37,939 nucleotides of DNA from positions 1 through 37,939 of the forward strand of contig JAQYEZ010000061.1 of the NCBI GenBank assembly GCA_028723425.1. Reading direction: 5' to 3'. Below, one piece after another: positions 1 through 37,939 of this stretch. This stretch comes from Peptoniphilaceae bacterium. Lineage in GTDB: Bacteria > Bacillota > Clostridia > Tissierellales > Peptoniphilaceae. Position numbers and translations under genes: made by a program. The number at the start of each line of letters is the position of its first letter. Position 1 is the stretch's first letter. The notes beneath the pieces are model-generated. The model made no database searches, was not told the origin of the DNA, and saw nothing but the letters and a program-made list of their open reading frames with translations.

Positions 1-41
1 AGTCTTAGCATGATTTCGCCTAGGGTTACTACTTTTTTCAT
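1..41 (-). CDS. Second 2-keto-3-deoxygluconate kinase-like gene, N-terminus only (cut by window edge)
   Basis: Only 13 complete codons are in the window, reading MKKVVTLGEIMLR. This is almost identical to the first residues of the full PfkB-family kinase encoded at 13343-14335 (MKKVLTLGELMLR), so I infer a second KDG kinase paralogue. The ATG (39-41) follows the TAA stop of eda with no gap, which makes it the fourth gene of the uxuB-uxuA-eda unit. A KDG kinase there would complete the route from mannonate to KDPG. The ribosome site would lie inside the end of eda (AAGG). The rest of the protein cannot be judged from this window, and it might be another PfkB sugar kinase. Confidence 0.7.
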   Translation of the reverse strand, partial: MKKVVTLGEIMLR

Positions 42-668
42 TTATTGCCTTGCCTTTCTTATTTTTTCTAGGTATTGTTTGCTTTTTTGGCTTATTTCTT
101 CTTTTGTTCCTTTTACTAGGTTGCTTCCTGCTCCTACTGCGTATACTCCTACTTTGAACCATTCTTCTACGTTTTCTAGGCTTACTCCTCCTGTTGGCAT
201 GATGTTTACGTATGGGATTGGACCGTGGATTGCTTTTACATAGGATGGGCCTGTTAGACTTCCTGGGAAGAGTTTTATTATGTCTACTCCATAGCTTAGG
301 GCTTCTAGGATTTCTGTTGGTGTTATACAGCCTGGCATGTAGGGAATTTGGTATTTGTTACATAGTTTGGCTACGTTTTTGTCAAAGGCTGGTGATACTA
401 TGAATTTGGCTCCGTTTAGGATTGCAAGCCTTGCTGTTATTGGGTCTGTTACTGTTCCTGCTCCTATTAGGGTGTCTTCTGGTAATTCTTCTTGGAGTTT
501 TTTGAATACTTCTATGGCATTTGGTATGGTAAAGGTTACTTCTAAGATGTTTATTCCGCCTTCTACTAAGCCCTTGCAGTATTCTATGGCTTGTTTTTCG
601 TCTTTTCCTCTTACTACTGGAACTATTCCTAGCTCGTGAATTCTATTTAGGGTTTCTAGTTTACTCAT
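42..668 (-). CDS. eda: KDPG/KHG aldolase
   Basis: A 208-residue class I aldolase that splits 2-keto-3-deoxy-6-phosphogluconate into pyruvate and glyceraldehyde 3-phosphate; family members often also act on 4-hydroxy-2-oxoglutarate. The Schiff-base lysine is K132 in IIKLFPG, the general acid/base glutamate is E43 in ILEVTFT, R20 sits in VVRG, and GAGT is at 69-72. The position of the phosphate-binding arginine of the E. coli enzyme (LEVTLR) holds threonine here, as in many Firmicutes members annotated as bifunctional. The length is normal. An AAGGA site lies 6 nt before the ATG. It is the third gene after uxuB and uxuA, 2 bp from uxuA, and is followed without a gap by a kdgK-like start. Its codons avoid T in third position, unlike uidA. 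Confidence 0.93.
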   Translation of the reverse strand: MSKLETLNRIHELGIVPVVRGKDEKQAIEYCKGLVEGGINILEVTFTIPNAIEVFKKLQEELPEDTLIGAGTVTDPITARLAILNGAKFIVSPAFDKNVAKLCNKYQIPYMPGCITPTEILEALSYGVDIIKLFPGSLTGPSYVKAIHGPIPYVNIMPTGGVSLENVEEWFKVGVYAVGAGSNLVKGTKEEISQKSKQYLEKIRKARQ

Positions 669-670
669 TT

Positions 671-1753
671 TTATTCCTTTCCTTTTTTATCTGCCTTGTT
701 TATTGCTTCCCAAAGACCGTTTAGGTAGGCTACTCCCAAGGCTCTATCGTAAAGGCCATAACCTGGTCTTCCTGTTTCATCCCAAATCATTCTACCATGA
801 TCTGGTCTAATATATCCGTCAAATCCCACATCATAAAGGGCTTTCATGATAGCATACATATCTAGGGACCCATATGAAGAAAGGTGAGCTGATTCATAGA
901 ATTTTCTTTCTCCTTCATATTTGATATTTCTTGCATGAACACAAGCTATTCTATCTTTTTTGCCAAAATATTTTATGAAGTCTATTATATCAATGTCAGG
1001 ATTTGAGCCTATAGAACCAGTACATAGGCAAATTGAATTTGCAGGTGAGTCTACCAAATTTATTATCTTGTCAAATTGTTCTTTGCTATGGCTTATTCTT
1101 GGAATACCAAATACTGGCCAAGCGGGATCATCTGGGTGAACAGCCATTCTAATTCCAAGTTCTTCGCAAGTTGGAATGATTTTTTCTAGGAAATATTTGT
1201 AATTTTCCAAAAGTTTTTCTTCATCTATATCCTTATATTTTTGCAAGACTTGGCTTAACTCTTCTAATCTTTCTGGCTCCCAACCAGGAAGGCTAAATTC
1301 TCCTGCTCCATCTAAGGTTTTTTCAACCAATTCTTGAGGAGTAAGACCTTTTATATCTTTCTCATCATAAGAAAGGGTGTTTGAACCATCTTCCAATTCT
1401 CTTTTAAGGTCAGTTTTTAACCAATCAAAGACTGGCATGAAATTATATACTACTACTTTTACTCCACATTCAGCGACATTTCTCAAGGACTCTTTGTAAT
1501 TTTCAATATATTTATCCCTTGTAGGAAGGCCCATTTTGATATCTTCGTGGACATTTATAGATTCAAGGATTTCGCATTCAAGACCATTTTTATTGATTTC
1601 ATCTACATAGGCCTTAAATATATCTTTATCCCAAACTTCACCTGCGGCAAAGTCATCCATCATTCCCATAACCCCAGTGACCCCTGGGATTTGTCTGATG
1701 TATTTTAAACTAATAGGGTCGGATTTTCCATAGTATCTAAAAGTCATTTTCAT
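671..1753 (-). CDS. uxuA: Mannonate dehydratase
   Basis: A 360-residue cytoplasmic TIM-barrel enzyme that dehydrates D-mannonate to 2-keto-3-deoxygluconate in hexuronate breakdown. Recognised from overall sequence: the N-terminal [33 protein letters not shown] around H206, LCTGS around C244, CVHARNIK around H273, and RPDHGR with D318. These four residues match the His/Cys/His/Asp divalent-metal site known for the family. The length is near that of Gram-positive homologues, which are shorter than the E. coli enzyme. An AGGAG lies 7 nt before the ATG. It is 2 bp from uxuB and 2 bp from eda, so it is translated from one polycistronic mRNA whose promoter lies before uxuB. Confidence 0.95.
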
Positions 1754-1755
1754 AG

Positions 1756-3342
1756 CTATTCTCCTAAATATTTTTCTAATGTAGCCCTTACGCTACCAGG
1801 TCCTTGTGACATTTCTTCCAAGTATTTTAAGATTTTCTTATCAAGTCCAACTTCAACCAAGTTTAGACCAAAAATTTGATCATTTTCTAAAAATTTTTCT
1901 AAATCATCTGTAACTTCAAACTTGCCTAGTTCTATGCCAGAAAGAGATTTTTTAAGTTCATCCATCAAAGGATCTTTGGAAAGTTCAAAATCTTCTCCCC
2001 TATCATCAACTCCCAATAAATATCTTAGCCAACCTGCAAGAGAAAGTGGTATAAAGTTTAAATCTTTAACATCAAGATCTTTTGAATCCCTGTAAGCTTT
2101 GATAGTTTCTCCAAATCTAATAGCTACCTTTTGACTAGTATCTGTTGCAATTCTTTGAGGTGTATCTGGTATATATTTATTTGGAAAACGAACGTTTATA
2201 ACCTCATCAATAAAATCTTTAGGATTTAAAATTCCAGGATCTACTACAACTTTCAAAGCTTCGTCATAGCCGATTTTTTTGATCAACTTAACCAAAAGTT
2301 CATCTTGCATTTCAGCTGCTATACTTTTATAGCCCAATACACAGCCAAAGGTCGCAAGTGTAGTATGGAGAGGGTTTAGACAAGTTGTAACTTTCATTGT
2401 CTCAACCTTGTTTACAGTTTCTCTATCAGTCATATAAAGGCCTACTTTTTCAAATGGAGGTCTACCATTTACAAAATCATCTTCTACAACAAGATATTCT
2501 GCTTCTTCTGAATTTACATATGGAGCTGTGTAGGTATTTTTTCCTGTTACAACTATATCCATATCTTCAAAGCCTATCTTTTCCAAATAATCTTTAACTT
2601 CTTCTGCAGGTCTTGGTGTAATCTTATCTATCATAGTCCATGGATAAGAAACTTTATTTTCCAAATAATCTATAAACTCTTTTTCAACCTTGCCACTTTC
2701 ATACCAAGCCTTTGCTATAAGAAAAACAGAATTTTTAATCTTGTCCCCATTCTTAGAACAGTTATCAAGACTTAAAAGGGTAAGAGCTTGACCAGTTTCT
2801 TTAAATCTCTTATAAAGAAGATAAGTTAGATAGGTCATTAGGTGTTTACCGTCTTCTATATTAGAAGCCAAATCACTCTTTACTACATCCATTAGCTCTC
2901 CATTTGGCTTATATAAGTTGTAGCCTTTTTCTGTAATGGTAAAGCTTGCAAGTTCTAGATTTTTGTTAAGGAAGATTTCCTCAATCCTTTCCTTATCCTT
3001 GCTAACAGCCAAGCATTCAGAAAGATTTCCTATTAAATTAGTAGAAAAATCTCCATTTTTGTGCAAGGTAACAGACAAGGCCAAATTGTCATAAGGCTTG
3101 TAGGTATCAGCAAGAATTTCCTCATCAAAACTTTCTACAACAGAAATTCCCCTGTCAAGCAAACCCTTATTAATAAGATCTTGACCAATCCTTGCTATAT
3201 ATCCCTTAAAAATATTTCCAGACCCAAAAGCAATCCACTTAGGATCCTTAATAGAAGCTTCTCTTAATTTTTTGACATCGTAAGTAATTTTTTGGTCTAC
3301 TTTCTCATTTATTTCTTTTAAATTTTGCAAATTTAATTTCAT
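1756..3342 (-). CDS. uxuB: Fructuronate reductase (D-mannonate oxidoreductase)
   Basis: A 528-residue member of the polyol-specific long-chain dehydrogenase family (mannitol dehydrogenase type). It would reduce D-fructuronate to D-mannonate with NAD(P)H. The N-terminal nucleotide-binding segment has [15 protein letters not shown] near residues 38-52, and the C-terminal domain has the family region [13 protein letters not shown]. The position before uxuA and eda identifies the substrate better than sequence alone; tagaturonate reductase is the main alternative. A GGAGG lies 8 nt upstream of the ATG. It is the first gene of the uxuB-uxuA-eda-kdgK-like unit, with its own promoter and a LacI-type operator in the 118-bp gap behind uidA. 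Confidence 0.9.
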
Positions 3343-3370
3343 TTACAAATCCTCCAATTTTTCATCAAAC

Positions 3371-3384
3371 TGTAACCGCTTACA
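3371..3384. promoter_or_regulatory. LacI/GalR-type operator before uxuB
   Basis: TGTAACCGCTTACA is a near-perfect 14-bp palindrome. It lies directly downstream of the -10 box of the uxuB promoter, over the expected transcription start. It matches the sites before uidB and lacI, so the local LacI-family regulator is the likely binder. The site also fits the CcpA cre consensus TGWAANCGNTNWCA, so catabolite control is an alternative or additional reading. Confidence 0.75.
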
Positions 3385-3387
3385 TTC

Positions 3388-3415
3388 ATTATATTACTTA
3401 ATTTAAAAGATTCAA
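3388..3415 (-). promoter_or_regulatory. Promoter of uxuB-uxuA-eda
   Basis: On the minus strand, -35 TTGAAT (3410-3415), a 16-bp spacer and -10 TATAAT (3388-3393) precede the operator at 3371-3384. The promoter lies partly inside a large inverted repeat (3397-3409 with 3433-3445). Confidence 0.65.
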
Positions 3416-3445
3416 TATTTTTTAATTGAAAACTTTTAAATTAAG
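3397..3445. terminator. Inverted repeat between uidA and uxuB, possible terminator
   Basis: CTTAATTTAAAAG (3397-3409) and CTTTTAAATTAAG (3433-3445) are a perfect 13-bp inverted repeat with an inner TTCAAT/ATTGAA pairing. It follows the uidA stop, so it may end or weaken uidBA transcription. It is all A/T with no clean U-tract. It overlaps the uxuB promoter, so it could equally be a regulatory structure. Confidence 0.4.
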
Positions 3446-3460
3446 CCTTTAATAATCTAT

Positions 3461-5272
3461 CTATTTTTTACTTTTGTAATTGAAATTTGGTATAGAATTC
3501 CATCTTTCTTTGAAATAATGAGCAGCTAATTTAGGCTTTCTATCACGAGTAAAGAGTCCTTTTTTATTTCCATCAACTCTCAATAAACCTTGACTTGTTG
3601 CAAAGTCTGCAAAATTCCATGGTTGTTCTCCAATAACAAAGTCAAATTCATCAAAAACTTTATTGTTTTCTTTATAATATTCCAGTTGATATTCTTCGCT
3701 ATACATAACAGGAGTTGTATTATGGATTCCTGAAACAGTATCTGCTCCATATTCAGTAAATAATACTGGTTTTTTAATCTCTTCCCACTTTTCAAGTTCT
3801 TTTCTCAAAAGCTCTGTAGATTCTTTTATAAATGGTCCTCCAAAATACCAACCATAATATCTATTTAAACATATTACATCGGCTAGTTTTGAAATTATAT
3901 CATTTTCTGGATCGGCACCACTTTGGACCCCAACCATAGTGCATGGTCTTTTTTGTGGGTCAACTTCTCTTGCTAGATCAAATAGAGGTTTGAAATATTC
4001 GAAAGAACCTGAAGATGTAGTATCAGCTTCATTTGCAATTGACCACATTACAACGCAGGCATGATTTTTATCTCTATTAATCATATCTTTGATTACTTCT
4101 TTATGGTGGTCAAAAGTTTTTATTCCATGTTCTTTATCAAAGGTTGAAACCTTTTGTCCATTAAAATTAGCTCCTCCGCCAAAGCTGAAATTTATACCAA
4201 CGGCTGGAGTTTCATCTATTACAACAAAGCCTTCCCTATCACACAATCTCATCATTTCTTCAGAGTAAGGATAATGACTTGTTCTAAAGCTATTGCAACC
4301 TTGCCATCTCATTATTGATAAATCTTTAATATTCATGGCTTCATTTATTCCCCTACCATTTGGGAAAGTATCTTCATGTTTACCATATCCCTTAAAATAG
4401 AATGGCTTGCCATTTATTAAAAATTCACATCCCCTTACTTCTACGCTTCTTACTCCGTAAGGCAATATATATTCGTCATCAGCAAACTCTACCTTTATAT
4501 CATACAAATAGGCATCCAATACTTGCCATAATCTTACATTTTTTATTTCAATAGAACCTTGGTTTCCATATGACTGACCAACCATATTGCCTTCTTGGTC
4601 ATATATTGAAACTTTAGATTCGCCTTCTCCTTTAGTGTAAACTTTGTAAGATAAAGTAGCATCCTTATCTGATATATTTGAGACAAGATCTATATCTTCT
4701 ATATAATTTTTTGGACTTGTATATATTCTTACGTGTCTGGTTATGCCTGCATAATTGAAGAAATCGAAATTAGGATTGTTAACTTTTTTTGTATCTAGTT
4801 TAAAATCTACTCCAGCCATACCAAGCATAGCACTTTCTCCGCCAACTGGAAGAGTAGTATAGTCTATAACATTATCTACAGCTACAGTTAATAGATTGCT
4901 GCCATTTTTTATAAAAGAATTTATCTCAACTTCAAATGGCAAAAATCCGCCTTTGTGTTCTGTGATTAAATTTCCATTTAAATATACTTTAGCATGATGA
5001 GTAACAGCATCAAATCTCAAAACTACCCTATTATCTTTTAGGCTTTGAGGTAAGTTAAATTTTCTTTGATAAAAGACCCAGCCATAATGATCCCTAAAAT
5101 CAATTCCTTCCTTCAAATCATTGTATGAAGAAGGCACATACATAGTTGTGGAATCTTTTAAGGGCCTTTCATACCATTTTTCTTCAAAGCCCTTGCCATC
5201 ATCTAATTTAAAATCCCAAACCCCATCTAGGGAAGTTACTATTCTTGATTTTGTCAAAATTGGATATAACAT
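3461..5272 (-). CDS. uidA: Beta-glucuronidase, GH2
   Basis: A 603-residue GH2 enzyme, the same length as E. coli UidA. It hydrolyses beta-D-glucuronides to glucuronate and the aglycone. Visible are the N-terminal sugar-binding domain (SLDGVWDFKLDDG), the acid/base glutamate E415 in SIANEAD, the nucleophile E507 in FTEYGADT, and the N-x-K glucuronate-recognition motif (N569, K571) in GNKKGLFTRDRKPK. The extended active-site loop around residues 358-380 (GINFSFGGGANFNGQ) resembles loop 1 of gut glucuronidases that process small drug glucuronides. No signal peptide is present, so it acts in the cytoplasm on imported substrate. AAAGGAG precedes the ATG. It lies 11 bp behind uidB and shares its transcript. 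Confidence 0.95.
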   Translation of the reverse strand: MLYPILTKSRIVTSLDGVWDFKLDDGKGFEEKWYERPLKDSTTMYVPSSYNDLKEGIDFRDHYGWVFYQRKFNLPQSLKDNRVVLRFDAVTHHAKVYLNGNLITEHKGGFLPFEVEINSFIKNGSNLLTVAVDNVIDYTTLPVGGESAMLGMAGVDFKLDTKKVNNPNFDFFNYAGITRHVRIYTSPKNYIEDIDLVSNISDKDATLSYKVYTKGEGESKVSIYDQEGNMVGQSYGNQGSIEIKNVRLWQVLDAYLYDIKVEFADDEYILPYGVRSVEVRGCEFLINGKPFYFKGYGKHEDTFPNGRGINEAMNIKDLSIMRWQGCNSFRTSHYPYSEEMMRLCDREGFVVIDETPAVGINFSFGGGANFNGQKVSTFDKEHGIKTFDHHKEVIKDMINRDKNHACVVMWSIANEADTTSSGSFEYFKPLFDLAREVDPQKRPCTMVGVQSGADPENDIISKLADVICLNRYYGWYFGGPFIKESTELLRKELEKWEEIKKPVLFTEYGADTVSGIHNTTPVMYSEEYQLEYYKENNKVFDEFDFVIGEQPWNFADFATSQGLLRVDGNKKGLFTRDRKPKLAAHYFKERWNSIPNFNYKSKK

Positions 5273-5283
5273 AATTTACTCCT

Positions 5284-6678
5284 TTACTTATTTTCTCTTC
5301 TTTCCTTTAAAATCTTTGAATTGTTATCAACAACTTTTTTACTTAATGGATATATAAATGTTAATGAAACTGATAAGACTATAAATACTACTCCAGGAAA
5401 TAGGGTCGCTATATTATAGATTCCTTGTGCTATTTGTGGATTTACAGCTGTAGCTGTTGTATAACCAACCATTGATAATAAAGCTCCTGTAAGTCCAGAA
5501 GATGCTGCTTGACCAAGTTTTCTAGCAAAAGAATAAGATCCATATATAGTTCCATCATCTCTGTTACCTGTTTTTACTTCAATATCATCTATTACATCAA
5601 TAATCATAGCCCATGTAATAATGTTAAATGAAGCTAAACCAGCAGTAGCTATTGCCATTACTACATAAAATAGACCTAAACTTTTAATTTTCATAAAATA
5701 TGCCAAAATTAAAACTATTCCCGCTACGGCACATCCTATTGCTGATACTTCTTTTTTGCCAATTTTGCCTGCAAAATTTGGAATAACTAAAGACAAAGCA
5801 AAAGTTATTGCAGAATTTATCATGGTATTAACCGAAATTGCGCCAGCATTTTTAAAATATGATGGATATATATAATTAGCCATTCCATTCATAGTTAATA
5901 AGGCAAGTAATAACAAAATAGCACAAACTATCAAGCCTATTAAAGATTTTGATGTAAGCATAGCCTTAAAGATATCAAAGACTGAAGAATCACTTTCATT
6001 TTGTTTGATTTGAACTCTTTCTGTTGTAAACTTTATACAAATAGTGTAGCAAATTAAAGCTAAAACAGAACAAATTAGTGAGAAAATCATCATTTTATGG
6101 CCATCAAAAATTACATTGCCAGCCTTATCTGTGTAGTAGACAAAGATTGGAGCTATAACGCCTATAGAAAGTTGTGCCAAAGTAGCACCAATTGATCTTG
6201 CTGATGATAATTCTGTTCTTTGATTTGGACTATCTGTAATAGCAGAAGCCATTGATCCATAAGGTATATTAATTCCAGTATAACATACTGATCCCCAAAG
6301 CAAATATGTAAAATACATCCAGAAAACTTTAAAGCCCATGCTCATATCCTTAAACCATACAGCATACATTAAAAATGATGCAAGAGCTACAGGTCCCATA
6401 AACCTTCTCATCCACTGTTTAAATTTCCCATCTTTTCCTGATGGACTTCTATCTACCAATTGTCCCATTCCAATATCTGTAAAAGCATCAACAATCCTAG
6501 AAAGCATCATCATAAGCCCTACAGCTGCTGCAGAAATCCCCATTACATCAGTGTAAAATTTCATCAAAAACATTGATGCCAAGATAAAGGTAAAATCGTT
6601 TCCGAAATCCCCAAACATGTACCCTATTTTGTCCCTCATGCCAAAAGGTCTTAAATTTTGCCTAACATTTTTTTCCAT
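5284..6678 (-). CDS. uidB: Glucuronide carrier, GPH/MelB-type symporter
   Basis: About 464 residues and roughly 12 hydrophobic segments, with the glycoside-pentoside-hexuronide family start (MRDKIGYMFGDFGNDFTFIL) and the charged loop with VDRSPSGKDGKFKQWM between early helices. Members are cation-coupled sugar symporters, and the adjacent uidA makes glucuronides the likely substrate. The open frame reaches a TTG at 6690. However, the GGAGG is placed correctly only for the ATG at 6676-6678, so I start there (MEKNVRQNL). It is the first gene of uidB-uidA, behind a strong promoter and two LacI-type operators. A transporter for a free hexuronate or another glycoside is possible. Confidence 0.88.
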   Translation of the reverse strand: MEKNVRQNLRPFGMRDKIGYMFGDFGNDFTFILASMFLMKFYTDVMGISAAAVGLMMMLSRIVDAFTDIGMGQLVDRSPSGKDGKFKQWMRRFMGPVALASFLMYAVWFKDMSMGFKVFWMYFTYLLWGSVCYTGINIPYGSMASAITDSPNQRTELSSARSIGATLAQLSIGVIAPIFVYYTDKAGNVIFDGHKMMIFSLICSVLALICYTICIKFTTERVQIKQNESDSSVFDIFKAMLTSKSLIGLIVCAILLLLALLTMNGMANYIYPSYFKNAGAISVNTMINSAITFALSLVIPNFAGKIGKKEVSAIGCAVAGIVLILAYFMKIKSLGLFYVVMAIATAGLASFNIITWAMIIDVIDDIEVKTGNRDDGTIYGSYSFARKLGQAASSGLTGALLSMVGYTTATAVNPQIAQGIYNIATLFPGVVFIVLSVSLTFIYPLSKKVVDNNSKILKERRENK

Positions 6679-6717
6679 TAGATCCTCCAAAAATCATTAT
6701 TAATTTTTAGCATACAA

Positions 6718-6731
6718 TGTAACCGGTTACA
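6718..6731. promoter_or_regulatory. LacI/GalR-type operator, proximal to uidB
   Basis: TGTAACCGGTTACA is a perfect 14-bp palindrome 40 bp before the uidB start. Its centre is 87 bp from the centre of the second operator at 6805-6818. Both lie downstream of the promoter, an arrangement that would suit a roadblock or a DNA loop. Confidence 0.75.
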
Positions 6732-6804
6732 CGCACTTTATTTAACAATTTCACCTACTATCCAAGTTTTCTTTTTATTTTTGCATGTTATATAAATGTG
6801 AAAT

Positions 6805-6818
6805 TGTAACCGCTTACA
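6805..6818. promoter_or_regulatory. LacI/GalR-type operator, distal to uidB
   Basis: TGTAACCGCTTACA is identical to the uxuB site. It starts about 33 bp downstream of the -10 box of the uidB promoter. Confidence 0.75.
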
Positions 6819-6850
6819 TGTTGCTTATAGAATTTTTCTTTCTTAGTTTT

Positions 6851-6879
6851 AGTATAAGGTATAAAATCAGTTCTGTCAA
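6851..6879 (-). promoter_or_regulatory. Promoter of uidB-uidA
   Basis: -35 TTGACA (6874-6879), a 17-bp spacer and -10 TATACT (6851-6856) on the minus strand. This implies a leader of about 165 nt carrying both operators. The rest of the 6679-7046 gap holds these sites and the hairpin at 6994-7028; I see no gene in it. Confidence 0.7.
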
Positions 6880-6993
6880 GCACTATTTGAAATTTTTTTG
6901 ATATTTCTTTTGCACTTTGAACTTTTCCAAGAAAATATAGTGCTATTTCTTAGACTTTCCTGTTTTCCTATAAAAATCTTCATTTTATTTTTT

Positions 6994-7028
6994 TCCGTAG
7001 CAAATATTTTTTATATATTTGCTACGGA
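6994..7028. terminator. Hairpin downstream of the GH3 gene
   Basis: TCCGTAGCAAATA (6994-7006) and TATTTGCTACGGA (7016-7028) form a perfect 13-bp stem right after the GH3 gene. On the transcribed minus strand it is followed by an A-tract, not a U-tract. It may therefore be a 3'-end stabilising hairpin rather than a classic intrinsic terminator. Confidence 0.45.
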
Positions 7029-7046
7029 TCTTATTCTTATAAATAT

Positions 7047-9143
7047 CTAATAGCTTAAACCAAAGCCCATTTTATATTCATTGCCCTCGCTATCAACATA
7101 AGCATATTTCATTCCCTTAGGCATATACTTATCCTTATCATAGCCTGGCACATCGTTAGGAGATATACATTTACCGTCTTTATCAACAGCAATAACCTTA
7201 CTTGAAGCAGGTAGGGTAATAGGCAAAAGACCACTTGGCCTTACTATACCTGTTAAAACCTCCATTTGTGCATCCACAAAAGTTTCAAAGCTTGCTACAA
7301 GTCCATCGGAAATTTTTTCAACATTTGATAATATCCATGGTAGATTTGTATTTACAGATACAATAAGTTTTCCACCTTTAGCGTGAATTTTATCAGATAT
7401 TTCTTTTACCCTATGGATGTTGCTTACTGTTGTTTCCTTATAAGCTCTACCATCACTTGCTATATTTGTTTTATCTTCACATAATTCTAGCTCAAGCAAG
7501 CCTGGTGTTGCTGAAAAATAGTTACCTGATTTTGGATAAATTAGGACAAAGGCATAGTCTGCATCTTCTAGATTTTCTACTAAGCTTATATTGTCAAAAT
7601 CTTTAAGGTCTTTATAGGCATTTTTTGTATATTTTTTTGCCATTTCTTTATCCTTATGCAAGGCTTCTATATAAACTTTTGATCCTTTTTTTATAGGCAA
7701 GACTTTTTCTTTATTTTTAAGTACAACAAGTGATTTTTGATGAGCCCTATGAGCTTTACTTAAAAAGTCATCATTGGCCACTATTTGTTTGGCTTTTTCT
7801 ACATCAACGTATGTTTTATCATCAAATAAGCCTAGGCTAAACATCTCTATTAAAAGTCTTATGTTGGCCTCATTTATTCTTTCTTCAGAAATTTTTCCTT
7901 GTTTAACTGCTTCTATGATTAAGTTTACTTCGTTGGTATCAGCAATTATATCCACACCGTTGTTTATAGCTTTAGCAGTTCTATCAACCTTATCTAAATC
8001 TTCCACTCCCCAACACATATTGTCTATAATTCCTGAATCTGAGTTAACATAGCCTTTAAAGCCCATCTTTTTTCTTAGTAAATCTTGGATAAAATATTTA
8101 TTAAAAGCAAAACCTAGATCTTCAAATTCAACTTCTTGACCCATATAGGCTTGATAGGCGGATTTTTCTCCTGAAGGTATAGAATAGTATGGCATTATAG
8201 ATGATGTGCCTAAATCAATAGCTGCCTTAAATGGTGGCAAATGATATTTTCCCAAAGAACCTTCTGTTTGATATACATTGAATTTCCCCTCTTTGTAGTG
8301 AGGATCGAAACCATTTTCTCTGGCTCCTCCTCCTGGAAAGTGTTTGGTTGTTAAGGCAACTGATTCTTTGTTTAATTTTTCCCCTTGGAAAGCCTTCACA
8401 AGTCTTCTTGCTACATCTGCTATTAATTCTTCATTTTCACCAAAGGTACCATATATTCTTTGCCAACGGGGATCTGTTACAACATCTACCATATACATGT
8501 AGCCTTTTCTAATACCAGTAGCATTCCATTCTGCCTTTGAACATTGAGCAAATTCAGATATTATGGAATAATCTCCACCATTTTTCTTATCCCCAAGGGC
8601 TGCTGCCGCAAGACCTAAGGTAGAAGGCCAAGTTGTAAAGACTCCAACAGCATCATTCATACCAAAAGTTTGTTCCGCATTTTCATTTCTTGAGTTTGAA
8701 GCAATAAGCACAGGTATTCCAAGCCTTGTTCCTTCGGCTACTTCATTCATCTTATTTATCCAAAGGGCAATTTGATCTTCTTTGTAATTTTCTCTTAGGA
8801 TAAAATGACGCATATTTAATTCTTCAATAGTCCTAGTATTTCCATATTCTTTTTGATCTGTAAATATGTTACTTTTACTTTCTTTAAACTCATTATTTAG
8901 GATACCTGATTGGTCCCTATATTTTTCATCACAAGAAAGACCCATATTTTGAGTTGTAATCATAAGCATTCCCGCTTTTTCTTCCAAAGTCATCTTGGAA
9001 ACCAAATCCTTAGCCCTATCGACAGGATCAAGTCTATAGTCCTCGTAGGAATCAAGCTTTCCATTGGCATTTAGGTCTTTAAATTTCAAGCCATCTACTT
9101 CAATTAATTTTTTCTTTCTTACTTCAAGTTTTACTTGTTCCAT
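7047..9143 (-). CDS. Glycoside hydrolase family 3 (beta-glucosidase/xylosidase-like)
   Basis: A 698-residue GH3 protein without signal peptide, so presumably cytoplasmic. The N-terminal part has a calcium-loop-like stretch DLNANGKLDSYEDYRLD (23-39). The (beta/alpha)8 domain carries KHFPGGG (267-273) and the likely nucleophile D369 in GYVNSDSGI, where many GH3 enzymes read SDW. The second alpha/beta domain follows from about residue 470. The exact substrate cannot be read. It lies last in lacI-dctP-dctQ-dctM-GH3, next to the glucuronide genes, so an oligosaccharide or glycoside containing a uronic acid is plausible. AAGGAG precedes the ATG. A degenerate copy of the regulon operator lies 23 bp upstream. 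Confidence 0.85.
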   Translation of the reverse strand: MEQVKLEVRKKKLIEVDGLKFKDLNANGKLDSYEDYRLDPVDRAKDLVSKMTLEEKAGMLMITTQNMGLSCDEKYRDQSGILNNEFKESKSNIFTDQKEYGNTRTIEELNMRHFILRENYKEDQIALWINKMNEVAEGTRLGIPVLIASNSRNENAEQTFGMNDAVGVFTTWPSTLGLAAAALGDKKNGGDYSIISEFAQCSKAEWNATGIRKGYMYMVDVVTDPRWQRIYGTFGENEELIADVARRLVKAFQGEKLNKESVALTTKHFPGGGARENGFDPHYKEGKFNVYQTEGSLGKYHLPPFKAAIDLGTSSIMPYYSIPSGEKSAYQAYMGQEVEFEDLGFAFNKYFIQDLLRKKMGFKGYVNSDSGIIDNMCWGVEDLDKVDRTAKAINNGVDIIADTNEVNLIIEAVKQGKISEERINEANIRLLIEMFSLGLFDDKTYVDVEKAKQIVANDDFLSKAHRAHQKSLVVLKNKEKVLPIKKGSKVYIEALHKDKEMAKKYTKNAYKDLKDFDNISLVENLEDADYAFVLIYPKSGNYFSATPGLLELELCEDKTNIASDGRAYKETTVSNIHRVKEISDKIHAKGGKLIVSVNTNLPWILSNVEKISDGLVASFETFVDAQMEVLTGIVRPSGLLPITLPASSKVIAVDKDGKCISPNDVPGYDKDKYMPKGMKYAYVDSEGNEYKMGFGLSY

Positions 9144-9165
9144 ATTTTCTCCTTGAAATATCCTT

Positions 9166-9179
9166 TGTAATAGGTTACC
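9166..9179. promoter_or_regulatory. Degenerate LacI-type operator before the GH3 gene
   Basis: TGTAATAGGTTACC matches 11 of 14 positions of the TGTAACCGGTTACA sites but lacks the central CG. It lies 23 bp upstream of the GH3 start. It could be a weak operator or chance. Confidence 0.3.
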
Positions 9180-9223
9180 TTGTTGGTTATTGACAAAAAT
9201 TTATACTTATAAGCATATGTTGG

Positions 9224-10525
9224 CTATATCAAGCCCGCACTTTGTGGCAAAGATAAGGCTATAGCTGGTACATATGTTACGAGTATTAGTCCTATTAGAA
9301 TTGCTACATAATATCTAATCATATATGGCATTACCTTTGATAGACTGCTATCTCCTACCTTTATAGCAACAAATAATGTATTTCCAACTGGTGGAGTTAT
9401 ATTTCCAATGCACAAGTTATAAACTATTACTAGACCAAAGTGAACTGGGTGCATGCCAAATTCTGTTACTATAGGCAAAAATAAGGGTGTAAATATTAGA
9501 ATAGCAGGAGTTACATCCATAAATGTTCCAGCTATTAATAAAATCAAGTTCATTATTAGTAGAATCACTATAGGGTTATCTGTCAAGGATAGCATAGCAT
9601 TTCCTATCATTTGAGGTATGCCAGTAAAGGCCATTACCCAAGAAAGTATGTTGGAAACTCCAATTAAAAATACTACAATACCGCTCATCTTTGCTGATGA
9701 TACAAGTATGTCCCAAATTTTCTTTAAGTTAAGATTTTTATATATTAAACCAAGAATTAGGGCATAGAGTACAGATACGGCAGATCCTTCTGTTGCAGTA
9801 AATACTCCCTTTACTATTCCACCGATAACTACAACTATCAAACCAAGTGATGGTATAGCTTTTAGGGTTGCCTTGCCTAGATTTGCCCAAGAAAATTTTT
9901 CCTTATTTGTTGTATAGCCTTTTTTCTTTGCCAAAATTATTGTTACAATCAAACAACCTATAGTCCAAATTAAACCTGGTATATAGCCTGCCAAGAATAA
10001 GGCTGCAACTGATGTTCCTCCTGATACCAAAGAATAAGTAATTAAGGCATTTGAAGGAGGAATTAAAAGTCCTGATGGAGCAGAAGCTCCATTTGCTGCG
10101 GCTGAAAATCCCTTATCATAGCCTAATTCTTCTTCTCCACTTTTTACCATAGATCCAACTGCTGCCGCTGCCGCAGATGCAGATCCTGATATAGCTCCAA
10201 ATAGTGCATTTGTTCCAACATTTGTCACCATTAGTGCTCCTGGTAGTTTTCCCAAAATGGCCATTACAAAATCTACTAACCTTTTGGCTATACCACCTTC
10301 ATTCATAAGATTTCCTGCCAAGATGAAAAATGGTATGGCTGTTAGGGTAAAGGATGACATCCCTACAAAACTTCTTTGGGCTCCAGTTACTACAGATGGA
10401 TTTATAGCAACTGTTTGTAAAATCGCTGTAAGTGCTGCAATTCCTATGGAGAAGGCTATTGGCACTCCCAAGATTAAAAGGGTAACTAATACTATTAAAA
10501 TTATTGATAAAGCTTGAAGAGCCAT
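9224..10525 (-). CDS. dctM: TRAP transporter large permease (DctM type)
   Basis: A 433-residue integral membrane protein with about 12 hydrophobic segments, the substrate- and ion-translocating subunit of a tripartite ATP-independent periplasmic (TRAP) carrier. Typical stretches are the N-terminal VLVTLLILGVPIAFSIG, PFFILAGNLMNEGGIAKRLV, ASAPSGLLIPPSNALITYS, and ITPPVGNTLFVA near the C-terminus. TRAP carriers use an ion gradient and move organic and sugar acids. The place between hexuronate genes suggests a uronate or aldonate substrate, which is inference. It overlaps dctQ by one base (TAATG) and has GGAGG before its start. It is followed after 80 bp by the GH3 gene in the same unit. Confidence 0.92.
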   Translation of the reverse strand: MALQALSIILIVLVTLLILGVPIAFSIGIAALTAILQTVAINPSVVTGAQRSFVGMSSFTLTAIPFFILAGNLMNEGGIAKRLVDFVMAILGKLPGALMVTNVGTNALFGAISGSASAAAAAVGSMVKSGEEELGYDKGFSAAANGASAPSGLLIPPSNALITYSLVSGGTSVAALFLAGYIPGLIWTIGCLIVTIILAKKKGYTTNKEKFSWANLGKATLKAIPSLGLIVVVIGGIVKGVFTATEGSAVSVLYALILGLIYKNLNLKKIWDILVSSAKMSGIVVFLIGVSNILSWVMAFTGIPQMIGNAMLSLTDNPIVILLIMNLILLIAGTFMDVTPAILIFTPLFLPIVTEFGMHPVHFGLVIVYNLCIGNITPPVGNTLFVAIKVGDSSLSKVMPYMIRYYVAILIGLILVTYVPAIALSLPQSAGLI

Positions 10526-11079
10526 TAATTTTCACCTCCGTTTATATGTTTTGATACATCCTCTGCCCCACTTACGAGTTCTTCAGATGCTTCTGTTAAT
10601 GATTTTTTTTGTTTAAATCTAATCTTTTCTTCCATGATATCTTTGATATTTAAGATACAAAATAAGATATTTAAGGCTCCTGCCACCGGTAGAGCCATAT
10701 AAAATATTCCAAGGGGTACTGACAAGGATGATGTCATTTGACCCATTGTAAGTTTACTTATTGCTATACCACCATATACAAGAACTATCATAGAAAATAA
10801 TAAAATTATTATTTCAGAAAGTATAGCTACGATTCTTTGGGTCTTTTCTGATCTTGTTTCTATAAAAACTGGTATATTCATGTGTTCTCTTTCTCCTGTT
10901 ACCAAGGCTGCTCCAAAGAGTGTTAACCAGGCAAATAGATATGAGGTCAACTCTTCTGTCCATGTAGCAGAATTATTTAAAACATATCTGGTAAACACTT
11001 GCCAAATTACTAGAATAAACATCACTGCCAAGGTAAGGCCACCTAAAACTTTTAATATTCTTTCTAAAAATTTTCTCAT
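10525..11079 (-). CDS. dctQ: TRAP transporter small permease (DctQ type)
   Basis: A 184-residue protein with four predicted membrane helices (about 10-30, 45-62, 83-105 and 125-147) and the family pattern NNSATWTEELTSYLFAWLTLFGAA. It pairs with DctM in the membrane. The C-terminal 35 residues are hydrophilic and charged. It overlaps dctM and dctP by one base each, so the three TRAP genes are translationally coupled. Confidence 0.92.
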   Translation of the reverse strand: MRKFLERILKVLGGLTLAVMFILVIWQVFTRYVLNNSATWTEELTSYLFAWLTLFGAALVTGEREHMNIPVFIETRSEKTQRIVAILSEIIILLFSMIVLVYGGIAISKLTMGQMTSSLSVPLGIFYMALPVAGALNILFCILNIKDIMEEKIRFKQKKSLTEASEELVSGAEDVSKHINGGEN

Positions 11080-12113
11080 TATTTAGCACCTCCTTGAGCT
11101 GGATATTCTTTGTTATAGACTTGAATTTTTTCATAGACTGGTCTAAGCTTTTTGTTTTTATTTAAAACTTCTTCTGTTAATGGAGCAACCACAGCTGCAA
11201 AATCACTTGGATTAGGATAATTAAATTTTACTCCCATTTCTTCTGCTGATTTTTTGGCTTTTTTTACGGCTTTTGCCCATTCTTCTCTTTGTTTTTTATT
11301 AAGTATTTCAAATCCTTTTTCAAAAACTTTTCTCTCATTAGCAGGCAAATTTTCCATAAAATCTATGTTTGCAATCAAAATATCTGGAACCATTTGGTGC
11401 ATATCGTAAGAATAGTACTTGCAAATTTCTCCATGCCCATTATCGGTTAAAGACATCTCGTTGTTTTCTGCTCCATCTATGATTCCTGATTGTAAAGCTG
11501 TATAAACTTCTCCAAAGCCCATAGGAGAAGCACTTGCTCCAAGTAGGTCCATCATCCTAACATTGGTTGGCGATTGCTGAACTCTAATTTTTAATCCTTT
11601 TAAATCTTCTGGTTTTTCTATAGGCTTATCCTTTGTATAAAAAGATCTACTTCCAGCATCAAGCCAAGTTACAGCAACAAAACCCGATTTTTCTGTTGCA
11701 TTAAATATAGGATTTGTAAGAGATTTATCATCCATTACATGGTGATAAGACTTTTCAGATGCAAATAAATATGGTAAATTAAAAATCTCATAAACATCAT
11801 CAAACGTTTCCAAAATAGCATTTGAGGCTACGCAAAAATTGATTGCCCCTGTTTGTGTTAACTGAACCATATCTGTTTGTGATCCTAAAAGCTCTGACGG
11901 ATAAACTTGAACATCGTATTTATCGCCAAGTTTTTCTTCAACATATTTCTCAAATTCTAATAAACCTAAGTGAGTAGGGTGGTTTTGTGATTGGTTATGA
12001 CCGACCCTTACTATAATCTTCTCTGTTTGTTCACCTTTAGCTTTATTTGATGAACAAGATGAAAAACTTATTATTAGAAGAAGAGCAAAAATTGCCCTAA
12101 TAAACTTTTTCAT
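11079..12113 (-). CDS. dctP: TRAP transporter solute-binding lipoprotein (DctP type)
   Basis: A 344-residue DctP-family extracellular receptor. A lipoprotein signal (charged MKKFIRA, hydrophobic core, then SFSSC with Cys20) would anchor it to the membrane, as expected in a Gram-positive cell without periplasm. The body shows VRVGHNQSQNHPTHLGLLEF, GLKIRVQQSPTNVRMMDLLGASASPM (with the family arginine that binds the ligand carboxylate) and LQSGIIDGAEN. The substrate is probably a sugar acid, inferred from neighbours. It lies 36 bp behind lacI, with no terminator seen between them, so both probably share the lacI promoter. Confidence 0.93.
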   Translation of the reverse strand: MKKFIRAIFALLLIISFSSCSSNKAKGEQTEKIIVRVGHNQSQNHPTHLGLLEFEKYVEEKLGDKYDVQVYPSELLGSQTDMVQLTQTGAINFCVASNAILETFDDVYEIFNLPYLFASEKSYHHVMDDKSLTNPIFNATEKSGFVAVTWLDAGSRSFYTKDKPIEKPEDLKGLKIRVQQSPTNVRMMDLLGASASPMGFGEVYTALQSGIIDGAENNEMSLTDNGHGEICKYYSYDMHQMVPDILIANIDFMENLPANERKVFEKGFEILNKKQREEWAKAVKKAKKSAEEMGVKFNYPNPSDFAAVVAPLTEEVLNKNKKLRPVYEKIQVYNKEYPAQGGAK

Positions 12114-12149
12114 TTAAACTCCTTTTTTACTAATAAAAACTTATATATT

Positions 12150-13145
12150 TTATGTCGTTTCTTTTGCCAAAAAAATTGTATCTACTATAGTTTCGTGATT
12201 AAAGTCTTCTTCTTTAATCAACTTCTCTAAAGATTCAACGGCAATTTTCGCCTGAAGACCTAGCTGTTGATCTATGGAAGAGATAGCTTTTTGAGTATAG
12301 TTAGAAGAGTCAATATTATCAAAACCAACTATAGCTATTTCACCAGGTATATCTATGCCTAGACTAATAAAGTGCTTATAATACTGAATAGCTAAGTTAT
12401 CATTTTCAAATTGAATAGCATCGGCTTTCATATCCCTTAATAACTTAATTACTTCAATAATTTCACAATCAACATCACTAGATTCAAACTCTATTACCTC
12501 ATTATTTGGGTAGATAAGTTCTATGGCCTTTTTAAAAGCCTTTCTCTTGGAAACAGCAGACCTATTTTTCATACTATCTACCGGATAAATATAAATAGGA
12601 TTTTTGTAGCCTCTAGCTTTAATAAATTTTACAGAATCAATAATGCCTTTTTGCTCATCCGACGAAACAGTAATCACATTCTTATATTTTTTATCAAGAA
12701 TCGCATTTATCATAATAACTGGAAAAGTATTAGAAGCCTTTATAAGTTCCTTTAAAAACGCTTTTTCCTCATACATAGATCCTACTGTTATAATCGCATC
12801 AACCTTTTTTTCTCTTAATAAATATAGATAATCAAGTTTCTTTTTAGTATCCAAAGTTGTATTACATAAGATAGAAACCATGCCATATTTATTGAGATTT
12901 TTTTCTAATTCATAGGCCAATTGATGGTCAAAATAGTTTCTAATATTTGAAACCATAATTCCAATAGATTCTGTCTTGTTAGTTGCAAGAGATCTTGCTA
13001 TACCATTTGGTACATAATCTAGTTCTCTTATGACTTTTAATACTTTTTCTCTAGTTTCTTGGCTTACAGTTGCTGTACCATTTATTACCCTTGATACTGT
13101 AGCAACCGACACCCCAGCTTTCTTTGCTACATCATAAATACTCAT
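12150..13145 (-). CDS. LacI/GalR-family transcriptional regulator of the hexuronide genes
   Basis: A 331-residue regulator. Residues 2-56 are the LacI helix-turn-helix and hinge (YDVAKKAGVSVATVSRVING, then NGIARSLATNKT). The rest is the periplasmic-binding-protein-like effector domain (IAIVGFDNIDSSNYTQ near 270). It heads the TRAP-GH3 unit. A TGTAAGCGGTTACA operator sits in its own leader, with equal sites at uidB and uxuB, so I infer an autoregulated repressor of the whole hexuronide set. A uronic acid or a pathway intermediate is the likely inducer. The name UxuR would be by function only, since E. coli UxuR is a GntR protein. Confidence 0.9.
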   Translation of the reverse strand: MSIYDVAKKAGVSVATVSRVINGTATVSQETREKVLKVIRELDYVPNGIARSLATNKTESIGIMVSNIRNYFDHQLAYELEKNLNKYGMVSILCNTTLDTKKKLDYLYLLREKKVDAIITVGSMYEEKAFLKELIKASNTFPVIMINAILDKKYKNVITVSSDEQKGIIDSVKFIKARGYKNPIYIYPVDSMKNRSAVSKRKAFKKAIELIYPNNEVIEFESSDVDCEIIEVIKLLRDMKADAIQFENDNLAIQYYKHFISLGIDIPGEIAIVGFDNIDSSNYTQKAISSIDQQLGLQAKIAVESLEKLIKEEDFNHETIVDTIFLAKETT

Positions 13146-13218
13146 ACCTTTATGTAAGTGCTAATATGAAAAAATCATTTTCCAACACTTTACTATGACC
13201 TCATTTCCTTATAAGTTT

Positions 13219-13232
13219 TGTAAGCGGTTACA
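13219..13232. promoter_or_regulatory. LacI-type operator in the lacI leader
   Basis: TGTAAGCGGTTACA is the reverse complement of the uxuB and distal uidB operators. It begins about 26 bp downstream of the -10 box of the lacI promoter, suggesting autoregulation by roadblock. Confidence 0.75.
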
Positions 13233-13258
13233 TTTACTAACTATCACTTCCTAAAAAA

Positions 13259-13287
13259 AGTATATATGAATATCAAACACTTGTCAA
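13259..13287 (-). promoter_or_regulatory. Promoter of lacI-dctPQM-GH3
   Basis: -35 TTGACA (13282-13287), a 17-bp spacer and -10 TATACT (13259-13264) on the minus strand. It has the same build and the same operator-downstream order as the uidB promoter. Confidence 0.7.
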
Positions 13288-13342
13288 ACATTTATTTTTC
13301 TTTATCTTTCTATAAGCTAAGTATAAGAAAAATTTTTTTAGA

Positions 13343-14335
13343 CTACCAATCTATCCTACCACTTACATTGCCATTTACTATTCTTTGGACTTTTTCCTTG
13401 CTTACCAAGTTGAAATCTCCCTTAATAGTATGTTTTAAACTTGAAGCTGCAACGGCAAAATCTATAGCTTCTTCTTGACTTTTACCATCCAAAATTGCAG
13501 AAAGAAGACCTGCGGCAAAGGCATCTCCGCCACCTACCCTATCGACTATCCTAACTTTTAGCTTTTTTGACTCATAAAAATTCTTTCCATCAAAAATAGC
13601 TGCAGAAAGAGTATTATCCGATGCTGAAAGTGATTGTCTTAAAGTTGAAACTATATACTTAAAACCATAGTAGTTGTAAATTTCCCTAAAGATTTTTTCA
13701 ACACTATCTCTAGTTAATTCTCCTTCTTTTACATCATGAAGTTGAGGCAAAATTCCTATAAGTATATCTATGTATGGACTAAAATCATTATATATTTTTA
13801 CAGCATCTTCCAATTTAATGACAGAAGATCTCCAATTCAAATCAAAGGCAACCATAACCTTTTGTCTTTTAGCTTCTTTCATAGCTTCAAGTGTTATATC
13901 ATAGCAATTTTTGGATAAGGCTGGCAAAATACCCGAAACAAAGAACAGACTTGCATCTTTAAAAATCTTCTTAAAATCAAATTCCTCAACTTTTGCCCTA
14001 GCAATGGATGAATTTTTCCTATCATAAATTACTTTTGGAGCTCTTTGGCTAGAGCCAATTTCTGAATAATATAGGCCCATCCTTTCCCCGCCTCTTATTA
14101 TGTAATCAGTATTTACATTAAACTCTCTTAACTGGTTAATGGCAGCATCTCCAATTTCATTATCCACAATCTTACTTATAAAATATGTATCATAGCCGAA
14201 CTTTGCCATAGAAATAGCAACATTAGCCTCTCCTCCACCATAAACTGCCCTAAATCTATGACTTTGAACAAACCTATTATAGTGCATTGGCGTTAGCCTC
14301 AACATAAGTTCCCCCAAAGTTAAAACTTTTTTCAT
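13343..14335 (-). CDS. kdgK: 2-keto-3-deoxygluconate kinase (PfkB family)
   Basis: A 330-residue ribokinase/PfkB-fold kinase. Near the N-terminus it has VYGGGEANVAISMAKFG (substrate-side GGG, 33-35), then FDLNWR (164-169). The C-terminal signature DRVGGGDAFAAGL carries the catalytic base D271. Sequence style and the adjacent uxuA and eda make KDG the likely substrate, giving KDPG for Eda. It has its own promoter (14378-14406) without a TGTAACC operator. A second, near-identical N-terminus begins behind eda at position 41. AAGGAGG precedes the ATG. Confidence 0.9.
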   Translation of the reverse strand: MKKVLTLGELMLRLTPMHYNRFVQSHRFRAVYGGGEANVAISMAKFGYDTYFISKIVDNEIGDAAINQLREFNVNTDYIIRGGERMGLYYSEIGSSQRAPKVIYDRKNSSIARAKVEEFDFKKIFKDASLFFVSGILPALSKNCYDITLEAMKEAKRQKVMVAFDLNWRSSVIKLEDAVKIYNDFSPYIDILIGILPQLHDVKEGELTRDSVEKIFREIYNYYGFKYIVSTLRQSLSASDNTLSAAIFDGKNFYESKKLKVRIVDRVGGGDAFAAGLLSAILDGKSQEEAIDFAVAASSLKHTIKGDFNLVSKEKVQRIVNGNVSGRIDW

Positions 14336-14377
14336 ACATCCTCCTTTTTATTAAAATTTTAAATATTTATTAAATTC

Positions 14378-14406
14378 ATCTTATAAATATTTTGTATTTT
14401 TGTCAA
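14378..14406 (-). promoter_or_regulatory. Promoter of kdgK
   Basis: -35 TTGACA (14401-14406), a 17-bp spacer and a weak -10 TAAGAT (14378-14383). No LacI-type palindrome is visible between it and the start codon. Confidence 0.5.
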
Positions 14407-14440
14407 ATAAATGAACTTATGTAGAATGCAGGCAATAAAA

Positions 14441-14483
14441 AAATAAGACTTAAATAGAAAATTTTCTATAAAGTCTTATTTTA
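14441..14483 (-). terminator. Terminator of the nucleoside ABC operon
   Basis: AAATAAGACTT (14441-14451) and AAGTCTTATTT (14471-14481) enclose a second palindrome TAGAAAATTTTCTA. This long hairpin follows the last permease gene on the minus strand and runs into A/T tracts on both sides. Confidence 0.7.
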
Positions 14484-14490
14484 CTTATCT

Positions 14491-15426
14491 TTAAATTTCT
14501 TCTGTCAAGTATGGTTTGCCATCTGCTTTTGGTGCTCTTGATTTTTTGTGGAAAATCATAAGTATTAACAGAGTTGATATATATGGAATCATAGATATAA
14601 ACTCTATTGGAAGTCCTATAGATGTTCCTCCAAGATAAGTTGCTATGGATTGAGTTAGGCCAAAGAAAAGTCCTCCTAGTACTACGCCTTGAGGTCTCCA
14701 GTTACCAAAGATTACTGTTACTAGGGCTATATAGCCTTGACCTGCTATCAAGGTTGGAGAAAAGGCTGAAACTACAGCAAGTGACATCATAGCTCCTCCA
14801 AGTCCTCCCATAAAGCCAGAAAACATTACTGCCAAATATCTTGTTTTTACAACGTTGACATTAAGTGTTTCTGCAGCTTCTGGGTGCTCACCAACAGCTA
14901 TTAGCCTAAGTCCCCATTTAGTCTTATATAAAAATACATATAATACTACAACCATTATCAAAGATATATATACAGTGGCATATTGACCAAATATATTTAC
15001 CAAGGCTTGGTTTGGTAATAGATTTATAAATAGCCTTGGAATTTTGTTTTCAAGAGGAATTGATGGAGTTTGGGTTGCCCCATCAAAGATTAGTCTTGAT
15101 AAGAAAAGGGCAAGACCTGGTGCTAGTGTGTTTATAGCTATACCAGATATGGTTTGATCTCCAGCAAAGCTAACAGAGATTATCGCATGGATAAGTCCAA
15201 AGGCCATTCCCGCAAGTCCTCCACATAAAAAGGCAAGCCAAGGATTTCCTATAATATAGCCTACTGCCGCACCAACAAAGGCCCCTATAGACATCATTCC
15301 TTCAAGACCTATATTTACTACTCCTGATTTTTCGCTCATCATTCCACCAAGACCGGTCATCAAAACAGGAGCTGCATTAGAAAAAGTATTGCCAATTATT
15401 AGGGCTAACATTGTAAGATTAAGCAT
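14491..15426 (-). CDS. nupQ: Nucleoside-type ABC importer permease (NupQ/YufQ-like)
   Basis: A 311-residue permease of the BPD_transp_2 (ribose/branched-chain amino acid/nucleoside) family with about 8-10 hydrophobic segments. The pattern MSEKSGVVNIGLEGMMSIGAF near residues 31-51 and VGEHPEAAETLNVNV in the cytoplasmic loop are typical of the second permease of BMP-dependent nucleoside importers. It overlaps the preceding permease gene by 8 bp and ends at a terminator hairpin. Substrate by family knowledge: purine or other nucleosides. Confidence 0.88.
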   Translation of the reverse strand: MLNLTMLALIIGNTFSNAAPVLMTGLGGMMSEKSGVVNIGLEGMMSIGAFVGAAVGYIIGNPWLAFLCGGLAGMAFGLIHAIISVSFAGDQTISGIAINTLAPGLALFLSRLIFDGATQTPSIPLENKIPRLFINLLPNQALVNIFGQYATVYISLIMVVVLYVFLYKTKWGLRLIAVGEHPEAAETLNVNVVKTRYLAVMFSGFMGGLGGAMMSLAVVSAFSPTLIAGQGYIALVTVIFGNWRPQGVVLGGLFFGLTQSIATYLGGTSIGLPIEFISMIPYISTLLILMIFHKKSRAPKADGKPYLTEEI

Positions 15427-16657
15427 CTAAATCACTCCCTTCTGTATCTTGTGACTTCTCTGTGAGTTCTTCTACTACATTTTTCACTTCTATTGTTTCC
15501 ACTTCTTCAGTTTCTGTTTCTTTTGGGCTAGTTTTTGCCACTTGAGATTTTTTGCTATTTTTTGTAAATTTTGCTTTTAGGATCCTAAATACCAAAGGAA
15601 TAGCTGTAAAGAGGATAATGGTTCCTATGATTATATTGATAAGCTCACTTGGAACTCCCATAGCTCTTTGAAGGTTAGCGCCTGCATATTTGATGCCCCC
15701 AAAGAATAAACCTGAAAATATTATTCCAATAGGATTATTGGATGCCAAAAGTGAAACTGCAAGTCCATCAAAGCCGTAATTTTCCATGGAAGAAAGTAAT
15801 GGCAAAGAATAAGTATAGCCTAAAACTTGGCTAACGCCCGCTAGGGCACATATGGATCCAGAAATTGCCATAGATTGGATAATTTTTTTCTTGGTATTTA
15901 TTCCACCATATTCTGATGCTTCTCTATTTAGACCTACTGCCTTTAATTGATAGCCTAGGGTTGTTTTGTTTAGAATATACCAAACGACAATAACTGCAAC
16001 TATGGCAAGTATGGTTCCCCAATGTATGGGTGCCCTAAAGAATTGGCCTGCAAAGCCGCTATATTTTTGGCCTGCATTTTCTACAAGAGTTATTTTTGCC
16101 GACTCATTTATCTCAAAGGTTGCCATAGAGTTTGGTTTTATGTACCTATATACTACAAAGTTTTGCAAATAATAGGCTACCCAGTTTAACATTATTGTTG
16201 TAATTACCTCGTGTATACCAAATTTAGCTTTTACAAAACCAACTATAGATCCATACAAAGCTCCTATTATCATTGCTATAATAATAGCTATTAAAACATG
16301 AAGCACGGGTGGTAAGTTAAGCTTGTAGCCTAGTAAAAATCCTACAATTGAACCAATAATAAATTGGCCCTCTGCTCCCATATTAAAAAGTCCTGTTTGA
16401 AAGGCAAAGCAGACTCCCAAACCAGTAAGGATAATAGGAGTTGAATTAACTATTGCCCAGCCTATATTTCTTGGTGTCCTAAATATACCTTCAAACAAAT
16501 GTATATAGGCTTGGATAGGGCTATAGCCTGCTATAGCAAGTACAAGTGCTCCTATCAAAAATCCCAATAGTACAGAGACTAGGGTAAATAAAATTTTAGA
16601 ATCTTTAATAGAGGATTTCTTTTGTGCCTTTATTTGTTTTGCTTTATCTTCTGTCAT
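15419..16657 (-). CDS. nupP: Nucleoside-type ABC importer permease (NupP/YufP-like)
   Basis: A 412-residue BPD_transp_2 permease. The membrane part (about 25-355) has FQTGLFNMGAEGQFIIGSIVGF, MLNWVAYYLQNFVVYRY and VGLNREASEYGGI. The last 45 residues are a hydrophilic tail very rich in Glu, Lys and Thr (for example KETETEEVETIEV), longer than in most family members, with no known role. It overlaps the ATPase gene by one base (TAATG) and the next permease by 8 bp. It forms the heteromeric channel with NupQ. Confidence 0.88.
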   Translation of the reverse strand: MTEDKAKQIKAQKKSSIKDSKILFTLVSVLLGFLIGALVLAIAGYSPIQAYIHLFEGIFRTPRNIGWAIVNSTPIILTGLGVCFAFQTGLFNMGAEGQFIIGSIVGFLLGYKLNLPPVLHVLIAIIIAMIIGALYGSIVGFVKAKFGIHEVITTIMLNWVAYYLQNFVVYRYIKPNSMATFEINESAKITLVENAGQKYSGFAGQFFRAPIHWGTILAIVAVIVVWYILNKTTLGYQLKAVGLNREASEYGGINTKKKIIQSMAISGSICALAGVSQVLGYTYSLPLLSSMENYGFDGLAVSLLASNNPIGIIFSGLFFGGIKYAGANLQRAMGVPSELINIIIGTIILFTAIPLVFRILKAKFTKNSKKSQVAKTSPKETETEEVETIEVKNVVEELTEKSQDTEGSDLDA

Positions 16658-18180
16658 TATTTACCACCTGCCATTAGCCTACCTATTTCAAACTCATCTG
16701 TTTGTTTTGGTAGCCTTTCTCCTACTATTTTTCCATCATATATTACTGCTATCCTATCAGAAAGGTCCATTACTTCATCAAGTTCAAATGAAATCAAAAG
16801 AACAGCCTTGCCTTGATTTCTCATCTCTACCAAATATTGGTGAATAAATTCTATAGCCCCAACATCTAAACCTCTAGTTGGTTGGGCCGCTATTAAAACA
16901 TGGGGATTATTTGCAATTTCTCTTGCTATAATTACCTTTTGTTGGTTACCACCAGAAAGATCTGCTACTGGTGTGTTGATATTTGTTGGTCTTATATCAA
17001 ATTTTCCAACCAAATCTTTAGCATTTTTATTTATATAATCAAAATTTAACCTACCCTTAGTAGAAAAAGGCTCTTTGGCTACATTTTCCAAAATAAGATT
17101 GTCTTTGATTGGATATTCCAAGATAAGCCCTCTCTTTTGCCTATCTTCTGGTATAGAATTCATGCCTTGGTCTATTATCGTTCTTGGACTAGCATTTGTA
17201 ACGTCTACTCCATTTAAAATAACTTTTCCTTCTTGGATTTCAGTCATTCCTGTAATAGCATCGATAAGCTCTGTTTGACCGTTGCCGTCAACCCCTGCTA
17301 TACCAAGAATTTCACCTCTTCTTAGACTAAAGCTAAGGCCCTTTAGAACTTCTAATTTTCTTCTATCTTTTACATGAAGATTTTCTACCCTTAAAACCTC
17401 ATCTCCAAGCTTTTGGTCTTCTTTTTTTACATTGAAAGAAATATCCCTACCAACCATCTTTTCTGCCAAAATATTTTCATCGACATCACAAACTTTAACC
17501 TTGTCAATAAATTTACCACGTCTAATTATCGTACAATTATCAGCCATAGCCTTAATTTCTGAAAGTTTATGGGTAATTATTATGATTGACTTTCCCATAG
17601 TGGTAAGTTTTTTTACTATTTCTATAAACTCATTTATCTCTTGTGGTGTTAAAACAGCAGTGGGCTCATCAAAGATAAGAATATCCGCACCATGGTAAAG
17701 AGTTTTTAAAATCTCAACTCTTTGTTGCATACCAACAGAAATATCTTCAACCTTAGCCTTTGGGTCTATGGAAAGTCCATATTCCTCACTTAATTTTCTT
17801 ACTTTCTCTTCAGCTTTTTTTCTGTCAATAAAGATTCCATTTGTATCTTCATAACCTAGGATAATGTTTTCAGTTACTGTAAAGGGTTCAATCAACATAA
17901 AATGTTGATGTACCATGCCGACTCCTGCTTCTATGGCTTCTTTTGGGGTCATAGAAGATCGTCTCTTGCCATTTATAGTTACACTTCCATAAGTTGGAGG
18001 AAACATACCATAGAGTATGTTCATTAGTGTTGTTTTGCCAGCACCATTTTCTCCTAGTAGTGCGTGTACTTCGCACTTGTGAAGATCAAAATTTACATCA
18101 GTTAGAACTTGATTATCGCCAAAACGCTTGGTGATATTTTTCATGCTCATAACTGGACTTTCATTTAAATATTTGTCCAT
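16657..18180 (-). CDS. nupO: Nucleoside-type ABC importer, double ATPase (NupO/YufO-like)
   Basis: A 507-residue protein with two fused nucleotide-binding domains. The first has Walker A GENGAGKTT (about 43-51), signature ISVGMQQR and Walker B ILIFDEPTAVL. The second has GVDGNGQTE in place of Walker A, signature LSGGNQQK and IAAQPTRGLD, the usual degenerate form in sugar/nucleoside importers. It energises the two permeases behind it. It is first in nupO-nupP-nupQ. The binding-protein gene upstream is separated by a terminator at 18450-18487, so the transporter is made from two transcripts. Confidence 0.92.
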   Translation of the reverse strand: MDKYLNESPVMSMKNITKRFGDNQVLTDVNFDLHKCEVHALLGENGAGKTTLMNILYGMFPPTYGSVTINGKRRSSMTPKEAIEAGVGMVHQHFMLIEPFTVTENIILGYEDTNGIFIDRKKAEEKVRKLSEEYGLSIDPKAKVEDISVGMQQRVEILKTLYHGADILIFDEPTAVLTPQEINEFIEIVKKLTTMGKSIIIITHKLSEIKAMADNCTIIRRGKFIDKVKVCDVDENILAEKMVGRDISFNVKKEDQKLGDEVLRVENLHVKDRRKLEVLKGLSFSLRRGEILGIAGVDGNGQTELIDAITGMTEIQEGKVILNGVDVTNASPRTIIDQGMNSIPEDRQKRGLILEYPIKDNLILENVAKEPFSTKGRLNFDYINKNAKDLVGKFDIRPTNINTPVADLSGGNQQKVIIAREIANNPHVLIAAQPTRGLDVGAIEFIHQYLVEMRNQGKAVLLISFELDEVMDLSDRIAVIYDGKIVGERLPKQTDEFEIGRLMAGGK

Positions 18181-18337
18181 AATTCCTCACACTCTAAAAT
18201 AATATAAAATAATCTTTCTTACTACTAATAATATCAGATATTGGATTAATAGGAAAGAGCATTATGTGATTTTTTTCAATAATTATATAAAAAAATACCA
18301 AAATCGGCTTTATTTTTATAAAAATAAGCAATTTTGT

Positions 18338-18343
18338 TATAAT
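18338..18343 (+). promoter_or_regulatory. Possible plus-strand -10 box in the nupO-bmp gap
   Basis: TATAAT preceded at 17 bp by TTTATA (18315-18320) points rightward into the hairpin at 18450-18487. The only reading frame behind it is an 18-codon ATG frame without ribosome site. The region is so A/T-rich that chance is a real possibility. Apart from this and the terminator, the 18181-18536 gap shows nothing else. Confidence 0.25.
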
Positions 18344-18449
18344 AGTAACATGATTTATAAAATTTTCACAAACAATTCACAAAGTCTTGCAAGCTTACTT
18401 TTTTAAATTCCTACAGATAAATTTCACTTACTTCATTAGTTTAGACCTT

Positions 18450-18487
18450 AAAAACCCAGAATTGTCTTTACTCAATTCTGGGTTTTT
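18450..18487. terminator. Bidirectional intrinsic terminator after the BMP lipoprotein gene
   Basis: CCCAGAATTG (18455-18464) and CAATTCTGGG (18473-18482) form a 10-bp stem, flanked by five A on one side and five T on the other. It would stop minus-strand transcripts from the lipoprotein gene as well as any plus-strand transcript. Confidence 0.85.
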
Positions 18488-18536
18488 GCCTAGTTAATCA
18501 TCTTTTTAATTTTAACTATTTCATCTAAGAAATAAA

Positions 18537-19634
18537 TTACATTTTATCGTAACCCATTTCTTTGAATTCTTTTTCATTTTGTGGAACTTTTGTTTTTCCA
18601 TCAATTATATCTTTTTTCAATTCTTCTACTTTATCTTTAACTTCTTTCTTAACAAGGTCGTTGTCAGCATAAGCTATAGTACAAGCATCTCCATCTTTTA
18701 GACCAAATCTTACAGTTTCTCCACCAGGGAATTTGTCAGCTGCCAAATCATCACAGATTTTTTGAACTGCAAGACCTACACCTTTGATTGTTGAAACAAG
18801 CATATTATCTGGAGCTTCTTCTTTTTGATCTCTATCAACGCCTATAACATATTTATTGTTTTCTTTTGCTGATTCGATTACACCAATACCAGTACCACCT
18901 GCTGCTTGGAAGATAACATCAGCACCTGCTTGGTACATTTTGTTAGCTATATTTTTTCCAGCTGCTTGGTCTGCATAAGAGTTAGCATATTGAACTTGTA
19001 CTTCAATTTCTTTGCCTTTTTCTCTAGCTGCTGCTTGAACTCCAGCTCTGTAGCCAAATTCAAATCTGTCTATAACTGCAGATTTTGAACCACCTACAAA
19101 ACCAACGTTATTTGTTTGACTTGTCATACCAGCTATATAGCCTACCAAGAATGAGTTTTCATGGTCTGCAAAGCCAATACCTACTAGGTTCTTTTCGCCA
19201 TTTACATTGTCATTATCGATAATAGCGTATTTTTGATCTGGGTTTTCTTTAGCTGCCTTGTCTGTAGCATCAAATAAAGCATAACCAACTGTAAAAATTA
19301 CATCAGATTGAGAATCTAGAGCAGATTCTAAGTTTGGTTGGTAATCTGTATCCTTGTGACTTTCTATGTAGTCAAATTTAATTTTACCCTTGTCTTGATA
19401 TTCGTTTAAACCTTCAAATGCAGATTGGTTAAATGATTTATCATTTACTCCACCTTGGTCTGTAACCATTGTAGCTTTAACCATATCGCCAGATTTTGCT
19501 ACAACTGCTGATCCACTTTGAGATCCCATATCTTGTGATCCTGATCCATTACCTGCATTTTTTGAACCGCATGCTGCTAGTCCGAACGCAATAGCCATAG
19601 CTGAAATGGCTGTACCAAATTTTTTAATATTCAT
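18537..19634 (-). CDS. BMP/PnrA-family nucleoside-binding lipoprotein
   Basis: A 365-residue extracellular receptor for the nupOPQ importer. A lipoprotein signal ends in GLAAC (Cys22), followed by a Gly/Ser-rich linker. The BMP fold follows: TDQGGVNDKSFNQSAFEGL (about 59-77), VGFVGGSKSAVIDRFEFGYRAG, and QAAGGTGIGVIESAKENNKYVIGVD. PnrA-type proteins bind purine nucleosides such as guanosine and inosine; the exact ligand is not readable here. It has its own promoter and terminator, which would allow a higher dose of receptor than of transporter. GAGGGGG precedes the ATG. Confidence 0.92.
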   Translation of the reverse strand: MNIKKFGTAISAMAIAFGLAACGSKNAGNGSGSQDMGSQSGSAVVAKSGDMVKATMVTDQGGVNDKSFNQSAFEGLNEYQDKGKIKFDYIESHKDTDYQPNLESALDSQSDVIFTVGYALFDATDKAAKENPDQKYAIIDNDNVNGEKNLVGIGFADHENSFLVGYIAGMTSQTNNVGFVGGSKSAVIDRFEFGYRAGVQAAAREKGKEIEVQVQYANSYADQAAGKNIANKMYQAGADVIFQAAGGTGIGVIESAKENNKYVIGVDRDQKEEAPDNMLVSTIKGVGLAVQKICDDLAADKFPGGETVRFGLKDGDACTIAYADNDLVKKEVKDKVEELKKDIIDGKTKVPQNEKEFKEMGYDKM

Positions 19635-19670
19635 ATTTCCCCCTCATAATATTAAAAATGAACGTTTTTA

Positions 19671-19698
19671 ATTATAACGTTTCCTATATCTAAGTCTA
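19671..19698 (-). promoter_or_regulatory. Promoter of the BMP lipoprotein gene
   Basis: -35 TAGACT (19693-19698), a 16-bp spacer and -10 TATAAT (19671-19676), about 37 bp before the start codon. Confidence 0.6.
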
Positions 19699-19747
19699 CT
19701 ATCTTTTTAGGCTTATGTCCATAGAAAACTTTAAAAATATATCTTAT

Positions 19748-20773
19748 CTATTTTTTACTTATAAAGGATTTTAGCAAGTTAAAGAGTCCATCTATTGCCT
19801 TTTCATGAGTCCTTTCATAACCGTGGCTTGCTGCAATGCCTGCCCCAAGCAAAGCATGCCTATAGTCATGATCACTTGCCATAGCCGCAGAAGCATCAGA
19901 TCCATAGAAAGGATAAATATCTAGGCAATAATCAATTTCTTCTTTTTTAGCTAGATCAATTAGTTCATTGGTTAAATCATAATTGTAGGGACCTGATGAG
20001 TCTTTGGCACAAATAGAAACTTTTGTTTCATCAGTTGCAAGATCATCATAAACAACTCCCATATCTACAGCTATCATATCAACAATTCCTTTTGGCTCTC
20101 CGCTTGCTGCCCCATGGCCTACTTCTTCATATACTGTAAACATCATGTATAAAGGTCTAGCTATTTTTATATTTTCTTCTTTTATTTCTTTAGCCAAGGC
20201 TATAAGTACTCCAGCAGATGCCTTATCGTCAAGATGTCTAGACTTTATAAAACCATTGGATAGAGAAAATCTTGGATCTAAAGAAACAAAGTCCCCACTT
20301 GATATGCCCAATTTTTCAGTTTCTTCTTTGGAATTTGTTATACAATCTATAACTATCTCCATATTTTCATCATTTCTTTGGGCATTTTTTGGAAAATCTG
20401 ACCCATGGACACTTGGCTCATTTAATCTAAATGTTCCCCTATACTCTTTGCCACTTCTTGTGTGAATTACAACATTTTCTTGTTCTGCATAGGCTAGAGG
20501 AAAGCCACCTAGGTTTGTTACTCTAAGTCTTCCATTTTCTTTTATAGACCTTACCATAAGTCCCAAGGTATCTATATGTGCTGAGAGTAAAAGTCCATTT
20601 TCTTCTCCTTCTACTATAGGAACTACTACATTTCCTTTTTTAGTTTGATAAGGAATATAGCCAAGTTTTTCAAACTCATCGATCAAGTATTCTTCACATT
20701 TTTTTGTAAATCCTGTTGGTGATGGTCTTTTACAAAGTTCTTCTATATATTTAACAATTGTTTCTGTTTGCAT
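19748..20773 (-). CDS. M42-family metallo-aminopeptidase
   Basis: A 341-residue cytoplasmic di-zinc peptidase of the M42 (glutamyl aminopeptidase/endoglucanase M) family. Metal and catalytic motifs appear in order: SAHIDTLG (His, Asp), RHLDDKAS (bridging Asp), TVYEEVGHGA (catalytic Glu pair), VDMGV (Asp), and SHGYERTH near the end (His). The PDZ-like insert around residues 85-170 is present. Members form large tetrahedral complexes that trim short peptides. It starts 44 bp downstream of the ABC exporter pair and may share its transcript. The substrate residue preference cannot be stated. Confidence 0.92.
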   Translation of the reverse strand: MQTETIVKYIEELCKRPSPTGFTKKCEEYLIDEFEKLGYIPYQTKKGNVVVPIVEGEENGLLLSAHIDTLGLMVRSIKENGRLRVTNLGGFPLAYAEQENVVIHTRSGKEYRGTFRLNEPSVHGSDFPKNAQRNDENMEIVIDCITNSKEETEKLGISSGDFVSLDPRFSLSNGFIKSRHLDDKASAGVLIALAKEIKEENIKIARPLYMMFTVYEEVGHGAASGEPKGIVDMIAVDMGVVYDDLATDETKVSICAKDSSGPYNYDLTNELIDLAKKEEIDYCLDIYPFYGSDASAAMASDHDYRHALLGAGIAASHGYERTHEKAIDGLFNLLKSFISKK

Positions 20774-20816
20774 TTTTTCCTCCTATTTTTTCTCTTATTA
20801 TATTTTACCTTACTTA

Positions 20817-22583
20817 TTAATCATCTATATATAATTGGGCTTGAGTTTCAAACATTTTTTTATAAAGGCCGTCTGTTTCCATAAGTTCTTTATGGTTACC
20901 ATTTTCAATAATATGACCATCATCACAAACAATTATCCTATCAGCATATCTTGTTGATGAAAGCCTGTGAGAGATGAAAAGAGAAGTATGACCCTTTGAA
21001 ATCTCTAGCATATTTTCAAAAATATCTTCTTCACTTCTTGGATCCAGTGCGCTGGTTGGCTCATCCATAATATAGAACTTACCCTTATGGACCATGGACC
21101 TTGAAAGGGCAATCTTTTGACCTATACCTCCAGAAGGCTCTATTCCTTTATCATCAAAAAGTGTTGTAATATAGGTATCCAAACCCTTGGGAGTCTTTTT
21201 TACCCAATCATATATGCCCAAAAGTTTTAAGCTCTCATAAATTTCTGAAATTTCAGCATCTGTTATAGCAGAAGATTTTTTCCCACTTATATTTTCACTT
21301 AGCTTAAATGGAAATAGCCTAAAATCTTGGAAGGTTGGCGATAAAATCTTATAGTAATCACTTGTTTTTAAATCTTCTAAATTTACTCCATTTATCAAGA
21401 TCGACCCCTTGGTCGGCTCATAAAATTTACACAAAAGCTTAACAATAGTAGACTTACCTGCCCCATTTTTGCCTACTAGGGCAACAGTTTCACCCTCTTC
21501 TATTGTAAAGGATAAATCTTTTAAGATGTAATTTTCGCTTTTTGGATATTTGAAATATACATGGTCAAATTCCACTTTAATTAAGGGTTGCTCAATCTTT
21601 TTATAAGGCTTATTAGCATCAAATCTTTCTTTTAGATTCATAAAATCAAAATAAGCATTTAGTTTTTCATTTATTGATATAAGTGAAGCATAATTTTTTT
21701 CTAGCAAGTTTAGTGTATTTATAAGCTGTATAATGGAGTTAAAATATAGGGTAAAATCTCCAAGACTAATAGTTTTTTCTACCATTCTTTTTGTCAAATA
21801 AAACAAAGCCCCAATAATACCAAAGTTTGATATTATATTCATAGCCCCAGTGTATAAGCCATTTCTATTAAAATATAGGCTAGATCTTTTTATCATAGAA
21901 TCCATAAAGCCCTTTGACTTTTCAAGAATCATCTCTTCTCCCTCATAGATTTTTAAGTCTTTAGAATACTTATAATCTTGGGAAAATTCTATAAAATATC
22001 TATAAATTCTATTGTCTGGTATGTCACTTTTTTGTCTAAAAAGTTCATTTTCCTTTAAAAGCCTTACAAATATCCTATTTACAAAAACTATGGCAAGACC
22101 TAATATTGGCAATAATATATTTAGCCTTATAAGTACAAATACCGCAATTAAACCTGTTACTAGAGCAGAGCTTAACATATAGAGGTTTTCATATAGACCA
22201 AATAAGTCAAAAACAGAATCATGGGCCGCTTCTAATTTATCTTGTACAAGTTTGCTATCGCTTTCTTCTATAGGAAGTCTAATGGACTTTTCACTTAATT
22301 CAAAAAGAAGTTTGTCAGTCATAGCCTCAAAAACCAAGTTAAAATAAGTATCGTAATATTCTTTCATTATGACATTTATAGTATTTAAAACTAAGACCAA
22401 AGCAAGAATTTGACCTATGAAAGAAATATTATGACTTGTTTGGAAAGCCTCAATAATAAGTTTTGGAGCAAAAATATTTATAAGAGGTAGAACTCCAACA
22501 ATTATAGAAAAGGCACAAATTTTAAGGCTAAAAAAGGGGAAGTCCTGGTCAATTCTCCTAAAGAGTTTTACTATATTTTTCAT
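20817..22583 (-). CDS. ABC exporter half-transporter, second subunit
   Basis: A 588-residue fusion of a six-helix exporter domain (about 1-330) and an ATPase domain. The ATPase shows Walker A VGKNGAGKST (about 368-377), Q-loop SPTFQDFRLF, Walker B FYIMDEPTSALD and H-loop FISHRLSSTR. The signature reads PSGGIGQ instead of LSGGQ, so one ATP site of the complex is non-canonical. Its start overlaps the stop of the upstream ABC gene by 4 bp, so the two are made together as a heterodimer. No C39 or other peptidase domain is present. The substrate is unknown; peptide or drug export are both possible. Confidence 0.88.
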   Translation of the reverse strand: MKNIVKLFRRIDQDFPFFSLKICAFSIIVGVLPLINIFAPKLIIEAFQTSHNISFIGQILALVLVLNTINVIMKEYYDTYFNLVFEAMTDKLLFELSEKSIRLPIEESDSKLVQDKLEAAHDSVFDLFGLYENLYMLSSALVTGLIAVFVLIRLNILLPILGLAIVFVNRIFVRLLKENELFRQKSDIPDNRIYRYFIEFSQDYKYSKDLKIYEGEEMILEKSKGFMDSMIKRSSLYFNRNGLYTGAMNIISNFGIIGALFYLTKRMVEKTISLGDFTLYFNSIIQLINTLNLLEKNYASLISINEKLNAYFDFMNLKERFDANKPYKKIEQPLIKVEFDHVYFKYPKSENYILKDLSFTIEEGETVALVGKNGAGKSTIVKLLCKFYEPTKGSILINGVNLEDLKTSDYYKILSPTFQDFRLFPFKLSENISGKKSSAITDAEISEIYESLKLLGIYDWVKKTPKGLDTYITTLFDDKGIEPSGGIGQKIALSRSMVHKGKFYIMDEPTSALDPRSEEDIFENMLEISKGHTSLFISHRLSSTRYADRIIVCDDGHIIENGNHKELMETDGLYKKMFETQAQLYIDD

Positions 22584-24334
22584 ATTTCCTCCCTGTAATT
22601 TTTGGCTTGAATTTCATAAAGCTCTCTATACTCTTGGTTTGTTCCCATAAGTCCTTGATGACTATCATAGCCTTCTATCTTTCCATCTTTTAAAAATATA
22701 ACCTTATCGCAAAATCTAGTCGAAGCTAATCTATGAGAAATAAAGATAGAAGACTTATCCTTGTACAAATCATTATAAAGAAGATAAAGTTCTTTTTCTG
22801 CCAAGGCATCAAGCTGAGCTGTCGGCTCATCAAGAATTAAAATCTTTGCCGAGGCCTTATTTAAAGCACGAGCCAAAAAAATCCTTTGCTTTTGACCACC
22901 AGATAGGTCTACTCCATTTTGATCTATAGTTCTTAGCAAGTATTGGTCTTCGCCCTTTTTATACTTACTTATAAGCTCATCAAGTTTTGTTTTCTTATAT
23001 ATTTCAGAAAGATCCTTATCCTTAGTATTTAAGGTAATATTTTCCTTTATGGAAAATGGCAAAAGTAAGGAATCTTGGAAAATTGCTGCAACTATCTTAT
23101 TATAAGCTTTGCCAAATTCCCTTATATTTATTCCATTTAAAAGAACTTCTCCTGATGTAGGCTTATAAAGACCACACAAAATTAAAGCAAGAGTAGACTT
23201 ACCTGCCCCATTTTCTCCAACCAATGCCAAAGATTCTCCCTCTTTTATAGTTAGATTTATATTTTTCAAAACTTCCTTATCAGAAGAAGGATAAGAAAAG
23301 GATACATTTTTAAATTCTATGGTATAGGTATCCAAATTTTCTATATCATAGGAAATATTTTGGCCATCATCTTCTTTATTATTTAAAATCTCAAAGAAAT
23401 ATTTAAAAGAAGCAAAAGAATTTCTAAAGTTTGATATTTGCCATTTGATTTGGTCTCCAAAATTTATAAAGGAAAAAATTGCAGTAAAAAACATAAAGAA
23501 ATCGCCCATATCAATTTCATTCTTTAATATAGATACCACCAACCAATAAAATATGCAGCCATCCCTAAAAAGACTAATTAATTGAGCAAGACTAAGTAGC
23601 CTAATTCCCTTTTTATTTATAGCCTTAAAACCGTCTATTCTTTCCTTGTTTTTTTCCATGTAATAAGACCTAAATATAGATAAAAAATCATAGACCAAAA
23701 TATCTTGTTTGGATTGGGAATTTCTTAGTTCATAATTAAGCTTAGAAAAAATATTCCAATTGTTAGATTGTTCATCATAATAAGCGTGGTATAAGCCAGT
23801 AATTTTGTAGGTTAACTTAAAAGAAATTATAGAAGTTATCCCAACAATTAGCAAAAGCAAGGGTCCCATCATAGAAAAAATCCAAATAAAACCCGCCAAG
23901 GAAAATAAAATTCCAAATAAATAAGGTAGATTCATCATAATACCACCAGCACCAGAAAATGGACTAATACAAGCGTTTTTGGCATTATTTATCTTTTCTA
24001 TCTCCTCTTTGTCTTTTTGTTTATCAAAATCTAGGTACAAAGAATAGGATATTACCATCCTTATAAACCTATACCTAATATTATTCATTCTCATCCTGTA
24101 ATTGTTCATAATAAATGAATCAAAAAAAGAAGTTAGGCTTGAAAAAATAATTAACAGCACAAAAAATACAAGAAAAGAAGAAAGAGGATTATTAGCATTT
24201 TTTAATATGTAAGCTGGAGAAACTATCCAGATAAAAGGACTAAGTCCCATAAATATTCCATAAAGGCCAATCAGGACAAACATGAGCGGTTCATACTTGG
24301 CCATTAACTTAAACAAAAATTTCAACTCTTTCAT
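22580..24334 (-). CDS. ABC exporter half-transporter, first subunit
   Basis: About 584 residues: a membrane domain with some six helices (1-315) and an ATPase domain with Walker A VGENGAGKST (about 372-381), signature VDLSGGQKQR, Walker B ILILDEPTAQLD and H-loop FISHRLASTR, all canonical. The open frame reaches a GTG at 24358 with no ribosome site. The GAGAGG lies 9 nt before the ATG at 24332-24334 (MKELKFLFKL), so I start there. It overlaps its partner gene by 4 bp. Its consensus LSGGQ would complete the canonical site together with the partner's Walker motifs. Confidence 0.87.
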   Translation of the reverse strand: MKELKFLFKLMAKYEPLMFVLIGLYGIFMGLSPFIWIVSPAYILKNANNPLSSFLVFFVLLIIFSSLTSFFDSFIMNNYRMRMNNIRYRFIRMVISYSLYLDFDKQKDKEEIEKINNAKNACISPFSGAGGIMMNLPYLFGILFSLAGFIWIFSMMGPLLLLIVGITSIISFKLTYKITGLYHAYYDEQSNNWNIFSKLNYELRNSQSKQDILVYDFLSIFRSYYMEKNKERIDGFKAINKKGIRLLSLAQLISLFRDGCIFYWLVVSILKNEIDMGDFFMFFTAIFSFINFGDQIKWQISNFRNSFASFKYFFEILNNKEDDGQNISYDIENLDTYTIEFKNVSFSYPSSDKEVLKNINLTIKEGESLALVGENGAGKSTLALILCGLYKPTSGEVLLNGINIREFGKAYNKIVAAIFQDSLLLPFSIKENITLNTKDKDLSEIYKKTKLDELISKYKKGEDQYLLRTIDQNGVDLSGGQKQRIFLARALNKASAKILILDEPTAQLDALAEKELYLLYNDLYKDKSSIFISHRLASTRFCDKVIFLKDGKIEGYDSHQGLMGTNQEYRELYEIQAKNYREEI

Positions 24335-24579
24335 TATTAACTTCCTCTCCTTTTCCACAAAATCAAAGCTTTACTGTAAAAAATCACAAAAGCAATTGAT
24401 TTATGAAAATTTATATAAATTTATCCTTTCTTCAATAATACTATATTTAAAATAATTTAACAAGAAAATCCTACAAAGTATAAATTATTTGAAATAATTT
24501 TTTATATAGGCTTGTTTTTTATTTTTAACTATGGTATCATAATGGTATAAAAGGTTTTCACATACATATATATCTAAAG

Positions 24580-24613
24580 AGCGAGCGATAAGATAAAATT
24601 ATGCTCGCTTTTT
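24580..24613 (+). terminator. Terminator hairpin in the glpF leader
   Basis: AGCGAGC (24580-24586) and GCTCGCT (24603-24609), followed by five T, form an intrinsic terminator facing glpF and 60 bp before its start. Upstream, around 24525-24551, are -35/-10-like TTAACT and TATAAA or CATAAT. A leader terminator is the known target of GlpP-type antitermination of glp genes in Bacillus. That role is inferred here. The rest of the 24335-24673 gap shows no gene. Confidence 0.7.
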
Positions 24614-24673
24614 GTGCATTTATGGATAAAAAAACCTTAGAAAAGTTCAGCATTACAATGAAAGGAGAATATT

Positions 24674-25390
24674 ATGAGAGATATTATCATGGGTGAATTT
24701 TTCGGTACAATGTTACTAATCATTTTAGGTGATGGAGTTGTTGCAAACGTAACTCTTAACAAGAGTGGTCAACTTGGTGGAGGCTCTGTAGAAATAACTA
24801 TTGCTTGGGGCCTTGCAGTTCTAATGCCTGCAACTATGTTTGGGGCTTTGACAGGTGCTCACTTTAACCCTGCCCTAACAATCGCTATGGCATTTAATGG
24901 TTCAATCGGATGGAATGTTGTTCCTACATACATAATTTCACAAATACTTGGAGCTATAGTTGGGGCTATTATAGTTTATGTCCTATTTAAAGACCACATG
25001 GATGCTACAAGTGATCAACCAGAAACAGTAAGAGGTTGTTTCTGTACAGCACCTACTATACCAAACACAGGTAGAAACTTGCTTTCAGAAATCATTGGCA
25101 CTTTCTTACTAGTAGCTTTCATTTTAGGTTTTGCTAATGTAGAAGGCGCTGGAGCAGCTGGCGTTGACAAACTTTACGTATTTGGCGTTATAGTATCAAT
25201 CGGTATGTCTTTAGGTGGTTTAACTGGATACGCTATCAATCCAGCAAGAGATCTTGGGCCAAGAATTGCCTATGCAATACTTCCAATTAAAAATAAAATT
25301 GATCCTAACTGGGGATATTCTTGGATTCCTGTAGTTGGACCAATTATTGGTGGCCTTATTGCTGTTTTATTCATGAATTTTGTATTCTAG
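24674..25390 (+). CDS. glpF: Glycerol uptake facilitator (aquaglyceroporin)
   Basis: A 238-residue MIP-family channel with six membrane helices and the two pore NPA boxes: HFNPALT near residue 65 and AINPARD near residue 190. The extra loop and the Asp after the second NPA fit a glycerol facilitator rather than a water-only channel. It lets glycerol diffuse in for phosphorylation or oxidation. No glpK is visible in this window. AAAGGAG sits 7 nt before the ATG. The glycerol-3-phosphate dehydrogenase-like gene follows after 49 bp on the same strand. Expression is probably gated by the leader hairpin at 24580-24613. Confidence 0.93.
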   Translation: MRDIIMGEFFGTMLLIILGDGVVANVTLNKSGQLGGGSVEITIAWGLAVLMPATMFGALTGAHFNPALTIAMAFNGSIGWNVVPTYIISQILGAIVGAIIVYVLFKDHMDATSDQPETVRGCFCTAPTIPNTGRNLLSEIIGTFLLVAFILGFANVEGAGAAGVDKLYVFGVIVSIGMSLGGLTGYAINPARDLGPRIAYAILPIKNKIDPNWGYSWIPVVGPIIGGLIAVLFMNFVF

Positions 25391-25439
25391 AAAACTATTA
25401 TTGTAATTTTTAACAAAAATATAGAAAAGAGTTGATTTA

Positions 25440-26915
25440 ATGTATGATGTATTAGTTATAGGCGCAGGCGTTACTGGCGGGTCAATAGCAAGAAGATTAT
25501 CAAGATATAAACTTGATATAGCAATTCTTGAAAAAGAAAATGACGTATCTATGGGAGCAAGCAAGGCCAACTCTGCAATTATCCATGGCGGTTATGCAGA
25601 AAGTGGAAAAGAACTTCGTGGTAGACTTTGCTATCCTGGTAGACTTGCCTTTGATAAGCTTGACCAAGAATTAAACTTTGGTTTTCTCAAAAATGGATCT
25701 ATAGTTATAGCCTTTGATGAGTATGACCAAAAAGCCCTAGATATGCTATATCAACAAGGTTTGGAAAACGGTCTTGATGATATGGAAATCATAGATCAAA
25801 AAAAGCTTAGAGAGCTTGAGCCCAATATATCAGATAAGGCTATATCAGCCCTATATTGTAAGGGTGCAGGAGTATGCTCACCTTATGAATACGTAATAGC
25901 CTTGATAGAAAACGCTGTAGACAACGGATGCGACCTTTTCCTAGAAACCGAGGTTGTTGGCATAGAAAAAAAGGACAAGCACTTTCTAGTTACAAGCAAG
26001 GATGGAAAAGAATTTGAGGCAAAATATATAGTAAATGCTTCAGGTCTAAATGGAGCAGAAGTTTCAAAACTTATAGCTCAAACAGACTTTGACATCCACC
26101 CTAGGAGTGGGGAGTACCTTCTAATGCAAAAGGGAACAGGATCCAAACTAAACACAGTTGTATTTCAAGTTCCTACTCCAAAATCTAAGGGAATCTTGGT
26201 AACTAGAACCTACCACAATAACCTACTTTTAGGACCAGATGCTATAGATGAAGACGAAGTCGATGCTGGAACCCACTTAGAAAGGCTTAAAGTAATCTAT
26301 GAAGATGCCAAAAAATCTGTAAAAGATAATGTGATTGACATCAACCAATTTATCAGATCTTTTACTGGTCTAAGACCAGCAGCCTCAACAGGAGACTTTA
26401 TCATAGAAGAAACAAAGGTGAAAGGCTTTATCAATGCTGTTGGTATCCAATCACCTGGTATAACCTCATCTCCAGCTATAGCAGAAATGGTTGAAGAAAT
26501 ACTAAAGAAAAGTGGTCTAGAATTAATCGAAGATCCAACTTACAATCCTTACAGAAGACCAATCATCAAATACAAGGACCTAGAAGATTTTAACAAAATA
26601 AAAGATAAAATCGACTACGAATTTGGAAATCCTGAAAGGCTAGTATGTAGATGTGAGCAAGTTTCAGAAAAAACAATTAGAGATGCCATGAACAGATCTA
26701 TCCCTTGCCAAACTGTCGATGCCGTCAAAAGAAGAACAAGGGCTGGCATGGGTTTTTGCCAAGGAACTTTCTGTAGGCCAAGAGTCATAGAAGTTATGGA
26801 AGATGAACTAGGTAGAAAACTTACCAATAAAGAAACTGATATAGAACATTCTGGTATCAATAGAGTAGTAAAAAAAGATATAGTAGCTTATCTAAAAAAT
26901 AGCAAAAAAGAATAA
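25440..26915 (+). CDS. glpA: FAD-dependent glycerol-3-phosphate dehydrogenase-like protein with BFD-type Fe-S domain
   Basis: A 491-residue flavoprotein. It starts with the FAD-binding VIGAGVTGGSIARRLSRY and shows the DAO-family stretch ASKANSAIIHGGYAESGKELRGRLC. The C-terminal 95 residues are a bacterioferredoxin-like [2Fe-2S] domain with C403, C405, C440 and C445 (VCRCEQ and FCQGTFC). This layout is that of anaerobic GlpA-type enzymes that oxidise glycerol 3-phosphate to dihydroxyacetone phosphate. GlpB and GlpC partners are not present here, so the electron acceptor is open. It lies 49 bp behind glpF, and a bidirectional terminator follows. Another 2-hydroxyacid or amine substrate is less likely given the neighbour. 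Confidence 0.82.
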   Translation: MYDVLVIGAGVTGGSIARRLSRYKLDIAILEKENDVSMGASKANSAIIHGGYAESGKELRGRLCYPGRLAFDKLDQELNFGFLKNGSIVIAFDEYDQKALDMLYQQGLENGLDDMEIIDQKKLRELEPNISDKAISALYCKGAGVCSPYEYVIALIENAVDNGCDLFLETEVVGIEKKDKHFLVTSKDGKEFEAKYIVNASGLNGAEVSKLIAQTDFDIHPRSGEYLLMQKGTGSKLNTVVFQVPTPKSKGILVTRTYHNNLLLGPDAIDEDEVDAGTHLERLKVIYEDAKKSVKDNVIDINQFIRSFTGLRPAASTGDFIIEETKVKGFINAVGIQSPGITSSPAIAEMVEEILKKSGLELIEDPTYNPYRRPIIKYKDLEDFNKIKDKIDYEFGNPERLVCRCEQVSEKTIRDAMNRSIPCQTVDAVKRRTRAGMGFCQGTFCRPRVIEVMEDELGRKLTNKETDIEHSGINRVVKKDIVAYLKNSKKE

Positions 26916-26916
26916 C

Positions 26917-26963
26917 AAAAAAGGTATCTCAAAGATAAACTTAGCCTTTGGGATACCTTTTAT
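26917..26963. terminator. Shared bidirectional terminator
   Basis: AAAAGGTATCTCAAAG pairs with CTTTGGGATACCTTTT (one G-T or mismatch inside), with A- and T-tracts on the outer sides. It sits between the convergent glpA-like gene and the RiPP exporter gene and can stop both. Confidence 0.8.
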
Positions 26964-26964
26964 T

Positions 26965-28560
26965 TTAAATATCTTTATAGTCCTCTATATCAATAATTTT
27001 ATCAAAACTTGCTAGATACTTTTTATCTTGATTATGTGTAATTACTATTCTTGTTAAGTCAGATAAATTTCCTATTAAATCTTCTATAGTTTTGGCACTT
27101 ACTGGGTCAAGACCACTTGTAGGTTCATCAAAGATTATTACTTTTGCTCCCTTATAAAGAGCTCTTGCTAATTCTAGTTTCTTTTTTTCTCCCCCTGATA
27201 GACTTTCATTTGATAAAATCAAATCTTTTTTACTTTGATAGACATAGCTTAAATCCACTCTTTCTATGATTTCCTCTATCTTTTGTAAATCTATATCATC
27301 ACTTCCCATACTTATATTGTCTAATAACTTATCTTTAAAAACAATGGAATTTTGTGGTATATAGTAAATTAGCGAATAAATTTCTTTTTCTTTGAAACTT
27401 TTGAAATCACCATTTTCAAATTTTATTTCTCCTAAATAATTATCATTTATTTTCATCAAAATCTTTGCAAGGGATGACTTTCCTGATCCTGATTTGCCTA
27501 TTATGGCATAGGTTTTGTTTTTTTCTATATCTAGGTTTAAATTATCAAAAATTTTATTGTCTCCATATGAAAGAGATAAATCTCTTATTTTTATATCAAG
27601 TCTAGGCAAGCTTTCTTTTCCTTGTATCTTTGTTTTGTCTGGTATCTTTTTTACAACCATATCTTTTATTTTTCTGGTTGATATGATTTGAGTTAGATTT
27701 CTAAAAGCTTCTGACATGGCATTGGTTGAGATTGATACTAAGGTTAGAGAAGCTAATAAATCAGATAGATTTATTATATTTGCTTTTACCAAAAGACTGC
27801 CAACATATATTATTAAAAGATAAGATAGAAGGTTTAGAGCAAAAAGAATTTCATATAACATTGAATTTGTAATATTTAATTTATTTCTTGCTTCTAGTAG
27901 GTCAGAATTATTTTTATCAAATCTTTTCAAAAAGTATCCTATATTGTTTGATTCTTTTATAACTAAGTAGCCATCCAAAAGTTCATTCAATTTATCTATG
28001 TATTTTGAATATTTATTAGATCTTGATACTTGAAGTTTTGATATTACTTTTGAGAAAGCACTACTAATAAAACCTGGTAAGATTACAAAGGCAATTGTTG
28101 CTAGAAGTATGTATGGATGAATCTTATATAAACCAATTATATAAACAAGGGTCCTACCAATACCTGTAAGTGCTGTTGGTAGAGTTGTTAGATAATCAAG
28201 TCTTAATTGGTCTACATTTTGGTCTATATCTGCTAAAAATTCCCCTTTGTTTTTCCTGTAAAAAAGGGAGGTTTTAGATAAGAAGATACCTTCTATATAA
28301 TCATGCCTTAAATCTTGGCATATATTTTTAGTAAATGAGTTGGAATTTTTTTCTGATATGTAAAAAAAGATACAAGCTAATATGATAGAGGCTATAGCCG
28401 AAAAGATAATATTTTTTACCTCTCCTGAATTCTTCCCTGTAAATATGTCTACAAGTTTGGCACTTCGAGTAGTAAACAAATAAATAAAGTATACTTCCAA
28501 AATCCCAAATATTACTGATAATATTAAATTTTTCTTAAATTTTAGTATGTATTTTTTCAT
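26965..28560 (-). CDS. RiPP-cluster ABC exporter (membrane domain plus ATPase)
   Basis: A 531-residue half-transporter: about six membrane helices in residues 1-310 and an ATPase domain with Walker A GKSGSGKSS, Q-loop YIPQNSIVF, signature ESLSGGEKKK, Walker B VIIFDEPTSGLDP and H-loop IVITHNQDKK. It probably works as a homodimer, since no partner is adjacent. It lacks the N-terminal C39 cysteine protease domain that many peptide exporters use to cut a double-glycine leader. In this cluster the JAMM protein is the only candidate protease. Its start codon overlaps the stop of the radical SAM gene by one base, and it ends at the shared terminator. I infer that it exports the mature modified peptide. 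Confidence 0.85.
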   Translation of the reverse strand: MKKYILKFKKNLILSVIFGILEVYFIYLFTTRSAKLVDIFTGKNSGEVKNIIFSAIASIILACIFFYISEKNSNSFTKNICQDLRHDYIEGIFLSKTSLFYRKNKGEFLADIDQNVDQLRLDYLTTLPTALTGIGRTLVYIIGLYKIHPYILLATIAFVILPGFISSAFSKVISKLQVSRSNKYSKYIDKLNELLDGYLVIKESNNIGYFLKRFDKNNSDLLEARNKLNITNSMLYEILFALNLLSYLLIIYVGSLLVKANIINLSDLLASLTLVSISTNAMSEAFRNLTQIISTRKIKDMVVKKIPDKTKIQGKESLPRLDIKIRDLSLSYGDNKIFDNLNLDIEKNKTYAIIGKSGSGKSSLAKILMKINDNYLGEIKFENGDFKSFKEKEIYSLIYYIPQNSIVFKDKLLDNISMGSDDIDLQKIEEIIERVDLSYVYQSKKDLILSNESLSGGEKKKLELARALYKGAKVIIFDEPTSGLDPVSAKTIEDLIGNLSDLTRIVITHNQDKKYLASFDKIIDIEDYKDI

Positions 28561-29840
28561 TAATAAATCTCTCCGATTCTAATTAAATCTCTGATAATAT
28601 ATGCTCTAATTCTTCTTTTTTCTTCGCAATGTTCTAGTTTATTATCCTTATTATAAATTAATAGTGATGCTGGGCACTCACTGCACATGTCTTTAATCCA
28701 ACATTTAGAACATTCACTTATATAATAGGTCTTCAAATTATCGAAGAAATCAGCTAGTTGATCATAATTGCTATAGAAAATATTGCTTTTGTTTAAATCA
28801 CCAATTATATATTTACTATACCCCATAAAGAAATGACAAGGTATAATTTTACCAAGAGGTGTAATCGCAATAGATTCTAGGCCAGCGTCACAATAATTTC
28901 TTTTATATTCTTTTCCAAGAACAGCCCTTAAAGTCGCTAATTTTACTTGCTTATTGTAACTTATCTCACTATTATTTATACACTTTTCATCAATAGAATA
29001 CTCACTATCACCTATGCAATCAGAAATGAATATTTTTATATCACCATATTTGTTCTTTAAAAATGATTCAATATCTGTCTTTGAAATATTATTATCTATA
29101 TGTAACTTGGTATATGTTACTTCTAATAATTGGATATTAACATTATGCCTTCTTAACAAAAAAATAGCATCATTCACTTTATTAAACGATCCTTCACCAT
29201 TTTTAAATGGTCTTAAAATGTTATGTATATAGCTTTCTCCATCTATACTTATAGTAACATAAAAATTATTTTCATTAAAAAATTCTGCTATCTCTTTTGT
29301 TATCAAAGTCCCATTAGTTACTATTGTAAATCTAGGAATAGTTTTTATTAACATTGAATTATATAAGAACTCGAATTCTTTCACTGTTTGCTTTATTGTT
29401 TCAAAACTTAATAGAGGTTCTCCTCCAAAAAACATTACAGTTCCAACTTTGCTAAAGTATTTTGGAATAATTTTTGATACTAAATAACCTATTTTTTCAG
29501 GCTTGATATCATTTTTCTCTTGATTGTAATCTCCTCCATTGGCATAACAATATTTACAAGCTAGATTGCATTTATTATTCAGAATAATTTCTAATTTAGA
29601 TAAATAATCTGTTCTTTTTAAATTTGTGCTTTTCTTATGTTTCTTTGAAACAAATGTATTATTTATATAGTTTTCGAAACTTTTTAATTCATAATTTGTC
29701 ATATCATCTAATTTATTAATAATACTTTGGAATTTAGTATAATTACTTTTATCCAACTTCTTTATGCTCAAATTATTTTTGTAAAATACATAAAAATAAT
29801 TGTTATTTTCTACAATCAAAAAATCACTTTTCTTTAACAT
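28560..29840 (-). CDS. Radical SAM/SPASM peptide maturase
   Basis: A 426-residue enzyme. The radical SAM motif is C91-x3-C95-x2-C98 (NNKCNLACKYCY), preceded by an 80-residue N-terminal segment that could act as a leader-binding domain. FFGGEPLLSF follows the cluster loop. The SPASM region begins at CDAGLESIAITPLGKIIPC and ends with CSKCWIKDMCSECPAS and HCE, enough cysteines for two extra Fe-S clusters. Enzymes of this build install thioether, C-C or related crosslinks in ribosomal peptides. The substrate should be the 44-residue peptide encoded at 30340-30474. The start overlaps the JAMM gene by 17 bp, and AGGAG precedes it. Which bond it forms cannot be read from sequence. Confidence 0.9.
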   Translation of the reverse strand: MLKKSDFLIVENNNYFYVFYKNNLSIKKLDKSNYTKFQSIINKLDDMTNYELKSFENYINNTFVSKKHKKSTNLKRTDYLSKLEIILNNKCNLACKYCYANGGDYNQEKNDIKPEKIGYLVSKIIPKYFSKVGTVMFFGGEPLLSFETIKQTVKEFEFLYNSMLIKTIPRFTIVTNGTLITKEIAEFFNENNFYVTISIDGESYIHNILRPFKNGEGSFNKVNDAIFLLRRHNVNIQLLEVTYTKLHIDNNISKTDIESFLKNKYGDIKIFISDCIGDSEYSIDEKCINNSEISYNKQVKLATLRAVLGKEYKRNYCDAGLESIAITPLGKIIPCHFFMGYSKYIIGDLNKSNIFYSNYDQLADFFDNLKTYYISECSKCWIKDMCSECPASLLIYNKDNKLEHCEEKRRIRAYIIRDLIRIGEIY

Positions 29841-30285
29841 TTTTAATGTCTCCTAATTTCCTATATTTTAACACTTCATCATAATAATCAATTTGATATT
29901 TTATGCAATTTGTAACAAAAAATATATATTTTGATAAGCCAAGTTTTTTCCCTAATTTTATGAAACTATTATTAAAAGCATAATCCTGATTGGAAAAAGA
30001 AATACAAGCATCTTTTAAATAATAAGGATGTGTGTGTATAATCATTGGTATATAATTATTAATGCTACACCATTTCAAAAAATAATAGGACTCCATTTTA
30101 GGTATTATTAGATTAGGAGTTTTTTTTGAATTCAAATTGTTATTTATGATCTCCTTTTTAAATTTAATTTCATAATTATATTTTTGGCTTTCAACAGCTA
30201 TAAAATATCCATATTCAATGAATTTATTATTTTCTATTTTTTCTTCTAAAATATTAATTATTGTTTCTAAATTTTTAATATACAT
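29824..30285 (-). CDS. JAMM/JAB-fold putative metalloprotease of the RiPP cluster
   Basis: A 153-residue soluble protein without close named relatives that I can recall. It has the JAMM zinc pattern: a possible glutamate E24 in FIEYGYFIAV, H84 and H86 in IIHTHP, then S98 and D101 in SFSNQD, i.e. H-x-H-x11-S-x2-D. The usual spacing is nearer 7-10, so the loop is slightly long. JAMM proteins are zinc isopeptidases or proteases. Here I infer leader-peptide removal, because the exporter has no peptidase domain. It is second after the precursor and overlaps the radical SAM gene by 17 bp. Its ATG has no clear ribosome site and lies inside one arm of an inverted repeat (30279-30304). Confidence 0.65.
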   Translation of the reverse strand: MYIKNLETIINILEEKIENNKFIEYGYFIAVESQKYNYEIKFKKEIINNNLNSKKTPNLIIPKMESYYFLKWCSINNYIPMIIHTHPYYLKDACISFSNQDYAFNNSFIKLGKKLGLSKYIFFVTNCIKYQIDYYDEVLKYRKLGDIKNVKEK

Positions 30286-30304
30286 AATAAGATAACAGGA
30301 ATAG
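30279..30304. repeat. Inverted repeat arm, downstream of the precursor gene
   Basis: This arm pairs with 30501-30526 in inverted orientation, matching 24 of 26 bases; the core is AATAAG, one mismatch, then TAACAGGAATAG. It covers the start codon and upstream region of the JAMM gene. The two arms enclose 196 bp that contain exactly the precursor gene and its ribosome site. Confidence 0.8.
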
Positions 30305-30339
30305 GCTTTGCTAATTAAGTTTAATTAAATCAAATAAAA

Positions 30340-30474
30340 TCAGTCTTTTGTCCCTGAAGTACCACCGCATCCGATTCCGCAAGAAGATAGCTCTGTTTCA
30401 AGATTATCTAATTCTTTTTCTATATCATTGTCAATTTCTATTTCTTCAAATTTAATTTCTTTTATATTATCCAT
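30340..30474 (-). CDS. RiPP precursor peptide (44 residues)
   Basis: A small gene with GGAG placed 6 nt before the ATG. The product starts MDNIKEIKFEEIEIDNDIEK, has an acidic, lysine-containing leader of about 31 residues (12 Glu or Asp-rich turns, no signal peptide), and ends in SSCGIGCGGTSGTKD. The two cysteines (C32, C36), the Gly-rich stretch and Thr/Ser acceptors make CGIGCGGTSGTKD the likely core. It lies directly upstream of the JAMM, radical SAM and ABC genes on the same strand, the normal position of a radical-SAM RiPP precursor. The leader lacks a double-glycine site before the cysteines; a GG pair occurs only inside the core. I know no characterised peptide with this core. Confidence 0.82.
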   Translation of the reverse strand: MDNIKEIKFEEIEIDNDIEKELDNLETELSSCGIGCGGTSGTKD

Positions 30475-30500
30475 AATATTCTCCATTTTTTTATGTTTGT

Positions 30501-30526
30501 CTATTCCTGTTAGCTTATTACGTATA
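30501..30526. repeat. Inverted repeat arm, upstream of the precursor gene
   Basis: Partner of the arm at 30279-30304 (24 of 26 bases). In a transcript running through the precursor gene this arm would lie in the 5' leader and could pair with the start region of the JAMM gene. Confidence 0.8.
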
Positions 30527-30697
30527 CATCATTTTAATAAATAGAAGTCATATCTAAAACATAGTATAAACTTATCTAGTATAATATTTTTACTATCATC
30601 TAATATATAATATATATTATGCTTACAAACCAATCTCATAGCTGATTCTTTATTGGATATAATCTTATTAATTTTTTCCTTCTTCTGATTTACTCAT

Positions 30698-30829
30698 TCA
30701 GTCTTTCTTATTTCTTTGATATTTCCCAAATTGTTCTGTATAAAATTTACCAGCTTTAGCTCTAAGTAACTTTAGTGTTAATGTTTCTATTTTAGTTGTA
30801 TAGTAACGTTCATAACATCCATTTCTAAA
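30698..30829 (-). pseudogene. Remnant of an IS256-family transposase
   Basis: A 43-codon open stretch without a start codon reads FRNGCYERYYTTKIETLTLK and continues to GKFYTEQFGKYQRN before a stop. This matches the conserved N-terminal part of IS256 (mutator-type) transposases, whose consensus runs roughly NGYYERDYTTKVGTLTLKVPR then GKFSTELFERYQRN. The rest of the transposase and the terminal repeats are not visible. It is a decayed fragment between the signal-like peptide gene and the RiPP precursor, a sign that mobile elements have visited this island. Confidence 0.7.
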
Positions 30830-30850
30830 TTACCTTTTCTTTTTACACAA

Positions 30851-30985
30851 TTATATGTACTCTATCTCTGATATTTTACATAAATCTATGGTATAATCTT
30901 CTATATCGTTTAAAATATTTGCAAAATTTATTACTAGTACAAGCGATAATATACATATTATTATTTTTTTCTTCTTTCTTCCCAT
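30851..30985 (-). CDS. Small signal-peptide-like protein, putative signalling peptide precursor (44 residues)
   Basis: A 44-residue frame starting MGRKKKKIIICILSLVLVIN: six basic residues, a hydrophobic core of about 15 residues, then an acidic tail ending CKISEIEYI. AAGGAG lies 6-7 nt before the ATG. A good promoter (31015-31043) stands about 23 nt further upstream, so this looks like a real gene rather than chance. It is divergent from an HTH regulator of PlcR-like length. Known PapR precursors (48 residues: export signal plus a C-terminal active heptapeptide) have the same layout, so I infer a secreted pheromone whose active part would be C-terminal. A small membrane protein of other function is the alternative. 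Confidence 0.55.
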   Translation of the reverse strand: MGRKKKKIIICILSLVLVINFANILNDIEDYTIDLCKISEIEYI

Positions 30986-31014
30986 ATAAATCTCCTTAAA
31001 TTTTTGTTAATTAA

Positions 31015-31043
31015 ATAATATACTTAGAAATATATGCTGTCTA
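31015..31043 (-). promoter_or_regulatory. Promoter of the small signal-like gene (and possibly the RiPP operon)
   Basis: -35 TAGACA (31038-31043), a 17-bp spacer and -10 TATTAT (31015-31020). I find no equally good promoter directly upstream of the precursor gene and no terminator between 30850 and 30530. Transcription from here may therefore continue into the RiPP genes. Confidence 0.6.
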
Positions 31044-31058
31044 TCCAAGATTTATCCA

Positions 31059-31087
31059 TGTACATAAGTATTTATATATGATATAAT
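31059..31087 (+). promoter_or_regulatory. Promoter of the HTH regulator gene
   Basis: -35 TGTACA (31059-31064), inside the palindrome ATGTACAT (31058-31065), then a 17-bp spacer and -10 TATAAT (31082-31087). It is back to back with the divergent promoter, with 15 bp between the two -35 boxes. The repeat TATCCA occurs at 31042-31047 and 31053-31058, 11 bp apart. Confidence 0.55.
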
Positions 31088-31106
31088 AAATTTTTAGGTG
31101 ATTATA

Positions 31107-31961
31107 ATGAGAAATAAAAAGCTTCTTTTTGCTAACTTCTTGAAAGAAATAAGAGTTAAAAATCATCTTACTCAAGAAGAGTTATCTGAGAAAACTTTTA
31201 TTAACGTAAAAACTATTTCCAACATGGAAAATGCTAAGGTTAATTTTGATTTTGATAATTTAGAAATTCTATCTAGCGTTCTAAAAGTAGATTTTATCGA
31301 AAAATATTTTGAAGTTTTTTATGGAGATTCTAATGATATTGATTCTATAATTAATTCTTTAAATTCTAAAGATAGGATAAATGGTTATTCTCAGCTAAAA
31401 GAAATTGATGATTTAACAAGAATAAAGAATAGCACACAAAGAAGTATTGTTAAATTAAAATCTGAAAAGTTAATACTTTTCCTAAAAAGTATACAGGAGA
31501 AAGATAACATCCAAAAAAGAAGAGAGCTTATTGTTGAGGCTTTAAATGTTGATGGTTATTTCGATTTTAATGATTTAAAATCAAATTACTATGAAGATAT
31601 TGATTACAGGATACTGATGAATTACGCTTTGACATTGAGTAATAATAAAAGATTAATCATATATAAATTTATAGAAGAGTCCATTAGCCCCAAAAATAAT
31701 TTGTACCCTATCTTGTGTAACAATATAGCTAATACTTATCTTATATCAAATAATAACGAAATAGCTTTAAGGTACATAAATATGGCAATTGCCACAAGTT
31801 CTTCACCTTCACCAGTTATGTTCTATACTAAAGGATTAATATTAGAGAATTTGTCACTGCCTTATAAAAAGTACATATATATGTCTCTTGAACTTGCTAA
31901 AAATGACAAAGATACCTATAACCATATTTTAAAGTTAGTAAATAGTAGAAAACAAAAGTAG
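31107..31961 (+). CDS. HTH regulator with TPR-like C-terminal domain (PlcR/Rgg-like)
   Basis: A 284-residue protein. Residues about 5-60 are an XRE-type helix-turn-helix (LKEIRVKNHLTQEELSEKTF then NVKTISNMEN). The remaining 220 residues are helical, with TPR-like repeats such as ILCNNIANTYLISNNNEIALRYINMAIA. This build and length fit RRNPP peptide-sensing regulators (PlcR has 285 residues; Rgg is similar). The open frame begins at a GTG (31098), but AGGTG lies 6 nt before the ATG at 31107, so I start there. It is divergent from the 44-residue signal-like gene and the RiPP operon, which it probably controls. That control and any peptide ligand are inferred. Confidence 0.8.
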   Translation: MRNKKLLFANFLKEIRVKNHLTQEELSEKTFINVKTISNMENAKVNFDFDNLEILSSVLKVDFIEKYFEVFYGDSNDIDSIINSLNSKDRINGYSQLKEIDDLTRIKNSTQRSIVKLKSEKLILFLKSIQEKDNIQKRRELIVEALNVDGYFDFNDLKSNYYEDIDYRILMNYALTLSNNKRLIIYKFIEESISPKNNLYPILCNNIANTYLISNNNEIALRYINMAIATSSSPSPVMFYTKGLILENLSLPYKKYIYMSLELAKNDKDTYNHILKLVNSRKQK

Positions 31962-32073
31962 AAGTTAGATTTGTGATTTTTGTTACAATAATTTGTCGAA
32001 TGTAAATACATCCTTTTTGTAATATCGTTACATTATGCCACAATAAAATCAATGAATGAAAATTATAGCGAAA

Positions 32074-32113
32074 GTATAGAAATTTCCGATAAGTGTATAG
32101 ATATTTCCAATAA
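32074..32113. repeat. Two tandem 19-bp repeats
   Basis: GTATAGAAATTTCCGATAA (32074-32092) and GTATAGATATTTCCAATAA (32095-32113) agree at 17 of 19 positions with a 21-bp period, two helical turns. They lie in the 399-bp gap behind the HTH regulator. They may be a regulator site or the remnant of an element end; no gene is attached. Confidence 0.6.
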
Positions 32114-32221
32114 AACACAAATATATACCTCGCTTCCATTTTTTATTATATGAATTATCTGAATTATAAAATAAACAAATCTTTAAAAATTAATCTTAGA
32201 TGATTATAACAAATACATAGA

Positions 32222-32331
32222 TATAATTATATAAAATAAAGGAGGATTGTGCATACTCCAAATCTGAAGTGTTAATAATTTTATGTATCAACCTAAACCC
32301 TTGTTAAGTAGTCAAGGTTGATACATTTTTT
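32222..32331 (+). ncRNA. Candidate small RNA with strong terminator
   Basis: A -10-like TATAAT (32222-32227) is followed by AAAGGAGG, an 8-codon GTG frame (MHTPNLKC), and a perfect 12-bp terminator stem (32283-32294 with 32315-32326) ending in six T. GGAG can pair with CTCC a few bases later, hiding the ribosome site. No plus-strand gene lies downstream. The -35 is unclear. The element is either an independent small RNA or a relic leader. The rest of the 31962-32360 gap holds only the tandem repeats above. Confidence 0.4.
32283..32331 (+). terminator. Intrinsic terminator
   Basis: ATGTATCAACCT and AGGTTGATACAT form a perfect 12-bp stem with a 20-nt loop, then TTTTTT. It is directed to the plus strand; no U-tract follows on the other strand. 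Confidence 0.8.
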
Positions 32332-32360
32332 ATTTCTATAGTTTACATAAATATAAGAAT

Positions 32361-33587
32361 CTAGCTTAAAACATCATTAAAATTATTAATGGCAGGTAGT
32401 TTTCTAATATTTTTATTAAATGCCCAATATATGGCGACTAGAAGTATTATAAGACTTCCTATAAGGATAGCTTTTGGGCTTGATAAATATTCTCCTAAAA
32501 AACCACCCAATAAGGCTCCAATAGGTGCCATAAATGTTGATATGCCAACCATTGCTCCCATAGTAGATCCTATTCTTTGACTTGGAACTATCATCTGTAC
32601 CATAGTTTGAGCATAAACATTAACTACTCCAACCACAAACCAACCAAGAGCATATAGGCTTATTGCAATTTTGATATTAGATCCAAAAAAAGAAACTCCC
32701 AACCATGAAAAAGCCACTACTAGCATCCCATAGACATATAGCTTTCCCAAAGAGATATCTTTTAATTTTGGCAAGCCTGCAACCAATGATCCAACCAAGA
32801 CTCCTAATCCCATACCTGCAAGCATTAGGCTATAAAATATTTCATCTTTTGCAAAAGCAGGCAAAACTGCACTTATTGATGTGGCAGAAAAATTAATAAA
32901 TACGACTCCAATGACTAGGGCAAAAATTCTTGAATCCTTAAACATTAAAAGTCCCTCTTTAAGGTCTTTAAAATGATTTTTTATTAAATTTCCTTTCTCT
33001 ATATTTTCCTTACGGTTAAACTCGCTAAGCTTTTTAGATAATAGACAAAACAAGACTCCTGCCACTACAAAACTTAGGCTATCAGCATAAAATGCTGTCA
33101 TAAAGCCAAATATTGATATTACAAAGCCAGCTAAGGTATCAAAAATTGCATTTGACCCTTGGTAGGCCATAGTCATCAAGGAATTTGCTGTTATAAGTTC
33201 ATCTTCTGATAAAATTTTTGGCAACAAGGATATTTGCCCAGGATAAACCAGTTGATTAATCAAAGTAATTATAGGCATTATTACCATAATATGATAAACA
33301 CTTAGCCTTTTATAATAAAATAATAGAGGAAGTATAAGGAGCAAACCTGCCTGAATAAATTGAGTTGAAATTAAAAATTTCTTCATATTAATTTTATCCA
33401 AAATCGGACTTAAAAGTAATTGAATTACAGCAGTCGATGATGTTAAAAATAAGGTTATGCCTGAATAAACAGTAGAGCCAGTCATCTTGTAGACCAAGAG
33501 AGTCGATGCAATAGCATAAAGGCTATCTCCAAAATTAGTTATAAGTCTTGCAGAAAATAGTAAATTAAAATCTTTATTTTTGATCAT
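32361..33587 (-). CDS. MFS efflux transporter
   Basis: About 408 residues and 12 membrane helices, of the MFS_3/macrolide-efflux-like type: FNLLFSARLITNFGDSLYAIA at the start, SLVAGLPKLKDI in the middle, and the conserved MVQMIVPSQRIGSTMGAMVGIS near residue 330. It probably exports a drug or a metabolite. The frame opens at an ATG (33596) only one base behind GGAG. The ATG at 33585-33587 is spaced better (10 nt) and is my choice. It lies 83 bp downstream of an ArsR-type regulator on the same strand, with a copy of the regulator's palindrome directly before the ribosome site, so it is most likely that regulator's target. Confidence 0.85.
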   Translation of the reverse strand: MIKNKDFNLLFSARLITNFGDSLYAIASTLLVYKMTGSTVYSGITLFLTSSTAVIQLLLSPILDKINMKKFLISTQFIQAGLLLILPLLFYYKRLSVYHIMVIMPIITLINQLVYPGQISLLPKILSEDELITANSLMTMAYQGSNAIFDTLAGFVISIFGFMTAFYADSLSFVVAGVLFCLLSKKLSEFNRKENIEKGNLIKNHFKDLKEGLLMFKDSRIFALVIGVVFINFSATSISAVLPAFAKDEIFYSLMLAGMGLGVLVGSLVAGLPKLKDISLGKLYVYGMLVVAFSWLGVSFFGSNIKIAISLYALGWFVVGVVNVYAQTMVQMIVPSQRIGSTMGAMVGISTFMAPIGALLGGFLGEYLSSPKAILIGSLIILLVAIYWAFNKNIRKLPAINNFNDVLS

Positions 33588-33606
33588 TTTAAACATTCTC
33601 CTTTTA

Positions 33607-33619
33607 TTTAACGTTTAAA
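33607..33619. promoter_or_regulatory. ArsR-type operator before the MFS gene
   Basis: TTTAACGTTTAAA is nearly the same as the perfect palindrome TTTTAACGTTAAAA before the regulator gene (34164-34177). It overlaps the region just upstream of the MFS ribosome site. Confidence 0.55.
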
Positions 33620-33628
33620 TTATTTTGA

Positions 33629-33668
33629 CGGTTTTTTCTTTTTAAACCGGTAAGAATCAACTTACCGG
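33629..33668 (-). promoter_or_regulatory. Two mutually exclusive hairpins between regulator and MFS gene
   Basis: CCGGTAAG (33647-33654) pairs with CTTACCGG (33661-33668), a perfect 8-bp stem right after the regulator stop. CGGTTT (33629-33634) pairs with AAACCG (33644-33649). The two stems share bases 33647-33649 and exclude each other. This may be an attenuator, or a weak terminator with an alternative fold. Confidence 0.35.
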
Positions 33669-33670
33669 CC

Positions 33671-34099
33671 TTATGATAATTTATAGATTTGTACTTGAAA
33701 GCTATCCTTCTCTAAAGTAGCTTGATTATATTTTTTTATCAAAGCATCTAAATCTTTTTTAAACAAGTCATAGGACTTGCTATCAATTTTAAAGCTAAAT
33801 AGCTTTTCTTCCAAGTTCTTATTAAATATTTGGCTATTTGGTATAAAAGCTTTTGCTACAGGCAAAAAATACTTTTGGGTAATACCATTTATAAGTTCAG
33901 TTTTAACTACCTCTACGATTCCATTTTGTTCCAATATTTTAAGGTGGTAATGAACTTTGGAACGACTTACCCCAAGGGCATCTGATAAATCCTGTGCAGT
34001 TTTAGGACTTGTCCCCAAGGTTAATAATATTTTTAATCTTATAGGATCGCTTACTATATTTATTTCTTCTAATGTATTTAATATATGAACGTCTTTCAA
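33671..34099 (-). CDS. ArsR-type winged-helix repressor
   Basis: About 142 residues: an N-terminal winged helix (EEINIVSDPIRLKILLTLGT, then TAQDLSDALGVSRSKVHYHLKILEQNGIV) and a helical C-terminal half. No metal-binding cysteine pair is present, so it probably senses an organic ligand or a protein state. The frame opens at a TTG (34141), but a near-perfect promoter (TTGACA, 17 bp, TATACT at 34130-34158) overlaps those codons. Translation should start after it, at the TTG 34097-34099, which has GAGG 8 nt upstream (product starts MKDVHILNTLEE). It likely represses itself and the MFS pump through the TTTAACGTTAAA sites. Confidence 0.82.
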   Translation of the reverse strand: MKDVHILNTLEEINIVSDPIRLKILLTLGTSPKTAQDLSDALGVSRSKVHYHLKILEQNGIVEVVKTELINGITQKYFLPVAKAFIPNSQIFNKNLEEKLFSFKIDSKSYDLFKKDLDALIKKYNQATLEKDSFQVQIYKLS

Positions 34100-34129
34100 A
34101 TTCCTAGCCTCTTTTATCTTATTTTCTAT

Positions 34130-34158
34130 AGTATAAAGCAAAATTGCCTTATTGTCAA
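34130..34158 (-). promoter_or_regulatory. Promoter of the ArsR-type regulator
   Basis: -35 TTGACA (34153-34158), a 17-bp spacer and -10 TATACT (34130-34135). It is the reason for preferring the downstream start codon of the regulator. Confidence 0.7.
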
Positions 34159-34163
34159 ATATT

Positions 34164-34177
34164 TTTTAACGTTAAAA
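34164..34177. promoter_or_regulatory. ArsR-type operator before the regulator gene
   Basis: TTTTAACGTTAAAA is a perfect 14-bp palindrome 5 bp upstream of the -35 box. A near copy stands before the MFS gene. Confidence 0.6.
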
Positions 34178-34334
34178 TAAAAGAGACATGCAAAATCTTA
34201 TAGTAATTACAGGGTCAAATTTTATATGACAAACTTTATTTCCTGATAGCTTATAAGCCTATACAAATTTTCTTAAAACCTAGATAGGAAAGTTATTTTT
34301 TTCTTGTTTTGGATAGTAATTTAAGCTAAATAAT

Positions 34335-35753
34335 TTAAATATATATCTTGTTGTAAGTCTTATACTCTTCCCTATTTTCTGTATCTGTTATAAGAAAGGT
34401 CCTCTTACTATCCTCAAAGTTTTTAAGGATTAGCAGTCTAATTTTATTATCAACTGACATTAAATTAGAATCAATTAAAATTACCCTATGATCAGCCACA
34501 AGGACTCTTCCCAAGGCAATCCTATCTATTTGGCCTCCAGAAAGGTCATTATTAGTAAGTCTATGTCTTGATTTTAAATCTTCTAGACCTAGAATTTTTA
34601 TAAGCTTATCAAATATTATGGCATCCTTATCAAGGGTAATATTTTCATATAAGTTTTCTGCTAATACTCTTGACCTTTCTAAGATTAAAGGATAATTTTT
34701 ATCAATTGAAATTTTCTTTAGTAGGCGAGTTTTACCACTACCATTTTTACCAATCAAAATATTTATATGCCCTATTTCTAGGCTATTAAGTATTTGATTT
34801 ACTTCTTCCATATTTGTATTAGCATAAGAAGCTTGAAACTTATAAATAATCTTATCGTTTAAGGAATCTAAATTTACTTTAAGTTCGTTGGATACTACTA
34901 TAAAAGTAGATACATAGGTAGATAAGTCATTTATTATAAAGCTATAGCTTATTAATAAGGCTATATCTCCTACTGAAAATGACTCAAAATAAATAGCTGC
35001 CAGTAAAACTATAACAACGTTTGAATCTACAAGAATTTGATTAATAGTATTTATCAAGATATTAAATTTACCATAGTTTAATTTATTGCTCTTATTATTC
35101 TTTAATTGTTGATTATAACTACTGTAGTAATCTTCCCCGCTCGCTTCTAAGTGTATTTTTCTGGATTTTATTATTATATCCTGATATATATTTATAAGGC
35201 TTGATTCACTTTCTCTTATTCTATACTTCTTATCATAAAGTTTATTTCTCAAAAAATTTAATATAAAGAAAATTAAAATAGGAACAATTAAAAGTATTAA
35301 GGCTATGTAAATATTTATAGTTGCAATAATAAGAAAGGCTATAATAGATCCTACAAGACTACAAAATGTATCTATACAATATGATATTATTCCAACAATT
35401 GAGCCAATATCATTCTTTATTACGTCCATAAAATTTTGACTCATTGCTTCTGATATATACTTACTTTCTAAGCATTTATCGATAATTTTCTCATACATAA
35501 ACTTAGACCATTTATGTTGTGACCTAATGTCTATATTGGCTCCTATCTTTATAAGTACTTGTCTAGAAAGAAAAAGAGCTGAATATATAAAAATAATAAC
35601 TATTAGCTTATCTTTATATTTTGTATCAAAATATAGCTTTAGAAGGTAGGCCATTAGCAAGGGAATATTGTGTGCCAAAAGCCAAATAGCAATATCTGAG
35701 GCAAAATAGGCTGGGTATTCTTTTATCATATTTTTTATACTAATTTTTTCCAA
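34335..35753 (-). CDS. ABC exporter half-transporter with degenerate ATPase
   Basis: A 472-residue protein, short for an exporter half (usually 570-600). The membrane domain spans about 1-300. The ATPase has Walker A IGKNGSGKT and a consensus signature NNDLSGGQIDR. Walker B reads VILIDSNLMSVD, so the catalytic glutamate is serine, and the H-loop histidine is missing (FLITDTENR). It cannot form a normal hydrolysis site by itself, but its LSGGQ can complete the partner's. It overlaps the partner gene by 14 bp, so they form a heterodimer. The compact ATPase (about 150 residues) suggests loss of peripheral loops. Substrate unknown. Confidence 0.82.
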   Translation of the reverse strand: MEKISIKNMIKEYPAYFASDIAIWLLAHNIPLLMAYLLKLYFDTKYKDKLIVIIFIYSALFLSRQVLIKIGANIDIRSQHKWSKFMYEKIIDKCLESKYISEAMSQNFMDVIKNDIGSIVGIISYCIDTFCSLVGSIIAFLIIATINIYIALILLIVPILIFFILNFLRNKLYDKKYRIRESESSLINIYQDIIIKSRKIHLEASGEDYYSSYNQQLKNNKSNKLNYGKFNILINTINQILVDSNVVIVLLAAIYFESFSVGDIALLISYSFIINDLSTYVSTFIVVSNELKVNLDSLNDKIIYKFQASYANTNMEEVNQILNSLEIGHINILIGKNGSGKTRLLKKISIDKNYPLILERSRVLAENLYENITLDKDAIIFDKLIKILGLEDLKSRHRLTNNDLSGGQIDRIALGRVLVADHRVILIDSNLMSVDNKIRLLILKNFEDSKRTFLITDTENREEYKTYNKIYI

Positions 35754-37275
35754 GACTAATCACCTCATCTGCCCTATCAATAATTCTTTTTTCATGACTT
35801 ATAATAATTATTATCTTTTTTAGATTTTTGGCTAAGTCAAAAAATTTGTCGCATTTATCATCTTCAAGTCCTAAAAATATCTCATCCATAATTAAAATAT
35901 CTTTGCTAGATTTTAGGGTTTTTATAAGATACAAGCTTCTATATTCTCCATTAGATAATTGAGATAAAGGCGTATTAAAACTTTTATTTATTGAAAATTC
36001 CCTAAGTAGCTTTATAGACTCACCATCTTTTACAATTACATCTTCTACAGTCTTCTTATTATCTAAATCAAGCCTTTGATCAATGTATTCTATCTTTCTA
36101 TTTATTTCATTTTTCTTAAAATTTTTTATATCAATTCCGTTATATCTTACAAAACCATCAGAAGGATCAAAAAGTCTACATATCAAATTAATAAGTGTTG
36201 ATTTGCCAGATCCTGATGGACCTTTTAGCACATATATTTTCTGAGAAAGTTCCATCTTGTAATTGTCAAAAATTTTCTTATCCCCAAATGAAAAACTAAG
36301 CTTGTCTAGGTCAATTGTCTCAAGTTTTTTATCAATAGTCTTAGGACCGTAACTTATATCTTTTAATCTTAATACCTTAACCAATCTTTCTTTTGATAAT
36401 TTAATATTGGGCACAGTTTCCAATTTTAACCTAATTTCCATAATTGGATCTTCTATCATTTCTATATAGTAAATAAAGAGATACAAGGCTCCTATTGAAA
36501 TCAAATTCTTTGGTATAAGGAAAAAACCTAAAATCATTGCGGCTATTTTCATAGAAGTAAAAACAAATATTGAACTTAGCCAATACTCATAAGATATAAA
36601 ATTTGATACTAAGTCAAAATCAAAATAAGTATCTATTGCTTTTCTTAATCTACTTACTAAAAATTTATCTTTTTTTATAAAATAGAATTCTTCAAATGTC
36701 ACAAAAGTTTCATGAAATATGCTTATCATTTTATCAAAAGTATTTTTTGTATTCTCAAACTTAACATAAGAGCTTGCCTTGATTTTATTAAATAAGACAA
36801 ATAAAATTAACAACATTGCTATATATACTATAGAAAAATATGAAAACTTGCTTATTGAAACAATAAATATACCACAAAGCATCAAAAAATTCTTTATTAT
36901 TATTGTTAAAAAATTTATATAAAAATCTATAAGGACATCAATATCATTATTTAAATTTAACAATCTTCCTTCTTCTTCCTTCACAAGGTCCAGATATGAA
37001 CAAAAAAGTAGTTTCTTAGCTATGGTTTTTTTCATTTCATAATCTAATTCAGAAGTAAGATATAAAGTAAGCAAATTATCAAATATATTGAGTATAAGCT
37101 TAGAAACAATTAAGCCAATAATAATTAGAACAATATCCTTTAATATATTTACATTAGAAATATTATCAATAAATTTTGCTATGTACACTGGATAAGCCAC
37201 CATAAGGATAGAAATTGCAATTAAAAATATACCATGAAAAACAATTGCCACTTTTTTCTTAAAATCAATTTTCAT
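35740..37275 (-). CDS. ABC exporter half-transporter with intact catalytic ATPase residues
   Basis: About 511 residues: a six-helix membrane domain (1-310) and an ATPase with Walker A GPSGSGKST, Walker B ILIMDEIFLGLED (catalytic Glu present) and H-loop IIIISHEKR. The signature is degenerate (LSNGEYR). Together with the neighbour it makes one canonical ATP site (its Walker motifs plus the neighbour's LSGGQ) and one dead site, as in known heterodimeric exporters. The frame opens at a GTG (37284). The GGTGG fits the ATG at 37273-37275 (MKIDFKKKVAIVFHG), which I choose. A duplicated copy of this ribosome site and ATG lies 25 bp upstream. Confidence 0.82.
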   Translation of the reverse strand: MKIDFKKKVAIVFHGIFLIAISILMVAYPVYIAKFIDNISNVNILKDIVLIIIGLIVSKLILNIFDNLLTLYLTSELDYEMKKTIAKKLLFCSYLDLVKEEEGRLLNLNNDIDVLIDFYINFLTIIIKNFLMLCGIFIVSISKFSYFSIVYIAMLLILFVLFNKIKASSYVKFENTKNTFDKMISIFHETFVTFEEFYFIKKDKFLVSRLRKAIDTYFDFDLVSNFISYEYWLSSIFVFTSMKIAAMILGFFLIPKNLISIGALYLFIYYIEMIEDPIMEIRLKLETVPNIKLSKERLVKVLRLKDISYGPKTIDKKLETIDLDKLSFSFGDKKIFDNYKMELSQKIYVLKGPSGSGKSTLINLICRLFDPSDGFVRYNGIDIKNFKKNEINRKIEYIDQRLDLDNKKTVEDVIVKDGESIKLLREFSINKSFNTPLSQLSNGEYRSLYLIKTLKSSKDILIMDEIFLGLEDDKCDKFFDLAKNLKKIIIIISHEKRIIDRADEVISLGKN

Positions 37276-37300
37276 ATTTACCACCAGATAAAATCTTCAT
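37265..37300 (-). CDS. Possible 11-codon leader ORF overlapping the ABC start
   Basis: ATG (37298-37300) preceded by GGTGG opens MKILSGGKYEN and stops with TGA at 37265-37267, just inside the ABC gene. The 15-bp block holding ribosome site and start codon (37271-37285) is a direct repeat of 37296-37310. Translation of this short frame could couple to the ABC gene. It may also be only a recent duplication. The 37311-37476 gap also holds a perfect 8-bp hairpin GGGTAGAA/TTCTACCC (37322-37340); I see nothing else in it. Confidence 0.3.
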   Translation of the reverse strand: MKILSGGKYEN

Positions 37301-37310
37301 ATTTACCACC
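37271..37310. repeat. Direct repeat of ribosome site and start codon
   Basis: TTCATATTTACCACC occurs at 37271-37285 and at 37296-37310, offset 25 bp. On the minus strand each copy reads GGTGGTAAATATGAA. Confidence 0.85.
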
Positions 37311-37476
37311 CATTAATAAGAGGGTAGAAAAATTCTACCCACATCCTTAACTGTACTTCTCATTTTTAATTATTCTAATCTTCAATAAGTTGTAAATAGT
37401 TATACTAACTTACACTTAGACATAGATAAGCCTTAAACATGAGCTTTTTAAAGATTACTTAAGCTACGCTTTTCGC

Positions 37477-37800
37477 TTATATTTGATAAATCTTCTCATA
37501 TATAGATTCTAAGGAGTAGTAATTTTTTTCTATCTTACATATTTTAGATGAATTCATTAATACAATTTTTAAAAAAATATTGAGATCTTCGATGTTATTT
37601 ATTAAAAATATATTGGCACTGGTTTGATTAAAGTTAACATCGTAGCCTTTCAATTTGTCTGAAATATCTTTATCAATTTCTATTTCATAATAAAAATCAC
37701 TAATATTTTCTTCTACCTTAATTATTTCTCCTTCTTTGATAAAAATAATTCTGTCTGATACTTTCTCTATTTCGCTTAGGTTATGGGATGAAAATATTAT
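37477..37800 (-). pseudogene. ABC transporter ATPase, C-terminal stump cut by an insertion
   Basis: 108 codons remain, up to a TAA at 37477-37479. The preserved part starts IIFSSHNLSEIEKVSDRIIF (H-loop and D-loop end of an ABC-2/bacitracin-type ATPase), runs through IKEGEIIKVEE, and then a divergent C-terminal domain. Walker A, the signature and the start are missing. At 37800 the homology stops exactly where TGTCA of an IS-like end begins. The gene is therefore broken, and its permease partner is not in the window. It was probably an exporter or self-resistance ATPase like the neighbouring ABC genes. Confidence 0.72.
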
Positions 37801-37939
37801 GTCAAGCGCAAATTAAAATGTCAGTAAAAATATCAAAACATTAGCCCGGTTTTTTCCTTGGGGCTTTGCCCCAAACCCCATCCTCGAAGGATTCGTCAGC
37901 CAATTAAATTGGCTGGACACAATAGGATATTTTTTTCTC
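37800..37939. mobile_element. End of an IS element, probably IS21-like
   Basis: The sequence begins TGTCA (37800-37804), AGCGCAAATTAAAA, TGTCA (37819-37823). Repeated TGTCA-type end blocks like this occur in IS21-family elements of Firmicutes. The following bases are richer in G+C and contain the hairpins TTGGGGC/GCCCCAA (about 37858-37874) and CAGCCAATT/AATTGGCTG (about 37898-37916). No transposase codons can be identified within the 140 bases available, so the family is tentative. Confidence 0.45.

Follow-up and report, generated by a model that had tools for sequence, protein, structure and literature searches.

The locus described here is probably a compact Anaerococcus gene set for producing, cross-linking, trimming and exporting a tiny Cys/Gly-rich peptide that resembles streptosactin, with a peptide signal controlling its expression. 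More specifically, it may be a cell-density-regulated radical-SAM RiPP operon that makes a small streptosactin-like sactipeptide and uses a JAMM protein as its dedicated precursor protease, a proposal for which the arguments in favour and against seem to us about evenly balanced. The product of a signal-like ORF would be exported, trimmed and re-imported, and would then bind a PlcR-type regulator to switch on the divergent operon. The acidic leader of the precursor would dock on the SPASM maturase, which would join each core Cys to the alpha-carbon of the residue three positions on, and the resulting C32-G35 and C36-T39 links would form two adjacent, unnested four-residue rings. The JAMM protein, a putative zinc peptidase of the deubiquitinase-related fold, would then act as the dedicated precursor protease and cut at Cys-Gly-Gly(-Thr) or beside it, taking off the C-terminal tail, a role narrowly preferred over removal of the leader. 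The ABC protein would both export the product and protect the producer, and the product would inhibit close relatives. What the analysis establishes is the genes and their conservation, the JAMM-like and PlcR-like character of two predicted folds and the place of the maturase in a broad clade with GggB; the chemistry, the site of cleavage, the signalling and the activity are inferred.

A JAMM-processed RiPP would, to our knowledge, be the first. The combined idea, in which PlcR-type quorum control goes together with a JAMM protein recruited as a follower-peptide protease that cuts at the conserved Cys-Gly-Gly to release the tail, is rather unlikely. The locus as a whole suggests that radical-SAM peptides under quorum control, a feature known from streptococci, occur in Anaerococcus with another type of regulator, and it adds JAMM as a candidate protease class in a field where the cutting of such small peptides from their precursors is little understood. 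The system offers one small candidate enzyme with a 44-residue substrate, and because ring position 35 is a Gly, the type of bond can be tested directly.

The locus, its conservation and its control

All parts of the originally predicted cluster lie in the window (the whole 37,939-nucleotide stretch that was analysed) at the positions first given. The JAMM and radical SAM ORFs overlap by 17 bases, and the radical SAM and ABC ORFs by one base. The gene set recurs in the same order in AGMB09787, with dN/dS values (NG86) of 0.14 for the precursor, 0.25 for the JAMM protein, 0.20 for the radical SAM enzyme, 0.10 for the ABC protein and 0.16 for the regulator, at a dS of 0.9-2.2 that is partly saturated. 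This recurrence, the low dN/dS and the rarity of the JAMM pattern (see below) argue that the set is real and more than a chance arrangement. The cluster is complete in two of the 31 genomes of the genus and two decayed copies exist, so its distribution is patchy, as is that of bacteriocins. Genome G029 has retained the exporter and the regulator and lost the biosynthetic genes, and contains no JAMM match.

The regulator (31098..31961, plus strand, with ATG 31107 as the likelier start) is encoded divergently from the operon and is predicted to be an HTH-TPR protein of the PlcR type. It matches HTH_3 (4.2e-10), and its AF2 model is all-helical with a pLDDT of 70.6. The best PDB match of the model is PlcR-PapR7-DNA (3u3w, E 5.3e-5), followed over the full length by 2qfc, with TM-scores of 0.31-0.38; PlcR structures are the only ones below E 1e-3, and by Z-score the model ties with unrelated TPR proteins. 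The regulator is 54% identical in AGMB09787 and G029, and no match to RGG_Cterm (TIGR01716) was found in this genome. The signal-peptide-like ORF (30851..30985, minus strand) encodes 44 aa, has AAGGAG before its ATG and is a candidate pheromone precursor with a basic N-terminus, a hydrophobic stretch and the tail ...IEDYTIDLCKISEIEYI. Its 51-aa positional counterpart in AGMB09787 shares the TIxLC motif, 23% identity and a dN/dS of approximately 0.73, so that its assignment rests on position and architecture. Its start codon is separated by 121 bp from that of the regulator. The original reading of a PlcR-type regulator next to a signal-like ORF is supported, for the regulator by its modelled fold. 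The promoter that had been attributed to the signal gene was not confirmed, as promoter-like matches are no commoner than in shuffled sequences (28 observed, 34.1 expected). The gap between the signal gene and the precursor is only 88 bp in AGMB09787, which is missing an insertion of about 280 bp found here within the region between the two genes (region 30495..30850, no strand assigned). This insertion corresponds in part to sequence repeated in other Anaerococcus genomes (111-136 bases, 68-77% matches in congeners). The operator search turned up several A/T-rich inverted repeats, of which none could be called shared with the window.

Precursor, maturase and exporter

The RiPP precursor is a 44 aa peptide (30343..30474, minus strand) that may be divided into the leader MDNIKEIKFEEIEIDNDIEKELDNLETEL, the core SSCGIGCGGT and the tail SGTKD. 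Counted from its first ATG, the full ORF (30340..30486, minus strand) has 48 codons and a stop; the 44-residue form begins at the second ATG (30474), which has a GGAG six bases upstream and is the start common to AGMB09787. The two precursors are 75% identical (...LSSCGKACGGTKNTED in AGMB09787), with the core units CGIGCGGT here and CGKACGGT there. Position 35 is a Gly and, if it is an acceptor, the bond must be to the alpha-carbon because Gly has no beta-carbon; if T39 is the other acceptor, its ring would be opened by cleavage directly behind Gly-Gly, which speaks against tail removal at that point. The computed [M+H]+ values after loss of four hydrogens are 1325.5096 for SSCGIGCGGTSGTKD, 837.2865 for SSCGIGCGGT and 736.2389 for SSCGIGCGG, where the leader boundary is a guess.

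The maturase (28560..29840, minus strand) is a 426 aa protein with Pfam Radical_SAM (1.2e-17) and SPASM (2.6e-5) matches, as originally predicted, and it lies beside a Cys-bearing precursor, an arrangement expected of sactipeptides; the predicted RiPP type of the cluster is likewise supported. The enzyme contains the motif C91xxxC95xxC98 and later cysteines at 317, 335, 377, 380, 386, 389 and 405. Its best NCBIfam score is 164 bits for PapB (NF047865, cut-off 340), followed by 134 for the SCIFF maturase and 98 for GggB (NF050038, cut-off 650), and its AGMB09787 counterpart reaches 155 for PapB and 94 for GggB. As a control, the true GggB of streptosactin locus L190 scores 750 for GggB and 83 for PapB. 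Since PapB outscores GggB, the bond type may differ from that of streptosactin. None of the cluster proteins reaches the NCBIfam cut-offs of described classes, in agreement with the original prediction of no described RiPP class. The further claim that nothing similar had been described is not supported in that form: the maturase and GggB fall into one broad 19-row clade (SH-aLRT 96), the maturase on a separate branch within it, in a quick tree with long branches and without bootstrap of 51 rows hand-picked from 135, and the core repeats two C-G units as in streptosactin. The notion of a RiPP without described kin was therefore dropped, as the tree and the core point towards the streptosactin side of the SPASM RiPPs. 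The maturase is 26% identical to the L190 GggB. A single-sequence scan of the genome contigs found no relatives, and the alignment scan, which used two short patterns and retained 80 of 120 relatives, is incomplete; 68 plasmid records (all below 60% identity) and three loci in viral contigs (30-31% identity) encode related enzymes.

The ABC exporter (26965..28560, minus strand) is a 531 aa protein with ABC_membrane and ABC_tran domains, and the prediction that it lacks a peptidase domain holds, there being no C39 among the Pfam domains listed. It scores 160 bits for GggC (NF050039, cut-off 750) and almost as many, 158, for a CydC-type family; the L190 exporter scores 824 for GggC and exceeds the cut-off. 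It is 27% identical to the exporter of L190, 27% to that of L039 and 30% to that of L040, the L190 protein being no closer than the others, and its sequence offers weak evidence of kinship with streptosactin. A role as immunity factor is possible.

The JAMM-like protein

The JAMM-like protein (29824..30285, minus strand) has 153 aa and is 64% conserved in AGMB09787. All five motif residues, E24 (chosen by eye), H84-T-H86 and S98-N-Q-D101, are present in both proteins. The predicted JAMM fold is supported by a middling AF2 model (pLDDT 64.8, pTM 0.65, with loop 88-100 below pLDDT 50) whose PDB matches are mainly JAMM/MPN structures, BubCD being the best, at a best Foldseek E of 3.7e-3 and none below 1e-3. 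Searches of Pfam (E up to 1) and NCBIfam returned no family, JAB/MPN models included, and a sequence search of solved structures gave no match below E 0.4. In profile comparison Prok-JAB rows reach 0.8% and RadC-type rows 17.6% probability, the motif being in register only with the latter. The spacing H-x11-S is longer than the x7 of 27 motif-bearing ORFs from 30 loci (L152-L181). Of 2958 six-frame ORFs (80-300 aa, L001-L124), six match the pattern H[TSN]H[PCAG]-x6-12-SxxD, and these six are all copies of these two proteins; a looser form (Glu added, Pro dropped) gives seven matches. Two weak matches to a profile of the two proteins were rejected, as Pfam identifies the frame in G247 as a PriA helicase and that in G974 as NAD(P)-binding/NmrA-like. 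The JAMM protein was not found in plasmids or in viral contigs. A search of the open-access literature found no JAMM-type protease in described RiPP clusters; in PMC12982422, PMC11778925 and PMC12339860 the term stands for a drug target, belongs to the name of an author and occurs within the title of a cited work, respectively.

Alternative readings and comparison with known systems

The JAMM protein could instead be a cytoplasmic leader peptidase, like the C39 domains that cleave leaders in other exporters, with the tail left in place or trimmed elsewhere. This is plausible if less than probable: the exporter has no listed C39, the conserved JAMM gene lies between those of the precursor and the maturase, and RiPP clusters commonly contain one dedicated protease. 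Tailed candidate precursors also occur without a JAMM gene alongside in G010 (...ACGAGHSPS), in a second cluster of AGMB09787 (...NCGVHKTGIDVEK) and in Ruminococcus (...CWGIGCAF), so that the link between tail and JAMM has exceptions. However, JAMM peptidases with known substrates cleave after a C-terminal Gly, as in the trimming of ubiquitin-like proteins, and the leader ends in ...LETEL-SSCG without any Gly; the GGG loci that were read, moreover, do without JAMM. That the protein is idle or non-proteolytic, as a precursor chaperone, maturase partner or immunity protein, is quite improbable. Many MPN proteins are structural, the H-x11-S spacing is unusual and the reading frame runs into that of the maturase, as is seen for partner proteins, but neither protein has lost any of the five motif residues, and the lack of a JAMM match in G029, where exporter and regulator persist, argues against an immunity role.

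The maturase may also form thioethers to beta- or gamma-carbons (ranthipeptide type) or another bond, so that the product would not be a sactipeptide. The PapB and SCIFF scores in excess of that for GggB speak for this, as does the low PapB score of a true GggB, but the Gly at position 35, the streptosactin-like core and the position of the maturase on the GggB side of the tree render it somewhat unlikely. It is distinctly unlikely that the peptide is a secreted signal or a metal/redox peptide rather than an antibacterial, and that the regulator and the short ORF form no quorum pair. Such a reading would accommodate the weak conservation of the short ORF, the chance level of promoter matches and the low TM-scores of the regulator, but not so readily the restriction of its significant matches to PlcR, the exporter that G029 still has although its biosynthetic genes are gone, or the bacteriocin-like patchiness.

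The regulator resembles that of the Bacillus PlcR-PapR (RRNPP) system in length and predicted fold, and both adjoin a small secreted-peptide-like gene, whereas sequence identity is 14-18% and the genus, target genes and peptide tail differ. The JAMM-like protein shares its predicted fold and E-HxH-SxxD residues with the bacterial and archaeal peptidases BubCD, Cap3, P. furiosus JAMM1 and RadC, from which it differs as a stand-alone 153 aa protein with a longer H-S spacing and no Pfam match; no Ubl, E1 or E2 gene was noticed by eye in the window. PapB/freyrasin ranthipeptide maturases provide the best-scoring family, but the precursor lacks the Cys-x3-Asp repeats that play a role in freyrasin-type precursors. 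Miniphocaeibacter massiliensis (L049) encodes a candidate precursor ending in ACAGIGCGGC, a 29% identical SPASM maturase and an adjoining ABC protein; it has no tail and no JAMM motif in the locus, and no divergent HTH-TPR gene was noticed there. Streptococcal CGG and CGx RaS-RiPP subfamilies, the former name implying a CGG core motif, are named in PMC13361665 as uncharacterised, and their precursor sequences were not identifiable by name.

The closest parallel is the streptosactin (GGG) cluster of Streptococcus, and the predicted likeness to the shp/rgg layout stands. As here, it combines a short precursor bearing two C-G units near its C-terminus with a SPASM maturase of the same broad clade and an ABC exporter without a listed C39; an HTH-type regulator frame is seen by eye alongside, and the literature describes a short signal peptide. 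It differs in a Cys spacing two residues longer (CGPSHSCGGG in 15 of 26 loci against CGIGCGGT here), in lacking a C-terminal tail and in employing Rgg instead of a PlcR-type regulator. JAMM is absent from all 26 loci (approximately 1.5 kb read on each side) and, after one chance hit was set aside, from 333 family genomes. The original suggestion of a metalloprotease in place of C39 is only one reading. As the streptosactin exporter of L190 has no listed C39 either and the streptosactin loci lack JAMM, the JAMM protein may act otherwise, for example in the removal of the C-terminal tail.

Organisation of the cluster

The cluster lies on contig C61 of a genome totalling 1.9 Mb, which is assigned here to an Anaerococcus. 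By ORF reading, its reverse strand encodes a 44-residue Cys/Gly-rich precursor (30343-30474), a JAMM-like protein (29824-30285), a radical SAM/SPASM maturase (28560-29840) and an ABC exporter (26965-28560), with overlaps of 17 bases between JAMM and maturase and of one base between maturase and exporter. An HTH regulator (31098-31961, forward strand) is divergent from this operon, and a 44-residue signal-peptide-like ORF (30851-30985, reverse strand) is located between regulator and precursor. About 280 bp between the signal ORF and the precursor (30495-30850) are missing from Anaerococcus sp. AGMB09787, which carries a second complete copy of the cluster. Part of this stretch matches other Anaerococcus genomes (68-77% over 111-136 bases), a 28-29-bp piece of it has eight listed occurrences across five genomes, and it reads as a decayed mobile or repeat element within the operon. 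Two more ABC exporter gene pairs are found nearby (34335-37284 and 20817-24358).

Conservation and loss among relatives

A complete maturase is present in two of the 31 genomes of the genus, the window's own and AGMB09787, and the two proteins are 62% identical. The gene combination of the original prediction recurs in AGMB09787 in identical order, namely regulator, a 51-residue signal-like ORF, precursor, JAMM, maturase and exporter. Between the two copies dN/dS is 0.14 for the precursor, 0.25 for JAMM, 0.20 for the maturase, 0.10 for the exporter and 0.16 for the regulator, at a dS of 0.9-2.2 that is near saturation; the signal ORF value of 0.73 is uninformative. Transposase-like fragments, presumably IS30- and IS200-like, flank the AGMB09787 cluster on both sides (locus L035, 5544-6760 and 11575-12233), which suggests that it is mobile.

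A decayed copy is found in genome G023. Genome G029 (locus L037, 8180-11087) retains an intact regulator and exporter, 90% and 92% identical to those of AGMB09787 and with open frames. Most of its maturase is gone, the final 88 codons being left; no match to precursor or JAMM and no signal ORF were seen there, and G029 looks like an immune non-producer. A Tissierellia MAG, G087, encodes a maturase and exporter of 39% and 44% identity, and neither precursor nor JAMM was seen on its 4.9-kb contig, which has a 100-N run upstream.

Maturase relationships and clusters without JAMM

A quick tree built on 51 rows hand-picked from 135, whose long branches and lack of bootstraps limit its reading, places the window, AGMB09787 and G087 maturases in one clade (98). 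This clade is nested in a 19-row clade (SH-aLRT 96) together with all seven maturases of streptosactin loci that were used, two further maturases from Anaerococcus, a multi-precursor group of Ruminococcus type and five additional rows. The system had been proposed as apparently undescribed; in this tree its maturase falls in one broad clade with those of streptosactin. No RiPP cluster with a JAMM protein was found in the open-access literature, and a prior description elsewhere is possible. Nor did that literature yield RRNPP systems of Anaerococcus; among its papers on Anaerococcus and sactipeptides, one concerns SCIFF-type clusters in pig isolates.

Against NCBIfam the window maturase scores 164 bits for PapB, 134 for SCIFF and 98 for GggB, each far under cut-off, and that of AGMB09787 155 for PapB and 94 for GggB. 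The top exporter family is GggC (160 of 750 bits in the window, 161.5 bits in AGMB09787), with a CydC-type family practically level (158 and 160.5 bits). The streptosactin control locus L190 scores 750 bits for GggB and 824 for GggC, both over cut-off, and no C39 domain is listed for its exporter; between this locus and the window, identity is 26% for the maturase and 27% for the exporter.

Several further loci were observed. Genome G010, also an Anaerococcus, combines a GggB-like maturase (239 bits; L147, 4487-5776) with an ABC gene and a 31-residue candidate precursor ending LCTNQSHACGAGHSPS (5812-5907), apparently a streptosactin-like cluster without JAMM. In a second AGMB09787 cluster (L148, 5312-6518) the GggB-like maturase scores 169 bits and is accompanied by a candidate precursor ending SNCGVHKTGIDVEK and two ABC genes. 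In Miniphocaeibacter massiliensis (L049, 7681-9239) a 23-residue candidate precursor ending ACAGIGCGGC is followed by a SPASM maturase and an ABC gene, and in a Ruminococcus MAG (L047, 6535-9104) six similar precursors (e.g. ending EAPAFGIICGGGCWGIGCAF) precede a single maturase, which belongs to the broad clade that holds the window's. Contig C30 of the window's genome encodes a six-Cys SCIFF-like precursor and its maturase (L149, 4331-5957), which was classed by eye as an ordinary ranthipeptide-type locus.

Proposed function and comparison with streptosactin

It is proposed that a density signal would act through the regulator to switch on the operon, that the leader would direct cross-linking of the precursor, and that the cross-linked precursor would be processed by JAMM and the product exported. 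By a narrow margin, removal of the tail by JAMM is preferred here to removal of the leader. The five residues after CGGT vary, being SGTKD in the window and KNTED in AGMB09787, and the streptosactin and Miniphocaeibacter loci, both tail-less, are without JAMM. Pointing the other way, the candidate precursors of G010, the second AGMB09787 cluster and Ruminococcus run past the Gly-rich part with no adjoining JAMM. The exporter kept in G029 suggests that this protein is also protective against the product, which would in that case be a narrow bacteriocin.

The family of genome G478 was taken as Streptococcaceae because streptosactin genes are present, and in 21 of its 335 genomes the maturase finds a match with an E-value of 1e-20 or lower. 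Of the 26 streptococcal loci taken (L186-L211, about 1.5 kb either side), 15 have a precursor whose C-terminus reads CGPSHSCGGGR or CGPSHSCGGGG; within these bounds none of the 26 has a JAMM motif. Streptosactin, given as NASCGPSHSCGGGR in PMC12445099, contains alpha-thioethers Cys25-Ser28 and Cys31-Gly34 according to PMC8172795, where Cys15 is printed in one passage. By analogy, rings would join C32 to G35 (A35 in AGMB09787) and C36 to T39; as residue 35 of the window precursor is glycine, a bond there could be only to the alpha-carbon. The C-x-x-X unit occurs twice in streptosactin as well as in the SSCGIGCGGT core of the window and SSCGKACGGT of AGMB09787, but the Anaerococcus spacing is two residues shorter.
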